From Candidatus Zixiibacteriota bacterium (GTDB lineage: Bacteria; Zixibacteria; MSB-5A5; GN15; FEB-12), in NCBI GenBank assembly GCA_024276275.1, contig JAJRXM010000079.1, forward strand, positions 1 to 58,011: a stretch of DNA of 58,011 nt. Reading direction: 5' to 3'. Each line of letters starts with the position of its first letter. The stretch's first letter is position 1. A model generated the notes under the pieces. It made no database searches. It was not told the DNA's origin and saw only the letters and a list, made by a program, of their open reading frames with translations. The translations under genes were made by a program, and so were the position numbers. Of the stretch, positions 1 to 58,011 are shown piece by piece.

Positions 1-431
1 AAGAAGCGTATAATAATTATAATTGGGATAACAAAGAATTCACTAAACCGTCAAAACTAATTCTGACGCTTACCCCTAAACAGGAAAGCTGGTCTGCTGT
101 ATTTGCTGACGGCGACACAGCTATTTATCGAATTCTTCGGGTCGGCAAAACATATAAAGCTGAAGCAGACTACCGTCTTATAGTTTCAGTCGGGAAACCC
201 TCGGTTGTGACGGTCAAACTAAACGGCAAAGAAGTTGACTTGCGTGACAAAGAATCCAAAAGAATTACCAAAGTGCTGATTAACCAGATTAACATAGATG
301 ACTTTCTGCAAACTGAACAGAGTAAGACTCCAAAAAAGTCTACCGAAAAAGAGTTATCCAAAAATAGTAAACCGACTTCATCTGTTAATTCAGATGATTC
401 TTCGGATTTAGATAATAGTGAAACAAACTAA
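1..431 (+). CDS. RodZ-like C-terminal domain (DUF4115), partial at 5' end
   Basis: The frame is open from base 3 to the TAA at 429-431, so the gene begins outside the window. The first ~95 residues show the beta-strand pattern of the RodZ C-terminal domain: a hydrophobic LILTLTP strand, an ESWSAVFADGD segment like the family's (D)SWV.V.DG motif, LRVGKTYKAEA, then VTVKLNGKEVDL. The last ~50 residues are a Ser/Asp/Lys-rich low-complexity tail. In RodZ this domain is periplasmic and follows an N-terminal helix-turn-helix and one membrane helix, which would lie upstream of the window. RodZ links MreB to the cell-wall elongation machinery. Family membership is inferred from pattern only; any DUF4115 helix-turn-helix protein would look the same here. 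Confidence 0.6.
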   Translation, partial: EAYNNYNWDNKEFTKPSKLILTLTPKQESWSAVFADGDTAIYRILRVGKTYKAEADYRLIVSVGKPSVVTVKLNGKEVDLRDKESKRITKVLINQINIDDFLQTEQSKTPKKSTEKELSKNSKPTSSVNSDDSSDLDNSETN

Positions 432-448
432 TAACAAAGGTTTTTATC

Positions 449-1003
449 GTGAGTGTTAAAAATTTAGTTGCGAGTTTAAAAATACGGCAATTAAGGAAAC
501 AAATGGAACCGCAGGACTTTGTTTTCCCTGATGCGGTACAAAACCCAAAACATATCCTTGTTTGTCTGCCGAGTGGATTAAGGGAACTTACCTTAGTAAA
601 ACAGTTCTTACCTACTATTACCGAGCTATTTAAACCGGCTGATATAGTTCTGCTTAGTATGCCGGGCATTAAAGTTACCGATATTTTCCCTCGTAAAGGA
701 TTTCAAATATTATCACCGTCAACCGGCCAACTCAGCTGGTCCGGGTTAGCAAAAAAAACTTATATAGATGAATTAAAAGAGTTAAAATTTGATTTAGTTT
801 TAGACCTAAACCTACAGACATCAAGTTTCACCTCTTCAGTGTTATTAAACTTCCCCGAAGCTCTCCGTATCGGACGAGGAAATCATCGAGGAAACCCATT
901 TTATAACTTAGAGATTAAAACCAAATACTTACGCGATGAACGGAATATTTATCGTTCTATACTTGATACAATCAGTATAATGAAAAATCAGCAGGTAGCG
1001 TAA
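449..1003 (+). CDS. GT9/heptosyltransferase-like N-terminal domain protein
   Basis: A 184-residue protein starting at GTG 449 behind AAAGG, 17 bases after the RodZ-like stop. Residues ~32-150 follow the first Rossmann half of ADP-heptose-type (GT9) glycosyltransferases: a hydrophobic strand (KHILVCLPSG), a block on competing positions (ADIVLLSMPG), and an FDLVLDLN strand followed by a helix and ALRIGRG. The C-terminal sugar-nucleotide-binding half (about 150 residues) is absent, so catalysis is doubtful. No frameshift continuation is visible, because the next gene, smc, starts 29 bases downstream with its own ribosome-binding site. It may be a divergent stand-alone protein co-transcribed with the cell-division and chromosome genes. 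Confidence 0.5.
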   Translation: MSVKNLVASLKIRQLRKQMEPQDFVFPDAVQNPKHILVCLPSGLRELTLVKQFLPTITELFKPADIVLLSMPGIKVTDIFPRKGFQILSPSTGQLSWSGLAKKTYIDELKELKFDLVLDLNLQTSSFTSSVLLNFPEALRIGRGNHRGNPFYNLEIKTKYLRDERNIYRSILDTISIMKNQQVA

Positions 1004-1032
1004 GTAGATGGATGGAATAGTTCGGAGGAATT

Positions 1033-4000
1033 GTGAATTTAAAGAAAATTGAAATTTTAGGATTTAAGTCATTTGCAAATAAAACAGTAATTGATTTTTC
1101 TAAAGGAATGACCGCTATTGTCGGTCCAAACGGATGCGGCAAAACAAATATCTTAGATGCTCTCCGTTGGGTTTTAGGTGAGCAGAAAGTAAGTATGCTT
1201 CGCGGCAGCAAGATGGAAGAAGTCATTTTCAACGGTACCCGTGAAATGAAACCGCTCGGCATGTCTGAAGTAACATTGACCGTCAATAATGACCGCGGAG
1301 TTTTACCGACTGAATACACCGAAGTACAGATAACCCGTCGCCTGTTTAGAAGCGGCGAATCAGAGTACCTGATAAACAAAGTTCCCTGCCGTTTAAAAGA
1401 TATAAACAATCTCTTTTTTGATACAGGTATGGGAGCTCACTCCTACTCTGTTATACAGCAGGATATGATTGAGGCTGTAATTTCTGACAAAGCTGAAGAA
1501 CGCAGGTTCCTGTTTGAAGAAGCTGCAGGTATAACTAAATACAAACAACGGAAAAAAGCTGCACTCAGAAAACTTGAAGCAACCGAAAATGATTTCTTAC
1601 GACTAAACGATATTTATTCTGAAGTACAAACACAAGTCAGGTCTTTAAAACGTCAGCAGAGCAAAGCCGAAAGACATCAAAAAATTTCGAGCGAGATTAA
1701 AAACTGGGAACTATTCCTCTCTTCTACCCGCATCAAAGAAATCGAACAGGAACGCCGTGAGATAAAAGCTGAACATGATATGATGTCTGATAAAATCGCA
1801 GCATCAGAAACCACTATCAATAAATTATCATCAGAACTCGAAGTAGAACGAAAAGAACAAATTGATTTAGAACAGATGATCACAAAAGTCGGAAATGAGA
1901 TGTATGAAGCTACAGAAGAAGCTCATACTTACGAAACCGATATTACAATCCTGCGTGAGAAGAAAATAAACGCCCAAGAGTTAATAGAACGAAATCAAAG
2001 AGATATTGAAGCACATAAAATTAGACTGCAGATGCTTTCTGACCAAAAAATAGAGAACGAACAAAACCTTCTCAAGCATCTGGAGGAAAACGAACGTCTC
2101 ACAGAAGAACTTACTAAAGCACGTACTGAACAGACTGAAGCAGACCAAATGTTGCTTTCGGCTCGTACCGGCAAAGAAGATCATAATAAAAAAATGATTG
2201 AGCTTGAAGGAAAACTCTCCTCAGGTAAAACCGAAGATACAAACTTAACGAAACAACAAAATGACCTTAATGAAGAAGTAACAAAACATTCTGCCGATTT
2301 AGAAAAAGACAGTACGTCAAAAGAACAGTTATTAGTCGAACGAAACAACAAACGTGACAGAAAAGATGAGATACACCGCCAAAAAGAATCAACCGAAATG
2401 AACTTACTCAAAAAACCGCATTACTTGAAGAGTTGATAGAAAAAAACGAACTGTTAAATTCTGAGATGGCAAACATCAATGCCTCTATCGAGGCAAGTCA
2501 AGCCAGGAAAACTCTTTTGGAAGAGATGATTTTACACTATGAAGGATACGAATCCGGTGTTAAATCAGTAATGGAGTTCAAAAACAGGTGGCCTGGGATT
2601 TACGGTACTGTCGCCGAAAAGTTTGTACCGTCGGACGGTATGGAAGCAGCAGTTGAAGCTGCTCTGAGTGAAATAGCAAAGTTTATCATCTGTGACAATC
2701 GAGATTCCGCAAAAGCTATTATTTCTTATCTCAAAGATGAAAATAAGGGAAAAGTCGGTATATTAGTTCCTGACTCAGGAACTATAAATCCTGTTGTGAA
2801 AAGACCTGAACTGACAAACGAAGAATTTGTCGGATGGATGGATAGTTTTGTAAACACAGACGAACATCTTACTCCTCTTATGCAGGCAGTTCTTTCTCGT
2901 ACGGCTGTTTTCAAAAGTGGATTTTCCCCCGATGCAATTTTAGAACGTCTCCCCTATGGCTTCACGGCTGTTTCTACTTCAGGTGAGCTGTACAGCAAAA
3001 ATATTATTTCCGGCGGCTCTACTGACGAATCTTTCCCACTTTTCCGCAGACAGGAAAAAGTTGATGAACAAGACTCACTGATTGAAAATTTCAAAAAAGA
3101 ACTTGAAACAAAACTAGAAGACAAAAATAAAACAAATGCCGATATTGCTTCTACTAGAGCCGACCTCGGAACTTTGTCTGACAAAATTGAAACCTTAACA
3201 GAAGAGTTCAATCAGGCACAAGAAGAATTCAACGAAGTAGAATATCAACTAAGAACGGTTGATTCAGAGATAATTCGTCTGGAAAAAACCATCAGCAATC
3301 TAAATGAAAAAATCGGTGCTATTAAACATAGACAATATTCTCTGAGTCTCGATTTTAATCAATTGGCAGACCAAAAAGAAACTTTGGTCACATCTATTTC
3401 TTTAAGTTCAGAACAACTGTCAGAGTTAGAGACCAAGGCTAACAACGCTCTTACGAATGTCTCTCAGCTACAAATCAAACTGGTCGAATGCCGTTCACTT
3501 ATCGACCAAACTGAAAGCAAGAATAAACATGTAAGCGAGTTGACCGTTGAACTTGAAAATTTAATTGAGCGTAAAACAGAAGAAATTGAACAAGCTACCG
3601 GCACTATAGACAGCTCAAAAGAAAAATCGGTATCACTAGAAGAATCTCTCAGAGTTGCCTTTAATCAAAGACAGGAATTAACGAAGCAACAAAGTGAACT
3701 TCGGGAAAAACAGAATTCTATTATAGAAAGAGCATCTGAAAAAGAAAAACAACTTCGTGAGACCCGTTCAGAAAAAGAAGCTATAAATAACAGCAGTCAT
3801 CAAATCGATATCCGCCTGAATACTCTTGAGTCTGAGTCCAATACTATTGCTGAACGTATCAACGAAGAATATGCACTTGACATTCGCACTGTTGAGCAAA
3901 CAACCCCGATAAAACTTTAGAGCCAAAAGAGGCAGCAAAACATTTATTTGAACTCAAAGAGCAAATTAAAAAATTCGGAGCAGTCAATTTATTAGCATTG

Positions 4001-4843
4001 GAAGAATATAAAACAGCTAGTGAACGCGAAAAATTCTTATGTGAACAACTCGGTGATTTATCGACCGCTAAAAAAGATTTGAATGACACAATCTCCAGAA
4101 TAAACAAAACAGCAAAAGAATTGTTTGAGAAAACATTTGCGCAGGTAAAAATTAATTTCCGAAATCTCTTTACCCAATTATTCACCGGTGGTGAAGCAGA
4201 CATATTCTTAACTGACCCGGATAATCCACTTGAATCTAACATCGATATTATTGCCAGACCTAGAGGGAAAAAGCTCATTTCAATTACTATGATGTCGGGT
4301 GGCGAAAGAGCATTAACAGCTATTTCTCTACTCTTCTCCCTTTACATGGTTAAGCCGTCACCGTTCTGTATTTTGGATGAAATCGATGCACCGTTAGATG
4401 ATGCTAACTGTCGCAGGTTCTTAAAAATTATCCATACTTTCTCAAAACAGACTCAGTTTATTCTGATTACTCATAATAAAATTACTATGGAAGCCTCTCA
4501 TAATCTCTATGGTGTAACTATGGAACAATTCGGCGTCTCTAAGCTTGTCGGTGTGAAGTTCTCTGAATTTGAACCTGAAGATTCAAAGGATAGCGGATTA
4601 ATTATCGAGAAAGAAGAATTAGAAATCGAAGAAATCGACATGATAAACCAATTCATACCTGAACCTGAAGAAAACAACGGTCATGAACCGGTTGTAATCG
4701 AAGAAGAAGAAACTACAGAAACGGAAAACAAAGCCCCTGAAGATATTCCAAAATCAATAGATGAACTGCCGGAAAAAGTCATTGAACGATTAAATGAAAC
4801 GGTATCTACTCCTGTAGAAGATTTGAAAGACAACGAAGAATAG
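1033..4843 (+). CDS. smc: Chromosome segregation protein SMC (two frameshifts)
   Basis: A condensin ATPase that compacts and segregates chromosomes. Start is GTG 1033 behind GGAGG. The Walker A motif GPNGCGKT is at residues 31-38, followed by a long coiled coil, a hinge encoded around 2540-3010, a second coiled coil, then the ABC signature (MMSGGERAL, near 4290) and Walker B (FCILDEIDAPLDD, near 4370). The reading frame is broken twice. At 2410-2415 a run of six A must be seven, and at ~3896-3899 a run of four C must be five, to keep the protein open. The pieces are 1033-2436, 2433-3920 and the third frame up to 4843. Restored, the product is ~1270 residues, near the usual 1150-1200 plus an unusual Glu-rich tail (~90 residues) after the ATPase head. 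Both breaks look like consensus errors, since SMC is rarely lost. Confidence 0.93.
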
Positions 4844-4845
4844 AA

Positions 4846-5757
4846 ATGGCATTTTTTGACAAATTAAAAAAGTCCTTATCAAAAACAAAAGAAAATATAT
4901 TTGGTAAAATTTCCGATGTTGTAAGACGCAGAAAAATTGATGAAGATTTACTTGAAGAAATAGAAGAGATTTTAATCGGAGCCGATGTAGGTGTTCAAGC
5001 AACTATGCGATTGATTGATACTCTGCGGATAAACGCAAAAGAAAAAAAACTTACTGAAGGTGAAGATTTAATAAACCTGCTTAAAGATGAAATTGCTTTA
5101 ATACTTTCCAGAGAAGATTCTACCCTTTTTCCTGAAACTAATTCCAAACCGGTCATCTGGCTTATAATCGGTGTAAACGGTGTCGGTAAAACAACAACAA
5201 TCGGAAAACTTGCTACCAAACTTTCATCCGAAGGGAAAAAAGTCATGATAGCTGCCTGCGATACTTTTCGGGCTGCCGCTATCGACCAAATTGCTATATG
5301 GGCTGAACGGAGCAATGTTGATATAATTAAAACCGAAGTAGGCTCTGACCCCGCATCGGTTGCATTTGATGCTGCCTCATCAGCAAAAGCCCGTGATGTT
5401 GATATTCTCTTAATAGATACAGCCGGACGACTTCACACAAAATCACATCTTATGGATGAATTAAAAAAGATTCGACGGGTAGTAGAAAAAGCAGTACCGG
5501 AAGCTTCCATTTATTCAAAACTAATCATAGATAGTTCCACCGGTCAAAATGCTATCCCTCAGGTAAAAGTATTTTCTGAGGCAGTCGGATGTGACGGCAT
5601 AATAGTTACGAAACTAGACGGAACCGCTAAAGGCGGTGTTATGATAGCTGTAGCAGAAGAACTGGGCGTACCTGTTGATTATATTGGTATCGGTGAGGGT
5701 ATTGATGACTTACAGCGATTTAACTCTAAAGAATTTTCTGAAGCATTATTCAGCTAA
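4846..5757 (+). CDS. ftsY: Signal recognition particle receptor FtsY
   Basis: The GTPase receptor that docks SRP-ribosome complexes at the inner membrane. It has 303 residues: a short N helical domain (residues ~1-90) and a G domain with G1 GVNGVGKTT (109-117), the DTFRAAA motif, DTAGR (191-195) and TKLDGTAKGG (~255). It lacks the long acidic A domain of E. coli FtsY, as in many non-proteobacteria. ATG 4846 follows the smc stop by 2 bases, so the two are probably translationally coupled. The smc-ftsY pairing is common in Gram-positives and several candidate phyla. Confidence 0.95.
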   Translation: MAFFDKLKKSLSKTKENIFGKISDVVRRRKIDEDLLEEIEEILIGADVGVQATMRLIDTLRINAKEKKLTEGEDLINLLKDEIALILSREDSTLFPETNSKPVIWLIIGVNGVGKTTTIGKLATKLSSEGKKVMIAACDTFRAAAIDQIAIWAERSNVDIIKTEVGSDPASVAFDAASSAKARDVDILLIDTAGRLHTKSHLMDELKKIRRVVEKAVPEASIYSKLIIDSSTGQNAIPQVKVFSEAVGCDGIIVTKLDGTAKGGVMIAVAEELGVPVDYIGIGEGIDDLQRFNSKEFSEALFS

Positions 5758-6155
5758 TGGACTACATATCTATTAAAACAGAAGCTCGAGATGTATTAAT
5801 AGACATAACCGATATTGTATCCCAATTCGTTTCTGACACAGACATTCAAAATGGAGTCGTGTATTGTTTTATCCCACACACTACTGCGGCAATTACTATC
5901 AATGAAAATGCCGACCCTGATGTTAAGCGTGATTTGCTTTATAAATTAAAAAAAGAGATTCCACAACAAGACGGCTATCATCATGCTGAAGGAAATTCTG
6001 ACTCACACCTAAAAGCATCCCTTTTTGGTTTTTCTGAACAAATTCTGATTGAAAACGGTCGTTTAGTATTAGGACAATGGCAGGGAATTTATTTTTGTGA
6101 GTTTGACGGTCCGAGAGATAGAAAGCTTATACTGAAAGTTCAGTCGTTTGATTAA
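5757..6155 (+). CDS. YjbQ/UPF0047 family protein (secondary thiamine-phosphate synthase type)
   Basis: A 132-residue YjbQ-family protein. The ATG overlaps the ftsY stop (TAATG). Conserved family features are visible: the IPHTTAAITINENAD segment with its His, the YHHAEGNSDSHLKAS histidine-rich loop, and the ending GRLVLGQWQGIYFCEFDGPRDRKL. Some members have weak thiamine-phosphate synthase activity in E. coli complementation, but the physiological role is not established. It probably forms a trimer with a metal site made of the conserved histidines (family knowledge). Confidence 0.88.
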   Translation: MDYISIKTEARDVLIDITDIVSQFVSDTDIQNGVVYCFIPHTTAAITINENADPDVKRDLLYKLKKEIPQQDGYHHAEGNSDSHLKASLFGFSEQILIENGRLVLGQWQGIYFCEFDGPRDRKLILKVQSFD

Positions 6156-6618
6156 GATTAAAATCATAGCTATCGGTAAAGATAAAGACAAGTGGGTCAC
6201 AAGCGGACAGGAGCATTATGAAAAACTTCTGTCAAGATTTGCCAAACTTGAGTCAATTCATATCCCCTCTCCTAAACTCTCATCATCGTTTTCACCTTTA
6301 GAAATCAAAAGAAAAGAAGCAGAGCTGTTTGAGAAACAAATCAAATCTGAAAGTTTTATTGCTTTATCAGACAGCGGAAAACAATTTGACTCGATTAAAT
6401 TTTCTAAAAAACTTGAAACGCTTATTTCACATTCTTCGGGGCAGCTTCTGTTTCTTATAGGCGGAGCCTACGGGATTGATGACAGCTTACTCACTAGAGC
6501 AACTTTAAAGCTCTCCCTCTCCCCTCTTACTTTTTCACATCAATTAGTACGGTTGGTTTTATTTGAACAGCTTTACCGTGCATTTTCAATCTTACATAAC
6601 ACCGATTATCATAAATAA
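6148..6618 (+). CDS. rlmH: 23S rRNA pseudouridine-1915 N3-methyltransferase RlmH
   Basis: A SPOUT-class methyltransferase that methylates the pseudouridine at position 1915 of 23S rRNA on the assembled ribosome. It has 156 residues (typical length ~155-160). The SAM-binding knot is visible as LLFLIGGAYGID, followed by LSLSPLTFSHQLVRLVLFEQLYRAF and the C-terminal NTDYHK, which matches the family's ...PYHK ending. Start is TTG 6148, overlapping the yjbQ stop by 8 bases. No closer ATG exists and residues from MIKIKIIAIGK are conserved. It is the last gene of the smc-ftsY-yjbQ-rlmH run and is followed by a terminator. Confidence 0.93.
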   Translation: MIKIKIIAIGKDKDKWVTSGQEHYEKLLSRFAKLESIHIPSPKLSSSFSPLEIKRKEAELFEKQIKSESFIALSDSGKQFDSIKFSKKLETLISHSSGQLLFLIGGAYGIDDSLLTRATLKLSLSPLTFSHQLVRLVLFEQLYRAFSILHNTDYHK

Positions 6619-6653
6619 AAAAACAGCCGTTACAAATTGTAACGACTGTTTTG
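6619..6653. terminator. Bidirectional terminator between rlmH and the giant surface-protein gene
   Basis: Inverted repeat AAAACAGCCGTTACA-AAT-TGTAACGACTGTTTT with one mismatch. A-rich and T-rich flanks allow it to stop transcription from both converging genes. Confidence 0.7.
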
Positions 6654-6680
6654 AGGAAAGATAAGAGATGGGTTATTTTT

Positions 6681-9600
6681 TTATTTCAATAGAATCATCT
6701 TTTTAGTGTCAGAGAATTCACCTGCTTCAAGTCGGTAGAGATACATTCCGGAAGCTACTTGAGAACCTGACTGGCTGTTACCGTCCCATTCAATAGAGAC
6801 CACACCTGCTTCATCGTTACCGGTAAATGAACGAACCAGGCTACCCTTGATATTGAAAACTGATAATCTCCATTCAGCTGCTTGAGGTAAAGTAAGCTGA
6901 ATAGTAGTAGACGGGTTGAACGGATTTGGATAGTTCTGACTGAGTGAGAATCCTTTTGGAATCTGACTGAGTTTTGATAGTACTTTATAAGGTCTTCCCT
7001 GATAATCAACTGCTTCGACTTCAGAAAGAGCTATCTCGCCTTCTCCGTCAAATGATATATTAACTATTGAATTCTTACCTGAGACGATTGAATTGTCGCC
7101 CAAATCAAACAGTAGAATTCTAAGTTGATTATCAACGACATCATACATCACCTGCATATCCGAAGTTGCATCTGATGAAGTCACTTCATTTATCATGATA
7201 TCGCTTTCCAAATTATATACTAACAGCATTCCGCCAATACTTGAAACCGCATTTGTAGTAACAGCAATTTCAGATGATGTCCGAACATTTTGCAGTATTA
7301 ATTCTTCAGTATAAGGAACAAGCTTTGGAATCGGATCAGCATCACCGACAATTATACGAATCATTAGCACTAAATCAGCAACAGAGAGTGTCAGACCGTC
7401 AGCATTTACATCCGAAGCAGCAATTTGACCCGGTACATTTATAGTAAAGACACCAAGTCCATATATAAAGTAGTTCGAATAAAGCACAGCATCACCAATT
7501 TCATAAGCGATATTGTTTAAGTTTATATCTCCACGAGCATCAATAGAGTCAGGATGAATTACTTTAATACCACCGTTGATAAAGTCAACACAACGTACCG
7601 GAGCCGATGATGCCCCTGCCATACACTGATCATGCGCACCCATACCAAACGGTCTGGATGTTTCAGGGAATAAAACATCATCTGATTCATCCCATAAAAG
7701 TATATTTTCTGAGTTAAAGATTCGTGATTCAAGATATAGAATTGATCCCAATGTATTTGAGAACGTATTATCACCACAGTCATACCATGCAAATTCTATC
7801 GGTAAGAATAAGTCACCCAGATTTTGGTTGTTGGCAACCAAGACATTCATAGATACCAATGCACCGTTAGGCTCAAGTGAGGATGTAGGCGGATGTGCCG
7901 GTCCATTACTAAGATCGGCCAAACCGACAATTCGAACTATTCCGGACGGACAATTGGCACCACAACCTTCAGAGCCTAGCCTAAAGGTAAAATACTCCCA
8001 GCCTTCAATAGCAGTACCGGCAATAGTAGCAGAATTAAATGTCATAACCGAGGCATCAAAGCTTATAAGAACATCAAAACCGCCTATGATAGTATTTGTT
8101 TCAATATTTAACAGAACCTCATGCTGAACACCTACAGGAACTTGGTCGCCCCCATCAATTGTAAGGCGGACACAAACATCACAGTCTGCTTTTTCAACGA
8201 TATCAACATAGAAAGTATCTGTAACAATACTACATCCATCAGAAGCCTCGAAGCAGAACATATACAGTCCGGCTGTATCAGGGACAAATGTGACAACACC
8301 GGTATCAGAGAATACTCTATTATATGTACCGACCCCACAAACCATATCCATAGAGGTTATCTGAATAGCATCTTGCGCAAAAATTCCGTCAATAGACAAT
8401 GTATTAGTATCACTTGGACACCATATGAAAGTCTGTAATGAAGGAAGATTTAATATAGGTCTGATATTTTCAGAAACTTTAAGAGTCGTATACGATGTAT
8501 CAGCACCGCAATCATTAGAAGCTATTATTTCTATTTCATATATTCCTGCCGTGTCAACATCAACACAGACAACACCGGCTGAAAATGTACCGGAAGGGTT
8601 AACTGTTACCTGAATTCCGGTTCCGCTAGTTTGTACATCAAAACAGAATGATGTAGGGTCTGCGAGACATAATAGCGTATCAATAGTTTCCGGTGAACTT
8701 ACAGTCGGTAACTGTGACATGGATGTTGTAATTTGGAAATTACATGTATCCGCTCCGCACATAGCATCTGTGATAATTGTTATATTTTGTAGCCCGGCTT
8801 GATGAACATAGAGTGAAAGAATACCACTCGCAAAGTCATAACTTGCGTTTGCAGGATTACCGTTATTTAAGATTGTAAGATTTGCATCAACAGGGGTAAT
8901 CGGTATAAGTACTCGAACCGAGTCAGGTCCACAAAGGTTAGCAAACTGATCTTGCGGACATATTATTGCAGCTGTAGCCCCTTGAATAAGATTGATATTC
9001 GCAACAGCAGTACTTGTTTCACCACAGGCATCAGTAGCTGTTAAGACAATCGAAGTTTGTCCAAATGCAATCGGTAGGACACAAACAAAGTTACCGTTTA
9101 CTACACCTATTGACGATGTAACACTCACTAGGTTTGTATCAATATCCAGTGCTTCAAAAGGTATACAGATAGAGTCAATAGCACAAACCGTAATAGTTGT
9201 ATCTTGTGCCGTTACAACCGGTGCTGTATTAAATCGAGCATCTACAGTAAAGCTGCATACATCCATACCGCAGGCACCTGAAGCAGCTAAATCAATTTTA
9301 TATGAACCTGCTGTATCTATCGGTAGTACTATTTGGTTATTACTAATATAAGCAGGTAAAGAAACTATGATATTTTCTACCGAAGTAGAAGATGAATAGT
9401 CAAAATACAATGTATCTGCTCCACAGAGTAATGTATCTAAGTTACTCGGACAAGTTATAGTAACATCAATTTTATTATTTACTTCTACAGTAAACTCACA
9501 AATGATTTCATTACAGTCAGCGGTAGCAGTAAGTGAAACTGTATAGATACCTGCAGTATCGGCATAGAAGCTCAATAGTCCGTTTTGATATGTTCCGATA

Positions 9601-12600
9601 GAAGAAACTACTGAAAGAATTTCACCTGTTATATTAAGAGGTACAGAAATCGAATCAGCACTACAAATAGAATCGGCAACAATTACAGTCGGACATTCAA
9701 ACTGAACATATCCACCTACTTCGACTGTGACAGTAGAGGTATCAACTGTTACAAGTCCACATGAATCGGTTGCTGTTACTTCTATTAAGTACATACCAGA
9801 ACTGTCAGGAGTAAAACAAATTTGATCGTTCTCTACTGTATAAACACCTAATGATGTAGATACAGAGAGTAAATTATTATCTATATCAGCAATATTAACC
9901 TGAACATAAATTTCCGAACCGCCACAACTCATAAGAGTAGTATCTATTGCTGTTGTTGTGATAACAGGAGCAGAGTTAAAGAGAACCGTTACTGTTATTT
10001 CATCATAATCAGATGCACCGCAAGTATCATTTGCCGTTACACCGACAATATAAGTACCGGCTGTATCGACTCTAAAACTGAGTAATGAAAGAATCGGATC
10101 ATAACTGCCTCCGGATACTGTAACATCACCTAAGTTATTGTCAACATCGGTAATTCCCAGTGGCAGCGATATATCAGTCGGACCACAGACAGTCATAGAA
10201 GTATCCTGTGGAAGAATAACCAACGGAGGAGTATTACAGACGATAGTTACGGTAAAGCTATAATCATAAGAGCCACAAGCTGTAGTAGCTATAACCGTTA
10301 ATTTATTGGCTGAAGAACATTCGGCAAAGTAACAAACTTCAGAAGTTTGAGGGTTATACCATGCATTAATACCCGAAACTGTAACATCGGCACCTTCCGG
10401 TATTCCATAGACAGGGAAACAAAGTGTATCAAGCTCACAGACGAAAATTGTAGTATCTGTTTGACCCGAAAGCTGAATTCCTTGGTCTGTAATAACATGA
10501 ACATTAGATGTATCTACTATTATTACACCGCAACTATCTGTTATTGTTGCTATTATTTCATAGTTACCGGAATCATACGGTACAAAACATACTTGCCCGT
10601 TTTCGTAGGTTCCTCTATTTAAACTAACCGAAGCTAGATTATCATCTTGGATATCAAGAGGTAAACAGATTGCTTCCGGTTTACAGAGATATACTGTTGT
10701 GTCGGGCATCTGAGATACAGTAGGTATCTGATTACTTGTAATTGTTACATTTATTTCATCGTATGCTCTTAGCCCGCAAGTATCAACAACTTCAACAGCA
10801 AAGAAATAATCACCGTCTGCTGTCGGAGTAAAGCAAAGCTGCGAGGTTTGAGCATTATAAACAGCATCGCCGGTTATAATTAAAGAATCATAGTTAGAGA
10901 CTGAGCTTACATCAATACAGACTTCTGACAAATAACAGACGAATAGGTCTAAGTCACTGCCTAAATCTACAAACGGACCTTCACTAATAGATACTGTAAC
11001 TAAAACGGTATCAGAACTTCTGACTCCACATGAATCAGTTGCAGAAACTTCAATTTCATAAACACCGGAAGTATCAGCGTTAAAACAATACTGCTCGGTT
11101 GTCCAGTTGAAATATCCATTTGGAATTGAAGTATACGCTCTGTTGTTATCAGTAATGGTAACATCAAAACAAACCTCACCCGGTTCACAAAGCGAGACAG
11201 CAAAGTCCTGCCCGGCATCGACAATCGGTGCTTCATTCAGTTCAACAGTTATTACTGTCGTATCAACACCTACAGCACCGCAGGAATCGGTAGCAGTCGT
11301 TATAATTGTATATACTCCTGAGCTGTCAAGATCAAGACATACTTGGTCATTTTGAGCATCATACGTACCAAAGTTTACAGATACATCTTGCAGATTAAAA
11401 TCGAGATCATCGGCGTTTACCGCAAAACAAATTGGTTCGGCATCACATAAAGCAACTAAGAAATCATCTGCAGATGTTACATAAGGAGCACGATTGTTTT
11501 CGATGACAACAGGAACAGAACAAGTGTCAGCATGACCGCACTCATCTACAACTTCTATAACTACATCAAATGAATCAGACAGGTTGCCGATGACAGAAAC
11601 TATTTTATTTTCTATCGTAGCATTACCTGAAAGGATATTAAAAGTAAAAGGTTCAAATTCAGGGTCATTAGCATCAATACTAAAATTAAATGTATCAGTT
11701 TCACAAGTGAAGAATTTCAAGTCAGTAGGACAAACTATTTGCGGAGCTCTGTTAATCACAACAGTTATATTCACCGTATCATCACAGATAGGCGGTACAA
11801 AAGCATCCGGATAATCACCACAGGAATCCGTAACACAATACACAAATGTATAAGTAGCGGAATCAACATCGGCAGGAGGAAAAATAGTCTGACCGGTAGA
11901 ATCGGTTAATTGAGTAAATTTACCTATATCAGAAAACAGAGACAAAGTAATAGGGTCACCGTCAGGGTCGGTTGCTGAAACATCAAAAGTTATATCTTCA
12001 ACATTACAAAGATAGATAGTTGAATCAAACGGATTAAATATCGGTGGATTGTTGATACCGATAACATCTGTAATTAACGCAGTAACGGCTCCGCAATCAT
12101 CAGAGACAGAAACCGTAAAGAGATATGTTCCCGATGAATCAGGATTATAAGTAATAACTCCGGTCTGAGCATCAATAACACCTGTACCGGAGAGTAATTC
12201 ATAAGTTAGATTTTGGTTATCAACATCAGAAGCCAATACTGTGATTGTTCTGACAGCTCCCGGCTCACAATAGTTTTGAGCAAAGTTCTGGTCAATTATA
12301 ACAGGTGTCTGATTAAAGTAAATTGACAAATTAAATGTCGACTCGCTTACAGCACCGCAAGAATCGGTACAACGGATAGTTACAGAAATATCTTCACTTT
12401 GTGAAGCATTATATTCCCAAAAACCGTTTACCAAGGTACCCTGGCCTGAAATAATTTCACAAGTTTCTAAGTTATTATCAGCATCAAATGATGTGTAAGG
12501 CAAGCTGATTAATTGAGGAGTATCACAGAACAAAAACGATGTATCCGCAGGAGTTTCTACTACAGGAGCAGCGTTAATATCTACAGTCACTAAAACTGTA

Positions 12601-15600
12601 TCAGTAGTTCTGACACCACACGAATCAGTAGCGGAAACCTCTATAGTATATAAACCGGAAGTATCAGTATTAAAACAGTATTGCTCGGTTGCCCAATTAA
12701 AGAACCCCTGAGGAATAGATGTATATGCTCTGTTGTCATCAGTTACAGTAACATCAAAACAAACTTCACCCGGCTCACACAAGGCAATAGAGAAATCTTC
12801 ACCGGCATCCACAAACGGAGCTTCATTGATTATAAAATCAACAGAGAATAGTTTATCGGCAAAAGCACCGCAAGAGTCTTCAACTCTTGCTGTAAATTCA
12901 ACCGTTTCTGTTCCTGCTGGTGTGTAGACCCATCCTGAATCAACAACAAAACCGACTCCAGAGACTAAACTAAAGTTTATAAAGTCACCGTCATTATCAA
13001 ACGCATCAAACGGGATAAGAACTTCTGTCGGCTCACACTGCTCAAAGCTAAAGAGAGATTCACCGCTCCACTGCGGAGCATTATTCATGTGAATAATCAG
13101 AGTAAAACTGTCCTCGGTAAACGCACCGCAATCATCTGTAGCCCGAATTGTAACAGTAACGGAATCATCGGCAACTGCATTAAAAACCCAATTACCGTCA
13201 ATAAGCTGACCTTCTCCTGAAATAATTTCAAGGATAACATTATTACTGTCAGCATCAACAGCATAGACAGGTAATGAAAGTTGGGTCGGTTCACATAAGT
13301 TAAAAGAAGATGTTTCAGGAACTACAACCTGTGGTGTTTCATTAAACACAACTGTTACGGCAATTTCATCATAATCGACGGCACCACAAGAATCAGTCGC
13401 GGAAACAGAAAGGATATACGTTCCGGCTGTATCAGGTGTAAATGTCATAAGGTTTAAGATATTATCATACGAACCGCCCAGAGCAGTTACAGAGGTAATA
13501 TTACCGTCGATATCAGTAACACCGACCGGTAAACTAATTTGTTCTATATCACAAAGGAAAATTGTAGTGTCCTGAGGAAGAATAACAAGTGGGTCAGTAT
13601 TACAAATTATAGTAACTGAAAACTGTTCTACAAAACTATTACATTCAGTATTTACTGTGAGAGTTATTTTATTGACGCTGGAACATTCAGCATAATATCC
13701 GACTCTTGAGTTGGCAGCATCATACCATGTGTTGATACCTGTAACGGAAACATCGGCACCGACAGGTATACCTGAAACAGGGAAATAAAATGTATCTAAT
13801 TCACAGACAAAGAATGTCGTATCATTCGGGACTATTATTGAAACTGCTTGGTCAGTTTTTACTTCAACATAAGCAGTATCAACGGTAACATTACCACAAC
13901 TGTCAGTTGCGGTAACAATAATATCATAATTTCCGCTGTCATACGGAACAAAACAGATAGAGCCGTCGGCATAAGTACCACGGTTTGTTGTAATAGAGAT
14001 AATATCATTATCTAAATCTGTAATTGAAACAGGAAGACAAATCGAAGTAGGTTTACAGAGATAAACTAATGTATCCTGTAAATCAGCTATAACAGGAGCA
14101 GATTTAAATTCTACATTAATAACTTTTGTGTCATAGACAGTAAATCCGCAAGAGTCAGTAAGTTCTGCTTCTAAGACATAAACACCGGCAGTATCAGGAG
14201 TAAAACAAATTTGTCCTGTCTGCGGGTCTAACTGTCCAAAATTATAGATAACGTTTGTTAAATCATTATTAGAAAACAGATCAACACAAATTTCTTCAGG
14301 AATACACATTGAAACAGATAAAGTATCGCCTAAATCCAAAATAGGTTTGTCGGTAACAGTAACTGCTATATTGATAGTATCAACAGCTACAACACCACAG
14401 TCATCAGATGCTTCGGCAATAATTTGGTAAGTACCTGAAGTATCAGGAGTAAAGCAGATTAAACCTGTTTGCTCATTATAAAAACTAAAGTTTGTAGTAA
14501 TTCTACTTAAGTTATCATCTATAATAAAAGGCTCAATACAGATTTCCTGTTCAGCACATATCTCTAAAGCATAATCAGCCCCTAAATCAATTGTCGGATT
14601 TTCATTCAGGTGAACAGTAACATTTGTTACAGAACTGTCAACTACGCCACATGAGTCGGTCGCAGTAATAACGATAGAATAAATACCCGAAGTATCAGGA
14701 GTAAAGCAAACCTGATTCAAACTTTGGTCATAAGAGCCGAAGTTAACAGAAATATCAGCTATATTTAAATTTACATCATCAACCGTTGCGTTAAAACAAA
14801 CCATCTCGGGTAGACAAAGATTCATAGCAAAATCAGTAGCAGAGTTAACAATCGGGGCTTCGTTCATTTCTATTGTAACAGGTACAACCGTTGTATCGGA
14901 AGCTCCGCATTCATCAACAACCTCAATAACAACATCAAAAGAATCAGCTGTAAAAGCAGTAACTGTTACTGTGTTATTTAAAATTGTCGCATTTTGTGAA
15001 AGGATATTATAGGTCAAAATTCCATTTTCATAATCATCGGCAAAAACATCAAAACTAAATTCAGAGGAATCACAGGCAAAGAAATTTTGCGGTCCCGGGT
15101 CGTTAGCAACCGGAGGTCGATTTATCACTACCGTAATAAGTGCGGTATCGGTACAGCACTCTCCCCCACCTGCGGCAAAACTTTGAGGGTTCAAAGAACA
15201 GCTGTCGGTACCACGGAAGATAAATCTATATACAGCGGAATCAACATCGGCAGGTGTAAAACAAGCCTGACCGGATGAGTCGGTAGTCATGGTAAAATTC
15301 CCGATACCTTCAAACATTTAAATTTGTACCGGATCACCGTCAACATCAACACCCAAAACATCAAAACAAATTTCTTCTACCTGACAAAGAGTCACTAGAG
15401 AATCATAGCAGAAAACCTGAGGAGGCGTATTAAGATGTACTGAATCAATAACAGTAGCAGTGTCAGCACCACATCCGTTTTCAACCGCAACTACAAACTC
15501 AAATATACCTGATGTATCAGGTTGATACGAAAGCAGGCCTGTTAGAGCATTTATACTACCTTGACCTGAGAGTAACGAATAGGTCAACCCGGAAGCAGAT

Positions 15601-16115
15601 GAATCAGTAGCGACAATCTGCAATTCTCTCATAGCTGTCAAATCACAAGCAACAGATGAGAATGATTGGTCTTGAATAACCGGTTGTTGACTGTTGAAAT
15701 AAACAGTATAGTTATGGGAATAAAACAGAGTATCACCGCGGCCGTCCACCAGCATGTAGGCCACTGAAATATCTCCCTCTGTTTGAGGAACATAAGCATA
15801 ATAACCAAAAATTGAGTCTGATGTAGGAACTATTTCTGTTGTAAAAGAACCGGGGCCACTTGTGATTTCGAATACCACTTGAGGGTCAGTTACATTCCAA
15901 CAGGAATATAGCAATGTATCATAAATAGAGTCCCCGGGACATACATAAAAAGTATCATAAAAAACCGGAGGGGTTGCAGCCGCCAATGAAAATGGAGAAT
16001 TTACATTCTTGGAAATATAATCAAAGTCTTGATCTGCTGCAGATATTGTTGAAGAAAACAAAAGTAAAAATAGTAAAGAAAAAAGTGCTAAGTTTTTCAA
16101 CGAAACTTGCTTCAT
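6681..16115 (-). CDS. Giant Cys-rich repeat surface protein with cohesin-like, dockerin-like and type IX sorting domains; in-frame TAA
   Basis: About 3144 codons. The chosen start is ATG 16115 behind GGAGGAAAG, giving a signal peptide (MKQVSLKNLALFSLLFLLLF...SAA); the longer ORF to 16169 lacks a ribosome site. The body is some 25-30 Ig/cadherin-like repeats of ~80-95 residues. Each has a Cys near a strand such as LCEPxxICLPV and the motif ATDSCG, with PDTSGxY between, suggesting disulfide-stapled beta-sandwiches. Near the C-terminus lie a cohesin-like domain (about 8180-7690), a dockerin-like pair of Asp/Asn loops (RGDINLNN..., SDVNADGLTLS; about 7540-7340) and a type IX sorting domain (FSLSQNYPNPFNPST... 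to KKMILLK). An in-frame TAA at 15318-15320 interrupts the gene after codon 265, and the same frame continues for 2878 codons. In the homologous repeat this position is Ser. The product is likely a cell-surface adhesin or scaffold, by inference. Confidence 0.85.
9950..15700 (-). repeat. Large internal segmental duplication in the giant surface-protein gene
   Basis: Two multi-domain blocks of ~2.3-2.4 kb, at about 15.7-13.3 kb and 12.3-9.95 kb, encode the same domain order with a constant offset of ~3.36 kb. Matching landmarks: CDLTAMRELQIVATD versus CEPGAVRTITVLASD; GDPVQI-stop-MFEGIGNF versus GDPITLSLFSDIGKF; the cysteine-rich insert before VVINRPP versus VVINRAP; TGINTWYDAANSRVGYY versus SGINAWYNPQTSEVCYF; PLVILPQDTT versus PLVILPQDTS. 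The copies have diverged, so the duplication is not recent. Confidence 0.75.
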
Positions 16116-16308
16116 CTTTCCTCCAAAGAGATAAGTATTATATAAACTTACCTTAATATAACCCATCATCCATCATCTCATTTTAAGCACGGTTAAATCC
16201 GTAGATATTAACAACGCATATTTTGTTACTTTTATGTTTAAAAAGCAAACAGGGTGAATTAAGGAAGTAACTTAATGTAGTATCTATGTATAGTTCAAAT
16301 TTCAAATC

Positions 16309-16336
16309 AATATACCTCAAATAGTAAAATTGTCAA
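16309..16336 (-). promoter_or_regulatory. Sigma-70-type promoter of the giant surface-protein gene
   Basis: On the minus strand TTGACA (16336-16331) is 16 bases from TATATT (16314-16309). This predicts a start near 16302 and a ~185-base 5' UTR before ATG 16115. The rest of the 16116-16554 intergenic region is AT-rich and holds a 7-bp inverted repeat (GTCTCTT/AAGAGAC, 16442-16466). I see no small gene in it. Confidence 0.5.
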
Positions 16337-16554
16337 GAACTTAGCTTTCTAAAGAGTCTTAAAAGCAAGATTGCTGCCAAGATTCAACCTCCTATGATTA
16401 AACAGATTAACTTTTAAATTAAACATTTCACGCTTTAAAAAGTCTCTTAATATGAATAAAAGAGACAAAAGTATGAAAGTTATTTCACCTTTTATTCTGA
16501 AATTAACTATATTTATGTTATAAAGAGTAAAACCGGAAGTTCCCCGGGGGAAAA

Positions 16555-19500
16555 TTGAACCGAAACTATTATTATCTGCTGATATTTTTATTATCTATAT
16601 ATATTGTCGACAATGCATTTTCAGCAGACTCCACTTTCATAAAATCCGGTTTTGCTGCTACCGGCAACTTCTCTGACAGATTTTATCCTCCCACCCCCTT
16701 ATATCCTAATTATGGAGCTTTTCCTCAAACATCTAAAATTAAAACTACAGTAACCGGACAAGGGATGATAGGACGTTATTTTAAAGACCCAATATCTGGC
16801 ATAACTGAAAGAGGATTTGAATTTCCGGCAAATCGTGACATTAATTATTTAAGTTATTCAGGCTTATGGGTAGGAGGAATAGTCGGTCAAGATACACTTG
16901 TCTCTACAGCAATCTGTACCGAGTATATTTTATATGACCAAAACACTCTTTCAATCAAAAGTATCAATGACTTTCACCCTGAATATAGAGACAATGACAC
17001 CGCTACAACAATACTTTACAATACCGAAAACGGTGAGATATTCCATACTACATTTTCTGATACATTTATTCCAACATACGACCAATTTTCAAGATACATT
17101 GATAAGCACAGACCGATGGGTCTGCACGTTACCTTAAAAACATATAGTAAAAACATTCCACCTTATAAAAACATCATACTTCTCGATTTCACAATTACAA
17201 ACAAAAGTTTAAAGCAAATAAACTCAGCATACTTGGGGATGTATCTTAATCCGTTTGTTATAGGCAGTTGTGTAGTAGACTCTATTATTTCTGATGACTT
17301 AGTCGGGTCTTTTCAAAACGAAGGTATGGTCTATGTAATGGATAATGACAGAGAGCTTAATCTTCCGAATTGTCAATCAGGGCAAGCAAGCGGCACTATC
17401 GCATTAAAAACAATGACAACGTATCCTCCTCCCATAGACACAAATTTCAACTGGTGGACAACATGGTGGGGAGATGGCTATGGTCCCAGAAAAAAAGGAA
17501 CCCCGGAAGACCCTTTCCGTGATATTGGGTACGGCGAATTTGGAGCCCCCTATGGTGATTCTAACAGGTACTATATGATGAGCCATCGCGAATGGGACTA
17601 TGACCAATTGTTCACCAAACAAACACCGACAATTGATACCTCTTGGATTAAGTTTGATGATTCTATTTCAACAAGACTCTCTATAGGAAGATCAGCAGAT
17701 TATCTGCTCTCACTCGGACCGTTTGAAATTCCGCCTGACAGTTCTGTACGAACGATATACGCCGTTATTGGAGCAGAGTTCGTTCATCTGAGTAAATACA
17801 ACTATCAAAACCTTCTCGATGAAAAATATAACGACTACTATAATAATCTGTATTTTGACATCTTATTTGATAACGTCCGTTTTGCTAAATTTCTCACAGA
17901 AGAATACCTAAACCCACTGAACAAACCTTACGGACTACGAAGAAAGTATCTTGACTCCTCATCGGTTTTCTTAACTTGGGACAATTATGTTTTCCCCGAA
18001 GTATTCGGATACAATGTCTATATCAAAGAAATACCCGAGGGATATTTATTAACCTCAACAATTGTTCAACCGGATTTTCTATTTGACGACCTTCCCTCCG
18101 AACTTACACTATATACAACCGAAAAAAATGAACTGACTATAGAAAACTTACAACCCGGTAAAATTTACGCAGTAGTTGTAGCACATGCTTCCACAACAGG
18201 CGAAGGGATACTTTCCGACCCGATTATTTTAGGTGCTGACAATAAGCTTTTAAAACCTGCACAAGTGAACATCGTACAGAGATTTGCTCCTATACATCCT
18301 GAGTTTAAAAAAACAATCCTACGGTGGAATCACCCAAATAATGCTGATATCAGTTATTATAAAATCTTCAAAGCAAAAGACTCATTGTCGGCAACAACTC
18401 GATATACTCCTTTTTTATATTCTAAGCCCGACAGTATACCTTTTCTTGAACAACAATGTTTTGATATTAACGATAGCATCGTATGTTTTTATGAATGGCG
18501 GGCGTATGACTCTGTAAGTAATAATCTGCTTATGTATGTAGACAGTATAGTTACAGAGGGACAATACTACTGGATAACTGCGGTAAATAATCTAGGCTTT
18601 GAGTCAGATTTTTCTCCACTCATTCGTTCTATACAATCTCCCGGTATCACAAAAGATATAGTTGCAATAATCGGTTCCCCAAATAGTGGACAGGGATATG
18701 TTTACGAAGATTCTGTTATACAATTCTACAACGAACTATTACAAGGTTACAATTATGATATTTTCATGTGGGATGACAGTAATCTATTCTCCCCGAATTG
18801 TACTACATCCAATTGTATCAGGTGGGAAGATTTAGCAAAATACAAACTTGTAATCATAAATGAAAACCCCACACCCGATATTCTAACACAAGAGTTAGAA
18901 TCTAAAACCGGACTTTTTTCACGGCTATCTGACCTGGGACAGAATATCGCATTTTTTGGAACCCCGACAGGCAACGAGACTGTCAGCCTCACAAGCTACA
19001 CCGATTCTATCTATTATGATCCAAACTCTTTCGAACGAAGCTATATCGGTTTAGACTTCACAAACTTAAAACCTTGGTTTGGAACTTATGAATTCTTTGA
19101 TGCTATCGACAGCTTGGCAGGGTTTAATGCTGCCATACCTGTTTCTACTGATTTACCTCTGCTTAAAATTAAACAGAACCCTTCTTTTTTTCAACCTTTT
19201 ATTAAACAACTTTTTAAATTCGAAAATTACATTCCATATGTTCCTGTTTTTTCACCAACTGATGAAAGTAAAGTTCTCTATACCTATCAGTCCGCTTACC
19301 CAGAAACATCCGAATTTCACGGTAAACCTGTCGGTATAGTCAAACAAAATAAAAGCAGTCAATTTTCTACTTTTGGTTTTCATTTATGGGCTATGGAATT
19401 AGAGTCATCTAAAAAATTAATACGCTATCTTTTTGACAAACAGTCACAATATTTCCCTGCTTACAATATTCCAAATAAAGTTACTCTTAACCAAAACTAC

Positions 19501-19755
19501 CCTAACCCATTTAATGCGACTACTGTTATTTCATTTTCTTTACCGAGAAGTTATACAGTAACAGTAGAAGTTTTTAATATCATTGGACAAAAAATTAGAA
19601 CCCTGCTGAACCCTACTATGCTTTCATCGGGTACACACAGAATTAACTGGGACGGAAAAAACCAACAGAATAATGATGTTTCGACCGGTATCTATTTCTA
19701 CCGTCTCAAAATTGATGATTACAGTTTTACAAAAAAAATGGTTCTGTTAAAGTAA
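16555..19755 (+). CDS. Exported protein with fibronectin III-like domains and type IX sorting domain
   Basis: 1066 residues from TTG 16555 behind a GGGGG stretch; the N-terminus MNRNYYYLLIFLLSIYIVDNAFSA is a clean signal peptide. The first ~430 residues are not recognisable; they mention no catalytic motif I know. Residues ~460-560 and ~570-690 look like fibronectin type III folds (SSSVFLTWDNYVFPEVFGYNVYIKE, EFKKTILRWNHPNNADISYYKIFKA). A region at ~700-880 contains a Rossmann-like stretch (DIVAIIGSPNSGQG...), possibly a gliding-motility or gingipain-like module. The last ~80 residues are the type IX sorting domain (TLNQNYPNPFNATTVISF... KKMVLLK). Probably secreted or surface-attached; function unknown. 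Confidence 0.82.
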   Translation: MNRNYYYLLIFLLSIYIVDNAFSADSTFIKSGFAATGNFSDRFYPPTPLYPNYGAFPQTSKIKTTVTGQGMIGRYFKDPISGITERGFEFPANRDINYLSYSGLWVGGIVGQDTLVSTAICTEYILYDQNTLSIKSINDFHPEYRDNDTATTILYNTENGEIFHTTFSDTFIPTYDQFSRYIDKHRPMGLHVTLKTYSKNIPPYKNIILLDFTITNKSLKQINSAYLGMYLNPFVIGSCVVDSIISDDLVGSFQNEGMVYVMDNDRELNLPNCQSGQASGTIALKTMTTYPPPIDTNFNWWTTWWGDGYGPRKKGTPEDPFRDIGYGEFGAPYGDSNRYYMMSHREWDYDQLFTKQTPTIDTSWIKFDDSISTRLSIGRSADYLLSLGPFEIPPDSSVRTIYAVIGAEFVHLSKYNYQNLLDEKYNDYYNNLYFDILFDNVRFAKFLTEEYLNPLNKPYGLRRKYLDSSSVFLTWDNYVFPEVFGYNVYIKEIPEGYLLTSTIVQPDFLFDDLPSELTLYTTEKNELTIENLQPGKIYAVVVAHASTTGEGILSDPIILGADNKLLKPAQVNIVQRFAPIHPEFKKTILRWNHPNNADISYYKIFKAKDSLSATTRYTPFLYSKPDSIPFLEQQCFDINDSIVCFYEWRAYDSVSNNLLMYVDSIVTEGQYYWITAVNNLGFESDFSPLIRSIQSPGITKDIVAIIGSPNSGQGYVYEDSVIQFYNELLQGYNYDIFMWDDSNLFSPNCTTSNCIRWEDLAKYKLVIINENPTPDILTQELESKTGLFSRLSDLGQNIAFFGTPTGNETVSLTSYTDSIYYDPNSFERSYIGLDFTNLKPWFGTYEFFDAIDSLAGFNAAIPVSTDLPLLKIKQNPSFFQPFIKQLFKFENYIPYVPVFSPTDESKVLYTYQSAYPETSEFHGKPVGIVKQNKSSQFSTFGFHLWAMELESSKKLIRYLFDKQSQYFPAYNIPNKVTLNQNYPNPFNATTVISFSLPRSYTVTVEVFNIIGQKIRTLLNPTMLSSGTHRINWDGKNQQNNDVSTGIYFYRLKIDDYSFTKKMVLLK

Positions 19756-19785
19756 CTTTTCAATAATCAATCCATATACAACAAC

Positions 19786-19815
19786 TTGACATTTATAATA
19801 AAAATATAGCATATT
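19786..19815 (+). promoter_or_regulatory. Candidate acs promoter
   Basis: TTGACA at 19786-19791 with an AT-rich -10 candidate (GCATAT or CATATT) 17-18 bases downstream, about 35 bases before the acs start codon. The -35 is perfect and the -10 is weak. Confidence 0.35.
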
Positions 19816-19849
19816 AGATAAAATTGCAAATAATATCGGAGTATTACGT

Positions 19850-21808
19850 ATGCCTAAAAAAACTATATCAAAATCTAAAAAAGAAAACATCGGCGGACTT
19901 CTACACGAAAAAAGAAAGTTTAAACCGTCCGCACAATTCAGTAAACAAGCAAATGCTCAAAAATCTATATATGCTCAAGCCAAAAAAGATCCGATTAAAT
20001 TTTGGGACTCTATGGCAAAAGAAGTCATCTGGAATAAAAAATGGACTAAAACTCTCCAGTGGAAAACACCCGATGCTAAATGGTTTGTCGGCGGCAAACT
20101 AAACATAACCGAAACCTGCCTTGACCGTCATATAGCCGAAGGCAGACGAAACAAAGCTGCCATAATATGGGAAGGTGAACCGGGCGATAAAAAAACTATC
20201 ACTTACTTTGAGCTGTACCGTGATGTAAATAAATTCGCCAACGTACTTAAATCTCTCGGTATCAAAAAAGGCGACCGTGTTGCTATCTATCTGCCGATGA
20301 TTCCCGAACTCGTTATCGGAATGCTTGCCTGTGCAAGAATCGGTGCAATTCATTCTGTCATCTTCGGCGGCTTCTCCCCTGATTCACTTCGTGACCGTAT
20401 CAATGATTCAGAATGTAAACTGCTTATAACCTCCGACGGTGCCTATCGTCGTGGGCAGATACTTCCTCTTAAACATGATGCCGATATTGCAATTGCCGAC
20501 TGCCCCTCTATTGAAAATGTTGTTATCGTCAAGCGTGGTGACTTTCTACTACGAGTCAAAGAAGGTCGCGACCATTGGTATCATCGCTTAATGCAGGATG
20601 CTAAGGCATACTGTAAACCGACCTATGTTGATGCTGAGCATCCTCTATTTATTCTCTACACTTCAGGCACAACAGGCAGACCGAAAGGTATCATGCACAC
20701 TACAGGCGGATACTTAGTCGGTGTATATACAACCACAAAATATGTTTTCGACATTAAAGATGATGATGTCTACTGGTGTACCGCCGACTGTGGATGGATT
20801 ACCGGACATTCTTACATTACCTACGGACCTCTTGCCAACGGTGCCACTCAAATCATGTATGAGGGAGCCCCGAACTGGCCAGAGAACGACCGTTTCTGGC
20901 AGATTGTCGAAGAGTACGGTGTTTCAATTTTCTACACCGCTCCAACCGCTATCAGAGCCTTTATGAAATGGGGACGGGAACATCCTGACAAATATGACCT
21001 CTCATCGCTTCGCCTGTTAGGTTCTGTCGGTGAGCCGATAAACCCCGAAGCGTGGATATGGTACAACGAAGTTATCGGGAATAAAAAATGTCCGATTGTA
21101 GACACTTGGTGGCAGACCGAAACCGGACATATAATGATTACCCCCCTTCCTGGTATCACTGCAACAAAACCGGGTTCGGCAACGCAATCTTTCCCGGGAA
21201 CAGAAGCGGTAATCCTTGATGAAAACGGTAAGCAAGTAAAAGAAGGCGGCGGACTTTTAGCAATCACCAAACCGTGGCCGGGAATGCTTCGCGGAATTTG
21301 GGGTGACCGTAAACGGTTTATTGAAACATATTGGTCGAAATGGGATAATATCTATTTCCCGGGTGACGGTGCCAAAATCGACAAAGATAAATATCTCTGG
21401 GTTCTTGGACGTATCGACGATGAACTCAATATTTCGGGACACCGTATAGCAACAACTGAAGTGGAGTCAACTCTGGTTGCTCATCCCGATGTTGCCGAAG
21501 CAGCAATAGTCGGTATGCCTCACGAGATGAAAGGTCAGTGCATGATAGCCTTTGTAACGTTGGGCGGTAATATCCAGCCAAGCGAAAAACATGAAAATCT
21601 GTTAAGAGAATTTGTATCAAGAAAAATTGGTGCGATTGCTAAGCCAGAGAAAATAATTTTCACTGGTGATTTACCTAAAACCCGTTCGGGTAAAATCATG
21701 CGTCGACTTCTTCGTGATATTGCAATGGGAAAAGTGATGGGCGACACAACCACCCTCGCCGACCCAGATGTACTGAACAAGATTAAGCAGAGGTATGAAG
21801 AAGATTAA
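19850..21808 (+). CDS. acs: Acetyl-CoA synthetase (AMP-forming)
   Basis: Activates acetate to acetyl-CoA using ATP via acetyl-adenylate. It has 652 residues, the usual length. The AMP-binding loop [11 protein letters not shown] lies near residue 270, [16 protein letters not shown] is the acetate-pocket and adenylate motif, [13 protein letters not shown] is the hinge, and K615 in [12 protein letters not shown] is the catalytic Lys that is reversibly acetylated in this family. Start ATG 19850 follows CGGAG at good spacing. It stands alone, with the preceding surface-protein gene ending 94 bases upstream, and implies the cell can use acetate. Confidence 0.97.
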
Positions 21809-21876
21809 CCTATTTAAAACGCCTTTTAACTTCGGCTTCTTTTCTTTGTAAAAGTAAATTTATATTAGGGATAGAT

Positions 21877-22842
21877 TTATAATCGAAAAAAAAATTGGTC
21901 TTTATAGTTATAAATTTCGTAATAAAAGACAAAATCATCGTCAGATTCAGGAATCATGCTATAGTATGTTATTTCTACTGTTGAATCATTAATAAACTCA
22001 AACCGAGCAAAATCTCCTTTGGACACATTAAACAAAACCTCAGCCTTTTCCTGATAAATTGAACCATAAGTTATCACATAGTCTCCCTCATCTTGATTTT
22101 CTTTTGCTTGTAAACGCCTAAATGTAACCGCATATTTTTCGTTTACAGCAAGATTAATTACTTTGTAACCCTTTAAAGATTTTGCCGTGTCAACTGTATG
22201 AATAACATCATAATTCTTGTAGTTCATAGGCTCAAATGCTAAGTCAATAATAATCGGCTCATAATATACCTTGTCAAGATTGCTATTTTCAATAGTTAAA
22301 TCTATTTGCAAGTTGGTTTCATCTTTAAATTTAAAAGATAAACCTCTATTGCTAAAATAAGGTAGCAATATAAGTTTACTTTTATCTTCAAAAAATTGAG
22401 ATTTATCAACATAATAAATTTCACCTGAATATTCATGACTAAACGGACCTGAATCATCATAACTAATTTCTTCAACAAGAAATCGTTCATTTTCTATTGA
22501 ATGAACAACTACCGGACCACTACCTCCAAAGCTCGCAAAATCTGAAAAAGCATGGACTATAAATACAACAAAAATGCCTAAACCTACAATTGCATGTTTA
22601 ACTACTTTCCCTCTTCTGCTTTTAAACAATGCCATTGATGCGATATAAAATATCACAAGCAAATTGACAACAAAAGCAAGAATCAAACCATTAGTGTAAT
22701 TGGTATAATATCCCTCAATCAAATAGTAGAGCATAACACAAACAACAATTCCTCTTCTTATCTTTGGATAAAAAGAATCATGCGTAAAATAGGAAAGCAG
22801 GATAAAATAGAATATATAAAAAATTGATGTGAAAAAAAACAA
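21877..22842 (-). CDS. Hypothetical membrane protein with large C-terminal extracytoplasmic domain
   Basis: 321 residues from TTG 22842, chosen because GGAGG lies just upstream and no ATG does. Residues 1-105 hold four hydrophobic helices (around 1-17, 27-45, 50-70 and 83-103). The remaining ~215 residues are soluble, beta-rich and acidic, with segments such as VDKSQFFEDKSKLILLPYF. I recognise no family. It converges on acs, with 68 bases between them. It may be a small sensor or envelope protein. Confidence 0.6.
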   Translation of the reverse strand: MFFFTSIFYIFYFILLSYFTHDSFYPKIRRGIVVCVMLYYLIEGYYTNYTNGLILAFVVNLLVIFYIASMALFKSRRGKVVKHAIVGLGIFVVFIVHAFSDFASFGGSGPVVVHSIENERFLVEEISYDDSGPFSHEYSGEIYYVDKSQFFEDKSKLILLPYFSNRGLSFKFKDETNLQIDLTIENSNLDKVYYEPIIIDLAFEPMNYKNYDVIHTVDTAKSLKGYKVINLAVNEKYAVTFRRLQAKENQDEGDYVITYGSIYQEKAEVLFNVSKGDFARFEFINDSTVEITYYSMIPESDDDFVFYYEIYNYKDQFFFRL

Positions 22843-22948
22843 ACTAATCCTCCATCGGCATATCCGATTATACTACAATAAACTACCTCTGTTCAAATAA
22901 AAATATTACCAATTTGCAATTTTCCCAAAAACAACCGTTATTACCCGC

Positions 22949-23791
22949 ATGGTAGAACTCATATACGAAAACAAAGACTGGCTTCCGTTTTTTACAAACG
23001 CCTTAGATGAAATCAATGTCGAATATCGTCTAAACAAAATAGATGAACTCGAACTCGACTTAAACCAGCCTCCTGACAATATTCTGTACATTAACCGCAT
23101 CTCGCCGTCATCACATACCCGCGGACATAACAACGCCTACATCAACGGCGAGCAGTATCTCGAATATCTGGCAACATACAACCGCAAAGTCATCAACGAC
23201 TATCGCACAATAAATTATGAGCTAAGTAAAGTCGAACAGATAAAACTCCTGAAACGAAACGGGTTATCATATCCTAAAACGGTGTTTGGGTCCGAGATTG
23301 ATGAACTGATAAAGATGTCGGCACAAATGCCTCTCCCCTTTTTAACAAAACATAATTGTTCGGGTAAAGGATTGGCGATTACTCTTTGTAACAGTGAAGC
23401 CGAACTAAAAAGTTATCTGAATTCAGACGACTACACTCCATCACCCGATGGCGTTCTGCTTTTACAGGAATATATCAAACCTAAAAATGACCGCATTACT
23501 CGGGTAGAAATCTGCGACGGCAAGCTTGTATACGCCTATCATTCTTCAGATAACAATTCTCTTTTTTCATACATACCGAATTTTGAGCATCAGATTATTT
23601 CTAAATATATTGAAATCTGCAACTCTGTCGGGTTTGACATGGCAGGCATAGAATTTGTAGAGGCTATCAACGGAGCTGTCTATACGTATGGCATAAATGG
23701 TACAACGAACTATTTATCCTATATAGAAAAAGCATCCGACAGTATGGCGAGAAAAGCATTCCAGGCGATGATAAAAAACAAGTTACAATAA
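22949..23791 (+). CDS. RimK-like ATP-grasp ligase
   Basis: 280 residues. The middle and C-terminal parts follow the ATP-grasp fold of RimK/LysX-type ligases: PFLTKHNCSGKGLAI (nucleotide-binding Lys and Gly-rich loop, residues ~128-142), LLLQEYIKPKNDRITRVEICDGKLVYAY (acidic hinge and Arg), and a C-terminal MAGIEFVEAINGAVYTYGINGTTNYL, where the metal-binding Asp/Asn pattern (usually D.N...) is partly altered. Such enzymes join an amino acid to a carboxylate using ATP; the substrate cannot be told here. The start ATG 22949 lacks a clear ribosome site. It ends just before a terminator hairpin. Confidence 0.72.
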   Translation: MVELIYENKDWLPFFTNALDEINVEYRLNKIDELELDLNQPPDNILYINRISPSSHTRGHNNAYINGEQYLEYLATYNRKVINDYRTINYELSKVEQIKLLKRNGLSYPKTVFGSEIDELIKMSAQMPLPFLTKHNCSGKGLAITLCNSEAELKSYLNSDDYTPSPDGVLLLQEYIKPKNDRITRVEICDGKLVYAYHSSDNNSLFSYIPNFEHQIISKYIEICNSVGFDMAGIEFVEAINGAVYTYGINGTTNYLSYIEKASDSMARKAFQAMIKNKLQ

Positions 23792-23801
23792 ACTTTTGTA
23801 G

Positions 23802-23829
23802 GGTTCGGGCCTGCCTGAACCTTTTTTTT
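23802..23829 (+). terminator. Intrinsic terminator after the ATP-grasp gene
   Basis: GGTTCGGGC-CT-GCCTGAACC (9-bp stem with one G-T pair) followed by eight T, 11 bases after the stop codon. Confidence 0.75.
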
Positions 23830-23867
23830 GTTCCGAAGGAAATTGTCCATATCATTGCGGAACAGGC

Positions 23868-24169
23868 AGGTCTCAAAAGCGAGACCTTTCCTACTAAACT
23901 ATCGCAGAGCCTATTTGAGAATTCTTATTCATAATTACATACTATAGTTTGTCACCCTGAGCTTGTCGAAGGGTCAGGTTACAATTATTTCATGACATAA
24001 AAAAGGCAGAACCACGAAAAGATTCTGCCTTATAACTTCTGGATTCCTGCTTTAGGGCTTGTTGAATAACCTCTGATTCAGGAACATACTTCGACTCCGC
24101 TCAGTATGACAGATTGTAAGTTGTTGTCTTTCAAGTCACCCTGAGCGGAGTCGAAGGGTCTTGAAAGAC
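23868..24169. repeat. Cluster of short dispersed palindromic repeats
   Basis: This covers most of the 430-base gap 23792-24223. It holds a hairpin AGGTCTC/GAGACCT (23868-23887), a CCTGAGCTTGTCGAAGGG element (23955-23973), and a related element on the opposite strand (TTCGACTCCGCTCAGTATG, 24090-24108). A third copy, CCTGAGCGGAGTCGAAGG, sits inside a longer perfect 10-bp palindrome GTCTTTCAAG/CTTGAAAGAC (24126-24169). The same element family recurs near 49530 and 56950-57290. No ORF or RNA gene is apparent. Confidence 0.75.
23999..24032 (-). terminator. Terminator downstream of the SPFH lipoprotein gene
   Basis: On the minus strand GGCAGAA/TTCTGCC is followed by TTTTTT. It lies ~190 bases past the stop codon of the SPFH gene, inside the repeat cluster. 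Confidence 0.55.
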
Positions 24170-24223
24170 TATTTGGACTTCATCATCAATCCCTTCCGCA
24201 GGAAAGGAGTTGGAAACTAAATT

Positions 24224-25033
24224 TTACTTACCATCAGCACTTAAGATAATCGGAAGTGATCCGGCATCATTACCTATAATAATTACTTTTGAATTTGGTG
24301 ACTCAGCAATCTTCTGAGTTGCTTCGATACCTTTCCATTTTAACAGCGATGGAGTAATACCGGCCGATACAATTTTTTGGAAATCAGAAATACCCTGAGC
24401 TTCAATTTTCTTACGCTCGGCTTCTTTCCGTTCTTTGTCAATTGTAAATTTCATACGTAATGCTTCCTGTTCGGCAGCTAACTTAAAGTTAATAGCCTCG
24501 GCAATTTTTGGTGGAATCTGCACATCACGAATAAGGATGTTCTCAATAGTCACAAATTTATTTTTCACTTCGAGTGAAAGTTTTTCAAACATTTCAGTTG
24601 CCAATTCATTACGCTTGGTAGAATAAATTTCCTCAGGTTTAAAATTACCTGCTACCTGACGGGCTATTGACCGAATCTGCGGAGCAACAGCAACAGCATA
24701 ATAGTTTGGTCCGATAGTATACTGTAATGAATCTAATTTGGTAACATCGGGACGGTACATTATAGATACTTCCATACGTATCGATGCACCATCGTTAGAT
24801 AGAACCGAAAGATTTTCTTTGCTTTCCTGTAATTGAATCTGATAAACAAAGATATTGTTCCACGGCATATGCCAATTGAAACCTTCTGTGTAAATTTTAC
24901 CGAATTCTGTACCCGATCCGAATTTAGCGTAAAATACACCACGATGTCCGGATGGTACCTGAGTACCGCACCCAATCATACTAGCTGACATAATCATCAA
25001 CAGTATAAGTGGAAGTAGTTGTTTTGTTTTCAT
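24224..25033 (-). CDS. SPFH/prohibitin-family lipoprotein
   Basis: 269 residues, ATG 25033 behind AAGGAG. The signal peptide ends in a lipobox (SMIGC, Cys22), so the protein is predicted to be lipid-anchored rather than held by a membrane helix. The SPFH fold follows: SGHRGVFYAKFG, then SVLSNDGASIRMEVSIMYRPD and KPEEIYSTKRNELATEMFEKL. After it comes the charged helix FKLAAEQEALRMKFTIDKERKEAERKKIEAQG, which oligomerises in the family. Prohibitin-like proteins form ring scaffolds and hold proteases or organise membrane domains. No partner protease (NfeD, FtsH) is adjacent, so the role is open. Confidence 0.87.
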   Translation of the reverse strand: MKTKQLLPLILLMIMSASMIGCGTQVPSGHRGVFYAKFGSGTEFGKIYTEGFNWHMPWNNIFVYQIQLQESKENLSVLSNDGASIRMEVSIMYRPDVTKLDSLQYTIGPNYYAVAVAPQIRSIARQVAGNFKPEEIYSTKRNELATEMFEKLSLEVKNKFVTIENILIRDVQIPPKIAEAINFKLAAEQEALRMKFTIDKERKEAERKKIEAQGISDFQKIVSAGITPSLLKWKGIEATQKIAESPNSKVIIIGNDAGSLPIILSADGK

Positions 25034-25108
25034 TTTTTTCTCCTTGATTATTTGTTTAAAATCCCTGTCTTCTATTTATCAATACTTATATAACTGTAAT
25101 GTATTCAA

Positions 25109-25136
25109 TAAAAAAACCGGTATCAACCGGTTTTTT
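25109..25136 (-). terminator. Terminator after the hypothetical lipoprotein gene
   Basis: AAAAAACCGGT-ATCA-ACCGGTTTTTT, a stem of at least 9 bp with a T-run on both strands. It lies between the lipoprotein gene and the SPFH gene. Confidence 0.75.
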
Positions 25137-25164
25137 CACTTAAATAATTTTCTTCTTGAAATTG

Positions 25165-26022
25165 CTAGTTTACACGAAACGGTTCACACCAAATTCTGAC
25201 ATCTAAGCTATCAAATTGAGGGATAATTGAAGAATCTTCCGAAGCTCTCAAAAATTCCTCAAATATTATAATTCCCCATGTTTGAGAACGATTTGAAGGG
25301 GTTGTAAATTGAATTGAAGAGTTAGCTGTCGAATCAGCTATAAATTGTTCATATACAAACCCGTTTTGAGTTTCAGCCGAAAGTAGCTGCATAAATGAAC
25401 CGCTTGACGGAATCATTTGTGCTTTTAATATCTCACCGTCATTGATTCTTTCTATTATTGAACCGATTCCGGTCAATGTTTTATATCCAATTTCTGAGCC
25501 TAATGAATTATCGTATATATTATTAAATATTTGAGTATTTGAATGGAAGAGATTACTAACTGACCCGGGAGTTACGTTTCTTCCGTTAAATCCTCGTATT
25601 AACCAACCTGAAAATCTTTGACCGTCATCTCCTAATTTCTCAAAATATGCATTTCGTTCAAATAATCTTGTACTCTCAAAAACAGAAGTGTCAGCAGCCT
25701 TAATACGAGTTGTACTAATTGTAAATACATCAGTTACTTTAACATCGGCATAAGTAAGATCAGGATTCTGACTTGTTGAAACAATTACATTTATTATACG
25801 ATTCTTTGAAGTTACGGTATCTGTATATACAGCATTAGAATCCAGCGGATAGAAATAAGGAGTTCCTGAAATTATATTGTCATTTCTAAAAAAATCATGC
25901 CCTAAATCTGAGTCAGCTATATATCGCTCAATTTCTTCAGTATCACTCAAAAACGGAACATCAAGCTTTTCACATCCAACAACCACAATAATAATTAAAA
26001 ACAACCCAAATATATTTTTCAA
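25165..26022 (-). CDS. Hypothetical lipoprotein
   Basis: 285 residues from TTG 26022, with AAAGG six bases upstream. Lipobox VVVGC gives a mature N-terminal Cys17. The mature part is Ser/Thr-rich and beta-rich. Phrases such as SGWLIRGFNGRNVTPGSVSNLF and SIQFTTPSNRSQTWGIIIFEEFLR suggest beta-sandwich or carbohydrate-binding-like folds, but I recognise no family. It follows uvrB by ~54 bases on the same strand and has its own terminator, so it may share the uvrB transcript. Confidence 0.65.
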   Translation of the reverse strand: MKNIFGLFLIIIVVVGCEKLDVPFLSDTEEIERYIADSDLGHDFFRNDNIISGTPYFYPLDSNAVYTDTVTSKNRIINVIVSTSQNPDLTYADVKVTDVFTISTTRIKAADTSVFESTRLFERNAYFEKLGDDGQRFSGWLIRGFNGRNVTPGSVSNLFHSNTQIFNNIYDNSLGSEIGYKTLTGIGSIIERINDGEILKAQMIPSSGSFMQLLSAETQNGFVYEQFIADSTANSSIQFTTPSNRSQTWGIIIFEEFLRASEDSSIIPQFDSLDVRIWCEPFRVN

Positions 26023-26076
26023 ATCAAACCTTTCGATATCAATTCATACGATATAACATTAGACGAACTGAGTCAG

Positions 26077-28110
26077 CTATTTGTTTTTAAGATTTTTCAA
26101 ATTCTTTTTCAATTCATTTACTTCATCCCGAATAAGCATAGCGGTCTCAAAATCAAGATTCAGTGCAGCATTTTTCATCGCCTTCATCATAAACACAATT
26201 TGATCTTCTGAACTCATTAGTTCAAAATTTGTAGGTTTATCAAAAGATTTTTCCTCTATTGTTTTAGAGTCAGCAAACTCTGTTGTCCGTAATATCTCAT
26301 CACGAGTCTTAAATATAGTTTCAGGATCAATATTATGTTTTTCGTTATACGCTAACTGTTTTTCCCGCCTGCGTTCGGTTTCATCTATGGTTTTTTGCAT
26401 CGATTTTGTGATTTTATCCGCATACAGAATAACCTCTCCATTTTTATTTCTTGCCGCCCTGCCAACTGTTTGTATCAATGCCCGTTCCGAACGTAGGAAA
26501 CCTTCTTTATCAGCATCCAAGATAGCAACCAAAGAAACTTCAGGTAAATCAAGTCCTTCCCTAAGTAGATTTACACCAATTAGTACATCAAATTCACCTA
26601 AACGCAAGTCCCTGATAATTTCAGTACGTTCAATCGATTTTATTTCAGAATGTAAATATCTTACCCGCACTCCCATTTTTTCAAAATAATCGGATAAATC
26701 TTCAGACATTCTTTTTGTAAGAGTCGTTACCAGAACTCGTTCACCCTTGGCAGCTCTCAAATTAACCTGTTCAAGTAAATCATCTACTTGTGTCGCTAAA
26801 GGCTTTAAAATTATTTTTGGGTCCAGGAGTCCTGTCGGTCTGATAACCTGTTCCACTATCACACCATTTGATGCTTCCAGTTCAAAATCTGCCGGAGTAG
26901 CAGAAATATAAATTGTCTGGTTCTGCATCGATTCAAATTCTTCAAAATAGACAGGACGGTTATCAAGTGCCGAAGGTAGTCTAAACCCATGAGCGACAAG
27001 AGTTTCTTTTCTACTCCTATCACCTGCGAACATTCCCCGTACTTGAGGAATAGACTGATGCGACTCATCCATTATCGTAACAAAATCTTCAGGAAAAAAA
27101 TCTATCAGAGTAAACGGTCGTTCACCCTCTTTACGTCCTGTTAAATGACGAGAATAGTTTTCAACACCTGAGCAGTAACCTATCTCTTTCAGCATTTCCA
27201 AATCATATTTTGTTCGGCATTCAATCCGCTGTGCCTCTAAAAGCTTATCTTCTTTGACAAAATTATTCACACTTTCTTTTAATTCTGCCTCAATAAGTTT
27301 AATAGCAGATTTTAACTGATATTTAGAAGTTATAAAATGTTTGGCGGGATAAATTGAAATTTTATCTCTCTCTTTTAAAATCTCTCCTGTCAACGGGTCG
27401 ATTTCAGTTACTCTTTCAACCTCATCCCCAAAAAACTCAATCCGAAATGCGTGCTCATGGTAAGATGGTATCAATTCTATCGTGTCACCTCGAACCCGAA
27501 AATTACCGCGAGTAAAAGATATATCATTTCGGTTATAATGAATAGAAATCAATTTTCGTATCATCTCATCTCGGTCAATTTCCATTCCTTTGACTATTGA
27601 AATTAACTGATTTTTATATTCTTCAGGTGAGCCTAATCCATAAATACAGGAGACCGATGCGACAATTATAACATCATCACGCTCAAGAAGCGAAGATGTC
27701 GCCCGTAATCTCAGGCGGTCTATATCATCATTTATCGCTGTATCCTTTTCAATAAACGTATCTGTTGTAGGAACATACGCCTCTGGTTGATAGTAATCAT
27801 AATAACTAATGAAGAACTCGACTGCATTATTTGGGAAAAAAGCTTTTAATTCACCGTATAATTGTGCTGCCAATGTCTTATTATGTGACATTACAAGTGC
27901 CGGTCGCCCTGTTTGAGCAATAACATTGGCAATAGTAAATGTTTTGCCCGACCCGGTAACTCCTAATAGAGTCTGGTGTTTATCCCCTCGTGCTAATCCT
28001 TCACACAGTTGTTTAATAGCTTCCGGTTGGTCACCTTTTGGCTCAAATTTGGAATGAAGCTCAAATTTTGCTCGTGGACTGTATATTTCTTGTTGTTTTT
28101 TTGTAGTCAT
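26077..28110 (-). CDS. uvrB: Excinuclease ABC subunit UvrB
   Basis: The damage-verifying helicase-like subunit of nucleotide excision repair. It has 677 residues from the chosen ATG 28110 ([12 protein letters not shown]). An upstream in-frame ATG at 28149 would add 13 residues unlike the family. Visible features are Walker A GVTGSGKT (50-57), the beta-hairpin region [21 protein letters not shown] that clamps DNA, the DESH Walker B box, helicase motifs [28 protein letters not shown], and a C-terminal UVR domain ([36 protein letters not shown]) that binds UvrC. uvrA and uvrC are not in the window. Confidence 0.97.
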
Positions 28111-28272
28111 TTCACTTTTTTTCCGGCTCAAATATATCAGAAAAATCAAGTACTGGCAATCACAAATGGTTAATTTTCATAAATTTAAGAAAAATTATGG
28201 AACCGTAAGCACTATCTTTAGTTTAAATGTTGAAAAGAACGCAAAGTTCCTGAATAAATAGGAAAAATTGCC

Positions 28273-28300
28273 TTGACTTAAACAGAGATTTTATTACTTT
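28273..28300 (+). promoter_or_regulatory. Candidate rplU promoter
   Basis: TTGACT (28273-28278), 16 bases, then TACTTT (28295-28300), about 57 bases before rplU. The -10 is weak. The 28111-28357 gap also serves the divergent uvrB gene; I saw no clear promoter for it. Confidence 0.3.
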
Positions 28301-28357
28301 TTACAGCTTAACTTTATGTAAATAAGTAATTTCTATATTGAGAGGACATATTAAATT

Positions 28358-28672
28358 ATGTATGCTGTATTTCAAATTTCAGGTTTTCAATACTCAGCCC
28401 AAGAAGGTGAAGTATTACAGATTCCACTACAAGATGCAAAGACAGGTGATAAAATCGACATTAATGAAGTTTTACTTGTAAAAAACAATGATGACGCTAC
28501 AGTCGGCTCTCCTTTTGTTGAAAATGCAAAAATTGAGGCTGAAGTAATCGGACACGGTAAACATGACAAAGTATTGATTTACAAATACAAACGTCGTACC
28601 AAATACCGTCGCCGTCAAGGTCACCGTCAAGACTATAGCGAAATCAAAATTAACAAAATTGTAACTGCTTAA
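28358..28672 (+). CDS. rplU: 50S ribosomal protein L21
   Basis: 104 residues, ATG behind GAGGA. The sequence follows L21 throughout: MYAVFQISGFQYSAQEGE, GDKIDINEVLLVKN, GSPFVENAKIEAEVIGHGKHDKVLIYKYKRRTKYRRRQGHRQ. L21 binds 23S rRNA in the large subunit. Unusually, the normal neighbour rpmA (L27) is not next to it; the next gene, bamA, begins 7 bases later. Confidence 0.97.
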   Translation: MYAVFQISGFQYSAQEGEVLQIPLQDAKTGDKIDINEVLLVKNNDDATVGSPFVENAKIEAEVIGHGKHDKVLIYKYKRRTKYRRRQGHRQDYSEIKINKIVTA

Positions 28673-28679
28673 AAAATTT

Positions 28680-31259
28680 ATGGCAAAAGTCAGAGCACGG
28701 ATAGCTCTTTTAGTATTAATATTTTCAGTATGCTTTGTTCCAATTGTCAACGGTCAAAGTGATTATAAAGTAGTTGAGATAGTAGTCGAAGGCAACAATG
28801 TTGCCTCTCGCTCTCTCATCCTAGGCGTATCGGCACTTGATTTAGGCTCCCCCCTTTACCCTACATCAACAACTGAAACTATCAGAAGACTATATGCGTT
28901 AGGTATTTTTTCAGAAATCAAAATAGAAGCTGAAATCATCCAGGGCGGTCTGAAAGTTTATATCGTGGTAAAAGAACTTCCTAAATTATCCGGTATAGAA
29001 TTCAAAGGAAATAAAAAAATTGATTCCGATGAGTTAAAAGATAAAGTCGGTCTCGGTGTCGGTGGATATATATCTCCTTTTCTGACGAATGCAAAGAAAA
29101 ACGAAATCCTTGACCTTTATGCCAATAAAGGTTATTTCCAGGCTGAAGTAAGCTCTGAAATTGAATACTCAAACGACTCTACCAGTGCAATTTTACGTTA
29201 CACCATCAAAGAAAAATCTAAAGTTAAAGTTGAAAAAGTAATTTTGACTGGATTAGAACGAGTACCTCCGCAAGATATTATTAAAAAAATGCGAAACCGT
29301 AAACGCGGATTTTTGAAAAGCTCCGATTTCGCAAAAGATAAATACGAAGAAGATTTAGAAAAAATTGTTGGCGAACTTCATAAAAAAGGCTATATCGACG
29401 CATATCTTATTTCTGATTCTTCAACAATTGACACTATCACAAACAGAATGACAATTTATCTTAATCTATATGAGGGACCACAGTATTATTTCGGCAATGT
29501 TTCTTTTACTCACATTGAAGAACTTCCTGATAAATATCTCAAATCGAAATTAAAGTTCAAGGAAAATGAGATATTTGACATGGAGAAATACCAGACATCG
29601 ATAGAAGAGATATATTCAGCATACTATGACATCGGGCATTTGAATATCCGCCTTATAGATGAACGGACTACCCGAGATGATTCCTTAATCGACATTAACT
29701 ATGATATTACCGAAGGTCTCCCCTCTAAAGTAAATTTAGTAAAAATTATAGGCAACACTAAAACAAAAGACAAAGTTATCCGTCGTGAACTTTCTGTTTT
29801 ACCCGGACAAAAATTTAACAGAGAACTTTTGATACGTTCGGTTCGTGATGCTATGGCTCTTAATTTTTTCACCAACGTAAACCCGGTACCTCGGAACTTA
29901 CCTAACGGTGATGTTGACGTTGAGTTTCAAATAGAAGAAAAACAAACTGCCCAGGCATCTGCAGGAGCAGGTTACAACAGTCGAGATAAATTAGTTGGGA
30001 ACTTAGGAATAGGCATTCCTAATTTCAGAGGCATGGGACAAAACCTTTCATTTAATACCGACTTCGGCAAAAGACGAAACTCATTCTCTGTCTCATTTAC
30101 AGAACCGTGGCTCTACGGCAGACCGACACTATTTGGAACTGATTTATATTCATCAAAACGTCAATGGTTCTCAGACTATACAGAAACAAGACAGGGTGCC
30201 TCTGTGCGAGTCGGTAAAAGACTCCGCTGGCCGGACAATTTCTTTCGGGTCTTTGCTTCCTACCGTTTAGAACGTGACAAATATGAAGATTTTAGTGATA
30301 TATTTATTTCCAGCCAATCTTACAAAGATTTACATAAATTCCATCAAAGAGATTCACTTGATAACTTTGTTTACACAGATTCTGCTTTAAACAATGCAAA
30401 TAACGATTCTATACCGGTTCCTGTGCTTGCAACACAAGTACTTCCAAGAGCTCCTTTCCCCGGTTCGATTCTGAACTATAGAGGGCAATGGAATACTGCT
30501 TCACGTATTTCCTTTACAGTTACTCGTGACTCAAGAAACCTTCCGGAATTTGCTACAAAAGGATCAAAGTTTTCATACACATTTGAAAAAACTGGTGGCT
30601 TATTGGGAGGATTTTGGCATTATACCAAGCATAAAGTATCTTATGCTAAGTTTATACCGATATATAAAGATATAGCTATAGCTGTCAGAACTCAGTTTGG
30701 TGCAATTTTTAAACCTTCAAAATACGACGAAAATGACGATTCCCACACCTTATTGTCAGATAAGTTTACCCCTGGTGGTGTAGCCTATGACGGTATTGTT
30801 CGTGGTTATGATGACGGTTCTTTAACGCCTGATTCAACTCTGAAACCGACTGAAACAATTACCTATTATTCAGATTCTACGTATTTTATCAACGGAATTA
30901 CTTTTGATCCGAACGACCCTTCTACCTATGACTATGCAGATACTGCAATCAGTGAACCTAGCACTACTCCTATTCGTGTTCGGGGTAACTTTATGCTTAT
31001 CTCTAATGTTGAGCTGCAACTTCCCGTTGTCAAACGGTCTATATATGGTATAATATTTTTTGACGCAGGCAATTCATGGCTGCATTTTAACGATATTAAG
31101 CCAATAATGCAGGCATATACATCTGCCGGTGTCGGATTTCGAATAGCTGTCCCTGGAATCGGCACAATTGGGTTTGACTTTGCCAAACCGTTTAATAATA
31201 TTAGAAGGCAGGACAATGGATGGCGAACGCATTTCCAAATTGGTACAACATTTAAGTAA
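28680..31259 (+). CDS. bamA: Outer-membrane protein assembly factor BamA
   Basis: 859 residues with a signal peptide (~26 residues, ending VNG-QS). Several POTRA repeats occupy residues ~30-400 (VVEIVVEGNNVASRSLILGVS, LSGIEFKGNKKIDSDELKDKVGL, VEKVILTGLERVPPQDIIKKM, NLVKIIGNTKTKDKVIRRELSVLPG). The C-terminal half is the 16-stranded Omp85 barrel, with FTPGGVAYDGIVRGYDDGSL in the place of the conserved RGF/Y motif, and ends in FQIGTTFK. BamA inserts beta-barrel proteins such as the porin found further along this window. It is followed by skp and lpxD, the usual envelope-biogenesis order. Confidence 0.95.
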   Translation: MAKVRARIALLVLIFSVCFVPIVNGQSDYKVVEIVVEGNNVASRSLILGVSALDLGSPLYPTSTTETIRRLYALGIFSEIKIEAEIIQGGLKVYIVVKELPKLSGIEFKGNKKIDSDELKDKVGLGVGGYISPFLTNAKKNEILDLYANKGYFQAEVSSEIEYSNDSTSAILRYTIKEKSKVKVEKVILTGLERVPPQDIIKKMRNRKRGFLKSSDFAKDKYEEDLEKIVGELHKKGYIDAYLISDSSTIDTITNRMTIYLNLYEGPQYYFGNVSFTHIEELPDKYLKSKLKFKENEIFDMEKYQTSIEEIYSAYYDIGHLNIRLIDERTTRDDSLIDINYDITEGLPSKVNLVKIIGNTKTKDKVIRRELSVLPGQKFNRELLIRSVRDAMALNFFTNVNPVPRNLPNGDVDVEFQIEEKQTAQASAGAGYNSRDKLVGNLGIGIPNFRGMGQNLSFNTDFGKRRNSFSVSFTEPWLYGRPTLFGTDLYSSKRQWFSDYTETRQGASVRVGKRLRWPDNFFRVFASYRLERDKYEDFSDIFISSQSYKDLHKFHQRDSLDNFVYTDSALNNANNDSIPVPVLATQVLPRAPFPGSILNYRGQWNTASRISFTVTRDSRNLPEFATKGSKFSYTFEKTGGLLGGFWHYTKHKVSYAKFIPIYKDIAIAVRTQFGAIFKPSKYDENDDSHTLLSDKFTPGGVAYDGIVRGYDDGSLTPDSTLKPTETITYYSDSTYFINGITFDPNDPSTYDYADTAISEPSTTPIRVRGNFMLISNVELQLPVVKRSIYGIIFFDAGNSWLHFNDIKPIMQAYTSAGVGFRIAVPGIGTIGFDFAKPFNNIRRQDNGWRTHFQIGTTFK

Positions 31260-31289
31260 AATAATAATTTAACAAATATGAGGTTTCAA

Positions 31290-31832
31290 ATGAGACAAAT
31301 GACAAAATTATTTTCTATCGCTTTATTTGCTTTTACCCTCTTTTCTTTTGGAGCAAAAGAGACTAACGCTCAGACAATGAAGATTGGATATGTCGACGAC
31401 CAGAAGATTTTACTGGAAAATAAAGCGTGGCAAAAAGCTCAAGAAGATTGGAACATCGAATCCAAAGCATGGCAGGATGAAGCTCAAGAAAAACAAACAG
31501 AAATTCAAGAACTATATCTTGAGTATGATAAGCAAAAATTAATCTTATCAGATGAAAAACGTAAAGAAAAAGAAGCTGCTATAAGAGCAAAAGAAGAAGC
31601 CTTAGACATGTATACCCGTACGATATTCGGACCCGGCGGCACCGCCGAAAAGAAACAGGACCGGCTCACAAGACCGGTTTTGGAAAATGTGACAAAAGCT
31701 ATCGAGGCTGTTGCTATTGAAGGGAACTACGATATCATTTTCACCGTTGCCGGCTCAGGCTTAGGATATATTAAAGAGACTTACGACATAACCCAAAAGG
31801 TTATAGATTATCTTGCCAACAACCAAGAATAA
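31290..31832 (+). CDS. skp: Periplasmic chaperone Skp/OmpH
   Basis: A holdase chaperone that carries unfolded outer-membrane proteins to BamA. The chosen start is ATG 31290, preceded by GAGG at six bases. The ATG at 31278 has no ribosome site and would put four extra residues before the signal peptide. The signal peptide ends KETNA-QT. The mature protein starts with the family motif MKIGYVDDQKIL, followed by a long charged coiled coil (residues ~50-125) and a C-terminal strand region (YDIIFTVAGSGLGYI). Full length is 180 residues, in the usual range. Confidence 0.9.
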   Translation: MRQMTKLFSIALFAFTLFSFGAKETNAQTMKIGYVDDQKILLENKAWQKAQEDWNIESKAWQDEAQEKQTEIQELYLEYDKQKLILSDEKRKEKEAAIRAKEEALDMYTRTIFGPGGTAEKKQDRLTRPVLENVTKAIEAVAIEGNYDIIFTVAGSGLGYIKETYDITQKVIDYLANNQE

Positions 31833-32843
31833 AAAATCATATACTCTCAATGAGTTAGCCGAAACTATCGGCGGTAAAGTAGATGGAGACGGCAGCATAG
31901 AGATACACTCTGCTGCCCCTATCGAAACAGCAACAAAAGGCGAAATTACTTTTATCGCCAACGAAAAATACCTCAAACATCTCCTGAACACAAAAGCATC
32001 TGCTATTATTTTAGATGATAAAGTTGAAGCTCCGAACCTGTCAGTAATACGTCACAAAAACCCATACTTAGCTTTTGCATTGGTTTTGGACATCCTCTAC
32101 CCTGACTTACCTGATGTTTCAGTCGGTGTAGCACCGCGGACAATAGTGGAAGATTCTACGACAATAGATTCTACAGCTCGCATCGGTGAGCTATGTCATA
32201 TTCGCTCAAACACTACAATCGGAAAAGAAACCCGACTGATTTCTTCAGTCTTTGTAGGTAATAATGTTGTCATAGGCGACAACTGTCTAATTTATCCCGG
32301 TGTCAGAATTTTAGACGGTAGTCAAATAGGTAACAATGTGATTATCCACTCATCTACGGTGATAGGTTCCGACGGATTTGGTTATGCCGAATCTGAACTC
32401 GGATTAAAAAAATCAAACAAATCGGCAATGTTATTATAGAAGATAATGTTGAAATCGGCTCCAACAGTTCAGTCGACCGCGGAGCATTAGGTCCTACTAT
32501 AATCGGTGCCGGAACAAAAATTGATAACCTGGTGCAAATAGCACATAACGTCCAAATTGGACGACACTCTATTATAGTTTCTCAGACTGGTATCTCAGGC
32601 TCGACTAAAATTGGTAACGGTGTTATTTTAGCAGGTCAAGTCGGAGTAGCAGGCCATTTGGAAATCGGTGACGGTGTTATGGCCGGCGGTCAATCGGGAA
32701 TTACAAAATCTGTCAAACCGGGTACCAAACTGTTTGGCACCCCCGCAAGAGAAATTATGAAATCAAAACGGATTGAGGCTTTACTTAATCGTCTGCCGAA
32801 AATACTCGAACGCATTAAGAAGTTGGAAGCAAAAGAAAAATAA
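31813..32843 (+). CDS. lpxD: UDP-3-O-acylglucosamine N-acyltransferase LpxD (frameshift)
   Basis: Adds the second acyl chain in lipid A synthesis, so the outer membrane carries lipid A. Start TTG 31813 overlaps skp. There is an N-terminal uridine-binding domain (residues ~1-105) and a left-handed parallel beta-helix made of hexapeptide repeats. The conserved IGSDGFGYA and the catalytic-His context [18 protein letters not shown] are present. A 1-nt frameshift lies at the A-run near 32408: seven A are present where eight keep [23 protein letters not shown] open. Without it the track breaks into 31813-32439 and 32532-32843. The repaired protein is 343 residues, normal for LpxD. lpxA, lpxB and lpxC are not in this window. 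Confidence 0.93.
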
Positions 32844-32845
32844 CA

Positions 32846-33427
32846 TCATGTCTTTATCAATTCCTCTATTTCAGCTGTTTTAATCCAATTTTCCTCTATT
32901 TTTGTTACATGCATAAGTATAGCATTTCCGTCATTTTTACACGCAGATTTCTTTACATCCTGCAATAAGTCCCATTGTTGTCTGTTTATAATTTTCATTT
33001 GCGACATCAATGAGTTCCATTGTGCTACCGTTATACTTAACTCACGGGCGATATCATTAACCTCATCATTTTCCGAGTGAATACGGGAAAAAGAAACCAA
33101 GTCACCTTCCCCAAGTTTTCGTATTCTCATAGCAATCTGATGAGATGGTACTTTACTTTTCATCACAGGGATATAATGAGAGAGATACAAAGCAGCAAAA
33201 GCAGCTATCGCTCCGGAAATCATATACGGCATTAAAGTTATACCGGCTACTTCCAACTGCGAATACATTTCAAAAATCTGCTCATTAAATAAGACCCTAT
33301 TATGAAACCAGATAACACCAAAAGATAATAAAACTGCCGACAAAGTTAAAAACCCGACTTCTTTAATCACTTGGAAATTTTTAAAGACAGATACCTCAGA
33401 ACTGTTGATTGTAATTGCTTTAGACAT
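32846..33427 (-). CDS. Two-helix membrane protein with HAMP-like segment
   Basis: 193 residues, ATG 33427 behind GGAG. Two membrane helices (residues ~25-45 and ~66-87) enclose a short periplasmic loop. A HAMP-like stretch (RIRKLGEGDLVSFSRIHSENDEVNDIARELS, ~107-138) leads into a helical cytoplasmic tail. No kinase, cyclase or methyl-accepting domain follows, so this is a stand-alone signalling-like stub. Its stop codon lies two bases from the lpxD stop on the opposite strand. Function unknown. Confidence 0.6.
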   Translation of the reverse strand: MSKAITINSSEVSVFKNFQVIKEVGFLTLSAVLLSFGVIWFHNRVLFNEQIFEMYSQLEVAGITLMPYMISGAIAAFAALYLSHYIPVMKSKVPSHQIAMRIRKLGEGDLVSFSRIHSENDEVNDIARELSITVAQWNSLMSQMKIINRQQWDLLQDVKKSACKNDGNAILMHVTKIEENWIKTAEIEELIKT

Positions 33428-33553
33428 ACTCTAAAACTCCTTCAACTTTTAAAATTATACCGTTTTCACATACCTATGTTTCAATTCGGAACAGTTGCTG
33501 TTAAAACTGAGTATAATTTCAGACATTCTACTATGCAGTATTAGCACAACATA

Positions 33554-33585
33554 AAAGCCCTGCAAGCAACAGCTTACAGGGCTTA
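33554..33585 (-). terminator. Terminator after ssb
   Basis: AAGCCCTG and CAGGGCTT arms (33555-33562, 33577-33584) with an inner AAGC/GCTT pairing. On the minus strand a short TTTT follows. It lies ~25 bases past the ssb stop. Confidence 0.65.
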
Positions 33586-33609
33586 ATTAAAGCTTTGTAT
33601 GAAATTTAA

Positions 33610-34053
33610 TCAGAAAGGAAGGTCGTCGTCACCACCGCCACTACCTCCGGCAGGAGGTGAGGCAGGCATATCGGCAGGAGGTGCTGAGCTATAACCGCCC
33701 GAACCGCCTGATGATGCTGAGTCGCCTTTGCTTCCGACAAATTGGAAACTTTGTACAACAACTTCTGAAATATACTTTTTCACGCCTTCTCTATCATCAT
33801 AACTTCTATTAACAATCCGTCCCTCGATATATACTTCTTTACCTTTTGAAAGATATTCTTTCATGACTTCTGCCTGTTTGCCCCAAGCTACAATATTGTG
33901 CCATGTTGTTGACTCTTGCTTTTGACCGTCTGCTGATGACCATCTTTCGCTGGTTGCAAGAGAAAATGATGCGACCGCTTTTCCACCTGATGTATACCGA
34001 AGCTCAGGATCTTTTCCAAGCCGACCGATTAAAATTGCTTTATTTACTGACAT
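33610..34053 (-). CDS. ssb: Single-stranded DNA-binding protein
   Basis: 147 residues, ATG 34053 behind AAAGG. The OB-fold is clear (MSVNKAILIGRLGKDPELRYTSGGKAVASFSLATSERW..., TTWHNIVAWGKQAEVMKEYLSKGKEVYIEGRI). A Gly/Ser/Pro-rich linker ends in DDDLPF, the acidic tip that recruits repair and replication proteins. It sits alone rather than between rpsF and rpsR. Confidence 0.97.
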   Translation of the reverse strand: MSVNKAILIGRLGKDPELRYTSGGKAVASFSLATSERWSSADGQKQESTTWHNIVAWGKQAEVMKEYLSKGKEVYIEGRIVNRSYDDREGVKKYISEVVVQSFQFVGSKGDSASSGGSGGYSSAPPADMPASPPAGGSGGGDDDLPF

Positions 34054-34183
34054 AATTACCTTTCTGTTTACATGTTCCTCTATTTATCTGTTTATTCTAG
34101 AGAGGATTTATTAATTTTCCATTGACAATATACTGTCCTTTCAATACGGATGCAAGTGTGATGCGATGGAGAAAAAAGAAAAA

Positions 34184-34200
34184 CTGACAGCCCCTGTCAG
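34184..34200. repeat. Small hairpin in the ssb-nadE gap
   Basis: Perfect inverted repeat CTGACAG-CCC-CTGTCAG. A half-copy (CCCCTGTCAG) recurs at about 34251-34260. There is no T-run, so it is not an evident terminator. The rest of the 34054-34346 gap shows nothing I can name. Confidence 0.4.
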
Positions 34201-34346
34201 TGAAATCAGGATAAAACCGATTTTTTTACATTTTACATCCAAGTCACCCTTCCCCTGTCAGCCTGAACTCAAATTTCTGCAAATAAAGACTTGAAACAGC
34301 CGTCATATTAAAGTATCCTTTGTCAAATTGAAAGGATATAAGCAGA

Positions 34347-35156
34347 ATGTCAGATTCATTTGATACTGATAAAGCTATTACAACTCTAAAACGATTTATA
34401 ACTGGCAAAATGCTGCAAAGCGGTCTCGACGGATATGTCATAGGTCTCTCGGGTGGAATAGACTCAGCCCTTTCGGCAACATTGGCAGTTGAAGCAGTCG
34501 GAAAAGAAAAACTATTCGGAATTCTGATGCCGTACAAAAGCTCATCTGAAAGTTCTGTTATCGATGCGATGGAACTGGTCAATAAACTCGGTATAGAACA
34601 TACACAAATAGATATCTCTCCTATGATTGATGCGTACTACCCTGAAATAAATGATGAGAATAAACTCCGTGCCGGTAATAAAATGGCTAGAGAACGAATG
34701 TCGATACTCTTTGATAATGCCCACAAAATGAACCGATTAGTTTTAGGTACCGGTAACCGTACTGAAATTTGTTTAGGTTACACTACCTTATACGGTGACT
34801 CCGCCTGCTCTTTAAATCCTTTCGGAGAACTATACAAAACAGAAGTTCGACAACTTTCTAAAATACTCGGTGTTCCCGATTCAATTATTAATAAGCCTCC
34901 TTCAGCAGATTTATGGGCAGGACAAACCGATGAAGATGAAATCGGAGTAACGTATGCCCAAGTTGATTTCCTTTTAACTCAAATGATTGACAACGGAATT
35001 AACTCACTACAAAAATTACAATCTTCCGGGCTTTCACAAGTTGATGTCAGCCGAGTTATTTCATTAGTTAATCGTAATTCGTTTAAACGCAGCCTGCCTG
35101 AAATCGCACCGCTCGGACGAAAAAACATTCCGGAATCTATTCAGCTTGAGGAATAA
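34347..35156 (+). CDS. nadE: NAD synthetase, ammonia-dependent
   Basis: Converts deamido-NAD to NAD+ with ATP and ammonia. It has 269 residues, the short form without a glutaminase domain. The P-loop SGGIDSAL begins at residue 35. The substrate motifs LGTGNRTEICLGYTTLYGDSACSLNPFGELYKTEV and PPSADLWAGQTDEDEIGVTY are present. It opens a (+) run nadE-rsmI-PAP2-lgt with gaps of a few to ~36 bases. Confidence 0.95.
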   Translation: MSDSFDTDKAITTLKRFITGKMLQSGLDGYVIGLSGGIDSALSATLAVEAVGKEKLFGILMPYKSSSESSVIDAMELVNKLGIEHTQIDISPMIDAYYPEINDENKLRAGNKMARERMSILFDNAHKMNRLVLGTGNRTEICLGYTTLYGDSACSLNPFGELYKTEVRQLSKILGVPDSIINKPPSADLWAGQTDEDEIGVTYAQVDFLLTQMIDNGINSLQKLQSSGLSQVDVSRVISLVNRNSFKRSLPEIAPLGRKNIPESIQLEE

Positions 35157-35162
35157 AAATAC

Positions 35163-35855
35163 GTGAATGATTCTTTTGGTACAATTTATTTAGTGCCTAC
35201 CCCCATCGGTAATATGTCAGACTTGTCTCAAAGAATAATTGATACTTTGTCATCCGTTGATATAGTCGCCTGTGAAGATACCAGACATTCCGGCTCTCTC
35301 TTAAAAAAATTAGATATAAAAAAACGACTTGTCAGTTATCATGAGTTTAATGAATCTGAAAGAGCTGCTCAACTAATCGAAGCTGTTAAAAACGGGCAAT
35401 CAGTTGCTGTCATCACAGATGGCGGCTCACCGGGAATCTCAGACCCCGCCTATAGAATTGTCAAAATAGCAATTGAAAACAACCTGACTATTATCCCACT
35501 CCCCGGACCGACGGCATTTGTTCCCGCCTTGACCGCATCGGGATTACCGACCGACCGTTTTCTCTTTGAAGGTTTTCTTTCTAATAAATCAGCGGCAAGA
35601 AAAAAAAGACTAACACAGCTTTTAGATTTTCCTCATACAATAATACTATATGAATCACCGCACCGGATAGAAAAAACTGTTGCCGATATTTTTGAAGTAA
35701 TGGGAGACAGACAAATTGCTATTGCTCGGGAAATCTCAAAAAAATTCGAACAATTTATCAGGGGTTCTGTTTCAGAAGTACAAGAAATTCTTACTCAAAA
35801 AAAACTCAAAGGTGAAATTGTAATAGTACTTGAAGGGAATCGGAGTAAAAAATAA
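35163..35855 (+). CDS. rsmI: 16S rRNA 2'-O-ribose C1402 methyltransferase RsmI
   Basis: 230 residues from GTG 35163. Conserved motifs are GTIYLVPTPIGNMSDLSQRIIDTL, DIVACEDTRHSG, the SAM-site loop VAVITDGGSPGISDPAYRIV, LPGPTAFVPALTASGLPTDRFLFEGFL, and LYESPHRIEKTVADI. It methylates C1402 in the decoding centre together with RsmH. It follows nadE by 6 bases. Confidence 0.96.
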   Translation: MNDSFGTIYLVPTPIGNMSDLSQRIIDTLSSVDIVACEDTRHSGSLLKKLDIKKRLVSYHEFNESERAAQLIEAVKNGQSVAVITDGGSPGISDPAYRIVKIAIENNLTIIPLPGPTAFVPALTASGLPTDRFLFEGFLSNKSAARKKRLTQLLDFPHTIILYESPHRIEKTVADIFEVMGDRQIAIAREISKKFEQFIRGSVSEVQEILTQKKLKGEIVIVLEGNRSKK

Positions 35856-35857
35856 AA

Positions 35858-36733
35858 ATGATAAAAAGCTTTCTCCTCTTTGAAAAAATCATCATCGGTT
35901 ATTGCTGGCTTATGACAGCTTTTATTATTTTAATCGGACGACCTTTTTCTGCATATACCGATGAACTTATTTTCTATCTCTTAGTTTCTGCCCTCACTAT
36001 CATAATTGCTCGATATATCGATATCGATAAAAACAGAATTAACAAAGCTATCAGATATTTCTATCCCGCTATTATGTTTTCTTTTTTTTATAGAGTAACC
36101 GGCGGACAAATGTTTTTGCTTTTTGATTCATTTTATGATTGGCAGCTAACGGCATTTGAATACTCTCTCTTTGGTTTCAACCCAACACTGTATATAGATA
36201 AAAATCTGCTTAATGTATGGCTAAATGAAATTATTTCATTCTCATATTTTTCCTATTATTTCATGATACCTGTTTTTATGATTACGGTTTTTGTCAAAAA
36301 AGATTATAAAATTCTTTCAGATTTTTTAACTTCAACCTGTATCATGTTCTTTTCATCATACATGTTGTTTTTTCTCTACCCTATTGAAGGACCACGCTGG
36401 CACTTCGCAGGACAATTCGTGAATGTAATAGAAGGACCGTTTTTCAGGCAGGCTGTTGAGTATGTCATCGCAAACGGAGCTGTTCGAGGTGGATGTATGC
36501 CTTCATCGCACTTTGGAGTAGCCTTAGTAATCTGGATGTACTGCTTTAAATACTATAGGAAAACAGCATGGATTATCCTTCCTATTGTTGTCGGTTTGGG
36601 AGTCGGTACAGTATGGGGACGCTTTCATTATGTTTCCGATGTATTCATCGGCGGATTGATTGGATATATAGGAACAATTTTAATTTGGAATAATGAAAAG
36701 AATTTAGTTAATTCGACGTATAAGAAAGTATAA
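35858..36733 (+). CDS. PAP2-superfamily membrane phosphatase/transferase
   Basis: 291 residues with about six to eight membrane helices. The three active-site motifs of the PAP2 family are present: GPRWHF (in place of the K......RP motif), MPSSHFGVA (PSSH with catalytic His) and GRFHYVSDVFIGG (nucleophilic His and Asp). The GPRWHF variant is closer to the inositol-phosphorylceramide-synthase/AUR1-like branch than to undecaprenyl-diphosphatase, so transfer of a phospho-headgroup is possible. ATG 35858 follows rsmI by 2 bases and lgt is downstream, suggesting a membrane-lipid role. Confidence 0.8.
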   Translation: MIKSFLLFEKIIIGYCWLMTAFIILIGRPFSAYTDELIFYLLVSALTIIIARYIDIDKNRINKAIRYFYPAIMFSFFYRVTGGQMFLLFDSFYDWQLTAFEYSLFGFNPTLYIDKNLLNVWLNEIISFSYFSYYFMIPVFMITVFVKKDYKILSDFLTSTCIMFFSSYMLFFLYPIEGPRWHFAGQFVNVIEGPFFRQAVEYVIANGAVRGGCMPSSHFGVALVIWMYCFKYYRKTAWIILPIVVGLGVGTVWGRFHYVSDVFIGGLIGYIGTILIWNNEKNLVNSTYKKV

Positions 36734-36769
36734 TAACTCAAAGAATTAGATTATAGGAATCAGACATAT

Positions 36770-37564
36770 ATGTTCCCTGAAATATTTTCCATCGGCCCTT
36801 TCCCTATCAGAAGCTACGGCTTAACTCTTGCAATATCATTTTTCTTTGGAGTTATGTATGTAAAATACGTTACTTCTCGGGACAACAAAGACTTTGAACC
36901 TTACCTCACTCTTTCTTATATTCTAATTTTCTGTGGAGTTATAGGTGCCAGAGTTTCGTATGTTCTTTTTCATATTTCTGAATTTCAGGGACGATGGTTG
37001 GATACATTTAACCCGTTCGGTGGAAATGAATTAGGAATCTCCGGTCTCAACTTATACGGCGGTGTAATTCTTTCGATTATCGGAGGGTATCTGTTTTGCA
37101 AAATTAAAAAAATGTCTATAACAGAAACTTTTGATTACTATGCTCCGACATTAGCCTTTGGATTAGGCATCACCAGAATAGGATGTTTTTTAAACGGATG
37201 CTGTTTTGGTACTCCTACAGACCTCCCATGGGGTGTTACATTTCCCGAAGGGTCATTACCGTTTTATATTTTCCAAGACCAGCACTTACATCCGGCACAA
37301 TTATACTCTTCCCTCTATGGGTTAGGTCTCTTTTTTGTTTTACATTTTCTTATAAAGAAGAAATCATTCCATGGACAAATTGTAGCTATTCTATTTATGG
37401 TTGAAGCGACCTTTAGATACTTTATAGAATCTGTCAGATATTATGAGGATGCTATGTACGTTTCATTTGGCGGCTTTCATCCGACATATAACAATATTAT
37501 TTCTGTTTGTTTATTTTTACTTGGACTGGCAATCTATATTGTTCAATCAAAGAAAAAGCTATAA
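36770..37564 (+). CDS. lgt: Prolipoprotein diacylglyceryl transferase
   Basis: Attaches diacylglycerol to the lipobox Cys of prolipoproteins in the inner membrane. It has 264 residues and seven predicted helices. Signature stretches are GPFPIRSYGL, GARVSYVLFH, GLNLYGGVILSIIGG, GCFLNGCCFGTPTDLPWGV and HPAQLYSSLYGL (catalytic-region His). ATG behind AGGAA. Several substrates are encoded in this window (SPFH lipoprotein, 16-heme cytochrome, Ycf48-like protein). Confidence 0.95.
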   Translation: MFPEIFSIGPFPIRSYGLTLAISFFFGVMYVKYVTSRDNKDFEPYLTLSYILIFCGVIGARVSYVLFHISEFQGRWLDTFNPFGGNELGISGLNLYGGVILSIIGGYLFCKIKKMSITETFDYYAPTLAFGLGITRIGCFLNGCCFGTPTDLPWGVTFPEGSLPFYIFQDQHLHPAQLYSSLYGLGLFFVLHFLIKKKSFHGQIVAILFMVEATFRYFIESVRYYEDAMYVSFGGFHPTYNNIISVCLFLLGLAIYIVQSKKKL

Positions 37565-37624
37565 TTGATACTTTTGTCTAAATTTTCTATTTTTTAGTTT
37601 TTTTATGCATATTGTAGTAAAATT

Positions 37625-37653
37625 ATTTTATTCTTCATAAAATAGGTTTTTTT
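37625..37653 (+). terminator. Weak AT-rich terminator after lgt
   Basis: ATTTTAT-TCTTC-ATAAAAT followed by AGG and seven T, ~60 bases after the lgt stop. Confidence 0.4.
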
Positions 37654-37748
37654 CATCTAAGTTTTATCCCCTATCTTATTGCTGTCATACTTGTTACATA
37701 TACTAAACTATCCTTTTTCTTTAATAACAACAACTTAGGACTATTACT

Positions 37749-37764
37749 TGTGAAAAATTTCACA
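37749..37764 (+). promoter_or_regulatory. CRP/FNR-family palindrome upstream of the cytochrome operon
   Basis: TGTGA-AAAATT-TCACA is a perfect match to the CRP half-sites with the canonical 6-base spacer. It lies 92 bases before the start codon of the decaheme gene and just upstream of a TTGACA box. By family knowledge, CRP/FNR regulators of respiration bind such sites. No crp/fnr gene is in the window. Confidence 0.6.
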
Positions 37765-37772
37765 TTTTATAC

Positions 37773-37803
37773 TTGACACATTTATCCTCGTTGTCGATAT
37801 ATT
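37773..37803 (+). promoter_or_regulatory. Promoter of the porin-cytochrome operon
   Basis: TTGACA (37773-37778) followed at 17 bases by GATATA, or at 19 bases by TATATT (37798-37803). The start would be near 37808, ~48 bases ahead of the first ATG. The CRP-like site would be centred near -51. Confidence 0.5.
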
Positions 37804-37855
37804 AAGTAGCAATGACAAGACTATGACAATAATTTTTTATTAAATAGGACACAAT

Positions 37856-38788
37856 ATGAACATAAAAAACTACATAATAAGAAGGTTAAAAATAGCACCG
37901 TTATTTTTATTTCTTCTTTTACCGATGACATTATTAGCTAATCCAAGTGATACAAATTTATCAGATGAAACCTGTTTGGAGTGTCACGATGGGATGGGCG
38001 AAACACTATTAGCTACTCCCCATCAATTACAAAATAACAAATCTATTTCTTGTATATCCTGTCATAGCGGAGGTGATATACATATAGAAGATCCGTCAAC
38101 AGAGAACATTACTAACCCGCAAACATCATCTCAATCAGATGCGGTCTCATCATGTAACTCATGCCACACACCTCATGCCGAGTTAGATAACTACGGATTT
38201 GATATGCATCAATCCCAAGGTCTAAACTGTTCTTCCTGTCACCAAGTACATGGAAAGAACAAAGCACTTCTATTAGATAATCAAACTTCATTTTGTATTC
38301 CTTGCCATGAAGAGACATCGACTAAATTCGCTCGTCGTTCTAACCACCCTGTAAAGCAAGGGATTATTAACTGTCTCAGTTGCCACCAATTCACAAAAAA
38401 GCAAAATGATGATTTATCGTATGACTTAGGTCGAGTTTGTCAAAGTTGTCATCCACAACAAGGCGGACCGTTTCTCTATGAACATGAAGCAACCGACGGA
38501 TTTTCTGTAAATAGCGAAAGCTGTATTAGCTGTCATGACCCGCATGGTTCAGAAAATGACAGACTGCTAAAACAAAAAGGGAATAATCTTTGTAATCAAT
38601 GCCATGTAGAGCATTCGACAAGAAACCATGACTCACAATGGGACCTTAACTGGAGTAAACTCCCTTGCCAAAGCTGCCATACTGATACACACGGGTCATT
38701 TGTAAACCATCAACTTCTTGACCCGAATTTAGAAGCTAAATTTGGCGGCAACTGTTATAACAACGGCTGTCACAGCTCATCGAATTAG
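37856..38788 (+). CDS. Periplasmic decaheme c-type cytochrome (MtrA/DmsE size class)
   Basis: 310 residues with a signal peptide (cleavage likely LLA-NP, about residue 30) and no lipobox. Ten CXXCH haem-binding motifs occur in order: CLECH, CISCH, CNSCH, CSSCH, CIPCH, CLSCH, CQSCH, CISCH, CNQCH, CQSCH. A C-terminal CYNNGCH (CX4CH) may bind an eleventh haem. Length and haem number match MtrA/PioA/DmsE cytochromes, which sit inside an outer-membrane barrel and pass electrons through it. Two related halves of about five haems are suggested by the repeated CxxCHxxHG pattern (CHQVHGKNKALLL.. and CHDPHGSENDRLL..). The next gene begins 9 bases on with an AGGAGG site. Function as part of a conduit is inferred from context. 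Confidence 0.88.
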   Translation: MNIKNYIIRRLKIAPLFLFLLLPMTLLANPSDTNLSDETCLECHDGMGETLLATPHQLQNNKSISCISCHSGGDIHIEDPSTENITNPQTSSQSDAVSSCNSCHTPHAELDNYGFDMHQSQGLNCSSCHQVHGKNKALLLDNQTSFCIPCHEETSTKFARRSNHPVKQGIINCLSCHQFTKKQNDDLSYDLGRVCQSCHPQQGGPFLYEHEATDGFSVNSESCISCHDPHGSENDRLLKQKGNNLCNQCHVEHSTRNHDSQWDLNWSKLPCQSCHTDTHGSFVNHQLLDPNLEAKFGGNCYNNGCHSSSN

Positions 38789-38797
38789 GAGGATAGA

Positions 38798-40378
38798 ATG
38801 AAAATAATAATATATAAGACACTCCCTCTGCTCCTCTTGCTGGCTGTTGCAATACAGTCTAATGCTGGGGAAGGAAATGCTGATATAAAAATTGGGTATA
38901 TTTCAACTGATGAAGTCGGTAATAGTTCTCTGAATCAGGAAAGTTACAATATTTATGAAGGCTTTTCTCTTTCAATTACCGATTTATCTTATATCACAAA
39001 CAATGGCATTCAATTTAATGCTGACTTGTTAAACACAACATTAGATAATCGTAACCTTCGTTTTACAAGTAGTAAGTCGGGAGTTTTTTCTCTCTCTGCA
39101 TATAATAACCAATATCGCAGAAACTACAATTACGAAAAAACATACAATACAAAACGTGATGCCTATGGGTTTCAAAGTTCTATCATAGCCTCAAAGAACA
39201 TACGTTTCTTTGGAGGGTATTCATTAACAGACAAAATAGGTACAACACTAAACAATATAGACATACTAAATGACACTTCCCTGTCTGTTACTGATTACCG
39301 CAATACAACTTATAAATTCGGTATGCAGGGGTTCAGTTCGAAAGGCAATATCAGAGCTGAATACAGGAAATCTAATTTTGATGATAAGACCGTAAATCCG
39401 TTAGACAGAGAATCAGAACAAGTAACTATTTCAGCATTTACCCAAGCACCCCAAAACAAAAACATACAGCTTTCAGGTGGCTATATATATAGAACCGACA
39501 CCGAGTTAAAAAATAACACGCTCTTAAAAACGAACCAACTTTGGGGCGGTGCCAAGTATTATTTCTTAAACAACAATACAATCGAATATCGATTTAGGTT
39601 TGCACGTACTGACCATAGCTCACAAACGTATGAAACAGATAATTGGGTTAATTCTATTACATACGGCAAGACATGGAAACAAAAAGGCGGTATCCGTATC
39701 AGCTTAGAAAACAGAATTATAGATGACTTAACCGACAGAGCAGAAACAAACAATTTAATCGTAGACGGTTGGTACAAAGCAGGTACAAAATTACTATTCC
39801 GAGGTAAAGCCTCTACTAACAGTAAAGATATTCCTACCGGTTCGACTTTACTGGGTAGACAGACTGTTACGCGTCATCTTTTTTCTGCTAGATATACTGA
39901 CAGAAAATATGGAAATTTAACTCTTAGAATAGATAAAAGAGTTCGTCGAAACAATGACATTGCGGTTAATACACAATTTGACTATACCTCTTCTTCTGCT
40001 ATTCTCAATCTAAAAGATGAAAACTACGGAAGACTTAATGTTACATATAGTTATTATCTCGGTGAATATGAAAACAGAAACAGACCGACAAACGAAAGTA
40101 AAAGCTACGAATTTTCCGACCATGTTATCTCAGGAACTATCACACCAAACTCGTACGGTAATTTTGATTTAAGTTTCGGAGGAACATACTATCGAAGCCG
40201 TCGTGATCAGAATAAAGAAAAATTCTCATTAAACATCATAACGAAATATCACTTCCCTTATGATCATATTCTTGAGTTCAAGTATGATGTTTTCAACTAT
40301 GATGATTATAATTTAAACAGAAATTATTACACTGCTAATATTTTTGAAATTAACTTTATAAAAGCAATAAAACTTTAG
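38798..40378 (+). CDS. Outer-membrane beta-barrel protein, porin partner of the cytochromes
   Basis: 526 residues with a signal peptide (ending SNA-GE) and no lipobox. The mature protein is almost entirely alternating polar/hydrophobic strands with Tyr/Phe girdles (for example GVFSLSAYNNQYRRNYNYEK, RFFGGYSLTDKIG, TIEYRFRFARTD, LRIDKRVRRNND, HILEFKYDVFNYDDYN). It has short turns and a final strand ANIFEINFIKAIKL, typical of an outer-membrane barrel. Its place between a decaheme cytochrome and a multiheme lipoprotein matches the MtrB/PioB-type sheath of porin-cytochrome conduits. It is shorter than MtrB (~670-700) and I see no CXXC at the N-terminus, so it is at best a distant relative. Confidence 0.75.
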   Translation: MKIIIYKTLPLLLLLAVAIQSNAGEGNADIKIGYISTDEVGNSSLNQESYNIYEGFSLSITDLSYITNNGIQFNADLLNTTLDNRNLRFTSSKSGVFSLSAYNNQYRRNYNYEKTYNTKRDAYGFQSSIIASKNIRFFGGYSLTDKIGTTLNNIDILNDTSLSVTDYRNTTYKFGMQGFSSKGNIRAEYRKSNFDDKTVNPLDRESEQVTISAFTQAPQNKNIQLSGGYIYRTDTELKNNTLLKTNQLWGGAKYYFLNNNTIEYRFRFARTDHSSQTYETDNWVNSITYGKTWKQKGGIRISLENRIIDDLTDRAETNNLIVDGWYKAGTKLLFRGKASTNSKDIPTGSTLLGRQTVTRHLFSARYTDRKYGNLTLRIDKRVRRNNDIAVNTQFDYTSSSAILNLKDENYGRLNVTYSYYLGEYENRNRPTNESKSYEFSDHVISGTITPNSYGNFDLSFGGTYYRSRRDQNKEKFSLNIITKYHFPYDHILEFKYDVFNYDDYNLNRNYYTANIFEINFIKAIKL

Positions 40379-40389
40379 AGGAGTATAAG

Positions 40390-42570
40390 ATGCGAAGTAT
40401 TAAACTTTTTATCGTATTTGCTTTTGTTGCCTTACTCTTAATTACAGGTTGTGAAAGGAAAGTCACAACAGGAGATGACGGAAACAGTGGCAATAATATA
40501 GCAGGAAATGCTGCGTACATCGGCACCGATGCCTGTCAAGCATGTCATGCAGATATCCATGCATCATTTGTGAAAACGGGTCATCCGTTTAAGGTAAATG
40601 AAGCAGCAGATGCTTTCACACCGGGATATTATCCGTTTACAACTTTACCGGCTACTTCCCCGGAAATTGATTTATCTCAGGCCGCCATGGTTATCGGTGG
40701 GTTTAGATGGAAAGCTCGGTTTATTGACAGCTCTGGTTACATCATGACCGGCGACCAAGTGCAATACAACTTTGGGAATCAATCTTGGACTGCCTATCAT
40801 TCCGGTGAAACAAAACCGTATGCATGCGGTCCTTGCCATATGACAAACTACAAAGCTGAAGGTAATCAGAAAGATTGGCCGGGCTTAGTCGGCACGTGGG
40901 AATTTAACGGTATCCAATGTGAAGAATGTCACGGTCCGGGTGAATTACATGCTGGAGACCCGTATGAAATCGGTATGGAAGTCAACCTTGCCAACGGTAA
41001 AGACGGCTGCGGAAAGTGCCACATTCGCGGAGATGAAAATAAAATTCCTGCCAAAGGCGGATTTGTAAAACATCATGAACAATGGAATGAAATGTTCGGG
41101 TCAAAACATGCATCTATTAAATGTGTTGATTGTCATAACGTACATGAATCACTTCATCCGCTAAATCCTAATAAAGAAAACGCTATTAAACAGGGTTGTG
41201 AAAGCTGTCACTTAAAAGAAACTGCATCTTTTGAAGCAAGCAGCATCAAACATGCCGGCTCATCGGTAGGACCGTCTTGCATAGACTGTCACATGCCTAA
41301 AGCAGCAAAATCAGCTATCGCAAACGGTACTTATGAAGGCGATGTTCGTTCACATATGTTTGCTATTAATACAGCAGTGGACGCTGAAATGTTTACACCG
41401 GACGGTCTCTTTGCAAACGGTAATTTGACTCTTGAATATACCTGTTTAACTTGCCATGACTCCAAAGATAAAGCTTGGGCAGCTAATTATGCCAATGCTG
41501 TTCATGCAGGTTCCCCGTCAGAAGTTACTCAATATGTAGGAAGCGAAGCATGTGCCGCATGTCATCAAACAACCTATGACAGCTTTATGCTAACCGGACA
41601 TCCGTTTAAAATCAACGAAGCAAAAGATGCCTTTACTCCTGGATACTATCCGTTTACTACGCTACCGACAAGCTCACCGGAGATTGATTTATCTCAAGCC
41701 GCAATGGTAATAGGCGGATTTAGATGGAAAGCTCGTTTTATTGATAGCTCCGGATTTATCATGACCGGTAATCAGGTGCAGTATAACTTTGGCAATGATA
41801 CTTGGACAGCATATCACGCCGGTGAAACAAAACCGTATGCATGCGGTCCTTGTCACATGACAGGTTATAAAGATGTCGGGAACCAAAAGGGATTACCGGG
41901 TTTAATCGGAACCTGGGAATTTAATGGGGTTCAATGTGAAGAATGCCACGGTCCGGGACAAAATCATATCAATGATGCTTATAATGTCGACATGACTGTT
42001 GATTACACTTCAGAAGCTTGCGGTAAATGTCATATTCGTGGTGATGTAAACAAAATCCCTGCTAAAGGCGGATTTATCAAACATCATGAACAATGGAATG
42101 AAATGTTCTCATCCAAACATCAGGCTTTACAATGTGTTGATTGTCATGACCCACACGTAGGTCTGCACCCGGACAACCCGGCACGTGCAACTGCAATCAA
42201 AATTAATTGTGAAAACTGTCACTTTAATGAAGCCGCTACTTTTGCCAATACACCTATAACAGAGCATGTATCAAACGGTCTCACTTGTATTGACTGTCAT
42301 ATGCCGAGAGCGGCAAAATCAGCAATTGCTGTAGGTACCTATGAAGGAGATATTCGTTCTCATCTCTTTGGTATCAATGTTGACTCTACGGCCGAAATGT
42401 TTACTACTGACGGTGCCTTTGCGAACGGTTATTTAACATTAGAATATACTTGTTTGCAGTGTCATACCGACCCTACGGACACCAAAGGTTGGGCAGGACA
42501 GAATGTGAAAAATTCTCACGGTCCTATGCCGGTAAAAAAAGACAATAATACTTTTATAAGTGACAACTAG
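40390..42570 (+). CDS. 16-haem c-type cytochrome lipoprotein (duplicated octahaem)
   Basis: 726 residues, GAGGAG ribosome site. The signal peptide ends in lipobox LLITGC (Cys21), so the protein is lipid-anchored, probably to the outer membrane. Sixteen CXXCH motifs form two sets of eight in the same order: C(Q/A)ACH, CGPCH, CEECH, CGKCH, CVDCH, CE(S/N)CH, CIDCH, CL(T/Q)CH. The halves (residues ~41-380 and ~381-720) share long near-identical stretches (AAMVIGGFRWKARFIDSSG, GETKPYACGPCHMT), so they arose by tandem duplication of an octahaem gene. The C(E)ECHGPG motif recalls the cytochrome c554-like multihaem families. As the terminal gene after a barrel, the likely role is cell-surface electron exchange, by analogy to MtrC/OmcA, which it does not resemble in sequence. 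Confidence 0.88.
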   Translation: MRSIKLFIVFAFVALLLITGCERKVTTGDDGNSGNNIAGNAAYIGTDACQACHADIHASFVKTGHPFKVNEAADAFTPGYYPFTTLPATSPEIDLSQAAMVIGGFRWKARFIDSSGYIMTGDQVQYNFGNQSWTAYHSGETKPYACGPCHMTNYKAEGNQKDWPGLVGTWEFNGIQCEECHGPGELHAGDPYEIGMEVNLANGKDGCGKCHIRGDENKIPAKGGFVKHHEQWNEMFGSKHASIKCVDCHNVHESLHPLNPNKENAIKQGCESCHLKETASFEASSIKHAGSSVGPSCIDCHMPKAAKSAIANGTYEGDVRSHMFAINTAVDAEMFTPDGLFANGNLTLEYTCLTCHDSKDKAWAANYANAVHAGSPSEVTQYVGSEACAACHQTTYDSFMLTGHPFKINEAKDAFTPGYYPFTTLPTSSPEIDLSQAAMVIGGFRWKARFIDSSGFIMTGNQVQYNFGNDTWTAYHAGETKPYACGPCHMTGYKDVGNQKGLPGLIGTWEFNGVQCEECHGPGQNHINDAYNVDMTVDYTSEACGKCHIRGDVNKIPAKGGFIKHHEQWNEMFSSKHQALQCVDCHDPHVGLHPDNPARATAIKINCENCHFNEAATFANTPITEHVSNGLTCIDCHMPRAAKSAIAVGTYEGDIRSHLFGINVDSTAEMFTTDGAFANGYLTLEYTCLQCHTDPTDTKGWAGQNVKNSHGPMPVKKDNNTFISDN
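40525..42560 (+). repeat. Tandem duplication inside the 16-haem cytochrome gene
   Basis: The two halves lie about 1017 bases (339 codons) apart, measured from the first haem Cys of each (near 40533 and 41550). Synonymous differences between otherwise identical peptide stretches show that the copies have diverged under purifying selection. Confidence 0.85.
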
Positions 42571-42586
42571 TTTTAGCTACAAAAAA

Positions 42587-42614
42587 AAAGCCCGCATCAG
42601 AGCGGGCTTTTTTT
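42587..42614. terminator. Bidirectional terminator after the cytochrome operon
   Basis: AAAGCCCGC-ATCAGA-GCGGGCTTT with long A- and T-runs. It separates the cytochrome operon from the converging Ycf48-like gene. Confidence 0.9.
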
Positions 42615-42640
42615 ATATCTGTAATTTCATAAAACTTTTT

Positions 42641-44278
42641 CTATTCGCCACCAGATAAAGTATGGAAAATTATCCCCCCGCTACCTACTGCCCATCCCAT
42701 ACTTTGACCTACAAAATAGATTGACTGTAGTGAGCTTGTTGTTTCAATAAATTGATTTGTCCAACTAACTCCACCGTTAGTTGTATGAAGTAGCACACCG
42801 TTCTGACCGGTTATCCAACCTAAGGAAGAATTAGCAAAAAATACTGAAAGTAACCCGGGTGCTTGAGGAATTTGTTGATAGCCCCATGTTGCCCCGCCGT
42901 CATTTGTAGAAATGACTAATCCTAATTTTCCGATAGCCCATCCATTTAATGAATCAGTAAAAGTTATCTCTTTAAAGTCATACTTATTACCACTAATAGG
43001 ATTGTTTGGAACCGTTTGTTTTGTCCAAGTTTGCCCACCGTCTGATGTCACCAAAATCACATCTTTTAATCCAGATACCCATCCATGCATATCATCTACA
43101 AATGAGATACCGGTTAAAACTTGTGCTGAATCTACATGCTGTATATTACAATTAAGACCACCATCAGATGTCGCCAGTATAACTCCCGAATCTCCGACAA
43201 TCCATCCCGAGTCAGCATTTATAAAAAATAGATCGCTAAAATCTACAGTTATATTAGATGGAGGAGATTGGAAAACCCAATCAGTTCCTGAATTATTGGA
43301 ATATAAAATTATACCGTTTGAACCAACAGCCCATCCGTTATTATCAACAAATGTTACCCCGCCTAGAATAGAATCTGAACTGGTAGTCGTTGATAAAAAC
43401 AAAACCTCTTCCCAGTTAAGCACCCCGTCTGTTGTTCTAATCATATATCCTGATTTTGTTAGATTATCTATAATATCACCTACTGCCCATCCATTAAGGA
43501 CATCTCTGAAATATACATCGTTAAGATTATTTGCTTTAGGTGAAACTTGAGGTAACCACGACTTCAGACTTACTGTAACGGGAACAGCATAAGGAGAATT
43601 CAATGCTGAATCAGATGAAAGCCAGATAGTATCGGTATGTAGTCCTTTTGTTAAACCGGCTATATCAACTGAAAGAGTAATCTTATCAGTATCATTTACG
43701 TTATAAGTTGTATTTGGAACGGTAAGCCAGGTAGATGAATTCGTTAATGAAAATTGAAAAGGTAATGATGTTGTTGAAATCACATCTAACTCTTGAGTAC
43801 TAGGATTGATGCCGTTTACATTGGCAACAAACTCAAACGACTCCGGTATAGCAGTCATTTCAGAACCTATTTTAAGAACTACCTCTCTTTGAATTATATT
43901 TTTATCAGATGAATCGGTAGCAATTGTGATTGTATCATAATATATCCCTGCAGCTAATAATTGAGGAGTAGATACAGTAATAAAAAACAAAATCGAATCA
44001 GGGGTAAATCCACCTAATGTTTGATTTGAATTAAAAAGATGAAGCCAACTTGAATTATTTGTTACAGTATAGTTTAATACTTTTTCTGATGAACCGGAGA
44101 TATAAAAAAACAATTGACCGGGAGACGGTCCCCCGAATGGTGCTGAAAATAATTGAGGAAAATCAGAAACTATTATTTGGCTGGAATTAGTTTCAATCGG
44201 ATTTGTTGATGTACAGCCGTAATATACAAATGAAATTGACAGTAGAATTAAAAAAGTAGCAATTAAACGTTTGTTCAT
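42641..44278 (-). CDS. Lipoprotein with BACON-like and Ycf48-like beta-propeller repeats
   Basis: 545 residues, ATG 44278 behind GGAAG; lipobox YYGC (Cys22). Residues ~35-240 hold two Ig-like BACON-type domains (NNSSWLHLFNSNQTLGGFTPDSILFFITVS; NSSTWLTVPNTTYNVNDTDKITLSVD). Residues ~245-545 hold about six propeller blades with the GW(A/I)VG...I..T.DGG..W motif, as in Ycf48/BNR proteins. Such propellers help assemble membrane complexes or bind ligands at the surface; no catalytic residues are apparent. It converges on the cytochrome operon, but nothing shows the two are linked. Confidence 0.8.
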   Translation of the reverse strand: MNKRLIATFLILLSISFVYYGCTSTNPIETNSSQIIVSDFPQLFSAPFGGPSPGQLFFYISGSSEKVLNYTVTNNSSWLHLFNSNQTLGGFTPDSILFFITVSTPQLLAAGIYYDTITIATDSSDKNIIQREVVLKIGSEMTAIPESFEFVANVNGINPSTQELDVISTTSLPFQFSLTNSSTWLTVPNTTYNVNDTDKITLSVDIAGLTKGLHTDTIWLSSDSALNSPYAVPVTVSLKSWLPQVSPKANNLNDVYFRDVLNGWAVGDIIDNLTKSGYMIRTTDGVLNWEEVLFLSTTTSSDSILGGVTFVDNNGWAVGSNGIILYSNNSGTDWVFQSPPSNITVDFSDLFFINADSGWIVGDSGVILATSDGGLNCNIQHVDSAQVLTGISFVDDMHGWVSGLKDVILVTSDGGQTWTKQTVPNNPISGNKYDFKEITFTDSLNGWAIGKLGLVISTNDGGATWGYQQIPQAPGLLSVFFANSSLGWITGQNGVLLHTTNGGVSWTNQFIETTSSLQSIYFVGQSMGWAVGSGGIIFHTLSGGE

Positions 44279-44321
44279 ATAATCTTCCTTGAATTAGATA
44301 TGACTTCATACTGCTTTACTC

Positions 44322-44351
44322 TATAAACGTATATCTATATCGATTTGTCAA
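44322..44351 (-). promoter_or_regulatory. Promoter of the Ycf48-like lipoprotein gene
   Basis: Minus strand TTGACA (44351-44346), 18-base spacer, TTTATA (44327-44322), ~45 bases before the start codon. Confidence 0.5.
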
Positions 44352-44363
44352 AAGATTTCATAA

Positions 44364-44388
44364 AAACGGAAGTATATTACTTCCGTTT
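44364..44388 (-). terminator. Terminator of the ABC exporter operon
   Basis: AAACGGAAGTA-TAT-TACTTCCGTTT, with TTTTT following on the minus strand. It overlaps the last stop codon. Confidence 0.8.
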
Positions 44389-46180
44389 ATTTTACAGCTT
44401 CTTCTAACTTATATCTCTTGTATATCTTCGAATAACGACTATCAGCAACAATAAGTTCATTATGAACACCTTTTTCTATTACTTTGCCTTCTTCAAACAG
44501 GTATATCATATCTGTTTTTTCAAGCGTATCCGGTCTGTGTGTAATCAATATCGCGGTCATTTCCGGTAGTACTTCATGTAATCGATCCCATAATGCTGTT
44601 TCTGTTTTAGAATCTAATGCCGAGGTACAGTCATCTAAAATCAATAAATCAGGTTTACCGACCAAAGCCCGGGCTAATCCTAGACGCTGTTTCTGACCTC
44701 CGGATATTGACATACCCCGTGTTCCTATAAACGTATGTATACCTTTCGGGAAAGTTTCAATTTCCTCTTTGAGCTGTGAAACTTCAATAGCCCAATTCAG
44801 TATCTCATCACTAACCTCGGTACGACCCATTAAAATATTATTACGTATAGAGTCAGAAAATAATATAGGCTCCTGAGGTACATATCCGATAGTTTTTCGT
44901 AAATCAGCAAGGGTGAACTTTTTTAATTCATGTCCACCGATTGTAATTTCTCCGCCGGTCGGTTCAACAAGTCTCGGTATCAGATTAATAAACCAGCTCT
45001 TACCCGCACCGACTTTACCGACCAATGCGATTGTTGTACCTTTTTTTATCGTAAGTGTTACATCGTTGATAATACTATGTGAAAGTTCCGGAAAGGTAAA
45101 TGAAACATTCTTAAATTGAATATCATCCATTAGCATATCACTTACAACTGCATCAGAATTTTCCTGCACAAGCTGCGGCATATTTTCAAGTTCCATCAGG
45201 CGATTTATAGAAACAGCTGATTGTCTTGACTTGACTAAAAACTGCCCGATATCAAACATAGGAAAAACCAGCCAAACAGTATAAAATATAAATGACCCGA
45301 GTTTCCCCTGCGACAGTTGAGAATTCATCACCGCATATCCCCCGGCTATCAGAATCACCAATATTGAAAACTGCCAGATATACATATACAGAGATTCAAT
45401 CACCGCATGCATTTTCACCGCATCTATTTCTGCCTGTCGTCTTTTAACCGCAGATTTCTCAAACTTTTCCTTTTGAGCTTTCTCACGGACATACGCTTTC
45501 ACTACTCGAATACCCGAAAAACATGCCTCCAAAATATCATTAAATTTTGATATTCTTCCCTGTAAATAATCATACCTCTTTTCAAGCACCGAAGCACTGA
45601 TAAAAAATATAACTATTAATATCGGTAGAGGTCCGACTGCCCACATAGTCATAACCGGGCCTATCGTAATCATCATCGATATTGTAAACCCGACCATAAG
45701 CAACGCTTCATACAGCCTGAATATCCCCGAACAGGCAAACCATGACAATTTTTCAGCAACATCATCGGTCATACGGGTTACCAAATCACCGGTGCGGTAC
45801 TTGTTAAAAAAGTCCGGACCTTTTGTTGTTGTAGAATTAAACGATTCCTGTCTGAACATCCACTCCAATTTAACATTCATCCATGCACGATGTCCCTGCA
45901 CGATGAGATACAACACAGAAGCAATCAGTCCTAAAATTATAAAACTGAAACCGAATGAAATTTCGGGTGTCAAAGAAAACTTCGCTCCGATATTTGCTAA
46001 AAACTCGGCAAAGGCATCATCTGGTATTCTCTGTTCATTCATATAATCAATTGTAAAATCAATCATTCTCGGTATCGAAACTTGAAAAACAACTTGTATC
46101 GGTGTTAGAAATATTAATACAGCTAACACACCCAAATGTTTTTTATAATACTGCCAAAGCCATTTAAATTTATCCAGCAT
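44387..46180 (-). CDS. Heterodimeric ABC exporter subunit with degenerate catalytic site
   Basis: A half-transporter of ~597 residues: six membrane helices (residues ~15-310) fused to an ATPase domain. The chosen start is ATG 46180, with GGAG nine bases upstream; the ATG at 46195 lacks a site. Walker A is GKVGAGKS, the signature SISGGQKQRLGLARAL is intact, but Walker B reads LLILDDCTSALD, with Asp where the catalytic Glu belongs. This asymmetry marks heterodimeric exporters such as TM287/288 and BmrCD, where one site is inactive. The start overlaps the stop of the next-upstream half-transporter gene, so the two are coupled. Confidence 0.9.
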   Translation of the reverse strand: MLDKFKWLWQYYKKHLGVLAVLIFLTPIQVVFQVSIPRMIDFTIDYMNEQRIPDDAFAEFLANIGAKFSLTPEISFGFSFIILGLIASVLYLIVQGHRAWMNVKLEWMFRQESFNSTTTKGPDFFNKYRTGDLVTRMTDDVAEKLSWFACSGIFRLYEALLMVGFTISMMITIGPVMTMWAVGPLPILIVIFFISASVLEKRYDYLQGRISKFNDILEACFSGIRVVKAYVREKAQKEKFEKSAVKRRQAEIDAVKMHAVIESLYMYIWQFSILVILIAGGYAVMNSQLSQGKLGSFIFYTVWLVFPMFDIGQFLVKSRQSAVSINRLMELENMPQLVQENSDAVVSDMLMDDIQFKNVSFTFPELSHSIINDVTLTIKKGTTIALVGKVGAGKSWFINLIPRLVEPTGGEITIGGHELKKFTLADLRKTIGYVPQEPILFSDSIRNNILMGRTEVSDEILNWAIEVSQLKEEIETFPKGIHTFIGTRGMSISGGQKQRLGLARALVGKPDLLILDDCTSALDSKTETALWDRLHEVLPEMTAILITHRPDTLEKTDMIYLFEEGKVIEKGVHNELIVADSRYSKIYKRYKLEEAVK

Positions 46181-47969
46181 CAGCGAACTCTCCATTTCTT
46201 GATTTAAACTGAAGATGAAAGAGGTTCGAGTAATATCCTTTTTGTTGAATCAATTCCAGATGTGTACCTCGTTCTATTATTTCACCTTGTTTAAGCACTA
46301 ATATCTCATCAACATCTAAAATAGTAGATAACCGATGAGCAATAATCAAAGAAGTCCTACCTTCCATTAACCTTTTTAATGATGCCTGAATCATTCGTTC
46401 AGTTTCAGGGTCGATTGAAGATGTTGCTTCATCTAAAATCAACAGGTCGGGGTTTACTACTAAAGCACGAGCAAAAGACAATAGTTGCCTTTCTCCCCTA
46501 CTGAAGTTTGACCCTTTTTCAGATACTTTTGTATCAAACTGTTTGTTCAGTTTTAAAATAAAACTCTCTGCTTCAACAGTATTAGCAGCACGGATAATAT
46601 CCTCTTTACTGACATTGTCTGCTTCAAGTGAAATATTACTATTCACATCACCCGGGAACAAAACAATATCTTGCAATACCAAAGCAAACCGTTTTCTAAA
46701 TTTAAAAGTAGGTATTGATTTTATATCATGCCCGTCAATTCGTATAGTTCCTTTTTGAGGGTCATAATATCTGAGCATCAAAGAAATCACCGTTGATTTT
46801 CCACCGCCGGTAACTCCGACCAGTGCTACCCGTTTACCTTTTTCTATTTCAAAGGAAACATTTTTTAAAACGTAGTTTTCATCATCGGTATAAGAAAATG
46901 ACACATTTTCAAATGTAACAGACTTCTGTAACCCATTCCATACAGCCGGTTTTAACGGCTGCTTAATTCTGGACTCTTCTGAAAGAAGTGAAAATATCCG
47001 TTTTGAACCGGCAATTGCTTTTTGGAAAGTTGCGAGTTGTTCCGAAGAACGCCATATCGGTTCAAATGACCGCCATATATATATTATAAACATGACTATT
47101 GTTCCAAATGTAACTCCTAACAGAGGTCCTAATATAAGAACCAATCCAATCTTCACATATTCAAAAAAGAAAACAGTATTAAAAAAGAGAATTGCTCCTA
47201 TATTCACATAAACATCATTGCTAAACTTAATCTGGTTCGCATTATACACTTTTTTTCTGGCATATTCACCTCGGTGAAAAATCTGTACAATTGACATGCC
47301 GTGTAAAAACTCTGTTAAGGCTGCGGTAACATCTGCCATATTTTTCCGCACCTCATAAAACCTTGGTGTTGTTTTTTTATGGAAGATATAAATAAGTAAA
47401 CCGATAACCGGAACATTCAGAAAAAGCACTATGGCAAGTTTCCAATTGAAATAAAACAAAATTGAATATATCCCGATCAACAAAATAATATCACCTAAAA
47501 TTAACACTATCGTGTTTGTAAAAAGCAGACGCAACGACTCACAGTCAGACTCTACCCTTGCAAGAAGTCGACCTACCAGATTTTTATCAAAATAGTTTAC
47601 ATCAAGTGATAATATATGATGAAACAATGTCCGCTTTAATGTAAGCATCACATCCTGCCCGATTGTATCAAGCTTAATCCGCATATAGTATTGCAATGCA
47701 ATCGTTATAAGTTGTATAACTCCGATACCTGCAACGGTAAACAGCAACCCGGAGAAATCTTTGTCAGGGACATTTACATCTAAAGCTATTTTCAATAAAT
47801 ACGGCCATGTCAGTGAAAAAAGTGTTGTTCCGGCAAGTAATGAAAGACAGATAAACAATCCTTTTTTATGCTCGACCAAGAAAGGAAGCAATTTTTTCAT
47901 TGCTTCTTTATAACTGATTTCTAACTCTACATCTTGTAATTTTTCGTCTTCGTAATACTCTGTACTCAT
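46170..47969 (-). CDS. Heterodimeric ABC exporter subunit with canonical catalytic site
   Basis: 599 residues, ATG 47969 behind AGGA. Six membrane helices (residues ~35-320) are fused to an ATPase domain with Walker A GVTGGGKS, signature NFSRGERQLLSFARAL (Arg replaces the second Gly of LSGGQ) and Walker B LLILDEATSSIDPETE with the catalytic Glu, then IIAHRL. Heterodimeric type IV exporters often pump drugs or lipids; the substrate is unknown here. It is preceded by a leader region with a small ORF and terminator (48036-48290). Confidence 0.9.
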   Translation of the reverse strand: MSTEYYEDEKLQDVELEISYKEAMKKLLPFLVEHKKGLFICLSLLAGTTLFSLTWPYLLKIALDVNVPDKDFSGLLFTVAGIGVIQLITIALQYYMRIKLDTIGQDVMLTLKRTLFHHILSLDVNYFDKNLVGRLLARVESDCESLRLLFTNTIVLILGDIILLIGIYSILFYFNWKLAIVLFLNVPVIGLLIYIFHKKTTPRFYEVRKNMADVTAALTEFLHGMSIVQIFHRGEYARKKVYNANQIKFSNDVYVNIGAILFFNTVFFFEYVKIGLVLILGPLLGVTFGTIVMFIIYIWRSFEPIWRSSEQLATFQKAIAGSKRIFSLLSEESRIKQPLKPAVWNGLQKSVTFENVSFSYTDDENYVLKNVSFEIEKGKRVALVGVTGGGKSTVISLMLRYYDPQKGTIRIDGHDIKSIPTFKFRKRFALVLQDIVLFPGDVNSNISLEADNVSKEDIIRAANTVEAESFILKLNKQFDTKVSEKGSNFSRGERQLLSFARALVVNPDLLILDEATSSIDPETERMIQASLKRLMEGRTSLIIAHRLSTILDVDEILVLKQGEIIERGTHLELIQQKGYYSNLFHLQFKSRNGEFADAG

Positions 47970-48035
47970 AATATTTTTTCCTGCTAAAACTTGTTTATAT
48001 CTTATCTAATCAAGTTCAGCGATAGTTATATATAC

Positions 48036-48073
48036 AAAAAAACCGCCGAACCACACTATCAGGGTCTCGACGG
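48036..48073 (-). terminator. Intrinsic terminator/attenuator in the ABC exporter leader
   Basis: On the minus strand CCGTCGA(G)ACC pairs with GGTTCGGCGG (10 bp, one bulged G and one G-T pair; loop CTGATAGTGT), followed by seven T. It lies between the small leader ORF and the ABC genes, so it would block them unless disrupted. The 5' arm can instead pair with the leader ORF (see that entry). Confidence 0.8.
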
Positions 48074-48102
48074 ACAACAATTATACAATATAGTATATAA
48101 TG

Positions 48103-48186
48103 CTATTCTATGAGGTTACAACCTCCGCCGAGCATACAAATCACGGGATTTGCCTGTAGAGTGCTATTTTTCATAAATAAGTTCAT
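48103..48186 (-). CDS. 27-residue leader peptide ORF upstream of the ABC exporter
   Basis: ATG 48186 sits eight bases after AAGGA and the ORF ends at TAG 48103-48105. The peptide starts MNLFMKNST and ends ICMLGGGCNLIE. It has a promoter, ribosome site and downstream terminator of its own. The codons for Leu19-Gly-Gly (CTCGGCGGA, 48132-48124) are complementary over nine bases (one G-T pair) to the terminator's 5' arm (TCCGTCGAG). A ribosome pausing early in this ORF would leave them free to form an antiterminator. This is the layout of ribosome-mediated attenuation, as for bmrB ahead of bmrCD in Bacillus subtilis. Alternatives are a functional small protein or a small RNA. Confidence 0.6.
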   Translation of the reverse strand: MNLFMKNSTLQANPVICMLGGGCNLIE

Positions 48187-48261
48187 TAAATTATTCCTTA
48201 TTTGTAAGCTATAAATCTTTGCAGCTTGGCTTTGGGTTAACATTTTAATTTCAATCTTAAT

Positions 48262-48290
48262 AAGTTATGTTTGTTTATTTTGTTTGTCAA
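48262..48290 (-). promoter_or_regulatory. Promoter of the leader ORF/ABC exporter unit
   Basis: Minus strand TTGACA (48290-48285), exactly 17 bases, TAACTT (48267-48262). The predicted start near 48255 gives a ~220-base leader up to the terminator. The remaining bases of the 47970-48359 gap are AT-rich and show no other feature. Confidence 0.6.
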
Positions 48291-48359
48291 ACGATTTTTT
48301 TTACTTTTTCTTTTCATTTTTAAATTGAAATAAAAGAAAGATACATTGATATTCCTAAC

Positions 48360-49550
48360 ATGCATGACTACAAAAAATCTGCCTTTATACTATTTATAAT
48401 CATTTTACTCTTTGAAACGGCTGTTGCAATCATTGGAAATATACATACCCGAGAGCCTTGGGGGGATGAATTACATTTTTACAACACTATTTTATTATTC
48501 GGGAACGGCATCACATTAGACCTCATAACACATTATAATGAAATGTCTACTCCGGTACCGTTTATCATGTATGCATGGGTAGGAAAACTATTTGGGTTTG
48601 AACTTTTCAAACTCAGATTATTTTCAATACTACTTGCAATAATAACATATCTCATTTTTCATCGCATTTTATTTGAAAAATTAACAAATAAAAAACTCGC
48701 ATTCTACGGTACTCTCTTTTTAGTTATACATCCGTACATGGTCGGACTATCTATTTTTGTCTTTACCGATATGCCGGCAATTATGTTTTTACTCATCGCA
48801 TACTACACTTTTGAAAAAGATAAATTTTATCTTTCAGCTGTCTCGATAACTCTTGCTATTTTATGTCGTCAATATATGCTGTTTTTTCTTCCGGTAATGT
48901 TTATCTACATATTAATACAAAATAAAAAGAATCCACTAATACGTATAATAACAAATTCTATTCTTCCCGCCATTCCCTACCTGCTACTCGTTCTTTTGTG
49001 GGGCGGAACTTCTCCAGACAACGAGTTTCGTAAGCTTCATCTGTCTGAAAACTTTTCTTTTCATGTCGATAACTTCTTTTTATACATATCTCTGTTATCT
49101 ATCTACTTACTCCCATTCTATTTCTTCATGATAAAAAAATTTTACAGCAATAAGAAAATTCTTGGAATTTCTTTCGGACTGTCGTTGTTCTATTTCCTCT
49201 TCCCTATACAACCTTCTATTTATTCACAGGATATAGGAGTCTATACTGTCGGTCTGTTTCACAAAGCATTAAAGCTTTTCATTTTTTCAGACACTATAAT
49301 ACAAGGTATTTTTTATATTTCAGTTCTTCTCGGACTTCCGGTATTGCTTACATTCATAAAAGAGACTTTTGAAAGTTACAGAAAAAAAGAGATTAATCAA
49401 ATTAGCTTCTTAAACCTGACAATTATTCTCTTTTTTCTTGTGATGCCGTTTTCATATTTAGGATGGGAAAAGTATTTCATGCCGATCCTCCCATTTGTGA
49501 TACTCCGATTACTGATTTTCATTAAAAACCCTTCGACAAGTTCAGGATGA
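48360..49550 (+). CDS. GT39/ArnT-like membrane glycosyltransferase-type protein
   Basis: 396 residues with about ten membrane helices. The first loop contains IHTREPWGDELHFYNT, where a D-E pair sits at the position of the catalytic acidic residue of polyprenol-phosphate-dependent GT-C enzymes (usually DE in the first periplasmic loop). Later LSIFVFTDMPAIMFLLIAYYTFEKDK resembles the T.MP...F....L block of the dolichyl-phosphate-mannose/ArnT families. It is shorter than ArnT and lacks the soluble C-terminal domain. The last residues NPSTSSG and the TGA stop come from a dispersed repeat at 49529-49551, so the original C-terminus may have been altered. Confidence 0.7.
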   Translation: MHDYKKSAFILFIIILLFETAVAIIGNIHTREPWGDELHFYNTILLFGNGITLDLITHYNEMSTPVPFIMYAWVGKLFGFELFKLRLFSILLAIITYLIFHRILFEKLTNKKLAFYGTLFLVIHPYMVGLSIFVFTDMPAIMFLLIAYYTFEKDKFYLSAVSITLAILCRQYMLFFLPVMFIYILIQNKKNPLIRIITNSILPAIPYLLLVLLWGGTSPDNEFRKLHLSENFSFHVDNFFLYISLLSIYLLPFYFFMIKKFYSNKKILGISFGLSLFYFLFPIQPSIYSQDIGVYTVGLFHKALKLFIFSDTIIQGIFYISVLLGLPVLLTFIKETFESYRKKEINQISFLNLTIILFFLVMPFSYLGWEKYFMPILPFVILRLLIFIKNPSTSSG

Positions 49551-49551
49551 C
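49529..49551 (+). repeat. Dispersed repeat copy forming the 3' end of the GT39-like gene
   Basis: CCTTCGACAAGTTCAGGATG is a copy of the TTCGAC...CAGG(G/A)TGA element found near 23950-24160 and 56950-57180. It supplies the last codons and the stop. Confidence 0.75.
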
Positions 49552-49564
49552 ATTCAGAACAAAA

Positions 49565-50113
49565 CTATATCAGTAAAGTTTGAATTGCAAGCCCTATCAA
49601 TATAAGACCGCCGATAATTCCTGCAGTTTTACCTAACCTCATCCCCAAAGTGCGACCAAAGACTAGACCAAGGATAGTCATCGATGCTGCCACTACTCCG
49701 ATGATAAGTGTCGGATATAATATCTCAACCCCCACTAATGCCAAAGTAAACCCTGCTGCCAAAGCATCAATAGAAGTGGCAAACATGAGCACAAGCAAAC
49801 TTGCTCCGCGGGTTGGATCCCCTTTCCAACTTTCTTCTGCAGGTTTAAACTGTTCCCAAATTAATCGACCTCCCAAAATTGCTAGTATAACCGCAGCTAT
49901 AATTTTAGCATAAATACCAAATGACCCCGCAATATAATCACCCGCCATCCATCCGATTATCGGCATCCCAAACTGAGCAAATCCAAAATGGAACGAAAGC
50001 CTGAATATTGTCCATTTTTCCAGTTTTCCGAGACGGATTCCGACTGCTATTGCCACAGCAAAAGCATCAAATGCTAACGCAAACGCTAAAACAAAGATAT
50101 TCACAAAATCCAT
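49565..50113 (-). CDS. mntP: Manganese efflux pump MntP
   Basis: A six-helix DUF204/MntP exporter of 182 residues from ATG 50113, which has GAGGAG 11 bases upstream; the TTG at 50122 is too close to that site. Two related three-helix halves carry the paired motifs ALAFDAFAVAIAVG and MFATSIDALAAGFTLAL, whose Asp residues bind the metal, and LGGRLIWEQF. It protects against excess Mn2+. No manganese riboswitch fits in the short 5' UTR. Confidence 0.93.
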   Translation of the reverse strand: MDFVNIFVLAFALAFDAFAVAIAVGIRLGKLEKWTIFRLSFHFGFAQFGMPIIGWMAGDYIAGSFGIYAKIIAAVILAILGGRLIWEQFKPAEESWKGDPTRGASLLVLMFATSIDALAAGFTLALVGVEILYPTLIIGVVAASMTILGLVFGRTLGMRLGKTAGIIGGLILIGLAIQTLLI

Positions 50114-50143
50114 AGAAATCAAAACTCCTCTTTAGTCCAATGT

Positions 50144-50172
50144 TATATAACAACTTAGGACAGATATTTCAA
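50144..50172 (-). promoter_or_regulatory. mntP promoter
   Basis: Minus strand TTGAAA (50172-50167), 17 bases, TATATA (50149-50144), ~30 bases before the start codon. Confidence 0.5.
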
Positions 50173-50241
50173 CCAATTATTTATAATTCTCTTTAATCAT
50201 TACTTTTTTATAATATATTTTAGATATTTACAAAATTATAC

Positions 50242-50270
50242 TTTACATTTTTGTATTCTTTTCGTATAGT
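50242..50270 (+). promoter_or_regulatory. SUF operon promoter
   Basis: TTTACA (50242-50247), exactly 17 bases, TATAGT (50265-50270), predicted start near 50277, ~35 bases before the Rrf2 start codon. The regulator probably binds across this site, but I see no clear dyad operator. Confidence 0.6.
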
Positions 50271-50311
50271 TGATGGACTTTTGATTATAAGCTGTTGCGA
50301 AAGGTAACATT

Positions 50312-50839
50312 ATGAGGATTTCAGCCCTCGAAGAATATGGTCTCAGATGTCTTGTCTCACTTGCCAAAGCAGGTTGCGAAGGACAATTATCTATTTCAGA
50401 TATTTCTGAAAAAGAAGGATTATCGGTACCATATACATCGAAATTGCTCTCGATTTTACGAAAATCAGGTTTAGTAACTGCTGTTCGTGGTCGTGGTGGT
50501 GGTTTTTGCATTGCCAGAGATCCTAAAGAGATTAACCTTTTAGAAGTTATAACTGCTTTGGGCGGGCCGCTTATTGACCCCAACCACTGTGATAAATTTT
50601 CAGGACAATTAGACAAATGTATTCACACAGATAACTGTTCGGTTCAATATACTTTGGCAGGTCTATCAAAAATTGTCGGTCAGTTTTTAACCTCCTCTAC
50701 ATTAGAAGATATTCTCAACGGCTCTAACTTCAACGATATCACTTTGATAAAGTCAAATGTTACCTTAATGACAGACTCGGAAAAAGAAGAATTAAATAAC
50801 TCTTTAAATTTTACCCAAAAAGATGAAATAAACAAATAG
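50312..50839 (+). CDS. Rrf2/IscR-type iron-sulfur-sensing regulator of the SUF operon
   Basis: 175 residues, ATG behind AAAGG. An N-terminal winged helix-turn-helix (MRISALEEYGLRCLVSLAKAG, LSVPYTSKLLSILRKSGLVTAVRGRGGGFCIARDP) is followed by a three-Cys cluster at C93, C103 and C109 that would bind a [2Fe-2S] cluster, close to IscR C92/C98/C104 in spacing. It is the first gene of the operon and 36 bases precede sufC. By analogy with IscR/SufR it should repress or activate this operon according to the Fe-S state. A longer, less conserved C-terminal tail (~40 residues) follows. Confidence 0.9.
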   Translation: MRISALEEYGLRCLVSLAKAGCEGQLSISDISEKEGLSVPYTSKLLSILRKSGLVTAVRGRGGGFCIARDPKEINLLEVITALGGPLIDPNHCDKFSGQLDKCIHTDNCSVQYTLAGLSKIVGQFLTSSTLEDILNGSNFNDITLIKSNVTLMTDSEKEELNNSLNFTQKDEINK

Positions 50840-50875
50840 AAAACAATATGATAAAACATAAAAGGATTATGTAAT

Positions 50876-51637
50876 ATGACAGATAAACAAGCAATACTAG
50901 AATTCAAAGACATCCATGTCGAAGTCGAAGGGAAAGAAGTTGTCAAAGGTGTCTCTTTGGCTATCTATCCCGGTGAAATCCATGCTATCATGGGTAAAAA
51001 CGGCTCGGGTAAGTCATCGCTCTCAAACGCTCTTATGGGTCACCCGGCCTATACAATTACTAAGGGTGAGGCATGTTTAAAAGGACAGTCAATTCTCGAA
51101 ATGGAAGCTGACGAACGTTCACGTGCCGGTCTCTTTCTGGCATTCCAATACCCTCTTGCTATTCCGGGTGTAACAGTTGCTAACTTCATGCGTGCTTCAT
51201 TAAAAGCACACCGAGGTGCCGATGCCGATATGTCTGATTTCCGTAAACTGTTCAAAGCAGCAATGGCAGACTTGTCAGTTGACCAATCATTTGCGACTCG
51301 GTATATCAACGAAGGTTTCTCGGGTGGCGAGAAAAAACGTATTGAAATTTTACAAATGTCTATGCTCAATCCGACAATGGCATTACTTGATGAAACCGAT
51401 TCTGGTTTAGATATCGATGCCTTAAAAATTGTATCTAAAGGTATCAACAAACATCAGAGTGACACCAACGGTGTTCTTATGGTTACCCACTATCAGCGTT
51501 TGCTTAATTATATCAAACCTGACCATGTACATGTTATGATGGATGGCAGATTTGTAAAATCAGGCGGACCTGAACTGGCATTAAAATTAGAAGATTCCGG
51601 GTATGAATGGCTAAACGAGGAAAAGACCGGAGTTTAA
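50876..51637 (+). CDS. sufC: Fe-S cluster assembly ATPase SufC
   Basis: 253 residues, ABC-type ATPase of the SufBCD scaffold. Walker A GKNGSGKS (residues 40-47), Q-loop LFLAFQYPLAIPGVTVANFMR, signature EGFSGGEKKRIEILQM, Walker B MALLDETDSGLDIDAL. It lies between the Rrf2 gene and sufB (3 bases). Confidence 0.97.
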   Translation: MTDKQAILEFKDIHVEVEGKEVVKGVSLAIYPGEIHAIMGKNGSGKSSLSNALMGHPAYTITKGEACLKGQSILEMEADERSRAGLFLAFQYPLAIPGVTVANFMRASLKAHRGADADMSDFRKLFKAAMADLSVDQSFATRYINEGFSGGEKKRIEILQMSMLNPTMALLDETDSGLDIDALKIVSKGINKHQSDTNGVLMVTHYQRLLNYIKPDHVHVMMDGRFVKSGGPELALKLEDSGYEWLNEEKTGV

Positions 51638-51640
51638 AAT

Positions 51641-53074
51641 ATGTCTGAATCATTAAAAAAACAAAATAGAGAGCTTTCAAAGCTCAACGAAGATTACGCT
51701 ACTAAATACGGTTTTCATGACCCGGTCGATTATTTCCATAAAGGTGCCAAGGGTGTAAATCACGAAGTAGTCGAGATGATTTCCAAAATGAAAAAAGAGC
51801 CGAAATGGATGTCGGAAATTCGTCATGATGCTCTGGAAGTCTTTTATAAAAAAGAAATGCCTCAATGGGGCAATAACGAAATTCTCAAAGAAATCGACTT
51901 TGATGATATCTATTATTTCATGAAACCGATTGAAGCAAAAAAAGATGACTGGGATGATGTCCCTGAATATATTAAAAAAACTTTTGATAAACTCGGCATC
52001 CCTGAAGCAGAAAAAAAATTCCTTGGTGGTGTTTCAGCACAATACGAATCAGAAGTTGTCTACCACTCGATGCAGGAAGATTTAGAAAAACTTGGGATTA
52101 TCTTTTTAGATATGGATTCCGCTCTCCGTGAATACCCCGAGATTGTCCGTGAACATTTTGGAACAGTAATTCCTTCCACAGACAACAAATTTGCTGCTTT
52201 AAATACAGCAGTTTGGTCAGGCGGTTCTTTTATATACGTTCCTAAAGGGATAGATGTCGGTATTCCACTCCAGGCATATTTTAGAATTAATGCCGAAAAT
52301 ATGGGGCAATTTGAAAGAACTCTTATTATAGCAGATGAAGGTGCCAAACTTCATTACATTGAAGGTTGTACCGCACCTGTCTACTCTACAAACTCACTCC
52401 ACACAGCAGTTGTAGAATTAAAAGCACTTGATGATGCCTATATTCGTTACACAACTATCCAAAACTGGTCACGCAATATTTACAACTTAGTTACCAAAAG
52501 AGCATCAGCTTATAAAAACTCTACAATAGAGTGGGTCGACGGTAACCTCGGTTCCCGTTTAACGATGAAATACCCTTGCGTTCAATTATTAGGTGAAGGT
52601 GCCAAAGGGGAAATCCTCTCTGTTGCTTTTGCGGGTATTGACCAGCATCAGGATGCAGGGGCAAAAATGATTCATGCCGCCCCGAACACATCATCACGGA
52701 TTACATCTAAATCTATTTCTAAAGATAACGGCAGAGCGACCTATCGAGGAATGATTAAAATCCACAAAAATGCTACTAACGCAAAAGTTTCTGTCGAATG
52801 TGATGCTTTACTTATCGGTGAAAATGCCCGTTCGGATACATACCCGACAATGGAAATTGACAATGAACAAGTACGGGTTGAACATGAAGCCCGTGTTTCA
52901 AAAGTCGCCGAAGAACAACTCTTCTACCTCACGTCACGAGGACTGACTGAAGATGAAGCTCGGCTACTTATCGTCAATGGATTTATGGAACCTTTCACCA
53001 AAGAACTACCTCTTGAGTATGCGGTTGAATTAAACCGTTTAATCGAACTTGAAATGGAAGGCTCAATAGGATAA
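51641..53074 (+). CDS. sufB: Fe-S cluster assembly protein SufB
   Basis: 477 residues, the core of the scaffold on which new Fe-S clusters form. Typical stretches are [84 protein letters not shown] and a His/Cys-bearing C-terminal beta-helix ([65 protein letters not shown]). It is followed by sufD after four bases. Confidence 0.98.
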
Positions 53075-53078
53075 AATT

Positions 53079-54395
53079 ATGACTCTACAAAATAATGACA
53101 TTATGATTCCTGAAATCACTCCTGAACTAAAACGTGGTACTAAGTGGCTTCAAGATAAAAGAACTGCATCAAAAGACACCTACAACAACTCACCTATTCC
53201 CCGCCGCGGTTTACATCTTTGGAGATATACCGACCCGACAAAATTCGTCGTTGACAAATCACAAGTTTCCGATGCTCTGTTTAGAAATGACTTTGATAAA
53301 GTTATAGAACATGAACTTGCTTTGCTCAAAGACGGTCACTCATCGGCATTTGTTTCCGACAAAGCAGGACGTGATATTGAATTTCACGGCACCGACAGCT
53401 TAAAATCAGAAGGTATTATTGTTTCAAAACTTTCCGATGCTGTTGAAACGCATTATGAAATCGTGAACAAACATTTATATTCTTTAGTAAATAGCGAAAC
53501 AGGCAAATTCGAAGCAATGAATTCCGCCCTATGGAACGATGGAATTTTTATCTATATCCCCGATGGAAAATCTGTCGACAAGCCTATTCATTTACTTCGT
53601 GAATCAGGCATGGATAAATCCGCACAGTTCCCACGGCTCTTAGTTATAGTCGGAAAAAATTCGGAAGTTACTATTATTGACGAATACTCAGGTGGTTCTG
53701 AAACCCATAGCGAAAACATGAGTCTTACCAACTCGGCAGTTGAAATCTTTGGTGATGCCGACAGCCGTACAAGATATATCATGTTGCAACGAAACGGTGA
53801 AGGTGCAAAAGTCTATCTTGCTCACAGAGCGGAAGCCCTACAAAATGCATCTATTTTAACAATTCCTCTCGCTTTTGGCGGAGCAGTTTCAAAACAAAAT
53901 TTTGGTGTCACCTTAAACGGCACCGGTGCTGACAGCAAAATGTACGGTTTACTATTCGGTGGTGGTCATCAACATTACGACAACCATACCCTGCATCATC
54001 ATGCCGTCGGCAAAACAACTTCAGATATCAACTTTAAAGTTGTTTTAAAAGACAAAGCAAACTCAGCATATACCGGTCTGATAAGAATTGAAAACAATGC
54101 CAAAACTTGTTAAGCATATCAGGAAAACAGAAACCTCCTTTTGAACAAAGGGTGTAAAGCTGAGACTATTCCTGAACTTGAAATTTTAAACGAAGATGTT
54201 ATCTGTTCACACGGTGCAACTCTTGGTCCTATTGACCCAGAGATGGTTTTCTTCCTTAAATGTCGAGGTATCAACGAGAAAGATGCGGTCAGAATGATAG
54301 TCGGCGGATTTGTAAATACCACACTACAGCAAGTACCCGAAGATATGAGAGAAAAAGTTTTTGAATTTGTCACACATAGACTGGAAAGTATTTAA
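53079..54395 (+). CDS. sufD: Fe-S cluster assembly protein SufD with in-frame TAA
   Basis: The SufB paralogue in the SufBC2D scaffold, 438 codons. Family stretches: GLHLWRYTDPTKFVV, MNSALWNDGIFIYIPDGKSVDKPIHLL, GGGHQHYDNHTLHHHAVGKTTSDINFKVVLKDKA, and after the break AETIPELEILNEDVICSHGATLGPIDPEMVFFLKCRGI. A TAA at 54111-54113 falls in frame between NNAKTC and AYQENRNLLLNKG. Relatives usually have Glu, Asp or Asn here, so GAA changed to TAA is the simplest reading. Without readthrough the C-terminal ~95 residues, including the interface with SufC, would be missing. A TGA/TAA artefact or a true nonsense mutation cannot be told apart from one sequence. Confidence 0.92.
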
Positions 54396-54396
54396 A

Positions 54397-54711
54397 ATGG
54401 GTCAGTTTCAAAAAGTAGCAAGCATCAATGACATTCCTCTAGGGAAGATGAAATCATTTACAGTCGGTTATGATAAAATTGTTATTTGTCATACCGAAAA
54501 CGGTTTCTACGCTGTTGAAGATAACTGCTCACATGACTCTGCCCCTATTTCTGACGGATATATAGACGCACAAGGAAATATAGTTTGTGCCAGACACGGA
54601 GCAAAGTTTGACTGCCGTTCAGGCGATGTAAAAGCACCACCTGCTGTTGTCGGCCTTGAGACTTTTGAACTTAAAATTGAGAATAACGAAATTTATATTA
54701 ATATAGATTGA
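54397..54711 (+). CDS. Rieske-type [2Fe-2S] ferredoxin in the SUF operon
   Basis: 104 residues from ATG 54397, one base after the sufD stop. An upstream in-frame ATG at 54361 lies inside sufD. Rieske ligands are C44 and H46 (CSHDSAPISDG) and C64 and H67 (CARHGAKFDCRSG), with the extra Cys73. It is a soluble, small ferredoxin-like member rather than a cytochrome-bc1 subunit. Its place between sufD and sufS suggests electron supply for cluster building, for example reducing persulfide or iron, by inference. Confidence 0.93.
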   Translation: MGQFQKVASINDIPLGKMKSFTVGYDKIVICHTENGFYAVEDNCSHDSAPISDGYIDAQGNIVCARHGAKFDCRSGDVKAPPAVVGLETFELKIENNEIYINID

Positions 54712-54718
54712 GAAATAT

Positions 54719-55978
54719 ATGTCTACCGAAACTACAAAAAAAGATTTCCTGTTTGATGTACAAAAAATTAAAAGTGATTTTCCGATATTACAGCGAAAAA
54801 TTAACGGACATAGGTTAGTCTATCTCGATTCAGGTGCTTCGACACAAAAACCGATTGAGGTTATCGACGCGCACACCGATTATTTCAAAAAGATAAACTC
54901 AAACATCCACCGAGGTCTGCATACATTAGCCGAAGACGCTACGAACGCATATGAAAAAACCCGTTCACATATTGCAAAATTCATCGGTGGCACAAAAACC
55001 TCCGAAATAATTTTTACCGCAGGTACTACTGAATCAATCAACTTAGTAGCCTATACTTGGGGCGAGACAAATATTGCTGAGGGTGACGAAATTGTCATTA
55101 CTGACATGGAACACCATGCCAACCTTGTTCCCTGGGTCATGCTTGCGAAACGAAAAAATGCTATTATTAAACGCATCCCTATCACCGATGAAGGACGACT
55201 GGATTTATCGGACATACAAAACATCATTACTGAAAAAACGAAACTCGTCTCTCTTACTCACATGTCAAATGTCTTAGGTACTGTCAACCCGATTAAAGAA
55301 ATAGTACAAATTGCCCATCAAAAAGGTGCTGTTGTTTTAGCAGATGGTGCCCAATCGGTACCGCACATGCCTGTTGATGTTGTTGACCTAGATGTTGACT
55401 TTTATGCCTTCTCTGCTCATAAAATGCTGGGACCTACAGGCGTCGGTGTTCTTTACGGCAAAGAAGATATTCTCGATAAGATGCCTCCTTTTAATATGGG
55501 TGGTGAAATGATTTCAGAAGTTTCTTTTGAACGTATTACTTGGGCAGAACTACCTCATAAATTTGAAGCCGGCACTCCCAATATCGCAGGAGTAGTAACA
55601 TTTGATACTGCTCTTACTTATTTAGAAAATATCGGTATGGAGAATATCCATGCTTACGAAACAAAACTTACTGCCTATGCGATTAAGAAACTAATCCAAA
55701 TCGACGGCTTAAAAATTCAAGGACCTTACAATACTATCAACAGAGGTGGAGCTGTTTCATTTACCGATAAAAATTTACATCCGCACGATATTTCTACATT
55801 TCTTGACTCAAAAGGTATAGCTATTCGTGCCGGACATCATTGTGCTCAAACTTTGATGAAAAGGATGAGGACTATTGCCACAGCCAGAGCTTCTTTGTAT
55901 ATTTACAATGATGAAGCTGATATTGACGCACTACATGATGAGCTGTTTGCTATGAGGAGATATTTCGGGCATGAGTGA
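54719..55978 (+). CDS. sufS: Cysteine desulfurase SufS
   Basis: 419 residues, PLP-dependent class V aminotransferase fold. The PLP Lys is K235 in SAHKMLGPTG, with DGAQSVPHM upstream, and the catalytic Cys is C375 in RAGHHCAQTL. It removes sulfur from L-cysteine and hands it to SufU. The gene overlaps the next by 8 bases, matching the direct partnership. Confidence 0.97.
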   Translation: MSTETTKKDFLFDVQKIKSDFPILQRKINGHRLVYLDSGASTQKPIEVIDAHTDYFKKINSNIHRGLHTLAEDATNAYEKTRSHIAKFIGGTKTSEIIFTAGTTESINLVAYTWGETNIAEGDEIVITDMEHHANLVPWVMLAKRKNAIIKRIPITDEGRLDLSDIQNIITEKTKLVSLTHMSNVLGTVNPIKEIVQIAHQKGAVVLADGAQSVPHMPVDVVDLDVDFYAFSAHKMLGPTGVGVLYGKEDILDKMPPFNMGGEMISEVSFERITWAELPHKFEAGTPNIAGVVTFDTALTYLENIGMENIHAYETKLTAYAIKKLIQIDGLKIQGPYNTINRGGAVSFTDKNLHPHDISTFLDSKGIAIRAGHHCAQTLMKRMRTIATARASLYIYNDEADIDALHDELFAMRRYFGHE

Positions 55979-56453
55979 AAATTTAGATGATATGTATCGG
56001 GAAATTATTCTCGACCACTATAAAGCACCTCGCGGAAAAAAACCGCTGGAAGAAAAAGATATTACATCCGACGGACATAACCCGTCTTGCGGAGATGAAC
56101 TCAAGATGGAACTCAAAGTTGACAAAAAAAATAATATCGCCGATGTACATGTCAACTGTAAGGGTTGTGCTATTTCGGTTGCCTCCGGTTCGATGCTTGC
56201 CGAGTACATCAAAGGAAAATCTCTGAAAGAAGTAAAACTAATTTCTGAAGAAATAAAGAAAATGCTCAAGGGTGAAGAATCAAAAATCACAGAAGATATC
56301 GGTGATTTGGATTCTCTCAAAGGTGTCAGACAGTTCCCTGTACGAATTAAGTGTGCATTGCTTGCTTGGATGACACTAATTGAGGGTGTTAATAAATTTG
56401 AAAACGGTACGAAACCGGATTCTTTCACTGTATCAACTGAAGATGACAAGTAG
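55971..56453 (+). CDS. sufU: SufU sulfur-transfer/scaffold protein
   Basis: 160 residues of the IscU fold. Conserved ligands are C40-G-D42 (NPSCGD), C63 and C66 (NCKGCAIS) and C128 (KCALLAW), the SufU pattern, including the SufU-type insertion region between C66 and C128. Zn-bound SufU accepts persulfide from SufS. Confidence 0.96.
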   Translation: MSENLDDMYREIILDHYKAPRGKKPLEEKDITSDGHNPSCGDELKMELKVDKKNNIADVHVNCKGCAISVASGSMLAEYIKGKSLKEVKLISEEIKKMLKGEESKITEDIGDLDSLKGVRQFPVRIKCALLAWMTLIEGVNKFENGTKPDSFTVSTEDDK

Positions 56454-56465
56454 GAAATAAATAAC

Positions 56466-56783
56466 ATGGCATTCCCGACAAAACAAGAAGTTATAGATGC
56501 TCTCAAACCGGTACAAGACCCTGAAATCCGTATCGGCATAGTCGACCTCGGCTTAGTTTACGACGTTTTACTCGAAGAGTAAATCGGCAAAGTTACTGTT
56601 AAAATGACTCTCACGACTCCTGCCTGTCCTTATGGTGAGATGCTTGTTTCAATGACTCATAGGGCAACTGAAGAAATCAGCGATGATGTCAAAGAGGTTG
56701 AAGTTAAACTGGTTTGGTCTCCGACTTGGGACCCGAAAGAAATGTGTTCCGACTCCGCCAAAGATATCCTCGGCATCTGGTAG
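56466..56783 (+). CDS. sufT: SufT/DUF59 (MIP18) Fe-S maturation protein with in-frame TAA
   Basis: 105 codons from ATG 56466 to TAG 56781-56783. The MIP18 features are [31 protein letters not shown] (conserved Cys) and [21 protein letters not shown] at 56580-56582 interrupts it in frame after LLEE; relatives read through here (E.GKVTVKM...), so a GAA or AAA codon is expected. It assists maturation of Fe-S proteins. It closes the SUF operon and is followed by a terminator. Confidence 0.85.
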
Positions 56784-56810
56784 GAAATAATCATATAAAA
56801 AATATGTAGG

Positions 56811-56835
56811 GGCGTTTTGAGAAACGCCTTTTTTT
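56811..56835 (+). terminator. SUF operon terminator
   Basis: GGCGTTT-TGAG-AAACGCC followed by seven T, 27 bases after the stop of sufT. Confidence 0.9.
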
Positions 56836-56939
56836 GTATGCTTCATACATACTTGAATCCCCTTTTAGTCACTTTGCCATCCCTCAAAATAGAAACCTTC
56901 CCTACGAAACTTGTTCTCATAATCTGTCATACTAAACCT

Positions 56940-57290
56940 GTTTTTACAATTTGTCATACTGAGCGGAGTCGAAGTATACACATCTAACCTACTTTGCAAT
57001 CCCTCCAACGCCACTCCACTCAACCATGTCTTCCCGCACCTATCTCATCCAACTCCCCAATGTCTTCCCGACCCTGACTGGTAATCCAACATTGTCGCTT
57101 TTCTCTTTTGTCATCCTGGACTTGATCCAGGACCCAACATTGTTGTTTTCAAAATTGTCACCCTGAGCGAAGTCGAAGGGTCTTCACTACTCCTCTCCGT
57201 GCTTGATACGGAGTCCAGTCTTTAAATACTACTGTCATTGCGAGGCAACTTGTCACACTTGTGACTTGTTGCCGTGGCAATCTCATCTTT
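56940..57290. repeat. Cluster of several families of short dispersed palindromic repeats
   Basis: Fills most of the 56836-57412 gap. It holds a TACTGAGCGGAGTCGAAGTA element (56958-56977), a palindrome TCCTGGA-CTTGA-TCCAGGA (57114-57132), CCCTGAGCGAAGTCGAAGGG (57161-57180) and CTCCGTGCTTGATACGGAG (57195-57213). A GTCATTGCGAGG...GTGGCAATCTCA element follows (57234-57284). These are different families of REP-like or mobile palindromic elements seen in many environmental genomes. No ORF is present. The clustering suggests an insertion-tolerant spot. Confidence 0.75.
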
Positions 57291-57412
57291 TAAGAAAATG
57301 GGTTCGTTTCACATATAAAGGGAACCTTAAAAGACGTTTTTTCGCAATACTGGCAAGTCAAACAATTCCACCGCAGTCGGTTACAACGAAATGACTTTGC
57401 TGAAAATATTCT

Positions 57413-58011
57413 TTACAGGGGAGTTTCGTCCATCTCTGGACTAATAACGATTGTCGTATCGTTATAAATTGAATAAATATCACCATGGTAAGGTACCATG
57501 GATTCATATTCAATTGGTGGATTTGTAAACCTATCAAGGTCTATCATTAGCTGAGAGGAAACGTCTAGTTTTTCATCTGTTTTTATTTCGGAATAATCAA
57601 AACAATTTGTTACAAATACAGAATATGATAATTTTTCTAGATTACCTAAAGTTGCTTTAGATGGAAGTCTTTTTGTGCATCCAGCGGAAATTATGGCAAA
57701 AGTATCAGAATCGATATTTTTGTAATCTTTCATAAGTTGGTGATAATAATTTTTTATTGAACCATGATGGCTAATTTTAATGAGTCCAACAGAAGACTTT
57801 AAATTTTTATAGTTTTTGAATATGTTTTTTGATCCTCCAATTCACAATCCGCAAGCAACAAGATTTTATGACCCCTCCGTGCCAATATAAGTGAGACAGA
57901 AAGTTGAAACGTGTAAGTAGGGCGGTATGGAGAATATCAGATGTTATCAGAATCTGTACATGCAGAGAAAAAGAAAGAATCAGTTCTGTTCAAAAGTGTA
58001 TCAAGCTCCGC
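57413..58011 (-). pseudogene. Metallo-beta-lactamase-fold (ComEC C-terminal-like) gene, broken and truncated
   Basis: The frame continues past the short ORF 57413-57733. Reading the minus strand inwards from the window's edge gives TFQLSVSLILARRGHKILLLADCELEDQK, then after a shift NIFKNYKNLKSSVGLIKISHHGSIKNYYHQL and the rest. LLLADCE and KISHHGS are the Asp/Cys and HHGS landmarks of ComEC/Rec2-type metallo-beta-lactamase domains, with FAIISAGCTKRLPSK after. Two breaks occur: one missing A in a six-A run near 57830, and an in-frame TGA at about 57937-57939 (after TDSDNI). It could be a decayed gene or sequencing error; the N-terminal part lies outside. Confidence 0.55.

Follow-up and report, generated by a model that had tools for sequence, protein, structure and literature searches.

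Most analyses of Mtr-type haem wires concern Proteobacteria, and a systematic survey of mtrCAB found it in three phyla only (PMC8805035). In Zixibacteria, mtrAB genes or porin-cytochromes have already been reported at the level of annotation (PMC9769843; PMC10809760; PMC7005843). The natural reference is MtrCAB of Shewanella and the Vibrionaceae, known from the solved complex 6R2Q and represented in our comparisons by the mtrC-mtrA-mtrB operon of Photobacterium sp. DA100 (L135), from which the MtrA and MtrB comparators were taken. MtrB is a barrel of 26 strands, capped by a helix that lies between strands 1 and 2, and the C-terminus of MtrA points outside (PMC7198977). The Geobacter Pcc system (OmbB-OmaB-OmcB) likewise has a porin, a periplasmic cytochrome and an outer multihaem lipoprotein, and atypical motifs are known in its outer cytochromes. 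MtoAB and PioAB have an MtrAB-type core, usually without an outer lipoprotein cytochrome.

The operon described here lies in a stretch of 58,011 nucleotides (the window) from a 3.39 Mb draft genome of a Candidatus Zixiibacteriota bacterium, and we consider it very likely to encode an Mtr-type porin-cytochrome conduit. Like MtrCAB, it combines in a single operon an MtrA-family wire that shares all ten haem sites (A), a predicted 26-strand barrel of the MtrB fold (B) and a lipid-anchored outer cytochrome (C). It differs from MtrCAB in its gene order (A-B-C here, C-A-B there), in an eleventh site on A that lies past the end of MtrA, in a cysteine-free barrel that falls below the Pfam model and has 526 residues against 656 in the Photobacterium MtrB, and in an outer cytochrome that is unrelated to MtrC as a whole. 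The periplasmic subunit sets it apart from the Geobacter system, being octahaem there and having eleven sites here, and the C-terminal addition to A, as well as the presence of C, sets it apart from MtoAB and PioAB. The original prediction had likened the order of the three genes to that of MtrAB-C and PioAB-type conduits, a reading now supported by the MtrA and MtrB matches of A and B and by the retention of that order in relatives.

The three open reading frames are co-directional and as tightly spaced as had been claimed, with gaps of 9 bases between A and B and 11 between B and C (Table 1). Strong ribosome sites had been claimed for all three genes; B (AGGAGG) and C (GAGGAG) have them, while that of A (AGGA) is weaker. 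The operon stands behind nadE-rsmI-PAP2-lgt, an arrangement found in seven relatives as well. In composition-preserving shuffles, CXXCH turned up on average 0.12 times in A (maximum 4) and 0.08 times in C (maximum 2), so far below the observed counts that the motifs of neither protein can be put down to chance. The ten, possibly eleven, haems foreseen for A correspond to ten CXXCH motifs and a CX4CH at residue 300, and since this last site recurs in all 50 relatives and is thus real as a conserved site, the haem motifs of the operon total 27. In C, the 16 CXXCH motifs and a lipobox cysteine at residue 21 agree with the 16-haem lipoprotein expected.

Table 1. Features of the operon, in positions of the window
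Feature	Position	Strand	Description	Basis
Gene A	37856..38788	+	310 aa; MtrA-like cytochrome, periplasmic/trans-outer-membrane; 10 CXXCH + 1 CX4CH	
Gene B	38798..40378	+	526 aa; predicted 26-stranded outer-membrane barrel, distant MtrB relative; zero cysteines	
Gene C	40390..42570	+	726 aa; putative outer-surface lipoprotein cytochrome; 16 CXXCH, two octahaem modules	
Ribosome site of A	37846..37849	+	AGGA, weak	sequence
Ribosome site of B	38787..38792	+	AGGAGG, strong; overlaps A stop codon	sequence
Ribosome site of C	40378..40383	+	GAGGAG, strong	sequence
Eleventh haem site codons of A	38753..38773	+	CYNNGCH (residues 300-306), past end of MtrA	motif, conservation, MtrA alignment
Signal peptide and mature start of C	40390..40461	+	lipobox ITGC (Cys21), conserved mature start CERK (40450-40461)	sequence; conservation
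Octahaem module 1 of C	40510..41514	+		module alignment, tree
Octahaem module 2 of C	41515..42537	+	68% identical to module 1	module alignment, tree

The wire, the barrel and their conservation

Among curated families, A scores best with NF041028, the GSU2203-family decahaem cytochromes, though its 161.3 bits fall under the cut-off of 325; with TIGR03508 (MtrA/DmsE decahaem) it reaches 145.4 bits, under the curated cut-off of 192.2. Both models also match all 48 A homologues. A aligns with the solved MtrA chain 6r2q_A (E 1.1e-22) with most of the ten motifs in register, and all ten haem motifs of the Photobacterium MtrA align with it. Elsewhere in the same genome, a DmsE-family cytochrome of 429 residues (L102:6952-8241, G000:C49), with 13 CXXCH and two atypical motifs, scores above the TIGR03508 cut-off; the genes that follow it are TPR/CcmH-like, with no barrel among them.

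Gene B of the window matched no Pfam or NCBIfam model, PF11854 (MtrB/PioB, gathering cut-off 23 bits) included, and searching the PDB by sequence with the B profile gave no useful match. PF11854 matches 7 of 45 B homologues (best E 3.2e-6), and one distant homologue, L126, passes its cut-off with 24.8 bits; these figures uphold the earlier suggestion of a distinct lineage of conduit. Because A and B are in one frame, the stretch from A through its stop codon to B could be folded with relatives as a single chain. In the AF2 model of this fused chain, the barrel is predicted with 26 strands, most of it at pLDDT above 90; a short helix follows strand 1, and strands 2-4 are short, which resembles the published MtrB (PMC7198977). 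The A part is only partly modelled, at low confidence (pLDDT about 35-60 beyond residue 160). Foldseek ranks MtrB (6r2q_B) first for the B model with E 4.6e-17, some eight orders of magnitude ahead of TonB-dependent receptors at 2.4e-9. When the B profile was aligned by hhalign with the Photobacterium MtrB, P was 1.8e-5, and an unrelated control protein scored 0.21. The outer-membrane beta-barrel of the original prediction is thus recovered as a predicted barrel of 26 strands whose nearest solved fold is MtrB. An ordinary porin as the match for B was rejected on the Foldseek ranking. The N-terminal CXXC motif, CSDC in the Photobacterium MtrB, is absent from B, which has no cysteine.

A and B are adjacent in all 50 relatives and followed by C in 48 of them, and the A-B-C order is also found in Krumholzibacteria, Latescibacterota and Eisenbacteria. 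Two findings had been named beforehand as speaking against a conduit, an unrelated porin as the best structural match of the barrel and a gene order lost among relatives; the match is MtrB, and the order is kept, in other phyla too. A coherent A-B-C lineage spans Zixibacteria, Latescibacterota, Krumholzibacteria and Eisenbacteria, groups that are known mostly through metagenomes and of which some abound in ferruginous sediments. That the three genes merely happen to adjoin, B as an ordinary porin beside periplasmic and surface cytochromes, is hardly credible: Pfam alone does not recognise B, but order and spacing are conserved in several phyla, and the barrel fits MtrB far better than any transporter porin. 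Counting against the conduit reading are the scores of A under the TIGR03508 and NF041028 cut-offs, the lack of a PF11854 match and of a CXXC motif in the window's B, and the low confidence of the A half of the fused model. On the conduit reading, which we prefer, A would serve as an MtrA-type haem wire inside the insulating 26-strand barrel B, along which electrons would cross the outer membrane.

The closest named records of the barrel come from the Zixibacteria MAGs Dive100_bin4.60 (69% identity) and bin10.64 (68%); the Dive96 and Dive100 samples are hydrothermal material from the Southwest Indian Ridge (PMC9769843). A relative from the window's own genus (L049) has the same neighbouring genes, with lgt 78% identical, and there A is only 55% and B 36-37% identical, and the outer cytochrome has 5-6 haems where that of the window has 16. 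The conduit of this relative has either diverged very fast or been replaced in place.

An eleventh site at the end of the wire

The Photobacterium MtrA ends about 12 residues past its tenth motif, whereas A extends some 25 residues there, with a conserved LDPxL segment and then the eleventh site. Both cysteines and the histidine of this site are present in all 51 sequences (the window and 50 relatives), in three spacings: CX4CH in 32, CXXCH in 5 and CXCH in 14. The CXCH form stands at the C-terminus of A as CYCH, CFCH or CWCH (genomes L039, L045, L054, L056, L059, L062, L069, L071-L075, L077 and L078), and the relatives in Latescibacterota, Krumholzibacteria and Eisenbacteria always have CX4CH. 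On a tree built from A and B sequences with the site's own columns left out, the spacing changes state about five times, including to canonical CXXCH. Well-supported branches require that CXCH arose two or more times, and a deep clade of nine genomes has this form. Every full-length A has at least 11 non-motif histidines, for 11 sites, and the stretch from motif 9 to motif 10 contains two histidines, against one in the Photobacterium MtrA.

Retention of the three residues through changes of spacing, the canonical one among them, is what would be expected of a working haem site, and it suggests that haem is loaded at site 11, perhaps in the CXCH form as well. Shi et al. (2014, PMC4245776) state that haem binding has been confirmed for CX3-4CH, and that by then the periplasmic cytochromes of Pcc systems and the Mtr cytochromes had yielded no atypical motif. 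For CXCH we found no publication as a haem motif in the open-access literature, where absence is no proof. This want of a precedent, together with the fact that a sequence cannot reveal haem loading, would suit a different reading, in which site 11 is a relic or a structural disulfide and A a decahaem protein. We think that unlikely, given that two cysteines and a histidine persist in every sequence despite the shifts in spacing, and that the extra histidine between motifs 9 and 10 goes along with site 11. The stronger claim is that haem is covalently bound at site 11 whatever its spacing. CXCH would then be a natural c-type haem motif with one residue separating its cysteines, which arose on two or more occasions at the outer mouth of an Mtr-type conduit; to this claim we give about as much credence as doubt. 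If CXCH does carry haem, the recognition rules for c-type cytochromes and the substrate range of the maturation machinery will need widening, and programs that count CXXCH or CX2-4CH would overlook it.

Because the C-terminus of MtrA faces outside, site 11 should by analogy sit at the outer mouth of the conduit, adjoining C. The wire of this lineage would then be one haem longer at its surface end, and electrons would pass from the eleventh haem to C.

A modular outer cytochrome

C had been described as not MtrC-like, and it scores 29.6 bits with TIGR03507 (MtrC/OmcA), far under the cut-off of 209.3; hhalign against MtrC covers 64 columns only. The haem-domain model PF22113 matches C above its cut-off, with 63 bits. 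The AF2 model of C is poor (mean pLDDT 45).

Relatives of C that could be aligned consist of the octahaem module alone, of this module plus a different one with about six haems, or of two octahaem copies, and most other relatives have only an outer protein of about 350 residues with 5-6 CXXCH, whose likeness to the six-haem module was judged by eye. Mature outer cytochromes open with C[E/D/T]R(K/E/T) in 48 of 48 relatives, whichever haem module comes next, and a lipobox-like cysteine precedes [E/D/T]R in every one. Judged from sequence, the outer cytochrome is modular: a lipid-anchor sequence that stays constant is followed by 8, 6, 8+6 or 8+8 haems. The 16-haem C of the window is, on the same footing, a tandem duplication. 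The constant start suggests a fixed anchor, or possibly an export or docking signal at the surface.

In the module tree, both modules fall within their own lineage in each of the three 16-haem proteins, and the doubling to 16 haems therefore probably occurred three times. Common descent of all three from one 16-haem protein was rejected on this grouping, which gene conversion could mimic. By plain identity, module 2 of the window matches its L046 counterpart slightly better (71%) than it matches module 1 of the same protein (68%). In the open-access literature we found neither the eleventh site nor its spacings described, and no account of an exchange of outer modules; new here are the eleventh site, universal in the sequences compared, its three spacings, the proposal that the 16 haems go back to a duplication, and the apparent swapping of modules in the outer cytochrome. 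Because the anchor appears to stay the same while the modules of the surface cytochrome are exchanged, natural swaps would offer a way to compare how the wire meets its terminal reductase.

Held by its lipid anchor at the surface, C would exchange electrons with Fe(III) or Mn(IV) minerals, electrodes or partner cells. Among described proteins, OcwA of Thermincola (6I5B), a cell-surface terminal reductase, has a local match in C (E 3.2e-16), and the octahaem modules of C have Cytochrome_C554 matches; OcwA is, however, a nonahaem protein of a Gram-positive host, and only about 80 residues of C align best. Since OcwA reduces nitrite and hydroxylamine (PMC6703420), the conduit might instead serve a surface enzyme, with C an extracellular reductase of such soluble substrates, as its relatives in the OcwA/c554 group can be. 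This seems improbable: the similarity is a short stretch, OcwA itself has been proposed as a reductase for electrodes and minerals, and with at least 10 non-motif histidines in each eight-haem module the sequence does not require an open catalytic haem. An exchange of electrons with minerals, electrodes or cells remains our preferred role for C.

Genome setting and direction of electron flow

Several gene regions of the same genome encode multihaem cytochromes. One open reading frame (L098:5010-6527, G000:C18) encodes a NapC/NirT-type cytochrome with six CXXCH and a CGETCH, resembling ImcH, a seven-haem NapC/NirT protein, and ImcH-like 6+1-haem genes lie on the same retrieved stretch as the conduit in 10 relatives. 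Such an inner-membrane cytochrome would probably supply the conduit from the quinol pool. The ImcH-like gene of this genome is followed by genes for 7-, 8-, 13- and 11-haem cytochromes, the 11-haem one fused to a formate-dehydrogenase-gamma-like cytochrome b.

The ImcH-like genes, in this genome and beside the conduit in relatives, make outward electron flow to minerals the likelier use. The genome also has three COX1 homologues, with which oxygen respiration, or electron uptake rather than export, would be possible. Run inward, the same conduit would draw on Fe(II), minerals or partner cells for electrons, in the manner of MtoAB and PioAB, and pass them to oxygen or nitrate respiration. Besides the COX1 homologues, it speaks for this direction that MtoAB and PioAB, which are oxidation systems, are homologues of MtrAB, and that related hydrothermal Zixibacteria MAGs have been reported with mtrAB plus rTCA (PMC9769843). 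However, Mtr-type clusters for Fe(II) oxidation often have no outer cytochrome gene (PMC4245776), which here is present in nearly all relatives, and the ImcH-like protein beside the conduit in relatives would be a quinol oxidase. We therefore regard inward flow as a possible but rather unlikely use, and outward flow to minerals as the better candidate.

A further cluster in the genome (L099; G000:C97:6000-24000), reminiscent of Uet-type clusters and possibly a second conduit, encodes cytochromes with 9, 9, 10, 4, 4 and 7 haems, NHL/beta-propeller proteins and a protein of 787 residues assigned to no family. Within the window itself, positions 6681-15317 encode a protein of 2878 residues that has Ig/PKD domains and, at its C-terminus, a type IX secretion signal.
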